Shown: positions 1-64,000 of the stretch, one piece after another | Position numbering within the stretch: the first letter of the stretch is position 1 | Layout of the letters: each line of letters opens with the position of its first letter | Assembly: GCA_902551755.1 (NCBI GenBank) | Contig: CACDEB010000002.1 | Coordinates: forward strand, 186,001-250,000 | Origin: an uncultured Pelagibacteraceae bacterium | Lineage (GTDB): Bacteria > Pseudomonadota > Alphaproteobacteria > Pelagibacterales > Pelagibacteraceae | Length of the DNA: 64,000 nt | Direction: 5' to 3' | Translations under genes and position numbers: made by a program | Notes under the pieces: generated by a model | What the model was told of the DNA's origin: nothing | Seen by the model: the letters and a program-made list of their open reading frames with translations, nothing else | Databases searched by the model: none

Positions 1-27
1 TACTCACAAAAATAAATTATAAATTTC

Positions 28-735
28 ATGAAAAATATCGATTATTACAACACTTCAGTGGTAGATGGATATTATGATATCGTCTTTAGAAAAAAAAAAG
101 GTATCCAAAGTGCATGGCACCATATTAAGTTTAACTATATTAAAAGTAAAATTTCCAAAAGCTCTTTTCATTTAGATATAGGTTGTGGTCCTGGAACTTT
201 TTTGGGAATTTTAAATAAAAAATCCGTTGGAATTGATATTTCTCAAAATCAGATTAGATATGCCAAAAAAAACTACTCTAATAAAAAAATTAAGTTTATT
301 TCTTATAAAAACAAATTACCTATTAAAACAAACTCAGTAGATAGTATTTCTTTAATCGAATTGATAGAGCATATTGATAATACTGACCTTAATTATTTAT
401 TAAAAGAGTGTAAAAGAGTGCTTAAAAAGGAAGGCACTATATGTCTCTCAACTCCAAATTATTTTTCTTTGTGGCCAGTTTTAGAATTAATTTTAAACCA
501 GATGTCTCCTGTTGACTATAAACATGAACACATTAATAAATTTACCAAAAGTAGAATAAAAAATTCAATGAATAGAAATGGTTTTCAAATTGTGGAATTA
601 AATTCCTTCATGTTAATTTCGCCTTTTCTTGCTTTCATATCCTTTAAATTTGCAAAATCTATGATTATTTTAGATAATTTTTTAACCAAGTTTTTTCCTG
701 GATTTTTGATATTCTGTAAACTAAAAAAAAGCTAG
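28..735 (+). CDS. class I SAM-dependent methyltransferase
   Basis: ORF; motif LDIGCGPGTFLG and post-motif IELIEHI typical of Methyltransf_11. Confidence 0.85.
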   Translation: MKNIDYYNTSVVDGYYDIVFRKKKGIQSAWHHIKFNYIKSKISKSSFHLDIGCGPGTFLGILNKKSVGIDISQNQIRYAKKNYSNKKIKFISYKNKLPIKTNSVDSISLIELIEHIDNTDLNYLLKECKRVLKKEGTICLSTPNYFSLWPVLELILNQMSPVDYKHEHINKFTKSRIKNSMNRNGFQIVELNSFMLISPFLAFISFKFAKSMIILDNFLTKFFPGFLIFCKLKKS

Positions 736-1178
736 TGACAGGCTACATTAAACTTTTTTAATCTCCAATAATTATAAGGCCAAGGGGTTACAAAACCTAC
801 AATCAACATTAATGGAACAACCCACCAAGTTAATATTGCACCACCTGTTAAAAGATAATCTGTTAAATTCATTGCAACTTCCATACTGATCATAGATATA
901 AAACTCATCCCTATTGCTGTATTAAATGCTTTTTTAAAATCAAACTTTTGTTTCATAAGTATGATTGTTTCTAAAATTATACTTGTGATTAATCCATTGA
1001 TAATTGCTAAAGTCATTATTCCAAGAACTGGAAATGGAATTTTAGTTAATTGAAAAAATAAGATTGTTCCAAAATCACCAATAGAGCATCCAAGTAAACA
1101 CCATGCAGTATTTTTTGCACTTCTTTTCCATGTGTGTTTACACGACCAATTAAAAGATAAACTTTCTGAACTCACCAA
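732..1178 (-). CDS. DUF4396-like integral membrane protein
   Basis: ORF with several TM segments; KHTWKRSAKNTAWC and PWPYNYWRLKK motifs resemble DUF4396. Confidence 0.6.
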   Translation of the reverse strand: MVSSESLSFNWSCKHTWKRSAKNTAWCLLGCSIGDFGTILFFQLTKIPFPVLGIMTLAIINGLITSIILETIILMKQKFDFKKAFNTAIGMSFISMISMEVAMNLTDYLLTGGAILTWWVVPLMLIVGFVTPWPYNYWRLKKFNVACH

Positions 1179-1181
1179 AAA

Positions 1182-1691
1182 TTAGTTTAAGTCTACGTTA
1201 GCTACCATTCCAATTTGATAATGGCCAGGCACATTGCAAGCAATTTCAATATTCATTGCATTGTCAAACTTCCAAACTAAATCCCCTTTTTCATTTGGAG
1301 CTAATAGAACACTATTGCTATGTGAGTGACCCATTGCTTTATCCATCTTTGCCATTTTTTTCATTTTCTCTCTGTCAATAGAGTCAGCTAATAAAATTTC
1401 ATTCTCTACCATTTTTTCCATTTCAGGCTGATGTTTTTTATGCATCATTGCATTAGCAATGTTAAATTCATGTACAAGATTTCCTGCATTAACTACTTCA
1501 AATTTAATTGTCTCACCTTTTTTAATATTGAAAGATTTTGGTTCATAGTAGTTGTCATACATTTTGACTTTAATAGTTCTATCTACTTCATTAAGTTTTC
1601 CTTTTGAACCAATCATCATATTTTTATCTGCAAATGAAGCAGACGTAAAAATAAAAAATATAGTTAAAATATATATATAAATTTTAGTCAT
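1182..1691 (-). CDS. secreted cupredoxin-like copper-binding protein with Met/His-rich insert
   Basis: Signal peptide; FNIKKGETIKFEVVNAGNLVHEF and CNVPGHYQIGM cupredoxin ligand motifs. Confidence 0.8.
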   Translation of the reverse strand: MTKIYIYILTIFFIFTSASFADKNMMIGSKGKLNEVDRTIKVKMYDNYYEPKSFNIKKGETIKFEVVNAGNLVHEFNIANAMMHKKHQPEMEKMVENEILLADSIDREKMKKMAKMDKAMGHSHSNSVLLAPNEKGDLVWKFDNAMNIEIACNVPGHYQIGMVANVDLN

Positions 1692-1693
1692 AA

Positions 1694-2374
1694 TTAATTA
1701 TTTCCTCCTAAGTTTTCCTTTGTTGTTATTTGTTTATCTTTTGTATTATTTGTTTCTTTTGTTTTTCTTTCGTCTATAACATTTGCGAAACTGTGATTTA
1801 CATCTCTGTGCCCTGCCTCATCATCTCTAATAACCTTTACAACATCTTTTAATGTTGCGTGTAAAGGTAAGTTCCAATAATTTATTGCAACTTCTGGAGC
1901 AGGTTGATCTTTAATTTTGCCAGTTTCTAATTCTTGTAAATATTCTGTGTAACTTCTGACAGCTTCTTCTTCAAAGTAACCAACGATTCTATGTGCAGTT
2001 CTTTGAGAAACTAAATAAATAATTGCATAAGTGATTATGAAAATAAACTGTGCAATCATTATTACAATTCTTTCTATAAAAGTTGGTTTTGCAACATGTA
2101 TGAAAGTCATTAAGTGCATTCTTTCATTTTCAGCTTCATCTAAAAGAGTTTTGATCCATCCTTTGTCATCTTCCATCTTTCTAAGAGATTTTAAATGGAT
2201 TAACATTCCTGCAACCATACCAGGAACTGCTGCTACAGTTTCTAATACAACAGCTCTATGTCCGTACCTTTTTTTAAAAAAAGTATCTGCAAGAAACCTT
2301 AAAAATTTTGTGAAATATAATGCTACCTTATCACTAAAGTTACTTGGTTTATAATGACTATCTAAATTGTTCAT
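1694..2374 (-). CDS. aox: alternative oxidase (di-iron ubiquinol oxidase)
   Basis: Motifs LETVAAVPGMV, NERMHLMTF, YFEEEAVRSYTEYL, DDEAGHRDVNH match AOX di-iron ligands. Confidence 0.93.
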   Translation of the reverse strand: MNNLDSHYKPSNFSDKVALYFTKFLRFLADTFFKKRYGHRAVVLETVAAVPGMVAGMLIHLKSLRKMEDDKGWIKTLLDEAENERMHLMTFIHVAKPTFIERIVIMIAQFIFIITYAIIYLVSQRTAHRIVGYFEEEAVRSYTEYLQELETGKIKDQPAPEVAINYWNLPLHATLKDVVKVIRDDEAGHRDVNHSFANVIDERKTKETNNTKDKQITTKENLGGNN

Positions 2375-2434
2375 AAAGCTTATTTAATCATTATTTGAAA
2401 AAAACCAATGGGGCTAAATTGCATTCAAAAAACG

Positions 2435-3088
2435 TTATTTTTTCTTATTTATTACTAAAGACAATTTTCGAGGAAAACTACCTTCATCAAAATTCTCAAT
2501 ACTTATATTAGTAAATCCATCTAAAAGATTCTTTATTTTGTTTTCTGAAAAATAATGAACAATAAAACCATTCATTTCATACATATCCTCTCCTCTATGC
2601 TTTCCTTTCTTAAAATCACCATCCATATGATTTCTCACAGTATAGATATTTAAACCGTCTTTTTTTAAAACTCTCAAAATTTCTTGATTTAAATCTTTTA
2701 AATTTTGATTTGTAAGAGCCATACAAAATAACATATGTGAGTAACATGCTTGAAAATTTTCTTTATCACAATTAAGTTTTTTTCTAATATCGTATTTCTC
2801 AACTTTTATTAAAGCATCTAAATTGTTTTCTTTAGATCTTTTTTTAATAATATTTGTTGCCGACAAACTGTAATCAATTGCATGTACATAAATTCCATTT
2901 TGTGCAAAAAATATTGTATCCCTTCCAAGGCCTGCGCCAAGTTCAATAATATTTGTAATATTTTTTTTTTTAAATAAATCTAGAGATTTCTTTGCTGAGT
3001 AGCTCGGTTCAAAACCAAACATCTCAGGCTTACTTGAGAAATTACTTTCCCAATGCTGAGATTGTAGGTTTAAAAGTTTTTTGTCCAA
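2435..3088 (-). CDS. class I SAM-dependent methyltransferase (TehB-like)
   Basis: IIELGAGLGRDTIFFAQNG motif. Confidence 0.75.
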   Translation of the reverse strand: MDKKLLNLQSQHWESNFSSKPEMFGFEPSYSAKKSLDLFKKKNITNIIELGAGLGRDTIFFAQNGIYVHAIDYSLSATNIIKKRSKENNLDALIKVEKYDIRKKLNCDKENFQACYSHMLFCMALTNQNLKDLNQEILRVLKKDGLNIYTVRNHMDGDFKKGKHRGEDMYEMNGFIVHYFSENKIKNLLDGFTNISIENFDEGSFPRKLSLVINKKK

Positions 3089-3089
3089 T

Positions 3090-3752
3090 CTACTTAGATG
3101 GATCTGGAACTTTTCTTAAATAAGGTTTAATTGCATTCCAACCTTTTGGAAACAATTTTTTAGCTTCATCATCCTTAACAGCAGGTACAATGATAACTTC
3201 CTCACCTTTTTTCCAATCAGCTGGGGTTGCTACTTTATGTTTAGCTGTTAGCTGCATTGAGTCTATTGATCTCAATAATTCCATAAAGTTTCTTCCAGTT
3301 GCCATTGGGTAAGTTAAAAACAAACCAATTCTTTTATCAGGTCTTATTATGAAAACTGTTCTAACTGTTTGATTGTCTACAGCAGTTCTACCCATTGAAG
3401 TAGTTCCTGCATCACCTTCTAACATGTTATAAAGTTTTGCAATTTTAAGATCTTCATCAGCTATAATTGGATAGTCTGGTTTTTTTCCAGTTACATCTTT
3501 TATATCTTCTAACCACTTCACGTGATCTGAAACTGGATCAACACTTAGACCTATTACCTTTACATTTCTTTTTTCAAATTCAGGTTTTAATTTTGCAAGA
3601 GAACCTAATTCTGTTGTGCAAACAGGTGTAAAGTCTTTCGGGTGCGAAAATAGGACACCCCAACTATCACCTAGCCATTCATGAAATGAAATATCGCCAA
3701 TTGTTGTTTTAGCTTTAAAGTCAGGCGCTAAACTATTTATTTTTAGAGTCAT
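3090..3752 (-). CDS. 1-Cys peroxiredoxin (Prx6 type)
   Basis: SHPKDFTPVCTTELG peroxidatic Cys motif, Prx6-type C-terminal domain. Confidence 0.93.
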   Translation of the reverse strand: MTLKINSLAPDFKAKTTIGDISFHEWLGDSWGVLFSHPKDFTPVCTTELGSLAKLKPEFEKRNVKVIGLSVDPVSDHVKWLEDIKDVTGKKPDYPIIADEDLKIAKLYNMLEGDAGTTSMGRTAVDNQTVRTVFIIRPDKRIGLFLTYPMATGRNFMELLRSIDSMQLTAKHKVATPADWKKGEEVIIVPAVKDDEAKKLFPKGWNAIKPYLRKVPDPSK

Positions 3753-3788
3753 TTACATCTCCTTTTTAAAAACAAATTATATGCAAGA

Positions 3789-4520
3789 TTGATTTGCTAT
3801 GCAATTTTTTATAAGATGATAATTAATATGATTTTTGAACAACTATTCGATACTAAGTCTTCAACCTATACGTACATACTGTCAAGCGGTGAAGGTCGTG
3901 AAGCTTTGATAATCGATCCGGTAATAGAGCACACTGAAGAATATATAAAACTTTTAGAAAAACTAAAATTAAAGTTAGTAAAAGTGATTGATACTCATAT
4001 TCATGCTGACCATATTACTGGACTTAATGAGTTAAGTAAAAGAACTAGTTGCACAAAAATTATGGGTGAAAATTCTAAATCTGAAGTAGTTGACTTAAGA
4101 GTGAAAGAAAATGAAAAAATTAAACTAGATGGTATTGAATTAAAAGTTTTGTACACCCCTGGACACACAGATTGCTCATATAGTTTTTTAATGAAAGACA
4201 GAGTTTTCACTGGGGACACTTTGTTAATTAATGGGACTGGAAGAACTGATTTTCAAAATGGAAATGCAAAACAACAATACGACTCTTTATTTAATAAATT
4301 GCTTAAACTTCCAGAAAGCACAATAGTTTTTCCAGCACATGATTATAATGGGAAAAAAAACTCTACAATTGGAAATGAAATAAAAAATAATCCAAGATTA
4401 CAAGTAAATTCAATAGATCAATATGTGGAGATCATGAATAATTTGAAATTAGCTAATCCAAAAATGATGGATGTGGCTGTGCCTGCAAACGTAAAAGGCC
4501 TTACTTTAAATCAAATTTAA
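3789..4520 (+). CDS. MBL-fold hydrolase, ETHE1/persulfide dioxygenase-like
   Basis: THIHADHITG, TPGHTDCS, FTGDTLLINGTGRTDFQ, FPAHDY motifs; true start may be the downstream Met (MIFEQLF). Confidence 0.85.
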   Translation: MICYAIFYKMIINMIFEQLFDTKSSTYTYILSSGEGREALIIDPVIEHTEEYIKLLEKLKLKLVKVIDTHIHADHITGLNELSKRTSCTKIMGENSKSEVVDLRVKENEKIKLDGIELKVLYTPGHTDCSYSFLMKDRVFTGDTLLINGTGRTDFQNGNAKQQYDSLFNKLLKLPESTIVFPAHDYNGKKNSTIGNEIKNNPRLQVNSIDQYVEIMNNLKLANPKMMDVAVPANVKGLTLNQI

Positions 4521-4570
4521 AGCGACAATATTTGGGTTGATTATTGAGTTATTAGCTCTATATATCAATT

Positions 4571-4687
4571 ATGGCTTGCGACAATTCAAAATGTATTTGC
4601 ACAAACTGCACTAACGACACGTGTGCTTGCGATGGGGATATGCAATGTAATTGCAAACCTGAAAGTGTTTGTTGTTGTTGCAATTAG
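4571..4687 (+). CDS. 38-aa cysteine-rich metallothionein-like protein MACDNSKCICTNCTNDTCACDGDMQCNCKPESVCCCCN
   Basis: Translated by hand: ATG at 4571, TAG at 4685-4687, 12 Cys of 38 residues in CxC/CxxC/CCCC patterns; below the ORF-track length cut. Confidence 0.75.
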   Translation: MACDNSKCICTNCTNDTCACDGDMQCNCKPESVCCCCN

Positions 4688-4712
4688 TAAGCTAATTTAA
4701 TTTCACAAAATT

Positions 4713-5294
4713 ATGAATGAATTTTTAGAGTCTATAATTAAGAGAGATCCGGCTGCCAAATCAAAGTTAAGTATTATCTTAACTTATCCTGGTGCTAAGG
4801 CTGTTTTTTTTCACAAAATTGCAAATTTTTTTGCAATTGCAAAATTTCATTTAGTTGCAAGAATAATTTCTCAGTTTTCAAGATTTTTAACTGGAATAGA
4901 AATTCATCCAAAAGCAAACATTGGTAAAAATTTATTTATAGATCACGGGATGGGAGTTGTGATTGGTGAAACTTCAGAAATTGGAGATAATGTAACGATC
5001 TATCACATGGCAACACTAGGTGGTATCTCACCAAGCGTAAATTCTAATGAACAAAGAAATATTAAAAGACATCCTACACTTAAAGATAATGTTGTAGTAG
5101 GATCTGGTGCGCAAATACTTGGGCCAGTAACCGTTGGCAAAAATGCAAAAATTGGTGCTAACGCAGTTGTAACAAAAGATGTTCCAGAAAATGCAGTGAT
5201 GGTTGGAATACCGGCAAAAAATGTTGGTGAAACTTCAGGTTCAGATGAAAACTTTAAACCTTATGGTATAACTCCTGAAAGTGATAAAAATTAA
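4713..5294 (+). CDS. cysE: serine O-acetyltransferase
   Basis: Left-handed beta-helix hexapeptide repeats, [22 protein letters not shown]. Confidence 0.92.
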
Positions 5295-6297
5295 TATGAA
5301 AAATGCTCAAAATAATTTTATTGAAGGGATTGGTAATACACCATTAGTTAAATTAAGAGCTGCATCGGAAATTACTGGATGTAACATTTATGGTAAAGCA
5401 GAATACTTAAATCCAGGTGGATCTGTAAAAGATAGAGCAGCACTAGCATTAATTAAAGATGCTCAAGAAAAAAAATTAATTTCAAAAGGTGGAACGATTG
5501 TTGAAGGTACAGCTGGGAATACTGGTATTGGTCTTTGTTTAATAGGAAATTCTATTGGGTATAAAACAATTATTGTGATGAATGATAATCAAACTCAAGA
5601 AAAAAAAGACATGTTAAAGAATATGGGAGCTGATTTAAGGTTGGTCCCACCTAAACCATACAAAGATGACGGAAATTATGTAAAGGTTGCTGGTAGACTT
5701 GCAGACGAATTAAAGAGCAGCAACAATCATGGAGTAGTTTGGGCTAATCAATTTGATAACACTGCTAATTCTAAAGGACATTACGAGACTACTGGACCAG
5801 AAATATGGATGCAAACTGATGGAAAAGTTGATGGTTTTGTTTGCTCATCAGGCACAGGGGGAACTATTGCTGGTGTAAGTAGTTTTTTGAAAGAAAAAAA
5901 TAAAAATATCAAAATTTATTTGTCTGATCCTGCTGGATCATCCCTTTATAACTACATTGAAAACGGAGAATTAAAAGGTGAAGGTAACTCTATAACTGAG
6001 GGTATAGGATCAAGTAGAGTTACAGCTAATTTTGCTGAAGCAAAAATTGATGGTGCTTTCTCAATTGAGGATAAAGAGTCATTACCAGTGTTATATGACC
6101 TAATTCAAAACGAAGGTTTAAGTTTAGGAACGAGTTGTGGTGTAAATATTGCTGGAGCTATAAGACTTGGTAAGAAATTAGGACCTGGTAAGACAATTGT
6201 AACTATTCTTTGTGATAGATCAGATAAATACAACTCTAAGCTGTTTAATAAGAAGTTTTTGCAGGAAAAAGGTCTTCCGATTCCCGCTTGGATTTAA
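5281..6297 (+). CDS. cysK: cysteine synthase A (PLP-dependent)
   Basis: [31 protein letters not shown] motifs; overlaps cysE end. Confidence 0.93.
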
Positions 6298-6374
6298 TTT
6301 TTTTTCGCGCACTCTTTAATAAATCTTTTACATAATAAAAATATTGTAGTTAAATAATTTTCATAACTAAGACT

Positions 6375-6776
6375 ATGAACGAACTACTTAAAAAAAATTT
6401 CTTCTCACTTTTATTAATTGTGATATTTAGTTTGTTTATTTTTTCATTAGCATTAGCTGATTTATCAAAAAACAATAAAGAAAAAGCGTGGGACTGTGTA
6501 GGAATTTATATGGCTAACTACTTTTTACCTTCTGGTGAAAAATTTGAGTATGGAATGAAAGAAAAATCGATTGCATCAGTAAAAGTTTGGAAAAAATATG
6601 CTCTCGAAGTAGGAATTAAAGAGGCTGATTGGGATAAAGGTGTAAATAAAGCTGTCGATAAACACTATGGATCAAAATATAGTGAAAAAGCGACAAATCA
6701 GTGTCATAGTTTTCTAGAAGCTACTATCCCTAATGGCAAAGATAGAGTAAAGAAAGTTGCTCAAACTCTATATTAG
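6375..6776 (+). CDS. small secreted hypothetical protein
   Basis: ORF with N-terminal signal peptide, two cysteines in the mature part. Confidence 0.6.
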   Translation: MNELLKKNFFSLLLIVIFSLFIFSLALADLSKNNKEKAWDCVGIYMANYFLPSGEKFEYGMKEKSIASVKVWKKYALEVGIKEADWDKGVNKAVDKHYGSKYSEKATNQCHSFLEATIPNGKDRVKKVAQTLY

Positions 6777-6779
6777 TAA

Positions 6780-7067
6780 ATGAGCGGCTATTTAATTGCT
6801 CAACTCAACATGACAGATAAAGAAAATTTTAAGCTTTATGCTGAAACAGTACCTGAATCTGTAAAAAAATTTGGTGGCAAGTACTTAGTTAGAGCTGGAG
6901 AGTTTAAATCTATGCAAGGAAAATGGGATTTTACAAGAAATGTAATTATTGAATTTCCAACTTACGAGAAAGCATTAGAATGGTATAATTCTGATTTATA
7001 TAAACCATTAAAAGAATTGCGCCAAAAAGGATCTGAAGGTAATATAATTATAATTAAAGGAGTTTAA
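6780..7067 (+). CDS. DUF1330 domain protein
   Basis: GYLIAQLNMTD...YAETVPESVKKFGGKYLVRAGE...VIIEFPTYEKALEWYNS. Confidence 0.85.
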   Translation: MSGYLIAQLNMTDKENFKLYAETVPESVKKFGGKYLVRAGEFKSMQGKWDFTRNVIIEFPTYEKALEWYNSDLYKPLKELRQKGSEGNIIIIKGV

Positions 7068-7373
7068 ATGAAAAAAGCTTATTTGGTAGCAATGCCTACA
7101 ATAAAAGATAACGATATGTTTGCAAAAGAGTATGCAAGTAAAGTAGCCGATACTATAAAACCATTTGAAGGTAAATTTCTTGTTAGAACCCCAAATAAAC
7201 TAATTAAAGAAGGGGATGAAAAATCTCTCACAGTAGTAATTGAATTTCCTAATAAGGAAAAAGCTCTTGGTTGGTATAATTCTCCAGAGCATCAAAAAAT
7301 AGTGGTTCAAAGAAGAGCTGCAACAGACCCATCAAGTCCAATAGTGATTTGTGAAGAGTCTGATTCATATTAA
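7068..7373 (+). CDS. DUF1330 domain protein (paralogue of preceding gene)
   Basis: KAYLVAMPTIKD...KFLVRTPN...VVIEFPNKEKALGWYNSPEHQ. Confidence 0.8.
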   Translation: MKKAYLVAMPTIKDNDMFAKEYASKVADTIKPFEGKFLVRTPNKLIKEGDEKSLTVVIEFPNKEKALGWYNSPEHQKIVVQRRAATDPSSPIVICEESDSY

Positions 7374-7391
7374 CAAAAAAAAGGAGAAAAT

Positions 7392-7679
7392 ATGAAAAAC
7401 TATATGGTAACACACACTTTCAAGTCTGCTGAAATGAAAAAAAAATTTACAGATACGGTAGCCTCTATGAAGATGGAGGACATTGTTAAAAGTATGAAAA
7501 GTGACAATGCTGCTTGTCAAATGACTTGGAATACGCCAGGAGATACAATGGAAATGTATTGTTGGTGGAAGGGTAAAGATGAGGAAGCAATTATTAATCA
7601 ATTAGGTCAAATGAACGATTTTTTCACTCCACATAAGTTTGTTGAGTGTACAGATCAAGTAATGGACTACAACGCATAG
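7392..7679 (+). CDS. small conserved hypothetical protein
   Basis: ORF preceded by AAGGAG; collinear in small-gene cluster; overlapping antisense ORF 7365-7601 rejected. Confidence 0.65.
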   Translation: MKNYMVTHTFKSAEMKKKFTDTVASMKMEDIVKSMKSDNAACQMTWNTPGDTMEMYCWWKGKDEEAIINQLGQMNDFFTPHKFVECTDQVMDYNA

Positions 7680-7686
7680 GATATTT

Positions 7687-8103
7687 ATGATCGACAAATT
7701 TGGAAATATATTTTACTTAATAATTTACTTAGTTCACTTTATTATTGTTGGAAGCTACGCATTCCAATTAGTTTTCGGTACTCAAAAATTTCTTGAAGGT
7801 AGAGGTGTAGATAAAACGGCTACACTATTAACAAGATTTGCAGGTTCATTTATGATTGCAATGGTTTTAATGGCAATATATATCGCTTTCATTAGATCAG
7901 GTGGTTTAGATGCTACTTGGGCATTTTTTAATTTAGTTTTTATAATTAATGTCACAATATTATGTGCAAATTTTTATACTTTAAAAATTGATAAAACTGG
8001 TCTGACTGAGAAAACTAGAAATGATGGAATATATGCTCCATTAGTTCTAGTTATTATTAGTGCCGTTCTTTGTTACGGATTAGCTGATAAAATTTACGTA
8101 TAG
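7687..8103 (+). CDS. small integral membrane protein
   Basis: ORF with several hydrophobic TM segments. Confidence 0.65.
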   Translation: MIDKFGNIFYLIIYLVHFIIVGSYAFQLVFGTQKFLEGRGVDKTATLLTRFAGSFMIAMVLMAIYIAFIRSGGLDATWAFFNLVFIINVTILCANFYTLKIDKTGLTEKTRNDGIYAPLVLVIISAVLCYGLADKIYV

Positions 8104-8121
8104 AATTTAATAAATTATCGA

Positions 8122-8343
8122 ATGTTTCCAAAAAAATATTCTAATTTATTATTTATCTTAATCATGGGCTTTGGAATGAGCCTCATGATGACACTAATCA
8201 TTACATACATAAACACAGGGATGGATAGTGAATACATAAATAGATTTTTAAAGGCTTGGGTTGTTAGTCTTCCTATTGCAATAGTAGCTGCATTAGTAGT
8301 GGGTCCAATAACAAAAAATTTTGTTGATAAAATCACAAAGTAA
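8122..8343 (+). CDS. DUF2798 membrane protein
   Basis: FPKKYSNLLFILIMGFGMSLMMTLIITYINTG...WVVSLPIAIVAALVVGPI pattern. Confidence 0.8.
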   Translation: MFPKKYSNLLFILIMGFGMSLMMTLIITYINTGMDSEYINRFLKAWVVSLPIAIVAALVVGPITKNFVDKITK

Positions 8344-9177
8344 CTAAATCACCAAAAAAGAATTGTGAAACAAAAAATAATTCTGTGATTTATCTGTGAG
8401 TTTTGATGAGTCCAATTTTATATCTAAAACTGGTTTAAAATCTTCATCATAAAAAGCATAATCTATTTTTTTAATATACCTAATCAAATGATCTACTGTA
8501 TATCCCATTTCTTTATACAAATATGGTGCTAATTCAAAATAGATAATTGGTTTATTTTTTTCTAAAGTTTTTTCAGCACTTTTTAAAACTTCTAATTCAT
8601 AACCATCAACATCTATTTTAATTAATCTGACACGTTTTTTGTTTCTTTTTAAAAGTTTATCTATTGAAATTGATTTATTTGACGTTTTTTTTAATATACC
8701 TTTATGTATTCCATGTTTTTTATCACCATTTATCAGTTTCCAAGATGAATGTATAAATTTAATTTTTTTATTTTTATATGATGCAAAATTATTAAACGTT
8801 TTAATTCTTTTCTTTAGTTTTAGATTTAAATTTATATTTTGTTTAAGTTTTTTAAATGCATATATTGTAGGTTCAATTGAATATATTTGTGAATTGTTGA
8901 AATTTTGGGCTAATGGTAATGATACTGAGCCTATATTTGCACCAATATCTATAATTAAAGATTTTTCATTAATATCAATATATTTTTTAACTTTAAATAG
9001 TTTTTTTTCATTTTTAAGATTTAAAAATATTCCTAAATCAATCCCCTCTTCTAAATCAACATTATATTTTATTCCGTTTCTACTTATTAAAAATTTTTTT
9101 TTTCGTAAAATAAATATAAGTAATTTACTTAGTATTGTTGCAAAATATACTTTAGCTGAAGTACTAAGTTTTAGCAT
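8344..9177 (-). CDS. FkbM family methyltransferase
   Basis: LIIDIGANIGSVSLPLA and IKIDVDGYELEVLKSA. Confidence 0.88.
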   Translation of the reverse strand: MLKLSTSAKVYFATILSKLLIFILRKKKFLISRNGIKYNVDLEEGIDLGIFLNLKNEKKLFKVKKYIDINEKSLIIDIGANIGSVSLPLAQNFNNSQIYSIEPTIYAFKKLKQNINLNLKLKKRIKTFNNFASYKNKKIKFIHSSWKLINGDKKHGIHKGILKKTSNKSISIDKLLKRNKKRVRLIKIDVDGYELEVLKSAEKTLEKNKPIIYFELAPYLYKEMGYTVDHLIRYIKKIDYAFYDEDFKPVLDIKLDSSKLTDKSQNYFLFHNSFLVI

Positions 9178-9182
9178 TGCAA

Positions 9183-9518
9183 CTAATTTGTTTTTCCCAA
9201 AAAATTTACTAAAATAACACCAATTATAATTAATATTATTCCAATTATACCGAAGACATTGGGGATTTGGTTATATTTGAATATTCCAAATAATGTCACT
9301 GCTGTAATTGTTAGTCCGCCATATGTTGCGTAAGTAAAACCAACGGGGATAATCATCATTGCTTTTGCAAGAAAAAAAATGCAAACAACAATAGTTATAA
9401 TACACATTATTGTGGGGACTAAATTTGTAAATCCATTTGTAGTTTTAAGAAAACCATTAGAGGAAATTCCAAAAATTATCGCTAACAAAAGGTATAAATA
9501 TCCAATAATATTCGTCAT
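9183..9518 (-). CDS. small multidrug resistance (SMR/EmrE-like) transporter
   Basis: Four-TM ~110 aa protein, YATYGGL motif region. Confidence 0.75.
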   Translation of the reverse strand: MTNIIGYLYLLLAIIFGISSNGFLKTTNGFTNLVPTIMCIITIVVCIFFLAKAMMIIPVGFTYATYGGLTITAVTLFGIFKYNQIPNVFGIIGIILIIIGVILVNFLGKTN

Positions 9519-9521
9519 ATC

Positions 9522-9914
9522 TTATTTATAAATTTTATCTACTTCAACTTGATACGCTTCAACAAGTTTATTGTTTTGATTAGCAATACCAACCACATCT
9601 ATCATTTCTTTTATCATTTCTTCGGTTGCACCTTTTTTTTTAGCAGCAAAAGTATGTGATCTTGTGCAGTAATTACAACTATTTGTAATTGATACAGCAA
9701 CATAAATTAATTCTTTAGTAACGCTATCTAAGGCACCATCTTTCATGATTTGTTTAAGATTATTCCATGTTCTTTCTAAAAGTTGCGGGTTATGTGCTAT
9801 AGATTTCCAAAAATTTGGAATTTTAGTAATTTTCCTCGTTTTCTTGATTTCATTAAAAATTCTTTTAACTCTTGTACTAGCTTTTTTTTCGTTAATTGGT
9901 TTGAAAATTTCCAT
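9522..9914 (-). CDS. carboxymuconolactone decarboxylase / AhpD-like protein
   Basis: VTKELIYVAVSITNSCNYCTRSHTFAAKKKGAT. Confidence 0.88.
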   Translation of the reverse strand: MEIFKPINEKKASTRVKRIFNEIKKTRKITKIPNFWKSIAHNPQLLERTWNNLKQIMKDGALDSVTKELIYVAVSITNSCNYCTRSHTFAAKKKGATEEMIKEMIDVVGIANQNNKLVEAYQVEVDKIYK

Positions 9915-9991
9915 ATTCCCCCTCTTTTTAAATACATTGTAATTTAGTTATTTACATAAATAAATATTTAAATTAATAAATAAAAAAGCTA

Positions 9992-10870
9992 ATGAGCTCA
10001 AAAAAGATAGTAATCACAGGTGGTGCGGGTTTTGTTGGTACTAATCTAATTAAATTACTTTTAAAAAAAACAAGCTATAAATTAATTTCAATTGATGATT
10101 ACAGCTCTAGCACGCGAAAAAATCATATTAAAAATTCTCGAGTAATGTATTTAAAAGCTCATACTAAGAATATATCAGCAGTACTAAATCCAAAAAAAGT
10201 ACATTCAATTTTTCATTTTGGAGAATTTGCTAGGATTTATCAAAGTTTTTTACAAATGGATAAATGTATTGATTCTAATTCTATCGGAACAAATGCTGTA
10301 TTTAATTTCTGTCTTAAAAATAAGATTAAACTAATCTACAGTGCGACATCTGCATCACTTGGTAACAAGGGAAATGATAAAAATTTATCTCCATATGCAT
10401 TCACAAAAGCAAAGAATTTAGAGTTATTAGAAAATTTAAAAAAATGGTTTAAGTTTAAATATGAAGTAATTTATTTTTATAATGTATATGGCCCTAATCA
10501 AATTAGTAAAGGAAATATGGCTACAGTAATTGGAATATTCGAAGACTGTTACAAAAAAAATAAAGCCTTACCAATTGTCAAACCGGGTTCTCAATCAAGA
10601 AGATTTACGCACATAGATGATACAGTTAATGTTTGCTACATTGCTTGGAAAAAAAATCTATGTAGACATTATAGTATTTCTCATAAACAGAGTTTTTCAA
10701 TTTTAGAAGTTGCAAGGATGTTTAAACAAAGAGTCAGATATTTGTCTAAAAGACCTGGTGAAAGATATGCATCAGCACTTACTACAATGAATTTGTCAAA
10801 TAAAGTTTATAAACATTTTGGTAAAATCAAACTCAGAGATTATATTAAATCTTTTATTAATAATAACTAA
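9992..10870 (+). CDS. NAD-dependent epimerase/dehydratase
   Basis: ITGGAGFVGTNLIKLL; YAFTKAKNLELL. Confidence 0.88.
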   Translation: MSSKKIVITGGAGFVGTNLIKLLLKKTSYKLISIDDYSSSTRKNHIKNSRVMYLKAHTKNISAVLNPKKVHSIFHFGEFARIYQSFLQMDKCIDSNSIGTNAVFNFCLKNKIKLIYSATSASLGNKGNDKNLSPYAFTKAKNLELLENLKKWFKFKYEVIYFYNVYGPNQISKGNMATVIGIFEDCYKKNKALPIVKPGSQSRRFTHIDDTVNVCYIAWKKNLCRHYSISHKQSFSILEVARMFKQRVRYLSKRPGERYASALTTMNLSNKVYKHFGKIKLRDYIKSFINNN

Positions 10871-11652
10871 TTTAGGGGTCTAAGCATTCTCAGCATCTTA
10901 GAGTGCAAGATTTTGTTTGGAGAGACTAAAACATTTCCACTTTTAAAGTTAAATTGATTTTTCCAATTTGTAACTATTCCACCTGAAGCTCTTATTATTG
11001 GTATCAATGGAAAAATATCCCAAATTTTATTTCCACATTGAAAAACAACATCAATTTTTCCTTCACAAAAATGAGAATAACTTAATGCATCCATACAAGG
11101 AAATTGCATCATTGGAAGAATTTTTTTTACTTTCTTGAGCTTATCTAAAGAAAAGTGACCATGAAAATTTCCAGAAAGTTTTATTTTTTTGAAATTTTTT
11201 TCTTTCGAGGATTTTAATTTTGTCTTTTTATTATCCTTAAATAAAAATGCCTCTTTAGTGTTTTTATTTATATAAAATTTATTTAATTCAGGAAAATTTG
11301 CTAAACCAAAAATTGGTAGGCCTTTATAACAAACAGCTATAAGATTACTCCATGAGGGATTACCAATTACAAAAGATCTTGTCCCATCAATTGGATCTAT
11401 TACCCAAGAGTAGTCACTTTTAGTTTCTTTCTTTCCAAATTCTTCGCCAACAATAGAGTGAGACGGGTATTTTTTATTAATCTTTGACCTTATGAATTTC
11501 TCAAATTTTTTATCAGCTATAGTGACTGGGTCATAGTTAGAGCCTTTGCCTTTGTTAATGGCCTTAAAAGGTTTGTTCAAATTCTTTTTGTAAAATCTAT
11601 TTAAGTCTTTAGCTAAAGAGATTAAAAATCTATAAAATTCAATATTTTTCAT
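10867..11652 (-). CDS. inositol monophosphatase family protein (possibly histidinol-phosphatase)
   Basis: DPVTIADKKFEKF, GEEFG, WVIDPIDGTRSF motifs. Confidence 0.85.
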   Translation of the reverse strand: MKNIEFYRFLISLAKDLNRFYKKNLNKPFKAINKGKGSNYDPVTIADKKFEKFIRSKINKKYPSHSIVGEEFGKKETKSDYSWVIDPIDGTRSFVIGNPSWSNLIAVCYKGLPIFGLANFPELNKFYINKNTKEAFLFKDNKKTKLKSSKEKNFKKIKLSGNFHGHFSLDKLKKVKKILPMMQFPCMDALSYSHFCEGKIDVVFQCGNKIWDIFPLIPIIRASGGIVTNWKNQFNFKSGNVLVSPNKILHSKMLRMLRPLN

Positions 11653-11720
11653 TTGTTTTGATTTATCTTAAGATCTTATTACTATTTAATTTTGCTTGAT
11701 TAAAGCTATTTTTTGTTGAA

Positions 11721-12836
11721 ATGTTAATTGTACATATGAAAATACAATTAGAAAAAAATAACAAAATATTTGTGTTTCTTGGATCAGAAAAGAAAGAATT
11801 ACATCCTATTTGGTTAAGAGAAAGAGTGTCTGAAAAAGAACATCTGGATGCCAATACCGAGCAAAGATTATTTGATCCGTCTTTTTTAAAAGATATAACA
11901 ATTAAAGATGTTAAAATTGATAATGATCTTTTAAATCTCGAGTTTAGTGATGGAGTAAAGTCTAAATTTGACATAAAAAAAATTGAAAAAGAGTTTTCTT
12001 CAGATGAGGAATTAGAAAGATTAATGCAGCCAACACTTTGGAATTCTAATCTAAAGAATAGAAAGAATTTTAAATATAATGATAATTTTTTAGAAAGCGG
12101 TGAGATGCTTGAGCTTTTAAAATCATTCTATAAAAATGGTTTTATTATTATTTCAAATGTTCCAACTAAAGATAATTTCATTGTAAATTTTGCTAATTCA
12201 ATTGGCAGCATTAGAAGAACAAATTTTGGTGAATACTTTAATGTTAAGTCAAAACCAAATCCAAATGATTTAGCTTATACACCTCTTCCTCTTTCGCCTC
12301 ATACAGACAATCCTTACAGAAAACCAGTTCCCAATATTCAGTTATTACATTGTATTGAAAATGAGGTTAAAGGTGGATTTTCCACTCTTGTCGATGGATT
12401 TGCAGTGGCAGAAAATTTCAAAAAAGAATTTCCTGAATTTTTCAAAATACTTACAGAAGTAAAAGTGAAGTTTAGATTTACAGATAAAAATGTTGTTTTA
12501 GAAAATTATGGGGAACTTATTGAATTAGATCAAAATAAACGAATTAAACAAGTAAGATTTAGTACCAGATTAGATTTTGTTCCAGCCTTAGAAAAAGATA
12601 GGCTAGACTTATATTATAAAGCAAGAAATAAAATTTCAGAAATTTATAACTCAGATAAATTTTTAATAAAATTCAAGTTAAATCCAGGTGACTTGCTGAT
12701 GATGGATAATTATAGATTGCTTCACGGTAGAACAGAATTTAATCCTAATGAGGGTAATAGATTTTTACAAGGTTGTTATATAGATTACGACTCTTCAGAA
12801 GGTAAACTAAGACACTTACTAAGAAAATTTAGTTAA
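11721..12836 (+). CDS. gamma-butyrobetaine hydroxylase-like 2-oxoglutarate dioxygenase (DUF971 N-domain + TauD)
   Basis: N-terminal HPIWLRER DUF971-like domain; SPHTDNPYR...LMMDNYRLLHGRTEF dioxygenase ligands. Confidence 0.85.
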   Translation: MLIVHMKIQLEKNNKIFVFLGSEKKELHPIWLRERVSEKEHLDANTEQRLFDPSFLKDITIKDVKIDNDLLNLEFSDGVKSKFDIKKIEKEFSSDEELERLMQPTLWNSNLKNRKNFKYNDNFLESGEMLELLKSFYKNGFIIISNVPTKDNFIVNFANSIGSIRRTNFGEYFNVKSKPNPNDLAYTPLPLSPHTDNPYRKPVPNIQLLHCIENEVKGGFSTLVDGFAVAENFKKEFPEFFKILTEVKVKFRFTDKNVVLENYGELIELDQNKRIKQVRFSTRLDFVPALEKDRLDLYYKARNKISEIYNSDKFLIKFKLNPGDLLMMDNYRLLHGRTEFNPNEGNRFLQGCYIDYDSSEGKLRHLLRKFS

Positions 12837-13856
12837 TTAGATTTTTTTGAAAGCTAGACTTTTAGAAAGATAAGCATTCTTAGAATAAAAAAGTTCTAGT
12901 CCACTTTGTCTAGCAACATTAGTAAGGTCTTCTCTTATATATTTAGGATAATAAGGTTCATGTGTAGAATAAGGAAAAAATTCTAATAATGGATTTAAAA
13001 TTGGATTATCATCAATTTGTAAAGAATCTGTTAAAATAAAAATTCCCCCCTTTCTTAAAACTCTTGAGATTTCACTAAAAATTTTTTTTCTTATGACAGA
13101 AGGAACTTCATGAAAAACATAGGTAGAAGAAACTATATCATAAGATTTCTCATCAAATGGGAGCTCTTCCCCTTTGCAATTTACATATTTTATATCAGAA
13201 AATTTCTTTAATTTTTCTTTAGCAACATTTAAATATTCTTCAGATAAATCAGAACAAGTGACCTCTAAATTTTTAGTATTCAATTTATATGTTTCAATTA
13301 TATCTCCTGTACCAGTACCAATATCCAACAACTTTGTTCTTGGTAAATTTTCATCTTGAATGAATTTAATTAAGGGGATCATCGAAAATCTTCGCATTGT
13401 TGCAGCACACCCTGAAAATAAAGTCTCAACTTGAAACTCATACAATCTTGCAGATTTTTCGCTTAAATAACCATCAGTTTGATAATGAAAATTTCTAAGA
13501 AAATATTTTGGTAGATCTTTATTTGTTTTTACTTCAGAAAATTTACGTGATGTTCTTCTTTTATCAATTTTCGGTAAATCGAGAAAAAAGTCAAAGCTTC
13601 CTTTAGCTGTGTTTATTAGATCTTTCAATTCTGTTTTTGGTATTTTGTAGAATTTTGAATTAATTAGTTTTCTCTCTTCATTTAAAAGCTTCATCATTTC
13701 AAAAAATAGTTTTTTACCTGATGGCATCTTTCCATAAAATGAAGGTGGATTAGACTTATCTATTTTTATAGGTGTCGCATACTTAAAAGAAATAATATAA
13801 TGCGCAGAGTACCAGATAAACTTACTAGATTGATTTATTAAATAACTTAATGACAT
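12837..13856 (-). CDS. class I SAM-dependent methyltransferase
   Basis: KLLDIGTGTGDIIETYK, EISRVLRKGGIFILTD. Confidence 0.85.
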   Translation of the reverse strand: MSLSYLINQSSKFIWYSAHYIISFKYATPIKIDKSNPPSFYGKMPSGKKLFFEMMKLLNEERKLINSKFYKIPKTELKDLINTAKGSFDFFLDLPKIDKRRTSRKFSEVKTNKDLPKYFLRNFHYQTDGYLSEKSARLYEFQVETLFSGCAATMRRFSMIPLIKFIQDENLPRTKLLDIGTGTGDIIETYKLNTKNLEVTCSDLSEEYLNVAKEKLKKFSDIKYVNCKGEELPFDEKSYDIVSSTYVFHEVPSVIRKKIFSEISRVLRKGGIFILTDSLQIDDNPILNPLLEFFPYSTHEPYYPKYIREDLTNVARQSGLELFYSKNAYLSKSLAFKKI

Positions 13857-13886
13857 ATTTTGATTATACCAAAAAAGATGATTTTT

Positions 13887-14594
13887 TTAACCAAGATTTT
13901 GTAAAAAAGGTAATGATTTTAACAAATAAAAACCAACTGCCTGAAGTTGGTTTGTAAGTATTAAAATACCCGTTCCCAATAAAATAAATCCACCAGTTTT
14001 TGAAATAATATTAATATTTCTTTTGAGGTTTTTTGAAACAAGCATGAATTTTTGTATCAAGAAGCCTGATAAAATAAATGGTATGGCCAGTCCTAATGAA
14101 TAAAATAACAGTAATAAAACTGCTTTTAATAATGTTTGTTCAACAGCTGCAAGAGCTAGTATGGAACCCAATATAGGTCCAATACATGGAGTCCAGCCAA
14201 ATCCAAAAGCCATTCCAACTAGAACAGAGCTAAAAATATTAGCGCTTTTTTGTGTTTGAAATCTTTTCTCAAAGTTCAGAAAGTTTAAGTTAATTATTCC
14301 AATTATTTGGAGAGAAAAAAAAATAATAACTAAACCAGAAAATATTCTTAACTCTATTGAATTATTTAATAAAATTTTTCCTAAAAGAGAACTGGTTGCA
14401 CCAAAAGCAATGAAAATTAAAGAGAAACCAACTGTAAAGAGAACTATTGGCAGAATATTAACTCTTTTTTCCTCAAGTAATTCATTTAAAGATTTTCCTG
14501 ATACATAGGATATATAGCCGGGAATTAAAGGTAAAACACAAGGTGATAAAAAACTTATCAAACCAGCTCCTAATGCAATTATTAATTCAATCAT
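13887..14594 (-). CDS. ccdA: cytochrome c biogenesis protein CcdA family
   Basis: GLISFLSPCVLPLIPGYISYVSG and GFGWTPCIGPILGSIL. Confidence 0.93.
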   Translation of the reverse strand: MIELIIALGAGLISFLSPCVLPLIPGYISYVSGKSLNELLEEKRVNILPIVLFTVGFSLIFIAFGATSSLLGKILLNNSIELRIFSGLVIIFFSLQIIGIINLNFLNFEKRFQTQKSANIFSSVLVGMAFGFGWTPCIGPILGSILALAAVEQTLLKAVLLLLFYSLGLAIPFILSGFLIQKFMLVSKNLKRNINIISKTGGFILLGTGILILTNQLQAVGFYLLKSLPFLQNLG

Positions 14595-15484
14595 ATTTTT
14601 ATTTTGAAAGGCTGCGAAAAATTTCCTTTCACATTTGTTTTTAAGCTAAATAATGATCCAGAGTGTTTATATTCTTTTAGTTCACTCTTTTTCATAGACT
14701 TTGTTGCTGTTGAAACAAAAAGTTCGCTATTTTTTTTTCCACCAAATATACAATTTGTTATGTTTTTTGCTGGGAATAAAATCTTATGTATTCTTTTTCC
14801 ATTTAAATCGAATACTGAAATAGACGCACCATGATAGTGACATACCCACAAATTTTTTTTGTGATCTAAAGTCATTCCATCTGGTGATCCCTCTTTTGAA
14901 TTAAATTCAACAAATATTTTTTTTTTTATAATTTCAAAATCTTTATTTATTTTAATTTTAAAAATTTTTTTTCTTCTACTGTCAGTGTAATAAAAGTTAT
15001 TTGAATCCAAAAAAGCAGGTCCGTTGGTAATCATATAATTTTTATCTACCTTGTGAATCTTTAGTTTTTTATCCAAGCAATATAAAGAGCCTTTTGTAAT
15101 TGATCTTTCAAGATTATCCATTGTTCCAAACCAAAGTCTTCCTTTAGGGTCAGTTTTGCCGTCATTTATTCTATTATTAGGTAAATTTTTTTCTACAAAA
15201 ATAGATTTTAAAGTTTTTTTAGATTTTAAATCTACAATTCTTAATTCTCCTTGAAGGCCTAAAATAAAAATATTATTTTTTATGTGAGCTAAAAATCCAA
15301 TTCTTTTATTTAAATTAATTATTTTTTTTCTTTTATTTTTAATATTCAAAATGAAAATTTTTTGTTTAAATATATCAACAAAGTATAATGAGTTATGCTC
15401 TTTTACCCACAAAGTGCCTTCTCCTAGTATATTTTTAGATTTCCAAATACACTTTGGTTTGGAAGATTTAATATTTGTTATCAT
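14591..15484 (-). CDS. SMP-30/gluconolactonase family protein
   Basis: LGEGTLWVKEHNSLYFVDI, NRINDGKTDPKGRLWFGTMD, SPDGMTLD. Confidence 0.9.
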   Translation of the reverse strand: MITNIKSSKPKCIWKSKNILGEGTLWVKEHNSLYFVDIFKQKIFILNIKNKRKKIINLNKRIGFLAHIKNNIFILGLQGELRIVDLKSKKTLKSIFVEKNLPNNRINDGKTDPKGRLWFGTMDNLERSITKGSLYCLDKKLKIHKVDKNYMITNGPAFLDSNNFYYTDSRRKKIFKIKINKDFEIIKKKIFVEFNSKEGSPDGMTLDHKKNLWVCHYHGASISVFDLNGKRIHKILFPAKNITNCIFGGKKNSELFVSTATKSMKKSELKEYKHSGSLFSLKTNVKGNFSQPFKIKI

Positions 15485-15556
15485 CTTATATTTCTTTTAT
15501 AAAATGTAGATGATATTTTTTGAATTTGGTCACTAACATTTAAGAGTATCATTGAA

Positions 15557-16999
15557 TTAACCTTTGATTCCTAAATGAGTATATTTAACATTCAGGTAGT
15601 CTTTGATTGCGTTAGACCCACCTTCTCTTCCGTAACCACTTTGCTTAATACCTCCAAAAGGAGCCTCTGCAATTGCTACAACGCCAGTATTAATTGCTAC
15701 TGATCCTGTTTCTAATTGTTCTGAGGCTAAATGAGCTTTCTCCATAGAATTAGTACAAACGTAGCTGCATAAGCCAAGCTCATGATTATTAGCTCTTTCA
15801 ATTACCTCGTCAAATGATTTAAAAGAAAGCATGGGAACTAAAGGCCCAAAAGGCTCTTGTTTCATGATAGTATAATTATCTTTGACATTATCAAATATTG
15901 TTGGCTCATAGAAAAAACCTTTATTAAAACCTGATGGTCTTTTCCCACCTAGTAAAACTTTTGCGCCTTCTTTTTTTGTTGTTTCAACTAATTCTTCAAT
16001 TTCGTTTAGTCTTTTTTTAGTTGTTAAAGGTCCAAGTTGAACTGAAGGATCCATACCATCACCAATTTTTAATTTCTTAGTTTTTTCTACAAACAAGTTA
16101 ACAAACTCATCTTTTTTATTTTCTTGGATGTAAAATCTATTGGGTGAAATACAAACTTGACCATTATTTCTAAACTTTGCAGCAATTGCCATGTCGGTCG
16201 CTTTTTTAATATCTGCGTCATCAAAAACTATAAATGGAGAGTGACCACTTAATTCCATTGTAACTCTTTGAACTTTGTCTGCTGCCTGTTTTAAAATTAA
16301 TTTCCCAACTCTTGATGATCCTGTGATTGAAATCTTTTTTACTATATCAGAGGCAATTAATTGTTGGGCGATACTTGGAGGATCCCCTGATAATAAATTT
16401 ATAACACCTGGAGGAACTCCACATTCTCTACAAATCTCAACTTGTTCCATAACAACACCAGGAGTTATTACATCAGGTTTAACAATTACAGAGCACCCTG
16501 CTGCTAATGCTGTAGAAATTTTCCTTGCAGATAAAACTAAAGGAAAATTCCACGGGACTAAAGCTGCTACTACTCCAACAGGCTGGTAGTAAACATGAAC
16601 TCTAGTATCTTCAAATCTGCTTTCAACTGTTTGGCCATAAATTCTTTTTGTCTCCTCTGCATTCCACTCATAAATATCTGCTGCACCATTAACTTCACCC
16701 TTTGCTTCTGCAAACGGTTTTCCAACTTCAAGGGTCATCCATTTAGCAAGTATGTCTTGCTTTTCTCTCATCTTGTCAGCAATTCTTCTTAAAATATAAG
16801 CACGTTGCCATGGTGGTGTTTTTTTCCAAACCTCTAAACCTTTTTGAGCAGACAACAAAGCTTTATCAATATCCTCAGATGAAGCTTTAGATGCTTTACC
16901 AATAATTTCCTCGTTAGCTGGATTGATAACTTCATAAGTTTCACCTGAAGAGGATTTGTGCCACTTACCATCTATGAATTGACCGTATTTTTCGTACAT
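15557..16999 (-). CDS. NAD(P)-dependent aldehyde dehydrogenase
   Basis: LVPWNFPLVL, MELSGHSPFIVF, NNGQVCISPNRF, PFGGIKQSGYGREGG. Confidence 0.92.
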   Translation of the reverse strand: MYEKYGQFIDGKWHKSSSGETYEVINPANEEIIGKASKASSEDIDKALLSAQKGLEVWKKTPPWQRAYILRRIADKMREKQDILAKWMTLEVGKPFAEAKGEVNGAADIYEWNAEETKRIYGQTVESRFEDTRVHVYYQPVGVVAALVPWNFPLVLSARKISTALAAGCSVIVKPDVITPGVVMEQVEICRECGVPPGVINLLSGDPPSIAQQLIASDIVKKISITGSSRVGKLILKQAADKVQRVTMELSGHSPFIVFDDADIKKATDMAIAAKFRNNGQVCISPNRFYIQENKKDEFVNLFVEKTKKLKIGDGMDPSVQLGPLTTKKRLNEIEELVETTKKEGAKVLLGGKRPSGFNKGFFYEPTIFDNVKDNYTIMKQEPFGPLVPMLSFKSFDEVIERANNHELGLCSYVCTNSMEKAHLASEQLETGSVAINTGVVAIAEAPFGGIKQSGYGREGGSNAIKDYLNVKYTHLGIKG

Positions 17000-17102
17000 A
17001 ATTTAATCTAACATGAGCTTTTAAAGTGTCTAGTGTGCAAATAAATCATATCAACAAAACCCATAAACTCGATACTATAAACCTTAATATAAGGAGTATA
17101 AC

Positions 17103-17420
17103 ATGAAAGCATATATAATGGGAAACTACACAGAAAAAGCTTTTCAAGGATTTTTGAAAGATCCAGGAACTGACAGAAAAGCAGTTGTAGAACAATTAAC
17201 AAAAGCAATGGGTGGTACAATGCATAGTATGGACATTGTAAGAGGATCTTATGATTTTGTTGTTGTTGTAGATCTTACATCGTTTGATGATTTTGCTGCA
17301 ATTAAACTTGTTGTAGAGGGATCAGGTGCTGTTAAAAATTTAACAATACTTGAGGCGATTGATTTTTCAAAAGCCACAGCTAAAGCAGGAAAAATTGGCT
17401 ACAAAGCACCTGGACAGTAA
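17103..17420 (+). CDS. GYD-domain-like small protein
   Basis: KAYIMGNYTEKAFQGFLKDPGTDRKAVVEQLTKAMGGTMHSMDIVRGSYDFVVVVDL; good SD AAGGAG. Confidence 0.7.
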   Translation: MKAYIMGNYTEKAFQGFLKDPGTDRKAVVEQLTKAMGGTMHSMDIVRGSYDFVVVVDLTSFDDFAAIKLVVEGSGAVKNLTILEAIDFSKATAKAGKIGYKAPGQ

Positions 17421-17428
17421 AAGATTAA

Positions 17429-17779
17429 TTAATTTTTTTTGTCGTTATCAACGACTAAGCAGATTTCTGATTTAGTCAGAAATCTGCGACCTGTTCCGTT
17501 ATCCAAGGAGAACATTCCTCCAATACCATTTACAGCATCGATAGTTAAATCAGTATGTTTCCACTTTTCATATTGGTCATCATTCATATAAAAAGGAACT
17601 CCACCAATCTCACCAAGTTTTACATCGCTGTTACCAACCATGTATTCTTTTCTAGGATAGCACATTGGAGCACTTCCATCGCAACATCCACCCGATTGAT
17701 GAAATAAAAGCTCCTCCCCGTGTTGAGCTTTAATATCTTCAATTAGTTTTAATGCTGATTCTGTTGCTTTTACTTTCAT
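17429..17779 (-). CDS. DUF779 protein
   Basis: HQSGGCCDGSAPMCYP hallmark; adjacent to aldehyde dehydrogenase as commonly seen for this family. Confidence 0.92.
   Translation of the reverse strand: MKVKATESALKLIEDIKAQHGEELLFHQSGGCCDGSAPMCYPRKEYMVGNSDVKLGEIGGVPFYMNDDQYEKWKHTDLTIDAVNGIGGMFSLDNGTGRRFLTKSEICLVVDNDKKN
17459..17487. other. perfect 12-bp stem hairpin GCAGATTTCTGA-TTTAG-TCAGAAATCTGC
   Basis: Read directly; within the 3' end of the DUF779 gene, close to a second hairpin at 17441-17455. Confidence 0.8.
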
Positions 17780-17785
17780 AACAAT

Positions 17786-17811
17786 ATGGCCCGTGATTCC
17801 TCACGGGCCAT
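17786..17811. other. perfect 11-bp stem / 4-nt loop GC-rich hairpin ATGGCCCGTGA-TTCC-TCACGGGCCAT
   Basis: Read directly; in the ALDH-DUF779 intergenic gap. Confidence 0.85.
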
Positions 17812-17828
17812 TATATATTAATTATTTT

Positions 17829-19547
17829 TTAAAAGAAGCCCAATTTCTTTTCACTGTAAGACACGTGTAAGTTCTTCACTTGTCTGTAGTGGTTAAGCAT
17901 CATTTTATGAGTTTCTCTTCCGATACCAGATTGTTTATATCCGCCGAAAGCAGCGTGAGCAGGATAAGCGTGATAACAGTTTGTCCAAACTCTACCAGCT
18001 TGTATCTCTCTACCCATTCTATATGCAAGATTTCCATTTCTAGTCCATACTCCTGCACCTAAACCATAAAGAGTATCATTAGCAATTTCTAATGCTTCTT
18101 TCTCGTCTTTAAATTTAGTTACAGAAACAACTGGTCCAAAAATTTCTTCTTGGAATATTCTCATATTGTTTTTACCCTCGAAAATAGTTGGCTCAATGTA
18201 GTTTCCTTTTTCTAAACCACTATTGATTTTTGCAACATTTCCTCCACATAGAACTTTGGCACCCTCTTTCTTACCCAAATCAAGATAAGATTTGATTTTT
18301 TCCATTTGTTCTAATGAAGCTTGTGCACCAATCATTGTCTCCATTTTTAAAGGATTGTCTTGTTTTACAGCTTTAGTTCTAGCAATAGCTTTTTCCATGA
18401 ATTTGTCATAGATAGACTCTTGAACTAGTACTCTACTTGGACAAGTACAAACTTCTCCTTGGTTTAATGTAAACATTGCAAAACCTTCTAAACACTTATC
18501 GAAGAAGTCATCGTTTTTATCCATGACGTCTTCAAAGAAAATATTAGGAGATTTACCACCTAATTCCAAAGTTATTGGGATTAAGTTTTGTGATGCATAT
18601 TGCATAATCAATCTACCAGTTGTTGTTTCACCAGTGAAAGCAATTTTCTTAATTCTCTTAGAAGATGCTAAAGGTTTACCAGCTTCTAATCCAAAACCGC
18701 TTACAATGTTAACAACACCTTTTGGTAAAAGTTCGCCAATCATTTCCATCATTACCATGATAGACGCTGGAGTTTGCTCTGCAGGTTTTAATACCACACA
18801 GTTACCAGCAGCTAATGCTGGAGCAAGTTTCCAAGTTGCCATTAGTAATGGGAAGTTCCAAGGTATAATTTGTCCAACTACACCTAGTGGCTCAGGTATA
18901 TGATAAGAATATTCATTATTGCTTATTTCAGCAACTGAACCTTCTTCTGCTCTGATTACTCCTGCAAAATATCTCCAGTGATCTATTACAAGAGGTAAGT
19001 CAGCAGCCATACATTCTCTGATTGGCTTACCGTTATCTAAACATTCTGCTACTGCTAATGTATTTAGATTTTTTTCTAATACATCTGCAATCTTAATCAA
19101 AATGTTAGATCTTTCAGTGATTGATGTCTTTCCCCAAGTTGGGAAAGCTGCGTGAGCTGCATCTAATGCTGCATCCACGTCTTTTTCGTTAGATCGCGCA
19201 ACTGAACAGATAACTTCATTTGAAATCGGAGAAGTATTATCAAAATACTTTCCAGATTTAGGCTCTACAAATTTTCCATTTATGTAGTTTCCGTATTTTG
19301 CTTTGAACGGAAATTTAACCTTCAAATGAGAGGTATCTAGAACAGAAGACACTTTCATCTCTGCACTCATTTTTCCTCCATTTGTTTTACGTATTGTTTT
19401 TGACTTTGACTTGATCTTTTTTAGCTTTTTTTTAGATTTAGAAAGTTTCTTTGTCGTTCCGCTTTTAAGTTTTCTTCTTTTTTTAATCGACTTTTTTGTT
19501 TTCTTTCTTGTTTTCTTAACAGCTTTTTTTTTCCTAGTCTTAGCCAT
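17829..19547 (-). CDS. aldehyde dehydrogenase (ExaC/acetaldehyde dehydrogenase-like) with 59-aa Lys/Arg-rich N-terminal extension; canonical start at 19370
   Basis: [37 protein letters not shown]; second in-frame ATG at 19370 preceded by GGAGGA. Confidence 0.9.
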
Positions 19548-19647
19548 TTATATAAATCTAATTAAAGACCTTTTTAAACATGATGTAAATGCGCAAAATA
19601 TATTTCAATTTAAAGTTGAAATGTTTTTATCCAATAAATAGAATAGT

Positions 19648-20502
19648 TTAAGATCTTCTAGTTGCGATAAATACGCCAAGTGAAGCGACAATGAAGCCAA
19701 ATATATCAATTAAAGATAATTGTTCATTAAGAAATATCCAGGCTATAATTGCCGAAGTTGCTGGTATTAAAAAAAATACAGTAACTGTTTTACTTGCTGA
19801 ATTATTTTTGATTAAGAACATTAATATTGTAAACGCCCCAAAAGATACAAGAAAGATTTGATGACTCATTGCTATTAAAAAACTTGGATTAAATTCAATG
19901 AAAGGATCGACAAAAAACAAAATAACTATTAAGTGAAAGAAACAACCTCCTGCAGCTTGGTAAGTATTGCTAACTGGTAAAGGGATATTACCGCTGAATT
20001 TTTTCTGAAAAAGAGTTGCTGATGTAATTGACATCAAAGCTATGAAGGAGGCTATTATTCCTACGGTTGGAAGTGTTCCACCAATATCTACACCTAATAC
20101 TAATGCTGACCCTATAAATCCCAAGACAACACCTATCCATTGTTTCCAACCAACATGCTCTTTAAGAAAAGGTCCGGCTAAAGCATTTGTTAAGATCGGC
20201 TGCATTGTAACAATAAGCGCAGTAATACCTGTTGGAATACCTTTCGATATAGAAAAAAAAACTCCTCCTAAATAAATTCCATGAAATAAAACTCCACTTG
20301 AAAAAGACTGAATAAAATCTCTTATGTTTAATTTAAGTGATAAGTTTTTATAAACGCAATAAATAAAAAAACCTAACGCAACAATAAAAAATCTAAAAGC
20401 TAAAGCTGCAAAGGGATCACTATTATCTACTATTGGCTTTGTAGTAACAAAAGCTGAAGACCATAATAAAACAAAGATCAGAGGTAAAAATTTATTCATC
20501 AA
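19648..20502 (-). CDS. EamA/DMT family transporter
   Basis: Ten-TM hydrophobic ORF; LLWSSAFVTTKP N-terminus typical of EamA. Confidence 0.88.
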   Translation of the reverse strand: MMNKFLPLIFVLLWSSAFVTTKPIVDNSDPFAALAFRFFIVALGFFIYCVYKNLSLKLNIRDFIQSFSSGVLFHGIYLGGVFFSISKGIPTGITALIVTMQPILTNALAGPFLKEHVGWKQWIGVVLGFIGSALVLGVDIGGTLPTVGIIASFIALMSITSATLFQKKFSGNIPLPVSNTYQAAGGCFFHLIVILFFVDPFIEFNPSFLIAMSHQIFLVSFGAFTILMFLIKNNSASKTVTVFFLIPATSAIIAWIFLNEQLSLIDIFGFIVASLGVFIATRRS

Positions 20503-20521
20503 TTAAATAAACCTATAGTAT

Positions 20522-20533
20522 TTTCACGTGAAA
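20522..20533. promoter_or_regulatory. palindrome TTTCACGTGAAA (parS-core-like)
   Basis: Read directly; in the divergent intergenic region 20503-20683. Confidence 0.45.
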
Positions 20534-20683
20534 CCACAGAAAAACCTCAAGTTGAAAATATTGTTAAATTATGAGACGATAACAACATTTGGTATGTTTT
20601 TTTAAAATTCTTCCATTATAAATTGAAATACAAAAATTAATTAAATTAAATTTATTGAAAAAAATATAATCTGTTTCAAACTG

Positions 20684-21565
20684 ATGAACAAAATTTACGA
20701 GGATATAACTATTGTTACTGTGCTTTATAATTCAAAAAAATCAGCACAAAGTTTTTTTAGTAATTTAGAGAATTTTAGTATTATTGTCGTAGATAATGGA
20801 AGAAACGAAAGAGTGCTTGAGAAAATAAAAGGCTACAAAAATATTAAAATAATCTCAAAAAATAAAAATATTGGTTACGGAAGTGCAGTTAATTTTGCTG
20901 TTAAGAACGTGACTACAAGGTTTTTTCTAATACTAAATCCAGACTTAAAAATAGATGAAAAATCGATAGTTAACATGTATGATATTTTAAACCAATATAG
21001 TGATTGCGCAATTGTGGCGCCTGTAACCCGTTTTAGTAAGGATTTTTATGGAGCCTTTCCTGAGAGAAACATAAAAAACTTAACATTAAAAAACGCCTTA
21101 AAATCTAGAAATTTATTATTAAATTCAAAGATTGAAAGCGAGATATGTGTAGATGTAGCTAAGTGGGCGTTATTAATTAAAGTAGATGAATTTAAAAATA
21201 TTAGTGGATTTAATGAAAAACTCTTTATTTTTTGGGAAGAAATTGACTTGTGTAGAAGGTTTAGATCACAGAAATTAAGTGTCATAGTTACTCCAAAATC
21301 AAATGTAGAACACAAACAAGAAAAATCATCAGACTCAGATTTTCAAAATTTTTTGATCAAAACTTACTATCATGAATACTCTCCTCTTGTATATTTCAAT
21401 GTACAAACATTTTCTTTTTTCTATCTGAAAAGAATGATGAAATATCTATTTAGAGGAGTAAGTTATCTGATGATATTGAATCTTAAAAAATCTTTAATTT
21501 ATTTTTTAAGATTAAGCGCAAGTATAAGATATTTTGTTAACTTAAAATTTTCTTCGACGAAGTAG
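20684..21565 (+). CDS. glycosyltransferase family 2
   Basis: TIVTVLYNSKKSA, VVDNGRNE, FFLILNPDLKI, FNEKLFIFWEEIDLCRRF. Confidence 0.88.
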   Translation: MNKIYEDITIVTVLYNSKKSAQSFFSNLENFSIIVVDNGRNERVLEKIKGYKNIKIISKNKNIGYGSAVNFAVKNVTTRFFLILNPDLKIDEKSIVNMYDILNQYSDCAIVAPVTRFSKDFYGAFPERNIKNLTLKNALKSRNLLLNSKIESEICVDVAKWALLIKVDEFKNISGFNEKLFIFWEEIDLCRRFRSQKLSVIVTPKSNVEHKQEKSSDSDFQNFLIKTYYHEYSPLVYFNVQTFSFFYLKRMMKYLFRGVSYLMILNLKKSLIYFLRLSASIRYFVNLKFSSTK

Positions 21566-22430
21566 ATTTTTTAACAAAATATATTCCTATTATAATTGCT
21601 ATAAGTGCAACCAATACTTTAAAAGTAATTAATTCATCTAAAATTAAATAGCCTAAGATAACCCCAAAAATTGGTATTAGATATGCGACTGTTGACTGAA
21701 AAACTAAACCGTTTTCTTTAAGAATTTTGAATCTCAATACCCAAGCTAAACCTGTAGCTATAATTCCCAAATACGTTATTGAAATTATTGATGTGAATGA
21801 TGGATCATAATTCCATGGTTTTTCAAAATAAAAACATATTGGTAATAAAATTATTGTTGCCCAAATTAAGATAGATGCAGTCACGTTTTCATTTTTTTTA
21901 TGACTTATTTTCAGAGTTAGTATTCCACCAATAACATATCCTAAGGATCCTAACAAAATACATAGTGCTGAAAATAGATTGTTTTCATTGATCAAGAAGT
22001 TGTCAGAAAATAGATATACTATACCTGCAAAACCAATAGAAACTCCAATAACTTTAAGTAAATTTATTTTTTCATTTTTGATAAAAAAGTGTGCAAGTAA
22101 TGTCGACGTTAAGGGAGAGGTGGACATTAATATTGCGGCCAGATTGCTTTGAACGTTTTTAACACCATAAGCAATCAAGAAAAATGGAAAAACCAAATTG
22201 ACAAAACCTATTGCTGCAAACCATGGCCAGTCTTTTGAGAAAACTTCAATTTTTATATTTTTATATAGGCATAAAATTATTAAAGGGAGAGATCCCAACA
22301 AAACTCTAATAAATGCTATAGTAATAGGTCCAAATGAATCTGTTGCTAATTTAATATTAAAGAAAGCAGAGGCCCAAACTACTCCCAGAAAAACCAATAA
22401 TGAATAATCTGCTATAGTAGGCTGTCTCAT
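21537..22430 (-). CDS. EamA/DMT family transporter
   Basis: Hydrophobic ORF, FLGVVWASAFFNIKLA; YLIPIFGVILGYLILDE. Confidence 0.88.
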   Translation of the reverse strand: MRQPTIADYSLLVFLGVVWASAFFNIKLATDSFGPITIAFIRVLLGSLPLIILCLYKNIKIEVFSKDWPWFAAIGFVNLVFPFFLIAYGVKNVQSNLAAILMSTSPLTSTLLAHFFIKNEKINLLKVIGVSIGFAGIVYLFSDNFLINENNLFSALCILLGSLGYVIGGILTLKISHKKNENVTASILIWATIILLPICFYFEKPWNYDPSFTSIISITYLGIIATGLAWVLRFKILKENGLVFQSTVAYLIPIFGVILGYLILDELITFKVLVALIAIIIGIYFVKKSTSSKKILS

Positions 22431-22915
22431 TCGGTAATATCCTCAATTCTTCCTTTTGTTAGGTCTTTTAATTTTAAAAAATCTATTTTGAATATACTAT
22501 TAGGGTGTCCCGCTGCAGCATATACAATTTGAAATCTTTCAAGTGTTCTATCAATAATTATATTTAAGTCATTTATATGACCTACAGGTGAAACACCACC
22601 AATAGTAAAGCCAGTTTGAGCCTTAACATCATCTGAACTTGCCATTGAAACATCTTTTTTTGAAATAACCTTTTTAAGTTTATTTAACGAACATCTTTTG
22701 TCGCCAGATACCAAGCAAATTAAAAATCCTGTTTCTGCTCTAAAAACTAAACTTTTAACAATAGCACCCTCTTCACAATTTAATGCGTAAGCTGCATCTT
22801 TTGCTGTTCTGGCAGTATCTTTAAGGACCTGGATTTGTAAATTTTTATCAAAATTTTCTAATGCTTTAATTACCCTTTGCACTGGTTCTTTGTTAATAAT
22901 TTCGTTCATATTCAA
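22427..22915 (-). CDS. YbaK/EbsC family aminoacyl-tRNA deacylase
   Basis: EEGAIVKSLVF, GDKRCSLNKLKK, GFTIGGVSPVGH. Confidence 0.9.
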   Translation of the reverse strand: MNMNEIINKEPVQRVIKALENFDKNLQIQVLKDTARTAKDAAYALNCEEGAIVKSLVFRAETGFLICLVSGDKRCSLNKLKKVISKKDVSMASSDDVKAQTGFTIGGVSPVGHINDLNIIIDRTLERFQIVYAAAGHPNSIFKIDFLKLKDLTKGRIEDITE

Positions 22916-22954
22916 CTTTTGATTGATTGCAAAAATCTAATATTTCATGTTTAA

Positions 22955-22977
22955 TCCTATGCTTAAATTGCATAGGA
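22955..22977. promoter_or_regulatory. 8-bp perfect inverted repeat TCCTATGC-N7-GCATAGGA in the ybaK/glnA divergent region
   Basis: Read directly; lies in the 131-bp divergent intergenic region upstream of glnA. Confidence 0.5.
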
Positions 22978-23046
22978 GATATTAATTAAAAACGAGATCA
23001 AAATATATTTTTTTTTGGTAGTAATCCAGAAAATTAAAGGAGAATT

Positions 23047-24453
23047 ATGAGTTCAAGCAATGTATTAAAAACTATTAAAGACAAAGAAATTGAATACGTT
23101 GATTTAAGATTTACAGACCCTAGAGGTAAACTTCAACACGTAACTATGGATGCGAAAATCGTTGATGGAGATATGTTGAATGAGGGTATTTTTTTTGATG
23201 GTTCATCAATTGCTGGTTGGAAAGCAATTAATGAGTCAGATATGATATTAAAACCAGACTTAAGCAGAACTGTTGTTGATCCTTTTACTTCTCATAACAC
23301 TCTAAATATATTTTGTGATATTTTAGATGCGATAAAAAAAGATCCTTACGAGAGAGATCCAAGAGGTACAGCTAAAAAGGCTGAAGCATATTTAAAACAA
23401 TCAGGTATTGGTGATAAAGCATTTTTTGGACCTGAGGCAGAATTCTTTGTGTTTGACGATGTTAAATACAAAAATGATATGAACGAAACAGGATTTAAAA
23501 TTGATAGTACAGAGGGCCCTTATAATACAGGTAAAGATTATCCAAATGGAAATATGGGGCATAGACCAGGAATTAAGGGCGGATATTTCCCAGTCCCTCC
23601 AGTTGATAGTGCTCAAGATATGAGAGGTGAATATTTAAAAGCCATGAGAGATATGGGTATTAAAGTTGAAAAACATCACCACGAAGTAGCACCTAGTCAG
23701 CACGAGTTAGGAATGTATTTTGGTACATTAGTAGATCAAGCGGATAACTTACAACTTTATAAATATGCAGTTCATATGGTTTCTCACTCATTCGGTAAAA
23801 CAGCTACGTTTATGCCTAAACCAGTTAAAGGTGATAACGGATCTGGTATGCACGTACACCAATCAATTTGGAAAGGTGATAAAGCATTATTTTCAGGAGA
23901 TAAGTATGCTGGACTTTCAGACTTGGCTTTAAATTATATTGGTGGAATTTTAAAACATGCAAAAGCTATTAATGCGTTTTCTAATGCAACTACTAACAGT
24001 TACAAAAGATTAATTCCAGGTTTCGAAGCTCCTGTTTTATTAGCTTACTCAGCTAGAAATAGATCTGCATCTTGCAGAATTCCAATTACATTAAGTAAAA
24101 AAGCAGCAAGATGTGAAGTAAGATTTGGTGATGCTGCTGGAAATCCTTATTTAACGTTTGCGGCAATGTTAATGGCTGGACTTGATGGAATTAAAAATAA
24201 AATTGATCCAGGTAAATCTTTTGATAAAGATCTTTACGCATTATCTGAGTCTGAAGTTAAAAAAATACCAACAGTTTGCGGCTCTTTAAGAGAAGCAATG
24301 GAGAGTTTAGATAAAGATAGAGATTTCTTAAAACAAGGTAACGTATTTACTGATGATCAAATTGATGCTTACATTGCATTAAAATTTGAAGAAATACACA
24401 ATTTCGAACACACACCACACCCTATAGAGTTCGATATGTATTACAGTTGCTAA
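23047..24453 (+). CDS. glnA: glutamine synthetase type I
   Basis: Full-length [65 protein letters not shown]. Confidence 0.97.
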
Positions 24454-24624
24454 TTACTGATCAGTAGATGCAATTTTATCTTTGTTGGGACCTTTCTTTA
24501 CGACATAATCTTGTGTCCCATTTGCACCTGCTTCAACAGATTTAATCAGAGTTCTAAAAAAAGACTTTCTCTTTTCTTTTTTGTCCTCTGAATTAAGCAA
24601 GTTTTTAAATTCAAAAAGATTCAT
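24454..24624 (-). CDS. short hypothetical protein at the end of the suf operon (start at MNLFEF)
   Basis: ORF 24454-24675; internal Met at 24624 chosen because the longer form overlaps upstream sequence without support. Confidence 0.4.
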   Translation of the reverse strand: MNLFEFKNLLNSEDKKEKRKSFFRTLIKSVEAGANGTQDYVVKKGPNKDKIASTDQ

Positions 24625-24683
24625 TATTAAGAAAATATCAAAGATATGCATTTTATGCAATGCAGATATGCTCAAAATGGGAC

Positions 24684-25013
24684 TTATACTTTAAAGGACT
24701 CTCCACATCCACAACGCTCAGTTTCATTAGGATTATTGAAAACAAAAGAGGACGAAAACTCCTCTTCTTTAAAGTCCATTGTTGTACCTAACAAATACAT
24801 AACAGCACCAGGATCTATAAATACCTTAACACCTTTTTCCTCAATTAATTCGTCATTTGGGTTTTGAGATTTTGCGTACTCCATTACATATGACATCCCA
24901 GCACATCCCCCACTCTTTACTCCAATTCTTACTCCCAAAGAAGTTTTATCATTTGATAAAATTGACTTAATTCTATCTGCAGCTTTATCACTAAGTTTAA
25001 TTATCTGACTCAT
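24684..25013 (-). CDS. sufA: Fe-S cluster assembly A-type carrier
   Basis: GVKSGGCAGMSYVMEY and CGCGESF C-terminal cysteines. Confidence 0.93.
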   Translation of the reverse strand: MSQIIKLSDKAADRIKSILSNDKTSLGVRIGVKSGGCAGMSYVMEYAKSQNPNDELIEEKGVKVFIDPGAVMYLLGTTMDFKEEEFSSSFVFNNPNETERCGCGESFKV

Positions 25014-25309
25014 AGATTTAACTCCAATTTTGCTGCCTCAGACATCATTGATTTATCCCATGGTGGTTCCCAAACTAATTCTAATTTTGCATCCTTAACT
25101 TCCTTAATACCTTTAACACTGTCTTCTACTTCTTTTGGTAAACTTTCAGCAACTGGACAATTTGGAGTAGTAAGTGTCATCTTAATTTCCACAACATTTT
25201 CTTTATCAACTTTAACATCGTATATTAAACCCAAATCATAAATATTTACTGGTATTTCAGGATCATAGATTTTCTTTATTTCTGCTATAACTTTATCTTT
25301 TAATACCAT
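25010..25309 (-). CDS. sufT: SUF system MIP18/DUF59 protein
   Basis: YDPEIPVNIYDLGLIYDV, TTPNCPVAESLP. Confidence 0.92.
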   Translation of the reverse strand: MVLKDKVIAEIKKIYDPEIPVNIYDLGLIYDVKVDKENVVEIKMTLTTPNCPVAESLPKEVEDSVKGIKEVKDAKLELVWEPPWDKSMMSEAAKLELNL

Positions 25310-25780
25310 TTAATCTTCCTTTTCGGTATTTACTTCACCTGGTTTATTTGTCATCGCTGAAATTAATGTGTGCCATGGTAACGTAGCACACTTAACTCTC
25401 ATTGGATATTTTTTAACACCTGATAGAGACATAAGTTTAGTTTTATCATCTTCACTTATCAAATTTGATTTAAGTTCAGGATTATCTTTAATCATTTTTA
25501 AAAAATCTTCAATTAATTCATTTACCTCTTTTTGATCTTTATCTTTCATCAATTCTGTCATTATTGAAGCTGAAGCCATCGATATTGCACATCCATGACC
25601 TTCAAATTTAATATCAGAAATTTTTTTGTTTTCATCAACTTTAAGGTAAACATGAACTTTATCTCCACACAAAGGATTATGTCCTTTAGCGTCTTTATTA
25701 AAATTTTCAAACTTTCCTAAGTTCCTAGGATTTTTTCCATGATCTAGAATTATCTCTTGATATAAATCTTTTAAGTCCAT
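25310..25780 (-). CDS. sufU: Fe-S cluster scaffold SufU type
   Basis: YQEIILDHGKNPRN, NPLCGDKVHVYL, GHGCAISMASAS, RVKCATLPWHTL. Confidence 0.92.
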   Translation of the reverse strand: MDLKDLYQEIILDHGKNPRNLGKFENFNKDAKGHNPLCGDKVHVYLKVDENKKISDIKFEGHGCAISMASASIMTELMKDKDQKEVNELIEDFLKMIKDNPELKSNLISEDDKTKLMSLSGVKKYPMRVKCATLPWHTLISAMTNKPGEVNTEKED

Positions 25781-26997
25781 TATGAATTAAATATTTTTAT
25801 ACATTTGTTAATTGAGCTGTTTAATTGATCGAGATCATCTTTAGTATTGTAAACACCTAAAGATGCTCTAGCTGTAGCTGCTAATCCTAATTTTTCATGG
25901 AGGATTTGACAACAATGGTGTCCAGCTCTTATTGCAACACCATCTTCATCAAGTATAGTTGCTATATCATGTGGATGAACTCCATCTAAAGTGAATGATA
26001 AAACTGACCCTTTGTTTTTTGGGCTCCCAATTAGTTTTACAGAATTATTTTTTCTTAAAATTTCTTCGCCGTATTTTGTTAATCCTCTCTCATGTTCTTC
26101 AATTTTTTCTATACCTAGTTTGTTTATGAAATTAATTGACTCACCGAAAGCGATCACTTGTGCAGTTGCCATTGTACCTGCTTCATATTTATTAGGAAGA
26201 TCTCCAAAAGTAATTCCTTCTTTTTTTACTTCACCAATCATTCCGCCACCACCTTGGTAAGGAGGTAGCTCTTCTAGCCATTTCTTTTTAGCATACAAAA
26301 CACCAAGACCAGTAGGTCCATACATTTTATGGCAGGATATTGCGTAAAAATCACAATCAAGATCTTGCATATCTAATTTTAAATGTGGAGCTCCCTGACA
26401 GCCATCAACAAGAACTGGGATATTCTTTGAATGCGCTAATTGAATAATTTCTTTAATAGGAAGAATTGCACCTGTAACATTAGATAGATGAGTGATAGCC
26501 AAAATTTTTGTTTTAGGAGTAATTTTCTTTTCAATACTTTCAATACTAATGTCACCGTTCTCATCTACATCTGCAAAATTAATCTTAACACCTTTTGATT
26601 TTCTTAAATAATGCCAAGGAACATAATTTGAATGGTGCTCTAATTCTGTAATTAAAATTTCATCACCTTCTTTTAGATATTTTTGACCAAAAGTATTTGC
26701 TACTAAATTTATTGCCTCCGTAGCACCTTTTGTGAAAACTATCTCGTTTGGATCTTTTGCATTAATGTATTTCTGTACTAAAACCCTTGTATTTTCGTAT
26801 AAATTTGTTGCTGCCACAGCTAAGTAATGAACGCTTCGACCTACATTTGAAAATTCTTTTGTATAAAAATCATAAATTCTATCTACAACTACCTTAGGTT
26901 TTTGTGATGAATTAGCGCTATCTAAATAGACTAGGTCATTATTATGGACCTTATTATCAAATATTGGAAATTCTTTTTTAATATCTTTAATATTCAT
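25780..26997 (-). CDS. sufS: cysteine desulfurase SufS
   Basis: YLDSANSSQKP, FTKGATEAINLVA, CHKMYGPTGLGVLY, RAGHHCCQ. Confidence 0.95.
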   Translation of the reverse strand: MNIKDIKKEFPIFDNKVHNNDLVYLDSANSSQKPKVVVDRIYDFYTKEFSNVGRSVHYLAVAATNLYENTRVLVQKYINAKDPNEIVFTKGATEAINLVANTFGQKYLKEGDEILITELEHHSNYVPWHYLRKSKGVKINFADVDENGDISIESIEKKITPKTKILAITHLSNVTGAILPIKEIIQLAHSKNIPVLVDGCQGAPHLKLDMQDLDCDFYAISCHKMYGPTGLGVLYAKKKWLEELPPYQGGGGMIGEVKKEGITFGDLPNKYEAGTMATAQVIAFGESINFINKLGIEKIEEHERGLTKYGEEILRKNNSVKLIGSPKNKGSVLSFTLDGVHPHDIATILDEDGVAIRAGHHCCQILHEKLGLAATARASLGVYNTKDDLDQLNSSINKCIKIFNS

Positions 26998-28237
26998 TTT
27001 TTAATCCATATAAATTTTTAATAAGTTTTTTAATTGGTTCATCAGTTATTTGATTGATTACCTCCACAAGAAAACCATTGATTAATAATTTTCTTGCTTC
27101 TTTGTAACTTAGACCTCTAGACATTAAATAGAATATTGAATTTTCATCTAAACTTCCAGAAGCAGATCCATGTGAACATTTTACATCATCTGCGTAAATT
27201 TCTAACTCAGGTTTTGCATTAAATTCAGTTGTTTCATCGACCAATATTGCTTTACTTAATTGATAGCCATCAGTTTTTTGTGCTTTCGAGTCTACGTATA
27301 TTTTCCCTTGATATACTGATCTTGATTTATTTTCTAAAACACTTTTCACTAATTGGTAGCTTTTTGTGTTTTCAACTAAATGATTTATTTTTGCTTTAAT
27401 CTCATGGTGTTTATCTTTATCTAATGAAAAAATACCATTTACGAAAGCTGAAGAATACTCTCCTTTTAAATTACACGTAATTTCATTTTTTGAGAAAGTT
27501 GATCCCTTAGATAAGTAAAATGTCTCTGAAACACTATTAGAAGATTGTTTGATGTTATTAAACATATATCTAATATTATTATTTTCAAACTGGTCAATTT
27601 TGTAGTTTTTTAAAACTGAATTTTTTTCTAAAGAAAAATTATAAAAAATATTTATAAAATTTTTATTACCTTTATCTTTCACGAGGTCAATTAACTTTAA
27701 AGAACTATTTTCCTCTAACTCAAAGTTAATTTTCAAATTTATGTTTTGTGATGTAACTTTATTATTGGACACATGATAGATTATAAGTGGATTTTTAATT
27801 TGATAATTTTTCTTGACCAATAGTTTATAACTTTTGTTTGCTAAAGCATTATTTAAATTTATTAAAGAATTTTCTACTGATTGATCTATTGTATCATTTT
27901 TATTATCTAAAAATTCTATTTTACTTTTTTCTTCAGAACTAAAATCAGTCTTTACTAGTTGGCCATTTACAAAAATCAATTTGTTGTGTTTTATTTCACT
28001 AAGTAAGACATCTTCATCTATGTCAGTTCCCTTTGATTGACCGGTGTAAAATTTTAATTCTCCGATTTCTTTTTTTATTATTTGATTTATATCCGAAAAT
28101 TTCCAATCCTCGTCTTTCCTACTTGGAAAACCTTGTTTTGAAAATTCTTTTGCGTTTAGATTTTTAAAAGCAATTTCCTTTTCAGATAAATTGCTTTCTC
28201 TTAATGTTTTTTCAAAGTCTGTTTTAAAATTTTCCAT
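26987..28237 (-). CDS. sufD: Fe-S cluster assembly protein SufD
   Basis: KAQKTDGYQLSKAILV, YADDVKCSHGSASGSLDE. Confidence 0.93.
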   Translation of the reverse strand: MENFKTDFEKTLRESNLSEKEIAFKNLNAKEFSKQGFPSRKDEDWKFSDINQIIKKEIGELKFYTGQSKGTDIDEDVLLSEIKHNKLIFVNGQLVKTDFSSEEKSKIEFLDNKNDTIDQSVENSLINLNNALANKSYKLLVKKNYQIKNPLIIYHVSNNKVTSQNINLKINFELEENSSLKLIDLVKDKGNKNFINIFYNFSLEKNSVLKNYKIDQFENNNIRYMFNNIKQSSNSVSETFYLSKGSTFSKNEITCNLKGEYSSAFVNGIFSLDKDKHHEIKAKINHLVENTKSYQLVKSVLENKSRSVYQGKIYVDSKAQKTDGYQLSKAILVDETTEFNAKPELEIYADDVKCSHGSASGSLDENSIFYLMSRGLSYKEARKLLINGFLVEVINQITDEPIKKLIKNLYGLKNEY

Positions 28238-28971
28238 TAGTTTATGTTTTCATAACCTTTCTTTTCTAACTCAAGCGCTAACTCTGGGCCACCTGATTTG
28301 ACAACTTTACCATTCATTAAAACATGAACAAAATCAGGTTTTATATAATTAAGTAATCTTTGGTAGTGAGTAATGATTAAAAAAGAATTATCTTTTTTTC
28401 TTAATGAATTAACTCCATCTGCAACAATTTTTAATGCATCAATATCAAGTCCTGAATCTGTTTCATCCAAAATTGATAATTTTGGTTCTAAGATAGACAT
28501 TTGCAAAATTTCATTCTTCTTCTTTTCTCCGCCAGAAAAACCAACATTAAGTTGTCTGCTAAGTTTATCTTCATCAAATTTAAGATTTTTAGCTTTTTCT
28601 TTTACTAATTTGAGAAAATCTAATGCGTCTAATTCTTTTTCGCCACGCGCTTTTTTTATTGCGTTTAAAGAAGTTTTTAAGAAGATGTTTGTATTTACTC
28701 CTGGAATTTCTAAAGGATATTGAAACGCTAAAAATATTCCTTTATGAGCTCTTTCTTCTGTCTCAAGATCAAATAAGTTTTTGTTTTCAAACAAAACATC
28801 CCCTGTTACGTCATACCCTTTTTTTCCAGATAAAATGTTAGATAGCGTACTTTTTCCTGATCCATTAGGACCCATTATTGCATGAACTTCTCCAGGTTTA
28901 ATTTCAAGAGAGAAACCATTTAAAATTGATTTATCCTCAATTTTTGCATTTAGGTTATTGATCTTCAACAT
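28237..28971 (-). CDS. sufC: Fe-S assembly ATPase SufC
   Basis: IMGPNGSGKSTLSNILSG Walker A, FSGGEKKKNEILQ signature. Confidence 0.96.
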   Translation of the reverse strand: MLKINNLNAKIEDKSILNGFSLEIKPGEVHAIMGPNGSGKSTLSNILSGKKGYDVTGDVLFENKNLFDLETEERAHKGIFLAFQYPLEIPGVNTNIFLKTSLNAIKKARGEKELDALDFLKLVKEKAKNLKFDEDKLSRQLNVGFSGGEKKKNEILQMSILEPKLSILDETDSGLDIDALKIVADGVNSLRKKDNSFLIITHYQRLLNYIKPDFVHVLMNGKVVKSGGPELALELEKKGYENIN

Positions 28972-30407
28972 TAACCAACACTCCCCTCTAAACTAATACC
29001 AACAAGTTTTTGTGCTTCTACTGCAAATTCCATAGGTAATTGCTGAAGAACTTCTTTACAAAAACCATTAACAATCAAACTTACCGCTTCCTCAGAATTA
29101 AGCCCTCTTTGTTGGCAGTAATGTAATTGTTCATCGCTTATTTTTGAAGTTGTTGCTTCATGTGCGATATTAGAATTAGCATTTTTATTTTTAATGTAAG
29201 GAATTGTATGCGCGCCGCATTTATTTCCCATGAGCAATGAATCACATTGAGTATAGTTACTAGAGTTTGATGATTTAGGTGAAATATCAACTAATCCTCT
29301 ATATGTCATATCAGAAAAACCTGCGCTAATACCCTTTGATATAATTTTACTTTTTGTATTTTTGCCTAAGTGGATCATTTTAGTCCCTGTATCTGCTTTT
29401 TGGTAATTGTTTGTAATTGCTATTGAATAAAACTCACCAACTGAATTATCTCCTTGCAATATACAGCTTGGATACTTCCACGTAATAGCTGATCCAGTTT
29501 CAACTTGTGTCCAAGAAATTTTAGAATTTTTACCCTTGCATAAACCTCTTTTAGTTACAAAGTTATATATTCCCCCTTTTCCATCTTTATCTCCAGGATA
29601 CCAATTTTGAACAGTTGAATATTTTATTTCTGCATCATCTAATGCAATCAACTCAACATTTGCTGCATGTAGTTGATTTTCATCTCTCATAGGAGCAGTG
29701 CACCCCTCTAAATAACTTACATAACTCCCTTTGTCTGCGATGATTAGAGTTCTCTCGAACTGACCTGTATCAGAAGCATTTATTCTGAAATATGTAGAAA
29801 GCTCCATAGGACATCTCACACCTGGTGGAATATAAACAAATGATCCATCAGTGAATACCGCAGAATTTAATGTTGCAAAGTAATGATCAGTAATGGGTAT
29901 TACAGAACCTAAATATTTTTTTACTAAATCTGGATGTTTTTGTATCGCTTCAGATATAGAACAAAAAATAATTCCTTTTTCAGTCAGTGTATCTTTAAAA
30001 GTTGTAGCTACAGATACTGAGTCAAACACCGCATCAACTGCTATACCATTTAATCTTTTCTGTTCATTTAATGGAATACCAAGCTTGTTATAAGTCTCAA
30101 TAAGTTTTGGATCCAATTCATCTAAACTTTTTGGTTTTTCTTTAAAACTTTTGGGAGCAGAGTAATAATATAAGTCTTGATAATCAATCTTAGGATATTT
30201 TGGTTTCTGCCAATTTGGCTCTTTTAAAACTTTAACCCTATTGTAAGCTTTTAATCTCCAGTCTAACAACCATTTAGGTTCCTTTTTAATATTAGAAATA
30301 AATTTAATTACATCTTCATTTAAACCTTTTGGAGCTTTAAAGTTTTCAATATCAGTTGAAAAACCGTATTTATAATCCTTTAATTTTTCGAGTTCTTTTT
30401 CTCTCAT
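28971..30407 (-). CDS. sufB: Fe-S cluster assembly protein SufB
   Basis: [49 protein letters not shown]. Confidence 0.96.
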
Positions 30408-30829
30408 TAATTTCTACTTTCTTTTTTCTTCACTAGATCACCCAATTTTTTATTTTCAAAAAATGAGTTAATATGTAAATCAAGTTCATCCCACAAATTG
30501 TGAGTTATACATTTTGAAGATTTACCGTTACACCCTTTTTTCGACTCTTTTTTACATCCAACTGTTTTTACTTTTTCATCTAACGCATAAAAAATATCTG
30601 AAATTTTCAGATCATTTATATTTTTAGATATAATGTAACCACCATTTGTGCCTCTTACACTTTTGACAATATTATTTTTTTTTAATCTTAAAAAAATCTG
30701 CTCTAGATAAAGTAAAGATATGCTTTGTCTGAGAGATATATCTCTTAAACTAACTGGGTTTCTCCCATCAAATCTTGCCATATCTGCAAGTGCCATTACA
30801 GCATATCGTGATTTAGTATTAAGCTTCAT
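30407..30829 (-). CDS. iscR: Rrf2-family Fe-S regulator (IscR-like)
   Basis: [18 protein letters not shown] Rrf2 N-terminus; [19 protein letters not shown] three-Cys cluster motif; longer ORF start at 30904 less likely. Confidence 0.88.
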
Positions 30830-30856
30830 AATCCGCAATTTATGGGACTTATATAT

Positions 30857-30881
30857 ATACCCGACTAAAATAGTCAAGATT
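30857..30881 (-). promoter_or_regulatory. IscR type-1-like box ATACCCGACTAAAATAGTCAAGATT (written on + strand)
   Basis: Matches ATASYYGACTRWWWYAGTCRRSTAT at 23 of 25 positions by eye; located 28-52 bp upstream of the iscR-like start. Confidence 0.7.
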
Positions 30882-30964
30882 GCATTAAAGAAAAAGACTC
30901 GCAAATTGACACTGCAATATGATAAATAAAGTTTTTTTAGTGAGAATAATAATCATTAACAAAC

Positions 30965-31621
30965 ATGGGAAATAAAATTTTAGAAATCTTCATACCTGGG
31001 CCTGCGGGTAGATTAGAGGCAAAATATTTTAAGAATCATAAAGTTACCTCGCCTATTGCATTAGTTCTTCAACCTCATCCACAATATGGTGGAACTATGA
31101 ATAACAAAGTTGTTGTAGATACTTTTCATACTTTTATGGATAATGGTTTTTCTGTTTGTAGAGTAAATTTTAGAGGAGTGGGTAAAAGTGATGGAGAGTT
31201 TGATAATGGTCAGGGTGAGTTAGCAGATGCTGCTGCAGCACTTGACTGGTTAGAAAGAGAAAATTTTGATAATTCACAATGCTGGGTAGCTGGTTTCTCC
31301 TTTGGCTCTTTAATCTCTATGCAATTATTAATGAGACGTCCAGAAATAAATAGATTTATCTCTATTTCTCCTCAACCTAATGTTTATGATTTTTCTTTTT
31401 TATCACCATGTCCTACATCTGGGCTTATGGTTTATGGAAAAAAAGATGAGTTAGTCCCTAAAGAACATATTAATGAACTTGATAAAAGACTTGCCTCTCA
31501 AAAAGGGATTAAAGTTGAATTTGAGTCTGTGCCTGATGCAAATCACTTTTTTACAAAATCCGAAGATAATTTAAAAAAGGTTTTGGATAAATATATTAAA
31601 AAAGAGTCCGCTTTATATTAA
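30965..31621 (+). CDS. alpha/beta hydrolase
   Basis: LQPHPQYGGTMNNKVV, NFRGVGKSDGEFDNG, GFSFGSLISMQL. Confidence 0.88.
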   Translation: MGNKILEIFIPGPAGRLEAKYFKNHKVTSPIALVLQPHPQYGGTMNNKVVVDTFHTFMDNGFSVCRVNFRGVGKSDGEFDNGQGELADAAAALDWLERENFDNSQCWVAGFSFGSLISMQLLMRRPEINRFISISPQPNVYDFSFLSPCPTSGLMVYGKKDELVPKEHINELDKRLASQKGIKVEFESVPDANHFFTKSEDNLKKVLDKYIKKESALY

Positions 31622-31623
31622 TA

Positions 31624-32751
31624 TTAAAAATTTTTTACAACTTCGCCACCTGTAGTAGGACTTTTACATCCTGTAGTATCAGGAAACGATATTGGCAACT
31701 TCAAGAAACTTCTAATTGCTAAAAATGCAAATGCCTGAGACTCCACATAATCTCCATCTATTCCATAGTCATCAATGGGTTGGATTACTAAATTTTTCAA
31801 TGTTCTAGATTTTATACTTTGAATTAAAGTTTTATTTTTTCTTCCACCTCCAGAAACCAAAACTTTGAATAATTTATTTCTTACATCGCTCAATAAAGAA
31901 AATAAACCAGCTCCAATTATTCTACCTGATAAGTCTGTTAAAGTTGCAGCTCCGTCTTCAAAACTTACACCTCTTAAAAAATTTATGTCAAAATCTTTGG
32001 TATCGAAAGAAAATCTATTCTGGTCAGGTCGATTATCAAAATTATCTAATACCTGATTTAACATCAAATCATTTGTTTTGCCTATTGCTGCATAAGCGCC
32101 ATTTTGATCAAAATTTCCTTTTTTATTTTTTCTAACCCAGGCATCAATTAAACAGTTTCCTGGACCCAAATCTCTACTTGTAAAATGATTTTGTTCGTAA
32201 TCACCTATTATAGTTACATTAGAAATTCCGCCAATATTTAGTATGCAAACTGGTAACTCAATTTTAATCTTTTTTACTAATGCTTTGTGAAAAATAGGAG
32301 CTAAAGGTGCCCCTTCACCACCGTTCTGAATATCATTTTGTCTAAAATTATAAACAACAGTGGTCTGAGTAAGTTGAGACAAAAGTTTGCCATCTCCTAT
32401 TTGCTTTGAAATTTTTTTTGATGGATCGTGAAACATTGTTTGACCATGAAAACCGACAAAATCAAATTTCTTATTAGTAATTTTAATTATGTTCATTACT
32501 ACTTTTGAGTGAAAAATAGTTAGTTCCTTCTCTAAGGCTTTAAGTTCACTGGAATATGTTTCGAGATCAGCAACATTATTAATTTTATCTTTAAGTGAGT
32601 GTATTTTTTGACTTAAGTTATTTTCATATTCAAAATACTTGTTGATTTCTACATTATAATTTGTGTCTCCGTCAGAACTTATTAAGGATGCATCAACACC
32701 ATCACCAGATGTACCACTCATTAACCCAAGGCTATAGTAATTTTTAGACAT
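31624..32751 (-). CDS. anmK: anhydro-N-acetylmuramic acid kinase
   Basis: GLMSGTSGDGVDASL, GFHGQTMFHDP, NIGGISNVT. Confidence 0.95.
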   Translation of the reverse strand: MSKNYYSLGLMSGTSGDGVDASLISSDGDTNYNVEINKYFEYENNLSQKIHSLKDKINNVADLETYSSELKALEKELTIFHSKVVMNIIKITNKKFDFVGFHGQTMFHDPSKKISKQIGDGKLLSQLTQTTVVYNFRQNDIQNGGEGAPLAPIFHKALVKKIKIELPVCILNIGGISNVTIIGDYEQNHFTSRDLGPGNCLIDAWVRKNKKGNFDQNGAYAAIGKTNDLMLNQVLDNFDNRPDQNRFSFDTKDFDINFLRGVSFEDGAATLTDLSGRIIGAGLFSLLSDVRNKLFKVLVSGGGRKNKTLIQSIKSRTLKNLVIQPIDDYGIDGDYVESQAFAFLAIRSFLKLPISFPDTTGCKSPTTGGEVVKNF

Positions 32752-32812
32752 AATATTTATTTTTTAATTAAGTTAATATAGGTATATTGAAACTGACTTA
32801 TTTTATAAAAAA

Positions 32813-34045
32813 ATGAAAAATTCATTCCTTAAAGAGTTTAATGAAAGAGAATATTTTAATCAATGTACTAATTTAGAGTCCCTTAATGGGTTAATGGATA
32901 AGAAAAAAATAAGAGCTTATATTGGTTTTGACTGTACTGCTCAAAGTTTACACGTTGGAAGCTTACTCCAAATTATGTGCTTAAGGTTGTTGCAAAAACA
33001 TGGACATCAGCCAATTATATTGCTTGGAGGAGGTACTACAAGAATAGGTGATCCCTCGGGAAAAGAAGAAACAAGAAAAATTCTTACAGAAAAAGAAATC
33101 GAAAAAAACATTAAAAATATTAAGAAAGTTTTTTCAATATTTTTAGATAATAAAAATTCTAAAACACGTCCTATTTATGTAAACAACTATAAGTGGCTGG
33201 GTAAACTAAATTATATTAAATTTTTAAGAGATATTGGAAAACATTTCACAATTAATAAAATGCTAAGTTTTGATAGTGTTAAACTTAGATTGGAGAGAGA
33301 GCAGTCCTTAAGCTATATGGAATTTAACTATATGATACTACAAGCATATGATTTCTTAGAACTTAACAAAACAAAAAATTGTTTAATGCAAATTGGTGGC
33401 TCTGATCAATGGGGTAATATCGTGAATGGTGTTGAATTAGTAAAAAGATATTCAAGCAAGCAAGTTTACGGTTTAACAACACCATTAATAACTTTAGCAT
33501 CTGGTGCTAAAATGGGTAAAACAGAAAAGGGCGCTGTTTGGTTAGATAAAAAACTGTTGTCATCTTATGACTACTGGCAATTTTGGAGGAACACAGATGA
33601 TAGGGATGTTATAAAATTTTTGAAGATGTTTACCGATAAGGATGTCTCTGAAATTGAAATTATAAAAGATAAAAATATTAATGATTTAAAAACTCTTCTG
33701 GCAAATGAGGCAACCACTCTTTTACATGGTAAAGCAGCCGCAATAAAAGCTTCAGATACTGCAAAAAAAACATTTGCAGGTGGCTCAGGAGATGAACTAC
33801 CAGTTATACAAATCAAAAAAGATCAAGTTAATAACGGACTAAATATAATTGAACTTTCTATTAAAACTAAATTGTTTAATTCAAAAAGTGAAATAAGAAG
33901 AACAATAAAAAATTCTGGTTTAAAAATAAATAACTCTACAGTCACAGATGAAAGCTTAATAATTGATGTATCTCACTTTGAAAATGGAGTTTTAAAACTT
34001 TCTCATGGTAAGAAAAAACACGTTTTAATAAAAATTATTGGCTAG
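32813..34045 (+). CDS. tyrS: tyrosyl-tRNA synthetase
   Basis: AYIGFDCTAQSLHVGSLLQ, GGGTTRIGDPSGK, GSDQWGNI. Confidence 0.95.
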   Translation: MKNSFLKEFNEREYFNQCTNLESLNGLMDKKKIRAYIGFDCTAQSLHVGSLLQIMCLRLLQKHGHQPIILLGGGTTRIGDPSGKEETRKILTEKEIEKNIKNIKKVFSIFLDNKNSKTRPIYVNNYKWLGKLNYIKFLRDIGKHFTINKMLSFDSVKLRLEREQSLSYMEFNYMILQAYDFLELNKTKNCLMQIGGSDQWGNIVNGVELVKRYSSKQVYGLTTPLITLASGAKMGKTEKGAVWLDKKLLSSYDYWQFWRNTDDRDVIKFLKMFTDKDVSEIEIIKDKNINDLKTLLANEATTLLHGKAAAIKASDTAKKTFAGGSGDELPVIQIKKDQVNNGLNIIELSIKTKLFNSKSEIRRTIKNSGLKINNSTVTDESLIIDVSHFENGVLKLSHGKKKHVLIKIIG

Positions 34046-36239
34046 ATTTTTTTATTTTCTCTAATGTTCTCGTTATAAATCTTGGAGTTAAAGTTTTGAT
34101 AGGATTAACTGTTGTTTTTAAATCATTTGGATAGCCCTTGATCTTAAAACTAACTCCAAAAACACCCTCACCTGCTTTTTTGCCAACAAGCAAATCCCCA
34201 ATTACTGGAATTGAGCCTATGACCTTATTTACAGTTGTTGCAGGTACAAGAGTACCCCTTAGACTTACCAAATCATCTTTTTGAATATATCCATCCATCA
34301 GTATAGAAATTGAAGGCCCTAAAGAATAGATTTCATCAATCGTCATAAGATCGTCTTTATTATTAAAAATCATTTCGAATTCATTAAATCTTATACCTTC
34401 CCCAGTCAGTAGATCTGCGATACCTTGCAAAGAAGCAAGAGTAAGTAATTTTGTTAATGCTGGTACTTCTTTTAATTTAAAATCAAAAATTTTCAAATTT
34501 GAATTTGAGACTTTATCTTTTTCAATAGAGTCAAACTTTAAATAACCGCCCTCAAAACCTTTTATAAAATCATATTTTTTTACCAAAGGTTTTGCATTAC
34601 CAGCAAATAAGTCTGTTATCTTTTCATTGTTTGAATTTGTTTTTATTGAAAGTTTCAAATCCTCTTTAGTTGCAAATTGTGAGGATAGAATTAAATCTTT
34701 AATTTGATTATTATTAACGATCATATCTGCTTTGAAATTAGTTAAATAATCTTCATTTGTAATATAAATTGTGTCAAAGTTTATTGAAATTTTAGAGTTT
34801 AATTTTTCAAAGACATCAAAAAAGTTTCCGTCACTCTTTGAAAATAATATTCTATCAAGGATTATTGTTCCATCAAATATTTTGCTATTAATTAAATAAT
34901 TACTTTTTTTTCTTTTAATATTCACTTGACTAATTTGATCATTGTTGTTTACGAGGTCAATGTCAATTTGATCAATCCTTTTTAATTTTTTTTTTGGATT
35001 TAAATTGATATTTTTAATTTTGATTAAATTTTTAGACTCAGCGAAGTTTATTTTATTTAAAAGGACTGAATTATTCTTATTTACAACTCCTTCTACAATA
35101 AGACTACTTTTAACATCTTTTTTTTTTGTATAATTCAAAAGCCCAAGGTTTAATGCATTACTTTTAACCTCAAAATCTGTTTTAAAAAAAATTTTATCTT
35201 TTTTCTTCTCAATTGAATAACTAAGGCTATCTATATCTTCATTAATATTTAATTTACTATCTCCTGATATTTTATAATTTCCATTTTGATAATCTAAATT
35301 TACAACATTATTTTCAAATTTTACTCCATCTTTGTAACCTGGAAAAAATTCCTTTAAGCTAGAGTTCGGGTATTCCAAGCTTTCTATATTAAATTTTGAA
35401 TTTGCTTTTATATTTGAAAATTTTAACTTTTTACTTAATTCGAAAGAAAACTTATTATTTGAAGAAAATATAATTTTATCATTTTCAATACTCCCTAAAT
35501 CAAGTTGGAATGTTTTTGATATCGTTTTAAGATTAAGATCATTTTTTGATGTAGAAATATTACCGTTAAACAAAAAGGTGCTGTCTTTTTCTTTAATTCT
35601 AATTTCGTCTGATTTAAATTTTATATTCTGATAAAAGGATGATGCATTGTAAATGACGTAATCATTATTTTTTAAGATGAAACTAAATTTAATATTCTCA
35701 ATAATATCTTTATTTAGTAACCTTAAATTAACATTTTGAAGATCACCGTCTATTACATAATCTTTTAAGATGCTGCCGTCCTCAGAAAAATTTATCTTAG
35801 CTTTTATAGAAACATCTCCAGATTTCACCATCTTTTTCAAAATGAATAATTGAGGAGAATTTTGAAAGCCTCTGCCAAACTCAATTAAATCTTTTAGCTT
35901 ATTTTTTTTGGTAATAAATTTCAGATTTTCTATTTTTGCTTCTTGAGTAAAAATAGATAACAAAGGTAAAGCTGTGCTTATACTTTGTAACTCTATTTTG
36001 TTTTTTTTATAGAATATGATTGGATTTTTTGTTTTAGCCTCTAATTTAAAACTTCCTATATCTAGAAAAATTTTAATCTTATTTAATTTAATATCAAAAT
36101 CACTATCTCTCTGTGAGATTTTCTCATTGATAATTCCATTAAGCTTATCGGTATTTATTCCGTATATGCTTAAATAAATACAAAACGAAATTATTAAGAA
36201 AATTATAATAAGTAATATTTGAGAAAGTTTTTTAAGCAT
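34035..36239 (-). CDS. AsmA-like/DUF3971 envelope protein
   Basis: N-terminal TM, long beta-rich region, C-terminal GYIQKDDLVSLRGTLVPA...IPVIGDLLVG. Confidence 0.8.
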   Translation of the reverse strand: MLKKLSQILLIIIFLIISFCIYLSIYGINTDKLNGIINEKISQRDSDFDIKLNKIKIFLDIGSFKLEAKTKNPIIFYKKNKIELQSISTALPLLSIFTQEAKIENLKFITKKNKLKDLIEFGRGFQNSPQLFILKKMVKSGDVSIKAKINFSEDGSILKDYVIDGDLQNVNLRLLNKDIIENIKFSFILKNNDYVIYNASSFYQNIKFKSDEIRIKEKDSTFLFNGNISTSKNDLNLKTISKTFQLDLGSIENDKIIFSSNNKFSFELSKKLKFSNIKANSKFNIESLEYPNSSLKEFFPGYKDGVKFENNVVNLDYQNGNYKISGDSKLNINEDIDSLSYSIEKKKDKIFFKTDFEVKSNALNLGLLNYTKKKDVKSSLIVEGVVNKNNSVLLNKINFAESKNLIKIKNINLNPKKKLKRIDQIDIDLVNNNDQISQVNIKRKKSNYLINSKIFDGTIILDRILFSKSDGNFFDVFEKLNSKISINFDTIYITNEDYLTNFKADMIVNNNQIKDLILSSQFATKEDLKLSIKTNSNNEKITDLFAGNAKPLVKKYDFIKGFEGGYLKFDSIEKDKVSNSNLKIFDFKLKEVPALTKLLTLASLQGIADLLTGEGIRFNEFEMIFNNKDDLMTIDEIYSLGPSISILMDGYIQKDDLVSLRGTLVPATTVNKVIGSIPVIGDLLVGKKAGEGVFGVSFKIKGYPNDLKTTVNPIKTLTPRFITRTLEKIKKSSQ

Positions 36240-37330
36240 CTAATTTAAATAGTGAGTTTTCTAAAAAGCTATCTATATCTCCGTCTAATATCTTTTGTGG
36301 ATCACTTGATTCATGACTAGTCCTATTGTCTTTAACTAATCGATATGGGTGTAAGACGTATGATCTTATTTGATGACCCCACCCTATATCTTTTTTAGAG
36401 TCCTGTTTATTTTCATTTTCTTTTTCTCTCTTTTCCAATTCAAAATTATATAATCTTGCTTTAAGCATTTGCATACAAGTTTCTTTGTTTTTATGCTGAG
36501 ATCTCTCATTTTGACACTGAACGACTATTTTTGTTGGAAGATGTGTAATCCTGACAGCGCTGTCAGTAGTATTTACGTGCTGTCCACCAGCTCCACTCGA
36601 TCTGTATGTATCAATTCTTAGGTCTTTTTCTAAAATTTCAACATCAATATTTTCATCAACTACAGGATAAACCCAAACACTTGCAAAACTTGTGTGTCGT
36701 CTAGCACCTGAATCGAAAGGGGAAATTCTCACCAATCTATGAATTCCAGACTCTGTTTTAAGCCATCCAAAAACATAATCGCCAGATATTTTTATAGTTG
36801 ATGATTTGAGACCTGCTTCATCACCTTTATGTTCGCTAATAATATGGTTTTTAAATTCTTTTGACTGAGCCCATTTCATATACATTCTTCTAAGCATCTC
36901 TGCCCAGTCTTGACTTTCTGTTCCTCCGGCACCAGCATGAATTTCTAAGAAACAATCATTACTATCTGTTTCTTTTGAAAGAAAACATTTAATCTCATTT
37001 TTCTTTACAGTGTTTTTAAGTATTTTAATATTTTCTAAAGTTTCTTGAATTAAGTTTTTATTATTTTCCTCTAAAGCTAGATTATAAAATTCCTCTAACT
37101 CTTTTAAATATTTCGTAGTATCTGTGTAAGAATTTATCAAAGTTTCATGGAATTTTTTTTCTTTAAGAATTTTTTGAGCTTCAAATTTATCTTCCCAGAA
37201 ATTTTCTGATAAAATTAGTTTATTGTAATTCTCTAATTTTTTTTCAAAGTCGTGTTTTTCAAAGATACTCCTTTATTCTTTGATTAACTTTGTTGATTTC
37301 AGTTACATTTTGAAAGAATTCTTCGCTCAT
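36232..37330 (-). CDS. prfB: peptide chain release factor 2 with +1 programmed frameshift
   Basis: RF2 body with GGQHVN motif; upstream exon-like reading MSEEFFQNVTEINKVNQRIKEYL* starts at 37330 and joins after +1 shift at CTT-TGA. Confidence 0.94.
37258..37273 (-). promoter_or_regulatory. prfB +1 frameshift site AAG GAG TAT CTT TGA A
   Basis: Read on reverse strand; SD-like AAGGAG, TATCTT slippery codons, in-frame TGA, as in classical prfB. Confidence 0.93.
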
Positions 37331-39672
37331 TAATAGAATCTTAATATATTATTATTGTTAAATCTATTATTAATTTTTTTTGAAATATTTGTTTTTTCGA
37401 GAACTTTATCGCTTTTAAAAGACTCTATTAACGTTTTCTTTGAGGCAAAGCTTACTTTTTTTCCAGTTTTAGAATCAACAACCATCATAGTAATATTTTC
37501 AGGTACTTTAAATGGTCTAGTATTTTCTTTTTTTAAAGCTGACTGAATAAAACTTTTAAATATTGGCATTGCTGTTTTAGCTCCAGTTTCAAATTTTCCA
37601 AGTGATTTTGGTTCATCATAACCAACATAAACACCTATTACTAAATCTGATGTAAAACCTATAAACCAAGTATCTGTGTTTTTGTTTGTTGTTCCAGTTT
37701 TTCCAGCAAGATCCATTTTTAAGTCTCTTAATTTTTTTGCTGTACCGGTTTTAGTTGCTCCCTCTAAAATTGAAGTTATTTGATAAGCGGTCTGGGGTGA
37801 GAAGATTTGTTTGGAGTCATCTTTAATTTCAGGAACATCGTTGCTTTGTATAGACACATCCTCACAATTTCTACATTTTCTCACTTCAGTTTTAAATATT
37901 GTGTTTCCTTCACTGTCCTGAATTCTATCAATGAGTTTTGGTTCAATTAATTTTCCACCATTTACAAATGAACAATATGCACTTGTTAATTTAAGCAATG
38001 TGGTCTCTGCAGACCCCAAAGAAATCGAGAGTAGTTCATTTGGATTTTCGTATATACCTAGCTCTTTGGAAATTTTAGTTATCTTTTTTAAACCCAAATC
38101 CTGTGAAATTCTCACTGTCATCAGATTTCTTGATTTTTCAAGACCCATCCTCAATGTGGATGGTCCGTAAAACTTTTTACCATAATTTTCGGGTTTCCAC
38201 ATTTTTAAATCTGTTCCTTGTTCTAACACTAATGGTGCATCTAAAACTAATGTTGATGGCGAGTAGCCATTTTCTAAAGCAGCCGCATAAACAAAAGGTT
38301 TGAATGCAGATCCTGGCTGTCTTTTTGCTTGTGTTGCTCTATTAAATTCACTTTGATTAAAACTAAAGCCGCCACTCAGAGCTAAAACTCTTCCGTTGTA
38401 AGGGTCCATTACAACGATTGCTCCATTTGCGGTAGGAAGTTGTTTTAAAATGTACTCTCTAGACCCATCTTTTTTTTTTACATAAATAATATCCCCTTCT
38501 TTGAAAGAGGTATTTTTTTTTCTTGTCCATTTAATATTTTCATTTGTAATATAACCCGTGTCACCATCTGTAGTTACTATTTCAAAGTTTGAAATACCAA
38601 TTTTCGTAACTCTTGCAATTTTCCAATTAAGAGTTTTTTCAAGTTTTTTTAATTTTATTTTACTTGGCCAATCTTTTATACTTATTTCTACGTTTTGAAT
38701 TGGTCCCCTCCATCCTTTTCTTCTGTCGTATTTTTCTATTCCCTCACGTAATGAATTTGTTGCTATTTTTTGAAGTTCCAGATTCAGGGGCGTTTTAATA
38801 TTTAATCCCTCTTTATAAACTTTATCGTAGCCAAGCTGTTTAATAGTATTTTTTCGTATTTCTTCAACATAATATCTAGAGTCTTCTAAAAAAACTTTTT
38901 CTCTTTTTTTAAGTTTAATCTTTGAATTTTTTAAATCTTCATAGTTTTTTTTGTCAATATAGTTATTATCAAGTAAATTCTTTAAAACTAAATCTCTTCT
39001 AAACTTAGCAAGTTTTTCGTTTTTATAAGGATTGTATCTACTTGGTGCCTTTGGGAGAGCAGCTAATAAGGCGGCTTCTACATATTTAAGCTCATCTACA
39101 GATTTATCAAAATACTCCAGGCTTGCAGATGCAATACCATAAGTTCCTTGACCTAAATAAATTTGATTTAAATAAAGTTCAAGAATTCTCTCTTTACTCA
39201 AACTTCTTTCTATTCTAAATGCTAATATAGCTTCTTTTAATTTTCTATTTAAACTTACTTCATTTGATAATAAAAAATTCTTTGCTACTTGTTGGGTTAT
39301 TGTTGAGGCGCCTTCTAATCTTCTTGAATTTATTATATTTGAAAAATTCTTAATTACAGCTCTTAAAACTCCTTTTGCATCGACACCAGGATGATCGAAG
39401 AAATTCTTATCTTCCGCTGATAAAAACGCATTTATAACTTTAGGTGGAATTGAATTATAAGGAATAAAAATCCTTTTCTCTGATGAAAAATCTTGAATTA
39501 AATCACCATCCCCTGAGTAGACTTTACTAGAGACAGGTGCTTTATAATTTTTTAAAAACTTATAATCAGGTAAATCATTGGAAAAGCCCCACAATATTGA
39601 AATTACTACAATCAAAAATAGTAAAATTGATGATGCAAAAATTATTAATGTTTTTTTAAAATACTTACTCAT
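37330..39672 (-). CDS. mrcA: penicillin-binding protein 1A
   Basis: Transglycosylase EDKNFFDHPGVD, EGASTITQQVAKN; transpeptidase RQPGSAFKPFVY, AGKTGTT; stop overlaps prfB start (TAATG). Confidence 0.95.
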   Translation of the reverse strand: MSKYFKKTLIIFASSILLFLIVVISILWGFSNDLPDYKFLKNYKAPVSSKVYSGDGDLIQDFSSEKRIFIPYNSIPPKVINAFLSAEDKNFFDHPGVDAKGVLRAVIKNFSNIINSRRLEGASTITQQVAKNFLLSNEVSLNRKLKEAILAFRIERSLSKERILELYLNQIYLGQGTYGIASASLEYFDKSVDELKYVEAALLAALPKAPSRYNPYKNEKLAKFRRDLVLKNLLDNNYIDKKNYEDLKNSKIKLKKREKVFLEDSRYYVEEIRKNTIKQLGYDKVYKEGLNIKTPLNLELQKIATNSLREGIEKYDRRKGWRGPIQNVEISIKDWPSKIKLKKLEKTLNWKIARVTKIGISNFEIVTTDGDTGYITNENIKWTRKKNTSFKEGDIIYVKKKDGSREYILKQLPTANGAIVVMDPYNGRVLALSGGFSFNQSEFNRATQAKRQPGSAFKPFVYAAALENGYSPSTLVLDAPLVLEQGTDLKMWKPENYGKKFYGPSTLRMGLEKSRNLMTVRISQDLGLKKITKISKELGIYENPNELLSISLGSAETTLLKLTSAYCSFVNGGKLIEPKLIDRIQDSEGNTIFKTEVRKCRNCEDVSIQSNDVPEIKDDSKQIFSPQTAYQITSILEGATKTGTAKKLRDLKMDLAGKTGTTNKNTDTWFIGFTSDLVIGVYVGYDEPKSLGKFETGAKTAMPIFKSFIQSALKKENTRPFKVPENITMMVVDSKTGKKVSFASKKTLIESFKSDKVLEKTNISKKINNRFNNNNILRFY

Positions 39673-39753
39673 TTTAGTTTCATTTAATTCATGAATTTGT
39701 TAAAGATAAGGCATCAGAATTTAAAAAAAAATGAAAAATTTAACAATAATATT

Positions 39754-41517
39754 ATGGAAAAGAATTTATACATTGATGCTTCGCATCCAGATGAAACACG
39801 CGTTGTTCTTAAAGAAAACGGAAATATTGAAGATTATGAATATGAAGGTATAAAAAATACTCTCATAAAAAACAATATTTATTTAGGTAAAGTTAGCAGA
39901 ATTGAACCATCACTCCAAGCCGCCTTCGTTGATTTTGGAAGAGAGAGACATGGATTTTTGTCTTTTAATGATATCCAATCAGATTATTACCAAATACCCT
40001 CTAGTGATTTGGAGAAAATTAAAGAAGAGGAAAAACAAGTTAGAGAAGAATTAGCAAAACAAAGTGAGAAAGAAGAAATTGACAATGAAAAAAATGATAA
40101 TGACGCTGTTGAAAAAAAGCCAGAAGTAGAAAATCAAAATGAAGGACATTTTAAGCAAAGTAAAGCTCCTTCTAAAAGATACAAAATTCAAGAGGTGATA
40201 AAACCAAATCAAGTTATATTAGTTCAGGTATTGAAAGATGAGCGAGGGTTAAAAGGTGCAGCCCTTTCAACCTTTATATCTATCGCGGGTAAATATATAG
40301 TCTTAATGCCAAACACACCAAAAGGTGGTGGTATTTCAAGAAAAATTTTTAATTCTGGTGAGAGAAAAAAAATAAGATCAATATTGAACGAAATTACTAT
40401 TCCAAAAGAAATGGGATTGATAGTAAGAACTGCTGGATCAAATAAAAGTAAAAATGAAATTAATTATGATCTCCAAAGTTTGATTAAGTCTTGGGAAACT
40501 ATTAAAGAAAATGCAATGAGTTCAATTGCGCCTAAATTAATTCATCAGGAAAGCGACATAATAAAAAGAACTTTAAGAGACATTTACGATGATGAAACTC
40601 AAAATATAATTGTAGATGGTAATGATGGGTATCAAAAAGCAAAAAACTTTATGAAAATTTTGATGCCTAGTCATGTCAAAAAAATTAAAAAATATAGAGA
40701 TAAAATTCCGTTATTTATTAAAGAAAATATTGAGAATAAATTAAATGATATTTATGATACCCAAGTTAAACTATCTTCAGGTGGATACCTAGTTATAAAC
40801 CCGACAGAGGCTTTAGTCTCAATTGATGTTAACTCTGGAAGATCAATTAAACAAAAAAACGTTGAAAGCACTGCACTAGATACAAACCTTGAAGCAGCAG
40901 AGGAAATAGCAAGACAAATAAAAATAAGAGATTTATCTGGTCTCATTATAATAGATTTTATTGATATGATGAGCTTTGGTAACAGAAGGCAAGTAGAAAG
41001 ACGATTAAAAGAAAGATGCAGAAAAGATAGGGCAAGGATTCAAATTGGAAGAATTAGTAGCTTTGGGTTGCTCGAAATGTCACGTCAAAGACTAAGAGAA
41101 AGTAGTGTTCAATGGAATATTTCTTTAACTAACGAGTCGTTCGCCCAGAAAGTAATAAAAACCGTTGAGATTAATGCTATTAAAAATAAGTCAAAATTAG
41201 TCCAAATTACTGTGCCTGAAAAAATTAAAAATTTCCTTAATGAAAATTTTAAAGAAGATTTACTTTATATTGAAAAGAAAAATAAAATCAAATTAACTTT
41301 TGTGGGGGACTTATCTCTTTTGGTTCCTGAGTATAAAATTGAATTTTTAAATAAAAGTAAAAAAGTTTTGGAGAAACTTGAAAATACAATTGAGCTAAAA
41401 AAAATTTCAATTGAAAAGAAAATTGAAAATAATCTTAAAGGTAAGCCAAAATTTAAATCAAAAAATTTCAAAAAGAAAAAATTTTATAGGAAAAATAAAA
41501 GAAAAGGACCTAGATAA
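39754..41517 (+). CDS. rne: ribonuclease E/G
   Basis: S1 domain [34 protein letters not shown] and LIIIDFIDM catalytic Asp; start chosen at [10 protein letters not shown]. Confidence 0.94.
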
Positions 41518-42280
41518 TACCTTTGTTCGTTGTTGAACGGGATCCATGTAATATTTTCGAAATTCTTCCAGAAATATAGGACTTCCTTCCAGCAATAACT
41601 GCAAACTTCATAGCTTCAGCCATTTCAAATGGTTTCTTTGCTTTTGCAATTGCAGTATTGATTAAAACACCATCACATCCTAATTCCATAGCGATAGCAG
41701 CATCTGAGGCTTGACCAATACCTGCATCGATTATAACGGGTAGTTTAGTTTGATGTCTAATTATTTTAATATTTGTATAATTTTGAATTCCTAATCCAGA
41801 TCCAATTGGAGCTGCTAATGGCATAATTGCAACTGCGCCTGAGTCTTCTAAACGTTTTGCCATCAATGGATCGTCACTACAGTAAACCATAACTTTAAAC
41901 CCCTCTTTTGTTAAAATTTCTGTTGATCTCAAAGTTTCAATCATGTCTGGAAATAGATTCTTTTTATCTCCTAGAACTTCAAGTTTAACTAATTTCCAAC
42001 CCCCTATTTCTCTTGCTAGTCGCAAAGTTCTAAGTGCATCTTCCGAGGTGAAACATCCAGCTGTGTTTGGAAGATAAGTTATTTTTTTTGGATCGATATA
42101 ATCCATAAGCAAAGGTTTCTTTTTATCAACTATATTTACCCTTCTTACTGCTACAGTAACTATTTCAGCACCTGAATATTTAATTGCTTTAGCACATTCT
42201 GAAAAACTTTTATATTTTCCAGTACCTACAATTAATCTAGACTTAAATTTTTTATTAGCTATTTTAAAAAAATCTTTCAT
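41510..42280 (-). CDS. thiG: thiazole synthase
   Basis: [52 protein letters not shown]. Confidence 0.96.
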
Positions 42281-42498
42281 TACCCTCCTCCAATAAAATG
42301 TACAATTTCAATTTTATCGTTATCTTTTAAATACAAATTTTTTACTGCTTTCTTATTTATTATTTCTTTATTCAATTCAATGGCCACTTTGTCTGTTGAT
42401 AATTTTAAAGACCTTATTAGATCGTAAACTGATGTTATCTTTTGCAAAGATCTAGACTTTCCGTTCAAAATAATTTTGATTTTTTTGGTTTTTTTCAT
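42280..42498 (-). CDS. thiS: thiamine biosynthesis sulfur carrier
   Basis: ThiS/MoaD fold, C-terminal IVHFIGGG diglycine. Confidence 0.93.
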
Positions 42499-42510
42499 TA
42501 TGTATAACTT

Positions 42511-42957
42511 ATGAGTTCAAATATACTTTTTCTAAACGGTCCAAATCTTAATCTATTAGGCCAAAGAGAACAATCACAATATGGTTCTATAACTTATGAA
42601 GATTTAAAAAAAAAATGTGAAGAGAAATGTAAAGAACTTGATCTTAAAGTTGAATTTACACAATCGAATGTTGAGGGTGAAATAGTATCTATAATACAAT
42701 CAGCAAATGAAAAATTTGATGGAATTATCATCAATGCTGCGGCATTCACTCATACATCTGTAGCTATTAGAGATGCATTAGAAATATTTAAAAAAAAGAA
42801 AATAGAGGTCCATATATCAAATATTTTTAAAAGAGAGGAATTTAGACGAAAATCCCTAATAAGCGATGTAGTAAACGGTGGAATTTTCGGTCTAGGAAGT
42901 GAAGGATATATTTTAGCCATAATAGCAATGCATAAACTCTTAAAAAATGAAAATTAA
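42511..42957 (+). CDS. aroQ: type II 3-dehydroquinate dehydratase
   Basis: LNGPNLNLLGQREQSQYG, INAAAFTHTSVAIRDAL, HISNIFKREEFR. Confidence 0.96.
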   Translation: MSSNILFLNGPNLNLLGQREQSQYGSITYEDLKKKCEEKCKELDLKVEFTQSNVEGEIVSIIQSANEKFDGIIINAAAFTHTSVAIRDALEIFKKKKIEVHISNIFKREEFRRKSLISDVVNGGIFGLGSEGYILAIIAMHKLLKNEN

Positions 42958-43363
42958 TAAAAAACTTATTAAAGAACTGGTTGATAATCTAGAAGAATTT
43001 AGACTGACTGAACTTGAGTATTCTGAAAAAGATATTAAGATTAAAGTGTCTAGACAAACTAAAGTGAGTCAAAATATATCACCGGAAATTATAGTAGAAA
43101 AAAATAATAAAAAAACAGAGATTGTATCCGGAACTGAAATCAAATCCCCAATTATAGGGACAGCTTATTTGGCGCCTGAACCTGGAGCAAAAAAGTTTGT
43201 TGAAAATGGAAAAAAAATTAAAAAAGGTGACACCGTGATGATTGTTGAAGCTATGAAAACAATGAATCATGTACCTTCCCCTAAAGATGGTGTTGTAAAA
43301 AGTGTAAATGTAGAAGATGGTCAACCTGTTGAATATGGTCAGACTCTTGTTGTAATCGATTAA
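42947..43363 (+). CDS. accB: acetyl-CoA carboxylase biotin carboxyl carrier protein
   Basis: IVEAMKTMNHV biotinylation motif. Confidence 0.95.
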   Translation: MKINKKLIKELVDNLEEFRLTELEYSEKDIKIKVSRQTKVSQNISPEIIVEKNNKKTEIVSGTEIKSPIIGTAYLAPEPGAKKFVENGKKIKKGDTVMIVEAMKTMNHVPSPKDGVVKSVNVEDGQPVEYGQTLVVID

Positions 43364-43366
43364 AAA

Positions 43367-44704
43367 ATGTTCAAAAAAATTTTAATAGCTAATAGAGGTG
43401 AAATAGCTGTTAGAATTATTAGAGCATGTAAAGAATGGGGAATTCAGACAGTTGCAATACATTCAGATGTGGATAAAGAAAGTATGCATGTTAAATTGGC
43501 TGATGAAAGTGTTTGCGTTGGTTCACATCAACCTGCAAATAGTTATTTAAATATTCCAGCAATTTTATCAGCAATAGAAATAACCAATTCTGAGGCAGTT
43601 CATCCAGGATATGGATTTTTATCAGAAAATTTTAATTTTGCCAGTATGCTTGAGGAAAATAACATAAAATTTATTGGGCCATCTTCAAAACTAATTAAAA
43701 TGATGGGTGATAAAATTGAGGCAAAAAAAATTGCAAAGAAATATGGTTTACCTGTTATTGAAGGTTCTGAAGGTGGTATTTCAAATTTAGAAAGTGGTAA
43801 AAAGTTAGCTAAAGAAATTGGTTTTCCTATCCTTATTAAAGCTGCTGGTGGAGGTGGTGGTAAAGGTATGAAAATTGTAAGATCTGAAAGAGAATTTGAT
43901 AATTTATTTTTAACTGCAAAATCAGAAGCTAAAAAGTTTTTTGCCAATGACGAAGTATATATTGAAAAATTTTTTCAAAATCCACGTCACATTGAAGTTC
44001 AGGTGCTCTCAGGAAAAAATCATACTGTTCACTTGCATGAGAGAGATTGTTCTGTTCAAAGACGTCATCAAAAGTTGATTGAAGAAACTCCTAGTCCAGT
44101 TTTAACTGATGAGGTTCGTCAAGATCTTTTTGATAAGACCGTAAATATGGTTTCTAAGATTGGTTACGAAGGAGCTGGAACTGTAGAGTTCATCTATGAA
44201 GATGGAAAATTTTATTTTTTAGAGATGAATACAAGGGTGCAAGTTGAGCATCCCGTTACCGAAATGGTTACTGGAATAGATATAATTAAAGAGCAAATAT
44301 GGATTGCGCATACTGGAAACACTGCCTTAGAACAGTCTGACATTAACCCAAGAGGTCATGCTATTGAGTGTAGAATAAACGCAGAAGACCCAAGTAGAAA
44401 TTTTCAGCCATCCCCAGGATTAATTGGTATGTGTCATCAACCATCTGGGTTTAGAACCAGAGTAGATAGTTCAATTTATCAAGGTTTTAAAGTAACACCT
44501 TATTATGATAGCATGGTTTGTAAACTAATTTGCCATGGTAGGAACAGAACAGAGGCGATACAGCGGACATTAAGATCTTTAGATGAATTTGTTATAGAAG
44601 GAATTGCAACAACAATAAAGTTACACAAAAAACTTTTAAATCATGAAAAATTTATTGAGTCAAAATTTAATGTAACTTGGCTGGACAACGAAAAAATTGT
44701 TTAA
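43367..44704 (+). CDS. accC: acetyl-CoA carboxylase biotin carboxylase subunit
   Basis: KILIANRGEIAVRIIRA, HPGYGFLSEN, AAGGGGGKGMKI. Confidence 0.97.
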   Translation: MFKKILIANRGEIAVRIIRACKEWGIQTVAIHSDVDKESMHVKLADESVCVGSHQPANSYLNIPAILSAIEITNSEAVHPGYGFLSENFNFASMLEENNIKFIGPSSKLIKMMGDKIEAKKIAKKYGLPVIEGSEGGISNLESGKKLAKEIGFPILIKAAGGGGGKGMKIVRSEREFDNLFLTAKSEAKKFFANDEVYIEKFFQNPRHIEVQVLSGKNHTVHLHERDCSVQRRHQKLIEETPSPVLTDEVRQDLFDKTVNMVSKIGYEGAGTVEFIYEDGKFYFLEMNTRVQVEHPVTEMVTGIDIIKEQIWIAHTGNTALEQSDINPRGHAIECRINAEDPSRNFQPSPGLIGMCHQPSGFRTRVDSSIYQGFKVTPYYDSMVCKLICHGRNRTEAIQRTLRSLDEFVIEGIATTIKLHKKLLNHEKFIESKFNVTWLDNEKIV

Positions 44705-45102
44705 TAACACTTTAAAATCCACAAATCATAAACTGGATGATCAAAAACTTGGATCGACGGACTAGATGAAAAAGTCCATCCATTAAAAACAAAAACCTCA
44801 TCATTATTAGAATTTTTACTGTCTTTAACTTGAAGATAAGTAGTTATTTCTGGATTATCGTCAAATTTAGAATTTTTACATTTTAAAACTTTAATTTCTA
44901 AATTTTTATATGAAAAACTTTTACCGATATCCAATTTTAATAATTTACTTTTTGAACTAAGTTTATCTAAAATTCTAATATCGATTTTTTTTCCGAAATA
45001 ATCGAGATCATCGGCTTGAACAATAATTATCATCGAAAGATAAAAGAAAATTGAGATTATTGATATTTTACTCTTTCCAAGATCTATATTTTTTATTTTC
45101 AT
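44701..45102 (-). CDS. DUF2155 protein
   Basis: VFNGWTFSSSPSIQVFDHPVYDLWILKC hallmark. Confidence 0.88.
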   Translation of the reverse strand: MKIKNIDLGKSKISIISIFFYLSMIIIVQADDLDYFGKKIDIRILDKLSSKSKLLKLDIGKSFSYKNLEIKVLKCKNSKFDDNPEITTYLQVKDSKNSNNDEVFVFNGWTFSSSPSIQVFDHPVYDLWILKCY

Positions 45103-45424
45103 TTTTACTTTTTTTGGGATGGTAGGCTTTATCTGTTCCGGTTAGATTCGGTTTGTGAGATTTTTGCCAGGAAAATTTTTTTTGATCCTGGGCTTTTTCT
45201 ATTTTATTTTTTGTAAAATGTATCCAAGAAAACCATTCATTTGGTATTTTTGTTGAATCTACTTCTCCGTTATATATAACCCATCTTCTTCCATTTTTAC
45301 TCTCATAGTATTTGTTACCATTTTGATCTTTACCGACAAATTTTCCTTTGAAAAAAGTGTGAAGTCTTGTGCCTATAGTTTGATGATTCCACCAAGTGAA
45401 AATTTGTTTAAATAAAGTCAACAT
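45068..45424 (-). CDS. NADH:ubiquinone oxidoreductase NDUFA12 family subunit
   Basis: GKDQNGNKYYESKNGRRWVIYNGEVDSTKIPNEWFSWIHF. Confidence 0.93.
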   Translation of the reverse strand: MLTLFKQIFTWWNHQTIGTRLHTFFKGKFVGKDQNGNKYYESKNGRRWVIYNGEVDSTKIPNEWFSWIHFTKNKIEKAQDQKKFSWQKSHKPNLTGTDKAYHPKKSKNENKKYRSWKE

Positions 45425-45533
45425 AAAAAATTAGTTTTTTTCAATTTTAAATTGTAAAAAATAAATTAGACTAAAAATTAATTTTGTATATACAATAGAT
45501 TCTTTAAGACTCAAAACAAATAAGGAAATTACT

Positions 45534-46364
45534 ATGGCAAAATATCTCGTTGAAACCTTTTATACCTGCACTTTTAAAGTCAGTCACTACCTAGATAAAA
45601 TAGATGAAAAAGAATTAGAAAATCTTGAGAAAAAAGAAGATGGAAAATTTGAAATATTAGATATGAAAATTGATAATCGAAAAACCAAGAATTTGGATAA
45701 GAGTCTTAAAACTGTAGATAATCTCAATGATAAAGAAAAACAAATTAAGGAAGTAAATAAAATTGATGATAATAAAAATATGAATAATAATTTTGTTAAA
45801 AATCTTAATGAATCAGTAAATAAAAGATTTGGTATGCCCGACAGAAGAAAAGGTTATATTCAAAAAGCTACCATAGGAGATCATAAGGTTTACTTGCATA
45901 CTGGTGAATATGAAGATGGTAAGATTGGTGAAATTTTTATAGATACAAGCAAAGAAGGCGAGCTTGTTAAAGCTTTAATGAATAATTTCGCAATAGCTAT
46001 CTCTTTAGGTTTGCAGTATGGCGTTCCGTTAGATGAATTTGTTAGCGCTTATGTAGATACAAAATTTGAACCATCAGGAAAAGTTTACGGAAATGATAGA
46101 ATTCTTTCTGCCTCATCTATTTTAGATTATATTTTTAGAGAACTTGCTATTTCATATTTAAATAGAGAAGATCTTGCTCACACACCTTCAATTGGAAGAT
46201 CAGACAAAATGGAAGAAAAAAATGTAGGTGCTATGAGTGATGAGAATAACGAATTAATTAAAATAGTTAAAGACATCACCAGCAAAGGTTTCGTAAGAAA
46301 TGATTATAAAAGAAAACTTATTGACTTATCTGATATTAGGATAAATCTTAAGGGTAAAAAGTAA
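45534..46364 (+). CDS. TSCPD/NrdJ C-terminal-like protein (stand-alone class II ribonucleotide reductase tail)
   Basis: [60 protein letters not shown] resembles the C-terminal region of NrdJ. Confidence 0.8.
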
Positions 46365-48152
46365 TTACTTTTTTTTTGTAATAGAAAGCTGAAGTTCTTT
46401 TAATTGTTCTGTACTGACTTCTGAAGGCGCCAACATCATCAAATCTTGAGCATTCTGATTCATTGGGAACATTGTTACTTCTCTAATATTTGCCTCATTT
46501 GCGAGTAGCATTACTATCCTGTCAATTCCTGGAGCTATTCCGCCGTGGGGAGGTGCACCATAACTTAGTGCATTTATCATTCCACTAAACTTACTATCTA
46601 CATCTTTTTTTTTGTATCCAGCTATTTCAAAAAGTTTATACATTAATTCTGGAATATGGTTTCTAATCGCTCCAGAAGATAATTCTATTCCATTACAAAC
46701 AATATCATATTGATATGCTTTCATTTCTAGTGGTTTGGAAAAATCAATATCTTTTATATCTCCTTGGGGCATAGAAAAGGGATTATGACTAAATTTTATT
46801 TTTTTTGTCTTTTCATCTATTTCATACATAGGATAATCAATTATCCAACAAAATGAAAATATATCATTGGATATTAAATTTAAATCCTCAGCGATTTTAT
46901 TTCTTGCTGAAGAAAGAATTTTTTCAACATCTTTTTTTTGTCCACATGACATGAAAATACTGTCACCGATTTTAGAATTAGTTAACTTCAAAATTTTTTC
47001 ACAAGCTTCAGAAGAAAAAAACTTTCCAACAGGACCTTTGCCTACAATTTTATTATTTTCCTCAATAAAAGTGAAATATGCTAAACCGCCTGAACCTTCT
47101 TTCTTAGCCCAATTATCAATATTATCAAAAAAACTTCTTGGTTTATCTTTTGTGTCCTTTGTAATGATTGCTTTTACAACTTTACCTTTTGAAACTTCTC
47201 TTTTAAAAATATCAAATTTAACATCTTCTCTGCTAAAAATTTCTGTTATATTCGAAATTACCAGCGGATTTCTAAGATCAGGTTTATCTGTTCCATATTT
47301 TTCAATTGCCTCTAAATATTTTATTCTAGGAAACTTTTCACTTGCTAATTTTTTATTCGAAAATTCTTTAAATAATTTTAGAAACAGATTTTCAATTACT
47401 GAAAAAACATCTTCTTGTTCAACAAATGACATCTCTATATCCAGTTGGTAAAATTCACCAGGACTTCTATCTGCTCTTGCATCCTCGTCTCTGAAGCAGG
47501 GCGCAATTTGAAAATATTTATCAAATCCTGAAATCATTATTAGTTGTTTAAATTGTTGTGGTGCCTGAGGTAAAGCATAAAATTTTCCAGGATTTAATCT
47601 GCTCGGAACAAGAAAGTCTCTTGCTCCCTCAGGACTTGATGAAGTTAATATTGGGGTTTGAAACTCTAAAAAATCCATCTTCTCCATTTCTTTTCTAATA
47701 AAAGAAATTACTTTAGATCTTAAGATAATATTGTTATGAATTTGTTTTCTTCTTAAATCTAAAAATCTATACTTAAGTCTTATCTCCTCCGAGTATTCCT
47801 GGTCACTAAAAACAGGAAGAGGTAATTCTTTTGTTTTTCCAATTATTTCAAATTTTTCAATAACAACTTCAATCTCCCCTGTTAAAAGATCTTTATTAAT
47901 TGTCTCTTCGGTTCTTTCAATAACTTTTCCATTTACTTTGATAACTGTTTCAAGTTGGAGCTTTTCTAATTCTTTAAAAAATTTATTTTCTTTATCAATT
48001 ACACATTGTGTTATGCCATAATGATCTCTAAGGTCGACAAAAAGAAGATTTCCATGATCTCTTTTTTTATTTATCCAGCCAGATAATGTTACATTTTTTT
48101 TTGTAAATTTTTTTGTAAGTTCACCACAATTATGTGTTCTAAATTTATTCAA
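46365..48152 (-). CDS. aspS: aspartyl-tRNA synthetase
   Basis: FLEFQTPILTSSSPEGARDFLVPSR, PQAPQQFKQLIM, GIAPGIDRIVMLL. Confidence 0.96.
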   Translation of the reverse strand: MNKFRTHNCGELTKKFTKKNVTLSGWINKKRDHGNLLFVDLRDHYGITQCVIDKENKFFKELEKLQLETVIKVNGKVIERTEETINKDLLTGEIEVVIEKFEIIGKTKELPLPVFSDQEYSEEIRLKYRFLDLRRKQIHNNIILRSKVISFIRKEMEKMDFLEFQTPILTSSSPEGARDFLVPSRLNPGKFYALPQAPQQFKQLIMISGFDKYFQIAPCFRDEDARADRSPGEFYQLDIEMSFVEQEDVFSVIENLFLKLFKEFSNKKLASEKFPRIKYLEAIEKYGTDKPDLRNPLVISNITEIFSREDVKFDIFKREVSKGKVVKAIITKDTKDKPRSFFDNIDNWAKKEGSGGLAYFTFIEENNKIVGKGPVGKFFSSEACEKILKLTNSKIGDSIFMSCGQKKDVEKILSSARNKIAEDLNLISNDIFSFCWIIDYPMYEIDEKTKKIKFSHNPFSMPQGDIKDIDFSKPLEMKAYQYDIVCNGIELSSGAIRNHIPELMYKLFEIAGYKKKDVDSKFSGMINALSYGAPPHGGIAPGIDRIVMLLANEANIREVTMFPMNQNAQDLMMLAPSEVSTEQLKELQLSITKKK

Positions 48153-48829
48153 TTTGATACTCCTAAAATTTCTTTAATTATTTTCAAATTAATAGGTTTT
48201 TTTTTTTTTAAACTAATTTCGTCAATTGTACATATAAATTCAGATATTTTATCGTAAGATCTAGCTATTCTTTTACAGATAAAATTTATTAGTTTTTTAT
48301 CTAAAATTATTTGATTATCTGAAAAATTCTTTACAATAAGTGCGTAAATAAGTTCATCATCTGGCTTGTCGATTTTCGCTGTTAGAATATTTTTAAACCT
48401 TGAATTCAAATCTTTAAGCCTTGTCTCCATCTCGTTTACAGCTCTCACAGATGTTATTAATAAATATTTGTTCTCTTTTTCAACCATATCAATTAAAGAA
48501 TAAGCTGCTTCCTCATCACATCTTTCATTAAAATCTTCAATTACAATATTCTCATACCCCTTAATTCTATCAAATATTTTCTTATTCAAATCTTTTAATT
48601 TAAATTTGACACCTTTTTTGTTTTCTAAAAAAATTTCTGATAAATGAGACTTGCCTGATTTCCGCTCACCACAAATATTTAATATTTTTTTTTCCCAATT
48701 AGGCCAGCTTTTGATTAAATTAAATGCAAAATAATTACATTCGCTTACAAAAAAATCATTTTTATCAAAATTTGATAATTGCTCAAATTTAAATATTTCT
48801 TGCCTTAGGTCTCTTATCTTACTTTCCAT
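48149..48829 (-). CDS. hdaA: DnaA-related regulatory inactivator Hda-like
   Basis: Short AAA+ with degenerate Walker A CGERKSGKSHLSEIF; position next to a DUF2066 gene. Confidence 0.78.
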   Translation of the reverse strand: MESKIRDLRQEIFKFEQLSNFDKNDFFVSECNYFAFNLIKSWPNWEKKILNICGERKSGKSHLSEIFLENKKGVKFKLKDLNKKIFDRIKGYENIVIEDFNERCDEEAAYSLIDMVEKENKYLLITSVRAVNEMETRLKDLNSRFKNILTAKIDKPDDELIYALIVKNFSDNQIILDKKLINFICKRIARSYDKISEFICTIDEISLKKKKPINLKIIKEILGVSN

Positions 48830-49890
48830 ATTTCTTGATTAGTATCGATGTCGATATCCTTCTCTTTCATTAAGGTTAAAAACTGATTTGGATTACCATT
48901 AAAAATTATTTTATAAATTGTATTTTTATTATTAAAACTTGTAACATAAAAGTTTGAAACCAAATCAAGCTGTGCTAAATAATTTTCAATAATTTGAATT
49001 TGTTTAACTTTTTTTGAATTAACAGAAATATTTATTGGAAGTTTGATTGAGGTATTAATTTGGTTATTCTGTTTCCAAATATCTTCAAAAAAAATCTTAG
49101 TTTTTTCAATAATATTTAATTGTTGTAAATCATCTGAAATATCTACTTTTTTATAACTTTGATTTGAAATCTTCACTTTACCTTCATAAAACATTTTTGA
49201 AAGCACCCTTAAATTATTCTTGTTCTTAAAATATATTACAACTATGTAATCCTCTGTATCATATTTTTTTACAATCTGATCAAATTTAAAATTTTCAATT
49301 ATATCTTTGTTTTCGTTAATAAACTTTAGATCAAGAATATCTTCTTCATGCAATACATAATCTATTTGGGAAAAATTTTTTGTATCATCATTCCATTTTG
49401 TATAGAAGGGATTTCTATCAAATAAAAGAGCATTGTCTTCATCATTATCAATAAGAATAAGCAATGTCAGAAATTCTTTTTTTTTATACATTGATGGAAA
49501 TATATTTTTCTTTTCAAAAAAATTTAAAATTTTAGGCTTATCAAAATTTACCTCGAAATTTGCTTGATAATTTTTATTTAGGAACTGTTCATTTGTAATA
49601 GTGAAAGAATCGATAAGATATTTAATATCTTTTAATTGTATATTTTGAATTTTATTTTTATCATTAGAGGTTATTAAGCTGTTTAAAAGAATATCAAAGG
49701 CTTCATCAAATGCTTTGTTGATAACTTTTTCCTTATTAAAATTAGAATTAAAAGGTTCTTCAATTTCTATGTCTTGAATTTTGAAAATTTTGCCAAAAGT
49801 ATTAGTGTGAATAAAACAAATAAAAAATATTACAAATATAGTAAAAACTATATAAGATGAGAGCTTCAAAAAATTTTTTTTTAAAAACAT
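48814..49890 (-). CDS. DUF2066 protein
   Basis: Signal/TM N-terminus, overall pattern and hda linkage. Confidence 0.7.
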   Translation of the reverse strand: MFLKKNFLKLSSYIVFTIFVIFFICFIHTNTFGKIFKIQDIEIEEPFNSNFNKEKVINKAFDEAFDILLNSLITSNDKNKIQNIQLKDIKYLIDSFTITNEQFLNKNYQANFEVNFDKPKILNFFEKKNIFPSMYKKKEFLTLLILIDNDEDNALLFDRNPFYTKWNDDTKNFSQIDYVLHEEDILDLKFINENKDIIENFKFDQIVKKYDTEDYIVVIYFKNKNNLRVLSKMFYEGKVKISNQSYKKVDISDDLQQLNIIEKTKIFFEDIWKQNNQINTSIKLPINISVNSKKVKQIQIIENYLAQLDLVSNFYVTSFNNKNTIYKIIFNGNPNQFLTLMKEKDIDIDTNQEIWKVR

Positions 49891-49898
49891 TTTAAATT

Positions 49899-50924
49899 AT
49901 GAAAAAATATAAATTTACATATCAAAAAAGCGGAGTAAACATAAATGCATCTAATCAATTCATTAAATATATATCTAAATTAACAAAAAAAGGAAATTCT
50001 AAAAATAAATTTAAAAATATAGGTAGTTTTGGTTCAATAAACGAAATTCCAAAAAAATTTAATAATCCTTTCTTGGTAAGTAGCACTGATGGTGTTGGAA
50101 CTAAACTTGAAATAGCAAATATTTTAAATAAGTTTAATACAATTGGAATTGATTTGGTTGCAATGTGTGTAAATGATATTCTGGTACTTGGAGCAAAACC
50201 ACTTTTTTTCTTAGATTACATTTCAATTGACAAAATAAATTTAAAAAAATTAAAAAGTATTATTAGAGGTATACATGAAGGTTGCAAAATGAGTGACTGT
50301 CAATTAGTGGGTGGAGAAACAGCTGAAATGCCAGGAACCTACTCGAAAAACAAATTTGATTTGGCTGGATTTTCTGTAGGACTTGTTAACATGAATGATG
50401 TGTTAAAGAAGGAAAAGATAAAAGAAAATAATTTGATTTTAGCAATACCTTCTAGCGGACTTCATTCAAATGGATATTCATTATTAAGAGAAGTTTTAAA
50501 AAAAAAGAAAATCAATATTAAAAAAAATAAATTTTTACGGAATGAAATATTAAAACCCACTAAAATTTATGTAAAAGAAATTATGAATTTGCTTGATAGA
50601 AAACTAATTAATGGATGTGCAAATATAACAGGTGGAGGTATTGGTGACAATATTGAAAGAGTAATACCAAATAATCTTTGTGCAAGAATAGATTTAGATA
50701 AAATAAAAACCCATAAGATTTTTAGTTGGATCAACAAAAATGGTGTTTCTCAAAAGGAAATGCTCAAAACTTTTAATTGTGGTGTAGGTTTTTGTTTGAT
50801 CATAAAAAAAAATAATTTTCATAAAATTTTGAAATTTTTTTCCAAGCAATATCGTCCCTACATAATTGGAGAAATAATTAAAAACAAAAGTAAAGTAAAA
50901 TTTACTAATAATATACGTTGGTAA
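49899..50924 (+). CDS. purM: phosphoribosylformylglycinamidine cyclo-ligase
   Basis: VSSTDGVGTKLEIA, GIDLVAMCVNDILVLGAKPLFFLDYI, GGETAEMPGTY. Confidence 0.96.
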   Translation: MKKYKFTYQKSGVNINASNQFIKYISKLTKKGNSKNKFKNIGSFGSINEIPKKFNNPFLVSSTDGVGTKLEIANILNKFNTIGIDLVAMCVNDILVLGAKPLFFLDYISIDKINLKKLKSIIRGIHEGCKMSDCQLVGGETAEMPGTYSKNKFDLAGFSVGLVNMNDVLKKEKIKENNLILAIPSSGLHSNGYSLLREVLKKKKINIKKNKFLRNEILKPTKIYVKEIMNLLDRKLINGCANITGGGIGDNIERVIPNNLCARIDLDKIKTHKIFSWINKNGVSQKEMLKTFNCGVGFCLIIKKNNFHKILKFFSKQYRPYIIGEIIKNKSKVKFTNNIRW

Positions 50925-50925
50925 T

Positions 50926-51495
50926 GTGATTAAGGGAAAGGCTAATATTGCAGTGTTTATCTCGGGAAGGGGAACAAATCTTAAAGCTTTAATTTTAAGA
51001 TCAAAGAAGAAAAAATGTAATTATAAAGTTTCATATGTAATTAGCGATAAAAAGAATGCTGCTGGACTAAAAATTGCAAAAAAAAATAAGATTTTTACTA
51101 AAATTCTTTCTAAATCATTTTTAAAAACCGAGCAAAAAAAATTAGCAAAAATTCTCATTAATAAAAATATAAAGTTTATTTGTTTAGCGGGGTTTATGAA
51201 AATTTTAAGTCCATATTTTCTTAACTTTTTTAAAAATAAAATAATTAATATTCATCCATCTTTATTACCTAAATATAAGGGTCTTAACACTCACCATAGA
51301 GCATTAATAGCTAAAGATAAATTTTCAGGATGTACAATACATTATGTAAGTAAAAAATTAGACTCTGGTAAGATCATTGCAAAAAAAAAAGTGAAAATTT
51401 TCAAAAAAGATACTTTAAAAAAATTGGAAAGGAGAGTGCTTAAAGAAGAGAATAAACTTTATCCTCACGTTTTAGAAAAACTAATTAGGTCTTAA
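50926..51495 (+). CDS. purN: phosphoribosylglycinamide formyltransferase (GTG start)
   Basis: VFISGRGTNLKALI, INIHPSLLPKYKGLNTHHRAL, GCTIHYV. Confidence 0.95.
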   Translation: MIKGKANIAVFISGRGTNLKALILRSKKKKCNYKVSYVISDKKNAAGLKIAKKNKIFTKILSKSFLKTEQKKLAKILINKNIKFICLAGFMKILSPYFLNFFKNKIINIHPSLLPKYKGLNTHHRALIAKDKFSGCTIHYVSKKLDSGKIIAKKKVKIFKKDTLKKLERRVLKEENKLYPHVLEKLIRS

Positions 51496-51895
51496 AAAAA
51501 AAATTAATTTCTTTATTTGCGTTTTCAATACTGTCTGAGCCATGAACTGAATTTTTATCGATGGATAATCCGTATTTTTTTCGTATTGTTCCTTCATCTG
51601 CTTTGGTAGGATCAGTTGCTCCCATAACTTTTCGATTTTCAGAGACTGCATCAACCTTTTCAAGTATCATTGCAACAATAGGTCCAGACGAAAGATAGTC
51701 GCAAAGATCATTATAAAAAGGTTTTGTTTGATGCACTTTGTAAAAAATTTCAGCATCTCTTTTTTCTAATTTTACTTTTTTTTGTTTAGTGATTTTAAAA
51801 CCAGATTTAATAAAAAATTGTTTTATTTCCTCCTCTAAATTTCTCTCCACTGCATCAGGTTTAATTAATGATAGAGTTTGTTCGACTTTACTCAT
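51485..51895 (-). CDS. ndk: nucleoside diphosphate kinase
   Basis: QTLSLIKPDAVERN, MGATDPTKADEGTIRKKYG, NSVHGSDSIENANKEI. Confidence 0.97.
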   Translation of the reverse strand: MSKVEQTLSLIKPDAVERNLEEEIKQFFIKSGFKITKQKKVKLEKRDAEIFYKVHQTKPFYNDLCDYLSSGPIVAMILEKVDAVSENRKVMGATDPTKADEGTIRKKYGLSIDKNSVHGSDSIENANKEINFFFKT

Positions 51896-53360
51896 AGTTA
51901 TCCTCTACAAACTTATTTAACAATCTAACTCCATAACCTGTTGCTCCACTTGAATTAAGAGCTCCAGCATATTTTGAAAAGGCCATCCCCGCAATATCTA
52001 AGTGAGCCCAAGGTGTTTTATTTAAAATAAATCTCTGTAAAAACTGGGCTGCTGTAGTCGAACCTGCTCCACCAACATAATTAATATTCTGCATGTCTGC
52101 ATTTTTAGAATTCATAAGTTTATCGTAATTAGAATGTAATGGAAGTCTCCAAGCTTTTTCCCCAACCTTTTCACCAGCTTCATGAATTTGTTTTGATAAA
52201 TTATCGTTATTTGAAAATAATCCAGCGTACTCAGATCCCAACGCAACCACTATTGCACCAGTAAGTGTTGCTAAATCAATAATCAAATTAGGTTTAAATT
52301 TTTTTTCTGTAAAAGTTATAGCATCTGCTAAAACTAATCTTCCCTCTGCATCAGTATTTAATACCTCAATTGTTTTTCCACTATACGATTTTACAATATC
52401 TCCTGGTCTTTGAGCATTCCCTCCTGGCATATTTTCTACTAATCCAACAACGCCAACTGCATTAACTTTTGATTTTCTAAGAGCTAAATTTTTCATAAGA
52501 CCAACGACTACAGCTGAACCAGCCATGTCATAAGTCATATCTTCCATAAACCTTGCGGGCTTTAAAGATATTCCTCCAGTGTCAAAGCAAACTCCTTTAC
52601 CAACAAAAGCCAATGGTTTTGAATTTGATTTTTTTCCTCTCCATTCAAGAGTTACTAAATAGGAGCCCCTAATACTTCCTTGGCCAACTCCAACTAATGC
52701 GTTGCAACCCATTTTTTTTAATTGTTTTTCATCATAAACAGAAACTTTAAGGCCAATTTTTTTTAATTGGGTAAGCCTTTTAGCGTATTCATCTGGATGC
52801 AATATATTTCCAGGCTCTGACACTAAATCTTTTGTATAGTTTACTCCTAGTTCAATTGCTTTAAATTTATCGTAAATTTTTTTATCAAATTTTTTCAACG
52901 AAGCGATATATACTTTTAGGGTATTTGACTCCTTTTTTGATTTATATCTATCAAAAGAATATGACTTTAATCTCATTCCATGTAAAAATTCGTATATAGA
53001 GTCTTGTTTTAAATTCTGAGGAATTGTATCAGAAATAATATGTATTACTTCTGTACCTTCGCTTTTCAAAAAATCAGTGAGCATAGCCCCACTTTTTTCT
53101 GTTTCATTTGGTTTCTGGTTTTTTTTTAAAGAAATTAAAATTATTTTTTGATTTGGATTTAAATCAAAAGACAACAAACCTTTTTTTTTATTTTTATTTT
53201 TATTTTTATTTTTTAAAAGAATAGTTAGATTTTTGTAGTCTGAAGAATTAAGGTATTTTTTCAAATGAGATATTTCTGACTTTTCGTCAGTAAAAAAGGC
53301 AATACATCCAGAAAACTTTGAGATATTTGTAAATTTTAAAAAAGTGTCTTTTATAAACAT
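51888..53360 (-). CDS. pepA: leucyl aminopeptidase
   Basis: VGKGVCFDTGGISLKPA, NTDAEGRLVLADAI. Confidence 0.96.
   Translation of the reverse strand: MFIKDTFLKFTNISKFSGCIAFFTDEKSEISHLKKYLNSSDYKNLTILLKNKNKNKNKKKGLLSFDLNPNQKIILISLKKNQKPNETEKSGAMLTDFLKSEGTEVIHIISDTIPQNLKQDSIYEFLHGMRLKSYSFDRYKSKKESNTLKVYIASLKKFDKKIYDKFKAIELGVNYTKDLVSEPGNILHPDEYAKRLTQLKKIGLKVSVYDEKQLKKMGCNALVGVGQGSIRGSYLVTLEWRGKKSNSKPLAFVGKGVCFDTGGISLKPARFMEDMTYDMAGSAVVVGLMKNLALRKSKVNAVGVVGLVENMPGGNAQRPGDIVKSYSGKTIEVLNTDAEGRLVLADAITFTEKKFKPNLIIDLATLTGAIVVALGSEYAGLFSNNDNLSKQIHEAGEKVGEKAWRLPLHSNYDKLMNSKNADMQNINYVGGAGSTTAAQFLQRFILNKTPWAHLDIAGMAFSKYAGALNSSGATGYGVRLLNKFVEDNYE
53185..53208. repeat. hexanucleotide tandem repeat (TTTTTA)x4 inside pepA
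   Basis: Read directly; encodes the KNKNKNKNKK tract. Confidence 0.85.
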
Positions 53361-53416
53361 AATTTTTTATTCATTTTTCCACTAAAACGTGTATATGTTT
53401 ATTTTAAAGAATTTCA

Positions 53417-54559
53417 ATGAAAAAAATTATTTTTAAAAACTTTTTATATGAAACAACAATATTTTTTTTACTTTCTTGTAGTTCTGTCGCACTTATAGTT
53501 TGGGTTATCCAAGCTGTAAACTACTTGGGTTTCGTGACTGAGGATGGTCATGGTTTTAAAATTTATTTTCTGTACACATTGTTAAGTTTACCAAAAATTA
53601 TTAATGAAATTCTACCGTTTATGTTTTTCTTTGCTGTTTTTTTTACACTAGTAAAATATGAAGATCAAAACCAAACGCTTATATTTTGGTCTAATGGAAT
53701 AAAAAAAAATGAGTTTTTAAATGTAATAATTAAATATTCTCTAATTTTTTTGATTTTACAATTAATTATGAATGTTTTTTTAGTTCCATTTACTCAAGAT
53801 AAGGCAAGATCTTTTATAAGACAGTCAAATGTTGATTTTTTTCCATCTCTTGTAAAACCTAAAAAATTTATGGACACAGTAAAAAAACTAACAATTTACG
53901 TCGATAAAAAAAATGATCTAGATCAATTTGAAAATATAGTTATCAAAGATACATACAACAGCAACGACTCAAGAATTATATATGCAAAAACAGGTTTCTT
54001 CTCTCAAATCAATGAACAAAATTTCTTAATATTAAATCAAGGAAAAATTTTGAATATTAATAAAGGTAAAACAACTGTAATAAATTTTAATAGAACCCAA
54101 CTAAATTTATCTGAATACGACTCAAAAACTACAAAATATCCTAAATTGCAAGAGGTAAACGCTGTCATTTTGATGAAGTGTCTATTTCAAAAGGAGGACC
54201 AGAGAAGTTTAATAATGTTAGGTGACAATAATGAATTTAGATTTCAATGCTCACGTGAACAAAAGATATTAGATAACGTATCACAAGAATTTTTCAGCAG
54301 AATATTTAAGCCTTTATATATTCCCCTACTAGCAATTATCTCTGCTTTACTTTTAATAAAATCGAAAAATTCTACTGGTTATTCAAAATATAAAATAATT
54401 ATTTTCCTTACTGGTGTAATCTTAATTTCTTTCTCAGAAATTCTAACAAAATTTTTTTCCTATGACTTTAACAAAAGCTTTTTATTAATGATCATGCCAA
54501 TTTTATTTTCAATTATATTTTACTTTTTATTTTACAAACAATCTTATACTTCGAAATGA
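53417..54559 (+). CDS. lptF: LPS export permease LptF
   Basis: YjgP/YjgQ-type topology; first of two tandem permeases, followed by lptG and lptD. Confidence 0.85.
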   Translation: MKKIIFKNFLYETTIFFLLSCSSVALIVWVIQAVNYLGFVTEDGHGFKIYFLYTLLSLPKIINEILPFMFFFAVFFTLVKYEDQNQTLIFWSNGIKKNEFLNVIIKYSLIFLILQLIMNVFLVPFTQDKARSFIRQSNVDFFPSLVKPKKFMDTVKKLTIYVDKKNDLDQFENIVIKDTYNSNDSRIIYAKTGFFSQINEQNFLILNQGKILNINKGKTTVINFNRTQLNLSEYDSKTTKYPKLQEVNAVILMKCLFQKEDQRSLIMLGDNNEFRFQCSREQKILDNVSQEFFSRIFKPLYIPLLAIISALLLIKSKNSTGYSKYKIIIFLTGVILISFSEILTKFFSYDFNKSFLLMIMPILFSIIFYFLFYKQSYTSK

Positions 54560-55638
54560 TATTTAAAGTTTATCAAAATTATATAAGTAAGCAATTCTTA
54601 TCAATGTTTATTAAGATAGTTTTTATTTTTTTTTCGTTGGCCTTCATACTAAATATTTTTGAAGAAATTAATTTTTTTAAAGATCTAAATGTTTCAATTG
54701 GAGTGCCAATATTCTTAACTTTTCTGAATATTCCTTCAATTTTATTTGAAATATTTCCATTTATATTTTTAATTACTACACAATTTTTTTTTATAAAACT
54801 AATTGAACAAAACGAAAATATTTCATTTAAAAATTTTGGCTTGAGTAATTCAAAAATTATTAAATTGTTAGCTATCTTAAGTTTTCTAATAGGTGTAATA
54901 ATTGTAACGATATTTTACAATTTATCTTCTAATCTCAAACATTCTTATTTAAATATCAAAAATTCGTATGCTAAAGATAATAAATATTTAGCTGTTATTA
55001 CTGAAAACGGAATTTGGATTAAAGATGCCAAAGATGGAGTAACAAGTATTATAAATGCAGAAGATTTGAAAGGTAATATCTTAAACAATGTAGATATAGT
55101 TCAATTTGATCAAGATTTTAATTTTATTCGAAATATATATACTGAAAAAATAAATATAGAGAACAAAATTTGGAGATCAAATAGCGCTTTATTAAATAAT
55201 GAGCAAGAATCAAATCAAAGAGTAAATGACTTTCAATTGAGTACAAATTTAAATTTTCAAGATATAAATTCATTGTTTTCCAATTTGACGTCCCTTTCTC
55301 TTTTTGAACTAAACGACTTAAAAAATAAATATAATTCTATGGACTACTCTTCTGTGGAGGTAGACTCTGCGATACAAAAAATTTTTTCATTTCCGTTTTA
55401 TTTAATGTTGATGACTATTCTTTCTTCAACAATAATGATGAATATAAAGCAGAATAAAACAAAGATATTCCACCTGATATTTGGGATTCTCATTTCTGTC
55501 ATAATTTATTATTTAAGTTTCTTTTTTGAGGAACTTGGTAAAAATGAGCAAGTTCCTATAGTAGTATCTATTTGGGTGCCGCTTTTGATGATTAGTATAG
55601 TATCGATGATTAATTTGGTAAGGATAAATGATAAATAA
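54556..55638 (+). CDS. lptG: LPS export permease LptG
   Basis: YjgP/YjgQ-type topology, tandem with lptF (ATGA overlap). Confidence 0.85.
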   Translation: MIFKVYQNYISKQFLSMFIKIVFIFFSLAFILNIFEEINFFKDLNVSIGVPIFLTFLNIPSILFEIFPFIFLITTQFFFIKLIEQNENISFKNFGLSNSKIIKLLAILSFLIGVIIVTIFYNLSSNLKHSYLNIKNSYAKDNKYLAVITENGIWIKDAKDGVTSIINAEDLKGNILNNVDIVQFDQDFNFIRNIYTEKINIENKIWRSNSALLNNEQESNQRVNDFQLSTNLNFQDINSLFSNLTSLSLFELNDLKNKYNSMDYSSVEVDSAIQKIFSFPFYLMLMTILSSTIMMNIKQNKTKIFHLIFGILISVIIYYLSFFFEELGKNEQVPIVVSIWVPLLMISIVSMINLVRINDK

Positions 55639-58012
55639 CCTAATTTCTAAACTAATTTTTTTTTTAATATTTTGTATTAATATTACATACTCTAACTCTG
55701 AGGAATTAGAGTTTGAGGCAACATCAATAGAGATTATAGATAAAGATAAAATAATTATTGCAAATGATGGTGTTAAAATTTTATCTGGTGATGAAATAGT
55801 TATTAACGCAGATCAAATGAGATATAACAAAGAAGAGAAATTTCTTGAAGCTAGCGGAAATATTTTAATTACAAATCAAATAGAAAATATTGAAATCATA
55901 AGCGATAAAATTACCTACGATAAAAATGAAGAGAAAATTATTTCTTCAGGAAATGTTGAGATAAAAATTGAAAATAATTATAGGCTTAAAACAAAAAAAA
56001 TAATTTATCTTAGAAATTCTGAGGAAATTTTGATAAATGATAGCTCTAAAATAAAAGATAACTTAGGAAATGAGATTGAATTTGATCAATTAAATTATAA
56101 TGCAATTGATAAATTGATTAAAGGTAAAAACGTAAAATTATTAGATATTGAAAAAAATTTTTACAATTTCGATAACGCAATCGTAGATTTCTCAAAAAAT
56201 CAAATAATAGCTGACAATGTAAATATCAATTTCAATAAAAATATTTTTGGAAATCAGCTAAATGACCCGAGATTAAAAGGAAATTATTTTTTTAGTGATG
56301 GAAAAAATTCAATTATCAAAAAAGGAGTTTTTACTTCTTGTAAAAAAAATGACGATTGTCCTCCATGGCAAATAAAGGCAAAAGAAATCAAACACGATAA
56401 GGAAAAGAAAATTATTAATTACAAGGATGCATGGCTTGAAATATATGATCAGCCAATATTATATTTTCCTAAATTTTTTCATCCTGATCCAACTGTTAAA
56501 AGACAATCGGGTTTTTTGATGCCTCAAGTTATAGACTCGTCAAGTTTAGGATTATCTTTTAAATTACCTTATTATAAAGTTATAAGCGAAAATAAAGATT
56601 TGACATTTTCTCCAAGAATTTTTTCAGAAAATGAAGGATTGTTTCAAAATGAATATAGACAAGTTAACAAAAATTCAAAACATTTAGCAGACTTCAGTTT
56701 AAAAAATAAAGACTCAACATCTAAAACCCACTTTTTTTCAAATTCTATAGCTAAGCTTAATATGGATATGTTTGATATAAGCGAAATTGAAATGAATCTT
56801 GAAGCAACATCTGATGATAATTATTTGAAAACACATAATATTAAATCTGCAATTAATAACAATCAATCTTTATTGAATTCATTTTTAATTTTTAGGGGGA
56901 GTAGTAGAGATATGAACCTAATTACAAAAATTGAGGCTTATGAAGATTTAACAAATGATAAGTCGAGTGATAAGTATGAATATATTTTTCCTAGCTTCGA
57001 ATTTTCAAAGAGAATTGAATCAAATTACAATGGTGATTATGAAATTGTTTCAAAAGGCAACTATAAAAATTATAATACCAATATCTTTGAAAAAGTTTTA
57101 ATCAATGATTTAAAATTTTCATCAAATCCTGAAATTTCACCATCAGGTTTTGTTAATAAATTTAGTTTACTTTTAAAAAACGTAACCTCTGAAGGTGAAA
57201 ATTCATCAAATTATAAAAATAAATTTAGTTCGGAAAATTATGGATCTATTTTCTACGATATTTCTTATCCATTAAAAAATGAAGGAAAGTTTTTTGATAA
57301 TTTTTTTACCGCTAAAGGATCGTTAATGTATAGCCCAAACGCAAATAAAGATTTAAAAAATCTAGATAGAAAAATTGATATTAATAATATTTTTACTCAA
57401 AATAGATTAAGTTTAGATGATGCTGTAGAGGGCGGTCAATCTTTAACTGTTGGAGGAGAATATAGTCTAAAAAGAAAAGAAAATGGAAATGATATTATCA
57501 AAGCAGGTATTGCAACTGTTTTGAGAGATGACGAGGAGATTAATCTTCCAACTAAATCTACATTAAATAATAAAGGATCCGACTTTATTGGTTCTCTGAT
57601 ACTTGAGCCCAATAAAAATTTTAAATTCAATTATAATTTTTCATTAGATAATGACTTTGAATCCTCAAATTACAATTTGTTAAAAACTGATGTTTCGGTG
57701 AATAAGTTTGTAACATCTTTTGAATTTTTACAAGAGGATGATGAAATTGGAAGTGAAAGTTTTCTCTCAAATGAAACATCTTATAAATTTAACAACGCAA
57801 ACTCGCTTAAATATAGAACTAGAAGAAATAAAAAAACTGATTTTACTGAGTTTTATAATTTAATATATGAGTATAAAAACGACTGTTTAACTGCTTCAAT
57901 ACAATATAATAAAGATTATTATTCAGACAATGAACTAAAACCAACTGAAGAATTGTTTTTCTCAATTTCCATAGTGCCTTTAGCAACTTTAAACACTCCT
58001 AGTGCCAGATAA
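55628..58012 (+). CDS. lptD: LPS assembly outer membrane protein LptD
   Basis: N-terminal OstA-like repeats, CKKNDDCPPWQIKAKEIKHDKEKK, PTVKRQSGFLMP. Confidence 0.92.
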   Translation: MINNLISKLIFFLIFCINITYSNSEELEFEATSIEIIDKDKIIIANDGVKILSGDEIVINADQMRYNKEEKFLEASGNILITNQIENIEIISDKITYDKNEEKIISSGNVEIKIENNYRLKTKKIIYLRNSEEILINDSSKIKDNLGNEIEFDQLNYNAIDKLIKGKNVKLLDIEKNFYNFDNAIVDFSKNQIIADNVNINFNKNIFGNQLNDPRLKGNYFFSDGKNSIIKKGVFTSCKKNDDCPPWQIKAKEIKHDKEKKIINYKDAWLEIYDQPILYFPKFFHPDPTVKRQSGFLMPQVIDSSSLGLSFKLPYYKVISENKDLTFSPRIFSENEGLFQNEYRQVNKNSKHLADFSLKNKDSTSKTHFFSNSIAKLNMDMFDISEIEMNLEATSDDNYLKTHNIKSAINNNQSLLNSFLIFRGSSRDMNLITKIEAYEDLTNDKSSDKYEYIFPSFEFSKRIESNYNGDYEIVSKGNYKNYNTNIFEKVLINDLKFSSNPEISPSGFVNKFSLLLKNVTSEGENSSNYKNKFSSENYGSIFYDISYPLKNEGKFFDNFFTAKGSLMYSPNANKDLKNLDRKIDINNIFTQNRLSLDDAVEGGQSLTVGGEYSLKRKENGNDIIKAGIATVLRDDEEINLPTKSTLNNKGSDFIGSLILEPNKNFKFNYNFSLDNDFESSNYNLLKTDVSVNKFVTSFEFLQEDDEIGSESFLSNETSYKFNNANSLKYRTRRNKKTDFTEFYNLIYEYKNDCLTASIQYNKDYYSDNELKPTEELFFSISIVPLATLNTPSAR

Positions 58013-58014
58013 AA

Positions 58015-58944
58015 ATGAAAAAATTTTTTTTTAAGATTTGTATCATTTTAATTTTAAACATAATTCCTTTAAAAATTGTTTATAGTGAAGTTTTTATAGT
58101 TGCTAAAGTAAACTCGGAAATAATAACCAACATAGATGTTGATTTTGAAAAAAAATATTTAGTCTCATTAAACCCAAACTTAAAAAAATTAGATCAAAGT
58201 CGTATTATCGAGTACGCTAAAAATTCCTTGATCAATGAAAAAGTTAAAAAAATTGAAATAGAAAAAAAATACAAAATTGTTACCAACGAAACATTATTAT
58301 CAAAAATTATTGGAGATATATATACTAGTATCGGTATTTCTAGTTTAGCAGAGTTTGAAACCTATTTATCACAAAACGATATAGATATTGAAAGAGTTAA
58401 AGAAAAAATATCAATTGAAATTTCATGGAACGACTTAGTTGTTAAAACTTTTAAAAATGAAATAGATATTGATCAGGATCTCTTAAGTAAGGAGGTTGAA
58501 AATTTTGATAAAGAAATGATTGATAATCTTCTGCTTTCAGAAATAATTTTTACAGTGAAAAGTAAAAATGATCTTGAGTCTAAATATAACGAAATTAAAG
58601 AGAGTATAAATGAAATTGGATTCGATGAAACAGCAAGGATTTATAGCTTGTCTGATAGTAAAAAAAGTGGGGGAAATCTAGGTTGGATTTATAAAAATCA
58701 ACTTTCAAAAGAAATTAGGGACGAGCTTAATGAGTTAAGTGTTGGAAATTTTACTAAACCTATAATTACTAGTGGTGGTTTTTTAATACTCAAATTAGAT
58801 GATATTAAAACTGAAAGTATTGAATTTGATAAAGAAGTTCAATTACAAAAAATGATTGAATTTGAAAGGCAAAGACAATTTACAAGATTTTCCACCTTAT
58901 ATTACAAAAGAATTTACAATGACGCTGAGATAAATGAAAAGTAA
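58015..58944 (+). CDS. surA: periplasmic peptidyl-prolyl isomerase SurA-like
   Basis: VAKVNSEIITNIDVD, GGNLGWIYKNQLSKEIRDEL rotamase motif; between lptD and pdxA. Confidence 0.87.
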   Translation: MKKFFFKICIILILNIIPLKIVYSEVFIVAKVNSEIITNIDVDFEKKYLVSLNPNLKKLDQSRIIEYAKNSLINEKVKKIEIEKKYKIVTNETLLSKIIGDIYTSIGISSLAEFETYLSQNDIDIERVKEKISIEISWNDLVVKTFKNEIDIDQDLLSKEVENFDKEMIDNLLLSEIIFTVKSKNDLESKYNEIKESINEIGFDETARIYSLSDSKKSGGNLGWIYKNQLSKEIRDELNELSVGNFTKPIITSGGFLILKLDDIKTESIEFDKEVQLQKMIEFERQRQFTRFSTLYYKRIYNDAEINEK

Positions 58945-59899
58945 ATATTTAATAATTGTTTGCGGTGATCCAAAAAGCATTTTTAACGAGATTCTTATTA
59001 AAACTCTAAAAAATAAAACATTTAAAAGGATAAAATTTCCAATTGTAATAATTGGTTCAAAAAAACTATTTCAAAAAGAGCTTAAGAGACTGAAAGTAAA
59101 AATAAATCTCAAAAACTTTGATAATCAAAAAAATTTACATAAAAATAATATTTATAATATTGATATTCCATTTGACTTTAAAAACCTATCTTTGTTTAAA
59201 AAAAATTCTTATATTAAAAAGTCTTTCGAAGTTGCTTTAAATTTGCTTAAAAAAAATGATTCATTGGCTTTGATTAACGGTCCTATTTCAAAAACTACTT
59301 TTCTTAAAGGAAAATTCAACGGTATTACAGAATTTTTGGCCTTCAAAACTAGATCTATAAATGAAGTCATGTTTCTTTTTAATAAAGAGCTTAGTGTAAG
59401 CCCAATTACTACGCATATTCCAATAAATAAAGTTGCTCAAAAAATAAAAAAAAAAATAATCATCAATAAGATAAATAGTATTAACAGCTTTTATAAAAAA
59501 TTTTTAGGTTTTAAACCAAGGATAGCTGTTACAGGACTTAATCCCCATTGTGAAACGTTTGAAGGCAAAGATATTGAAAAAACTGAGATTTTGCCTGCTA
59601 TTAGAATTTTAAAAAAAAAAAAAGTAAAAGTCTTAGGTCCTTTTTCTGCAGATACAGTTTTTTTAAAAGAAAATAGAAAAAAATTTAATATAATTGTTGG
59701 AATGTATCACGATCAAGTGCTCGGACCAATGAAAACAATTTTTGGTTTCGATGCAATTAATATTACAATCGGTTTACCTTTTATCAGAATTACACCAGAT
59801 CATGGACCAAATTATCAAATGTTTGGATTAAATAAATCAAATCCAGATAGTCTGATACAGGCTTTCAGTTTTTTAAGTAAATATGCAATTAAAGCCTAA
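58934..59899 (+). CDS. pdxA: 4-hydroxythreonine-4-phosphate dehydrogenase
   Basis: GLNPHCETFEGKDIEKTEI, MYHDQVLGPMKTIFGFDAINITIGLPFIRITPDHG. Confidence 0.95.
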   Translation: MKSKYLIIVCGDPKSIFNEILIKTLKNKTFKRIKFPIVIIGSKKLFQKELKRLKVKINLKNFDNQKNLHKNNIYNIDIPFDFKNLSLFKKNSYIKKSFEVALNLLKKNDSLALINGPISKTTFLKGKFNGITEFLAFKTRSINEVMFLFNKELSVSPITTHIPINKVAQKIKKKIIINKINSINSFYKKFLGFKPRIAVTGLNPHCETFEGKDIEKTEILPAIRILKKKKVKVLGPFSADTVFLKENRKKFNIIVGMYHDQVLGPMKTIFGFDAINITIGLPFIRITPDHGPNYQMFGLNKSNPDSLIQAFSFLSKYAIKA

Positions 59900-60668
59900 A
59901 AAAAGTTTAGGGCAAAATTTTTTACATGACAAAAATATAATCGATAAAATTATTCATGCATCAAATATTGGTCCCAAAGATGAGGTACTTGAAGTTGGTC
60001 CTGGGACAGGTAATTTAACGGAACTAATAATTTCTCAAAAACCGAAAAAAGTTGTTGTAATCGAAAAAGACAAAAATCTTACAAGTATTCTTGAAAAAAA
60101 ATTTTTAAATAAGATCAATATTATTACAAAAGATATTTTAACACTACCAGTCGAATTTTACTCTAAAAGAAATTTTCTAATTTTAGGTAACCTTCCCTAC
60201 AATATTTCTACCAAAATTTTATCAAATTGGTGTCTCAATAATGAGCTTAGTGTATCAAAAATGATATTGATGTTTCAAAAAGAGGTTGCTGAAAGAATTC
60301 TAGCTGACGTAAATTCTAAAAATTACAGCAGAATCACAATTTTATCCAAATGGAAATTTAATATTAGAAAAGTTACCGATGTAAAGCCAAATAGTTTTTT
60401 TCCAAAGCCTAAGGTTTATAGTACAGTTTTAGAATTCATTCCAAAGGAAAAAATACATAAGATAAAAGATCCAAGAAATTTGGAAAAAATAACCAAGATT
60501 TTTTTTAGCCAAAGAAGAAAAATGATAAAAAAACCTATAAATATTTTATTTAAAAAATTTAAATTTGATTATAAAAAATTTAATATTAACCCTTCAGATA
60601 GACCACAGAATCTCGACATTGATAAATATTTAAAGATTGTAAATGAATATGAAAATTTAAGAGGTTAA
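59883..60668 (+). CDS. rsmA: 16S rRNA dimethyladenosine transferase
   Basis: [33 protein letters not shown]. Confidence 0.96.
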
Positions 60669-61289
60669 TTTTTTAATATGTTTTTTAATTGAATCTATCT
60701 CATAATCACTTTTCTTGTTTCTGAATTCGCAATCTATATGCTCTGATATTTGTCTATAACAAACTTCAAGATCATTATTGATTATCACATAGTTATAATC
60801 CTTCCAGTGTAAAACATCTCTATCAAACTGTTTCATTCTTTCCTCTGCTATAAGTTTATCTTTCATGTCTCTATTTGAAAGTCTCTTAAATAGCTCTTCC
60901 CTGCTCGGTGGCAAAATAAAAAAAGTCAACAATTTATTTTTTAATTTCTGTGATATAATTTGATTTGTTCCTTGCCAATCAATATCAAAAATAACATTAT
61001 TTCCTTTACTCAATTCATCAAATATATTTGATTTAGTTGTCCCATAAAAATTATTAAAAACTTTTGCATATTCTAAAAATTCATTATTTTTAATCATCTC
61101 TTCGAATTTTTCTTTATTCACAAAATAATAATCTTTCCCATCCACCTCGTTTGATCTTGGTGTTCTTGTTGTATGTGATATCGAAGTAACGAAACCTTTT
61201 CTTTCTGAAATAAGTTTAACTAAGGTTGTTTTCCCTGCTCCAGATGGGGATGAAAGAATTACCATTATCCCTTCACTCATTGGGGGCAT
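60657..61289 (-). CDS. gmk: guanylate kinase
   Basis: [35 protein letters not shown]. Confidence 0.96.
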
Positions 61290-61295
61290 TAAAAA

Positions 61296-61535
61296 TTAAT
61301 TACTTTTGTTTTCAATAAATTTAATTGCATCGCCTACTGTAAGAATTTTTTCAGCCTCACTATCTGAAATTTCTGATCCAAATTCTTCCTCGAAAGCCAT
61401 AACTAATTCAACAGTGTCTAAGCTATCTGCTCCCAAATCATCAATGAAACTAGCTTCTTCAGTAACCTTCGCTTCATCTATGCCAAGGTGGTCTGCAACA
61501 ATTTTTTTTACTTTACTTGATATATCTTCTGCCAT
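61296..61535 (-). CDS. acpP: acyl carrier protein
   Basis: [21 protein letters not shown]. Confidence 0.98.
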
Positions 61536-61583
61536 TTTGATCCTTTGTTTGATTTTTTCTTAATAAATAAAAAAGAACTTTTG

Positions 61584-62321
61584 TCAACCCAAATACATAC
61601 CTCCATTGACGTGTATTGTTTCCCCTGTGATATAATTTGACATTTCCGATGATAAAAAAGCAGCAACATTAGCTACGTCTGATGGTTCTCCCAATCTATT
61701 TGATGGTATTTTTGCTAAAATTAGTTCTTTAAATTTTGGGTCAATTTTCTCGGTCATATTTGTTTTAATAAAGCCAGGAGAGATACAATTTATATTTATA
61801 TTTTTTTTAGCATATTCTAAGGCTAAGCTTTTACTCATCCCAATAATTCCAGATTTTGATGCTGCGTAATTCGCTTGACCAACATTTCCAGTATGACCAA
61901 CAACTGATGTAATATTTATTATTTTGCCGGATTTATTTTTAATCATCTTTTTTAAAAAAAACTTACAAAGCAAAAAAGTAGAAGTTAAGTTGACATCTAT
62001 TACCTGTTGCCATTCTGTTTGTGACATTCTTAAAGATAAATTATCTTTTGTTATCCCTGCATTATTAATTAGTATTTCTGGGCAGCCACCTAATTCGTCA
62101 CAAACATTATCTACAAATTTTTCTATTTCATTATGTTTTGATATATCAAATTTCTTTAAAACCATTCCATTAAAGTTGTTTTTAAGTTTATCTAATTTAT
62201 CGTCATTTGTTCCTGTTCCTAATACTTTTGCACCTTGTGAATGAAACTTCTCAATAATTGAGTTCCCAATTCCACCTGTTGCGCCTGTAATGACAGCTTT
62301 TTTATTTTTAAGATCAATCAT
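61584..62321 (-). CDS. fabG: 3-oxoacyl-ACP reductase
   Basis: ITGATGGIGNSI, NNAGITKDNL, YAASKSGIIGMSKSLALEYA. Confidence 0.96.
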   Translation of the reverse strand: MIDLKNKKAVITGATGGIGNSIIEKFHSQGAKVLGTGTNDDKLDKLKNNFNGMVLKKFDISKHNEIEKFVDNVCDELGGCPEILINNAGITKDNLSLRMSQTEWQQVIDVNLTSTFLLCKFFLKKMIKNKSGKIINITSVVGHTGNVGQANYAASKSGIIGMSKSLALEYAKKNININCISPGFIKTNMTEKIDPKFKELILAKIPSNRLGEPSDVANVAAFLSSEMSNYITGETIHVNGGMYLG

Positions 62322-63243
62322 TTGTTAATAATTTAATATCTTCCTCACTGTTTATTGAATTTACAATTACATTTTTATTAATTCTTTTTATTAACCCTGA
62401 TAACACTTTTCCTGGACCAATTTCTACAAAATTTTTAACTCCACTATTTATCATATATTCAACGCTCTCTAACCAACGAACCTTTTTTTCAATTTGAGAT
62501 ATTAAAAGTGATTTAATTTCCTTGGATGAAATAGTCTCATTTGCTGTAACATTTGAGATTATCGGTTTTTCTAAATCATTCATTTTTAAATCATTTATAT
62601 AACTAGACATTTTTTCAGATGCTTTTTTCATATATTTGCAATGAAAAGGCGCACTTACATTTAATTTTAAGTTTTTTATTTTTTTATTGTTCAAATCATC
62701 TGACAATAAATTAATGTCTTTTTTGAGACCGCTTACAACTACTTGAAGATAAGAATTGTCATTAGCGATAAAACATTCGTATTTTTTTTTATTTGTCTCT
62801 AAAATTTTATCTAATTCTTTTGAGGCCATTCCTAAAACAACCAACATAGCTCCCTCTCCACTAGGAACAGCTTCTTGCATGAACTTACCTCTTTTCTGAA
62901 GGATTTTAAGCGTGTCTTCAAAACTTATCGAACCTACACAAGCTAAAGCGGAATACTCACCTAGAGAGTGGCCTGCAAAATATTTAAACTTTTTAAAATC
63001 ATATCCAAATTCTTTCTTGATGATTTCAAAAATACAATAACTTGCTAAAAATATGGCTGGCTGAGTATTCTCTGTTGAGTTTAATTTGTTTTCTGGACCT
63101 TCGAATATTATTTTTGTAATTGGAACATTCAAGATTGCATCTGCATCTTTAAATAATCGTTTTGCAAGATCATATTTCTCATAAAATTCTTTAACCATTC
63201 CAATTTTTTGTGATCCTTGACCTGGAAAAACTATAGAAAACAT
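62314..63243 (-). CDS. fabD: malonyl-CoA ACP transacylase
   Basis: FPGQGSQKIGM, GHSLGEYSAL. Confidence 0.96.
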   Translation of the reverse strand: MFSIVFPGQGSQKIGMVKEFYEKYDLAKRLFKDADAILNVPITKIIFEGPENKLNSTENTQPAIFLASYCIFEIIKKEFGYDFKKFKYFAGHSLGEYSALACVGSISFEDTLKILQKRGKFMQEAVPSGEGAMLVVLGMASKELDKILETNKKKYECFIANDNSYLQVVVSGLKKDINLLSDDLNNKKIKNLKLNVSAPFHCKYMKKASEKMSSYINDLKMNDLEKPIISNVTANETISSKEIKSLLISQIEKKVRWLESVEYMINSGVKNFVEIGPGKVLSGLIKRINKNVIVNSINSEEDIKLLTND

Positions 63244-63320
63244 CTTTTTTAACTCTTTTTTTTTGTCTTGTAATAAAAGTATTATAATAGTATATCAATT
63301 TTTTTTATATAAAATTAGTA

Positions 63321-63686
63321 ATGAATCTATACGAACATACAATCATAGCAAGACAGGACATAAGCCCTAGTCAAATTAAAAGTTTAAAAGAAAAATATTC
63401 TAAGCTTATTGAAGAAAACAAAGGAAATTTAGTTCAAACTCAAGATTGGGGTTTATTAAATTTATCATACCTAATTAAAAAGAACAAAAAAGGGAACTAT
63501 ATTCATTTTAAAATTAAAGGTAACGGTGACTTAATTAAAGAGCTAGAGAAAAATGAAAGAATTGATAAAAATCTTCTTCGTTATGTAACAATCAGAGTTA
63601 AAAAATTTGATTTAAAAGAAAATTATTTTGGAAAAGAAGAAGTTGAAGAAATAAAAAAAGGTAAAAAAAAACTAGATGAAAAATAG
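63321..63686 (+). CDS. rpsF: ribosomal protein bS6
   Basis: [37 protein letters not shown]. Confidence 0.95.
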
Positions 63687-63948
63687 AAGAAATAATTCAA
63701 AGAAAGGGAAAAGTAGTAGTTTTTCAAAATTAAGTATTTTTCAGCCCAATAAATATAAATTCAAAAAAAGTTGTCCATTATCTATTAAAAATGCACCAAA
63801 GGTAGATTATAAAAATGTAAAACTGTTAAAGAGGTTCATTTCGGAAAATGGAAAAATTCTTCCATCAAGAATTACGAATGTCTCTCAAAAAAAACAAAGG
63901 GAGCTCTCCTTGTCAATTAAAAGAGCTAGAAACTTAGCATTAATTTAA
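63676..63948 (+). CDS. rpsR: ribosomal protein bS18
   Basis: [46 protein letters not shown]. Confidence 0.96.
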
Positions 63949-63951
63949 ATT

Positions 63952-64000
63952 ATGAAAGTTATTTTATTAGAAAATTTATCTAAAATTGGATCCATTGGCG
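63952..64000 (+). CDS. rplI: ribosomal protein bL9, truncated by window edge
   Basis: MKVILLENLSKIGSIG after rpsR. Confidence 0.85.
   Translation, partial: MKVILLENLSKIGSIG

Follow-up and report, generated by a model that had tools for sequence, protein, structure and literature searches.

The SAR11 bacteria are among the most abundant groups of the ocean and possess stripped-down genomes. In one such genome, from an uncultured member of the Pelagibacteraceae, a short unannotated open reading frame (ORF) lies in front of genes for cysteine synthesis, which raises the question of whether it encodes a working protein and, if so, of what kind. The ORF was analysed in a stretch of 64,000 nucleotides, here called the window. 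An earlier note on this DNA had described it as an ORF of 38 codons containing 12 Cys and devoid of His and aromatic residues, located between an ETHE1-like gene and cysE-cysK. The translation, MACDNSKCICTNCTNDTCACDGDMQCNCKPESVCCCCN*, agrees exactly with this description, and so do the flanking genes (Table 1). The 12 Cys amount to 31.6% of the residues, and His, Phe, Trp and Tyr are absent. Since Cys represents 0.9% of the residues in the window ORFs of at least 150 amino acids, finding 12 in 38 by chance has a probability of ~6e-16; the runner-up among the short ORFs of the window contains 13% Cys. The gene is single-copy in its own genome. The Cys content falls within the range of ~20–35% by which metallothioneins are broadly recognized, with conserved CxC, CxxC and CC arrays. 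Aromatic residues, which in metallothioneins are few or lacking, are rare across the whole family of related proteins described below.

Table 1. Positions of the features discussed; positions refer to the window, except those of the phage examples, which refer to their own loci.
Feature	Position	Strand	Basis or remark
ETHE1-like MBL-fold persulfide dioxygenase gene, upstream neighbour	3828..4520	+	PDB matches
GCGACAA element immediately 5' of the promoter	4522..4528	+	~-49..-43; conserved even in relatives that lack the MBL gene
-35-like element TTGATT	4537..4542	+	at -34 from ATG; conserved in 32 divergent relatives
-10-like element TATATA	4559..4564	+	at -12..-7; position and conservation
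Gene for 38-aa, 12-Cys metallothionein-like microprotein, stop codon included	4571..4687	+	translation, family conservation, selection
Weak hairpin AATTAG-TAAG-CTAATT of the window copy, spanning the stop codon	4682..4697	+	no stronger than shuffles
cysE, serine O-acetyltransferase, downstream neighbour	4713..5294	+	
cysK, cysteine synthase, next downstream	5296..6297	+	
Phage example L213 (IMG/VR L210-L252)	4206-4325		
Phage example L219 (IMG/VR L210-L252)	6292-6396	-	
Phage example L223 (IMG/VR L210-L252)	4354-4491	-	

When 399 genomes of the same genus were searched with the single sequence, 51 matches with E <1e-3 and without an internal stop codon were obtained, the own copy included. A profile constructed from 29 members additionally picked up a divergent clade of 36-residue proteins and detected the gene in four of the 14 sampled genera of the Pelagibacteraceae, a count that does not rely on the weaker of two hits in genus g3. 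No relative was found outside the family in samples of 378 genomes at the class level and 399 at the phylum level; a match with E = 0.006 in another family (L204) was discarded, as no family-like ORF is present there. The pooled loci that were fetched comprise 105 distinct DNA sequences from Pelagibacteraceae, encoding 91 distinct proteins. These vary in length from 36 to 44 residues, with every length change in frame, and share eleven near-invariant Cys in the arrangement M-x-C-x4-C-x-C-x2-C-x4-C-x-C-x5-C-x-C-x6-CCC. The positions M1, C3, N5, C8, C10, C13, C18, C20, C26, C28 and the CCC close to the terminus show little or no variation, whilst N12 and the Pro of a KP sequence are strongly conserved. 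The only position at which His occurs frequently is position 7, in one clade of 36-residue proteins. One relative (L197, around position 4001), with 44 residues and 15 Cys, represents an expanded form that has gained an extra CxCxxCxC block. Single Cys have been lost in a few copies; thus, one site can be dispensable, or some of the copies may be decaying.

The ratio of non-synonymous to synonymous substitutions (dN/dS), which the earlier note had proposed to determine, is ~0.2 overall in pairwise comparisons. It drops to 0.002–0.07 in the Cys columns, where TGT and TGC are freely exchanged, and amounts to 0.28–0.38 in the non-Cys columns. In a set of 41 disjoint pairs, evaluated against a null model based on the observed substitution spectrum, 159 amino-acid changes were counted versus 215 expected, a number as low as this being reached in none of 2000 simulations. 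The same holds for the non-Cys codons alone (154 changes vs. 183 expected; 0/2000), and the Cys codons considered separately likewise showed fewer changes than any of the 2000 simulations. Thus, selection acts on the sequence of the protein and not merely on its Cys codons. Lack of conservation of the reading frame and the Cys positions in relatives had been named beforehand as a possible refutation, but both proved to be conserved, and the purifying selection extends to non-Cys codons. Judged from these comparisons, the ORF is a real, strongly conserved gene under purifying selection.

The distribution of the gene was assessed in 80 named single-cell genomes or metagenome-assembled genomes, which were fetched via the gene for the ETHE1-like protein of the metallo-β-lactamase (MBL) fold. 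The next gene is cysE in 73 of them, and 50 of these 73 loci carry the ORF in a gap of 196–223 nt, whereas the gap in the other 23 measures 24–52 nt and contains no remnant. On a tree of the MBL proteins, ~11 changes between presence and absence are needed, but few branches are well supported and the number of gains and losses is, therefore, uncertain. In several of the loci devoid of the ORF (L098, L122, L128-L150), a TATATA block is found directly before cysE, within the last 60 nt. This position suggests that the ORF separates cysE from an old promoter of that gene, and also that the cysE transcript is leaderless in loci without the ORF; leaderless mRNAs may be common in SAR11. In genomes of genus g4, the microprotein gene heads a row of genes that includes cysE and msrB, and in three of them (G630, G653, and G596), it is located directly before msrB with all its Cys intact. 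No true cysE was found in these three genomes, the only cysE-like matches being ~31% identical hexapeptide transferases. As the genomes are only 70–80% complete, cysE could lie in the missing part, although it is absent from its usual place in relatives. A divergent gene for an 810-residue dehydrogenase-like protein adjoins in three g4 msrB loci (L190, L191, and L192, around position 4001). An adjoining ETHE1-like gene was absent from the g4 contexts examined. Thus, the connection with thiol supply, which the earlier note had deduced from the neighbouring ETHE1-like and cysE-cysK genes, is borne out in the genus and characterizes most SAR11 loci but not the entire family, which includes copies before msrB with no cysE found and copies in phages.

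Alignment of 32 upstream regions that are <70% alike revealed three blocks at a fixed distance from the ATG, i.e., GCG.CAAA from -49 to -43, TTG from -34 to -32 and TATAT from -12 to -8. The information content at -34 to -32 reaches 1.89 bits, compared with a maximum of 0.97 in a jittered control, and the blocks are also present in genus g4. Scanning for a sigma-70 consensus was uninformative in this AT-rich DNA, and the promoter was revealed only by position-specific conservation relative to the ATG. A start of the sigma-70 type ~7 nt past the -10 block would coincide with the ATG. Hence, transcription presumably starts at or near the ATG at position 4571, which would give an mRNA with little or no leader. 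The GCGACAA element, which is not common elsewhere in the genome, is possibly an operator, an upstream promoter element or a site for a regulator. A second GCGACAA is found just inside the ORF at positions 4578–4584.

At the 3' end of the gene, many relatives have a hairpin that differs from the weak one in the window. It starts at the CCC codons, continues over two more codons and the stop codon, and extends a few bases further. In 24 divergent sequences, 76.5% of the cells of this hairpin pair, and its covariation score is 0.266 vs. 0.180 in shuffled alignments (0/500) and at most 0.186 in slid versions. Position 2 of codon 39 pairs with position 3 of codon 44 as G-C, C-G or A-U, depending on the sequence. 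In several clades, the hairpin is followed by a run of T residues, as in intrinsic terminators, and it may constitute the end of the microprotein gene's own transcript. RNAalifold did not produce a consensus hairpin, and Rfam covariance models detected nothing relevant at the locus, only a chance-level match to an animal miRNA (E 0.51). The covariation over the CCC codons implies some selection at the RNA level.

Relatives of the SAR11 proteins appear to be encoded by marine phages. In a DNA pattern search with the back-translated N-terminal core (ATG, seven Cys, and two Asn), 40 contigs in IMG/VR matched, with core proteins of 21–62 residues, e.g., MACDNVDCNCENCTCDPCVCTPENPCGCNTDHSNDWKGVV. 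A second pattern, which specified eight Cys but no Asn, matched 24 contigs, 22 of which encode genuine proteins, and all 22 have N5 and C15, neither of which the pattern required. A decoy with reversed Cys spacing matched three contigs, none with a real protein. The 24 distinct phage proteins have in common the core M-x-C-x-N-x2-C-x-C-x2-C-x-C-x2-C-x-C, which in most continues with x5-C-x-C; thereby, most retain C26-x-C28 at the SAR11 spacing and have a nine-Cys core. The full SAR11 form with its CCC tail was not found in the viral contigs. In hhalign, the SAR11 and phage profiles align with 48% identity over 31 ungapped columns at a probability of 97%, but shared Cys content inflates such scores. 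Thus, on the basis of the alignment, common descent of the SAR11 and phage proteins is likely, with convergence as a possibility. The contigs are truly viral, as their neighbouring genes include those for major head proteins, an endonuclease and a thioredoxin/glutaredoxin-like protein; in one group of phages, HesB/IscA-like proteins, named from the sequence by eye, are encoded next to the core protein. Hence, the genes next to the phage copies are of the head, glutaredoxin-like or HesB-like kind, with no cys genes among them, and no ETHE1-like gene was present in the phage contexts examined. No PHROG or Pfam family covers the phage proteins. A tblastn search against an annotated phage collection did not yield matches, but low-complexity queries were masked, so absence does not follow.

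With respect to the genes surrounding the microprotein gene in the window, the best PDB matches of the upstream MBL protein include persulfide dioxygenases, e.g., human ETHE1 (4CHL, 5e-50), and a peroxiredoxin gene is located nearby on the opposite strand. No gene for a metal transporter or metal regulator directly adjoins, a point that speaks against a metallothionein. A Met/His-rich protein with a cupredoxin domain, encoded at 1182–2374 on the minus strand next to an alternative oxidase gene and ~2–3 kb away from the ORF, possibly provides a link to copper. Downstream of cysK, a 133-residue protein without a Pfam match at E 0.01 is encoded at 6375–6776, and a related gene occupies the same place in L197 (5799–6173). 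Together, the neighbours in SAR11, with functions in persulfide oxidation, cysteine synthesis and peroxide reduction, and those in phages, the glutaredoxin-like and HesB-like genes, point to metal and thiol handling, without fixing a metal.

None of 29 family members matched any Pfam or NCBIfam model at E ≤ 1, no PHROG family matched the microprotein, and a search of the PDB produced only noise (mucin, VLDL-receptor repeat) and no bacterial metallothionein. AlphaFold2 predicted no confident fold (pLDDT 57), which is to be expected of an apo-metallothionein, yet uninformative. The bacterial metallothioneins SmtA/BmtA of cyanobacteria and PmtA and PflQ2 MT of Pseudomonas (Pfam Metallothio_Pro) are proteins of ~55–80 residues with a zinc-finger-like fold. 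Proteins of this type use both Cys and His as ligands; PflQ2 MT, for instance, has the composition Zn3Cys9His. The SAR11 protein resembles them in being small and Cys-rich, with CxC and CxxC sequences and a plausible Zn/Cd thiolate cluster, but differs in being all-Cys, in its length of 36–44 residues and in its CCC(C) end. Membership of the SmtA/BmtA family was rejected, since the curated profile did not match and the His ligands are missing, in line with the distinctness from classical SmtA that the earlier note had considered possible. MymT of Mycobacterium tuberculosis, which has a role with copper, is another very small, Cys-rich protein binding Cu(I); it is longer than the SAR11 protein and lacks a terminal CCC. 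In animal metallothioneins, the α domain forms an M4Cys11 and the β domain an M3Cys9 cluster. Their 11 and 9 Cys equal the numbers in the SAR11 proteins and the phage core, respectively, whereas the order of the Cys is different, and the phage profile gave a weak match (E = 5.4) to a fish metallothionein (1M0J). This resemblance is likely convergent.

Could the ORF serve regulation rather than encode a metal-binding protein? In most SAR11 loci, it is a short ORF 5' of cysteine genes, and it might specify a cysteine-responsive leader peptide: when Cys-tRNA is scarce, ribosomes would stall on the Cys codons, and a hairpin would open and allow transcription or translation to proceed into cysE. 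Such attenuation of cysE-cysK would fit with the leaderless-type promoter, the location between this promoter and cysE in most carriers, the terminal CCC(C), and the covarying hairpin over the CCC codons and the stop codon in relatives, with T-runs behind it in several clades. There is, moreover, a precedent in mycobacteria, where short leaderless ORFs that end in a Cys run and precede cysteine genes were proposed to be cysteine-responsive attenuators (PMC4633059), a function that was later reported for mycobacterial polycysteine ORFs, as cited in PMC13236596. The SAR11 ORF shares with these attenuators (Shell 2015; Canestrari 2020) its leaderless-type start, its short length, its terminal Cys run and its place before cysteine biosynthesis genes. 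However, its Cys are positioned at fixed spacing over the whole chain, its other residues are under selection, and it is carried by phages and by some relatives without accompanying cys genes. In a leader peptide, the regulatory Cys codons would be clustered at the RNA structure and the other residues would be free to vary, but here Cys are found chain-wide and non-Cys codons are selected, with N5 being nearly invariant. Moreover, eight conserved Cys codons precede the hairpin, so a starved ribosome would stall too early. The missing RNAalifold consensus and a window copy that folds no better than shuffles also argue against a leader peptide, as does the report that cysE and cysK of Ca. P. ubique, in a strain that may or may not carry the ORF, are unresponsive to sulfur limitation (PMC5069961). 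The g4 genomes with the gene before msrB and no cysE found, and the phage relatives, favor a working protein over a leader peptide, which is the strongest rival but which we consider an unlikely explanation. In some clades, a protein role may possibly be combined with a cis-acting role of the RNA.

A thiol protein need not be a metallothionein. It could be a carrier of an iron-sulfur cluster or of a single zinc ion, a copper chaperone, a partner of the ETHE1-like enzyme that accepts sulfane sulfur, or a redox or cysteine reservoir. The neighbouring genes would suit such functions, since ETHE1-like protein, CysE, CysK and peroxiredoxin act on persulfides, cysteine and peroxide, msrB is the neighbour in three genomes, and phage copies are found near genes for glutaredoxin-like and HesB/IscA-like proteins. 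However, a multi-metal cluster accounts better than a single site for eleven Cys strictly conserved in CxC, CxxC and CCC spacing and for the extra CxCxxCxC in the expanded form, and the examined g4 and phage contexts lack the ETHE1-like gene, which leaves these alternatives, taken together, rather improbable. As to an ORF that arose by chance or is decaying and has no function, only its short length and the absence of a family match would speak for it. Such an origin is refuted by the conservation across genera, the dN/dS values, the restriction to in-frame indels and the clean pattern of presence and absence, and its probability is negligible.

We therefore return to the metallothionein-like protein. 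Eleven strictly spaced thiolates in 38 residues, the lack of a hydrophobic core and the expansion by a CxC block are hallmarks of a metal-thiolate cluster, and the microprotein most probably envelops metal ions in the manner of a metallothionein. The gene is best filed as representing a new, distinct metallothionein-like family, separate from SmtA/BmtA. With good though not full confidence, we consider it to encode a functional minimal metallothionein-like protein of a family that is known so far from SAR11 and of which marine phages possess a shorter core. Its short chain would fold around the metal, and the eleven thiolates of the SAR11 proteins, or nine in the phage core, would act as bridges between several d10 ions (Zn2+, Cu+ or Cd2+) within a single cluster. 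By analogy with the M4 and M3 domains of animals, each chain might accommodate three or four divalent ions, or more in the case of copper. Its cellular role would be the buffering of zinc or copper and the scavenging of oxidants. The gene stands in most SAR11 carriers first behind a leaderless-type promoter, with cysE-cysK after it; thus, a protein consisting of Cys for one third may be co-expressed with the supply of cysteine. Like metal binding itself and this co-expression, the identity of the metal, the stoichiometry and the physiological role are what we infer. A more comprehensive proposal, which we advance tentatively as having somewhat less than an even chance, is that minimal all-Cys metallothioneins are shared by SAR11 and marine phages, in the latter as an auxiliary gene, that in the bacteria they are coupled to cysteine synthesis via a leaderless transcript, and that the gene may have a dual role in some clades, in which its Cys codons are at the same time part of a hairpin in the RNA ahead of cysE.

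In a limited literature search, no paper treating a metallothionein in SAR11 was found. If the ORF were a leader peptide instead, it would represent cysteine attenuation far outside the mycobacteria. If it is a metallothionein, SAR11 would possess its own metal buffer of 38 residues, missing from the family libraries that were searched, of which phages carry versions of the core. Such a protein would offer a handle on how zinc and copper are dealt with in oligotrophic cells and during their infection by phages, and it would bear on the lower size limit of a working metallothionein.
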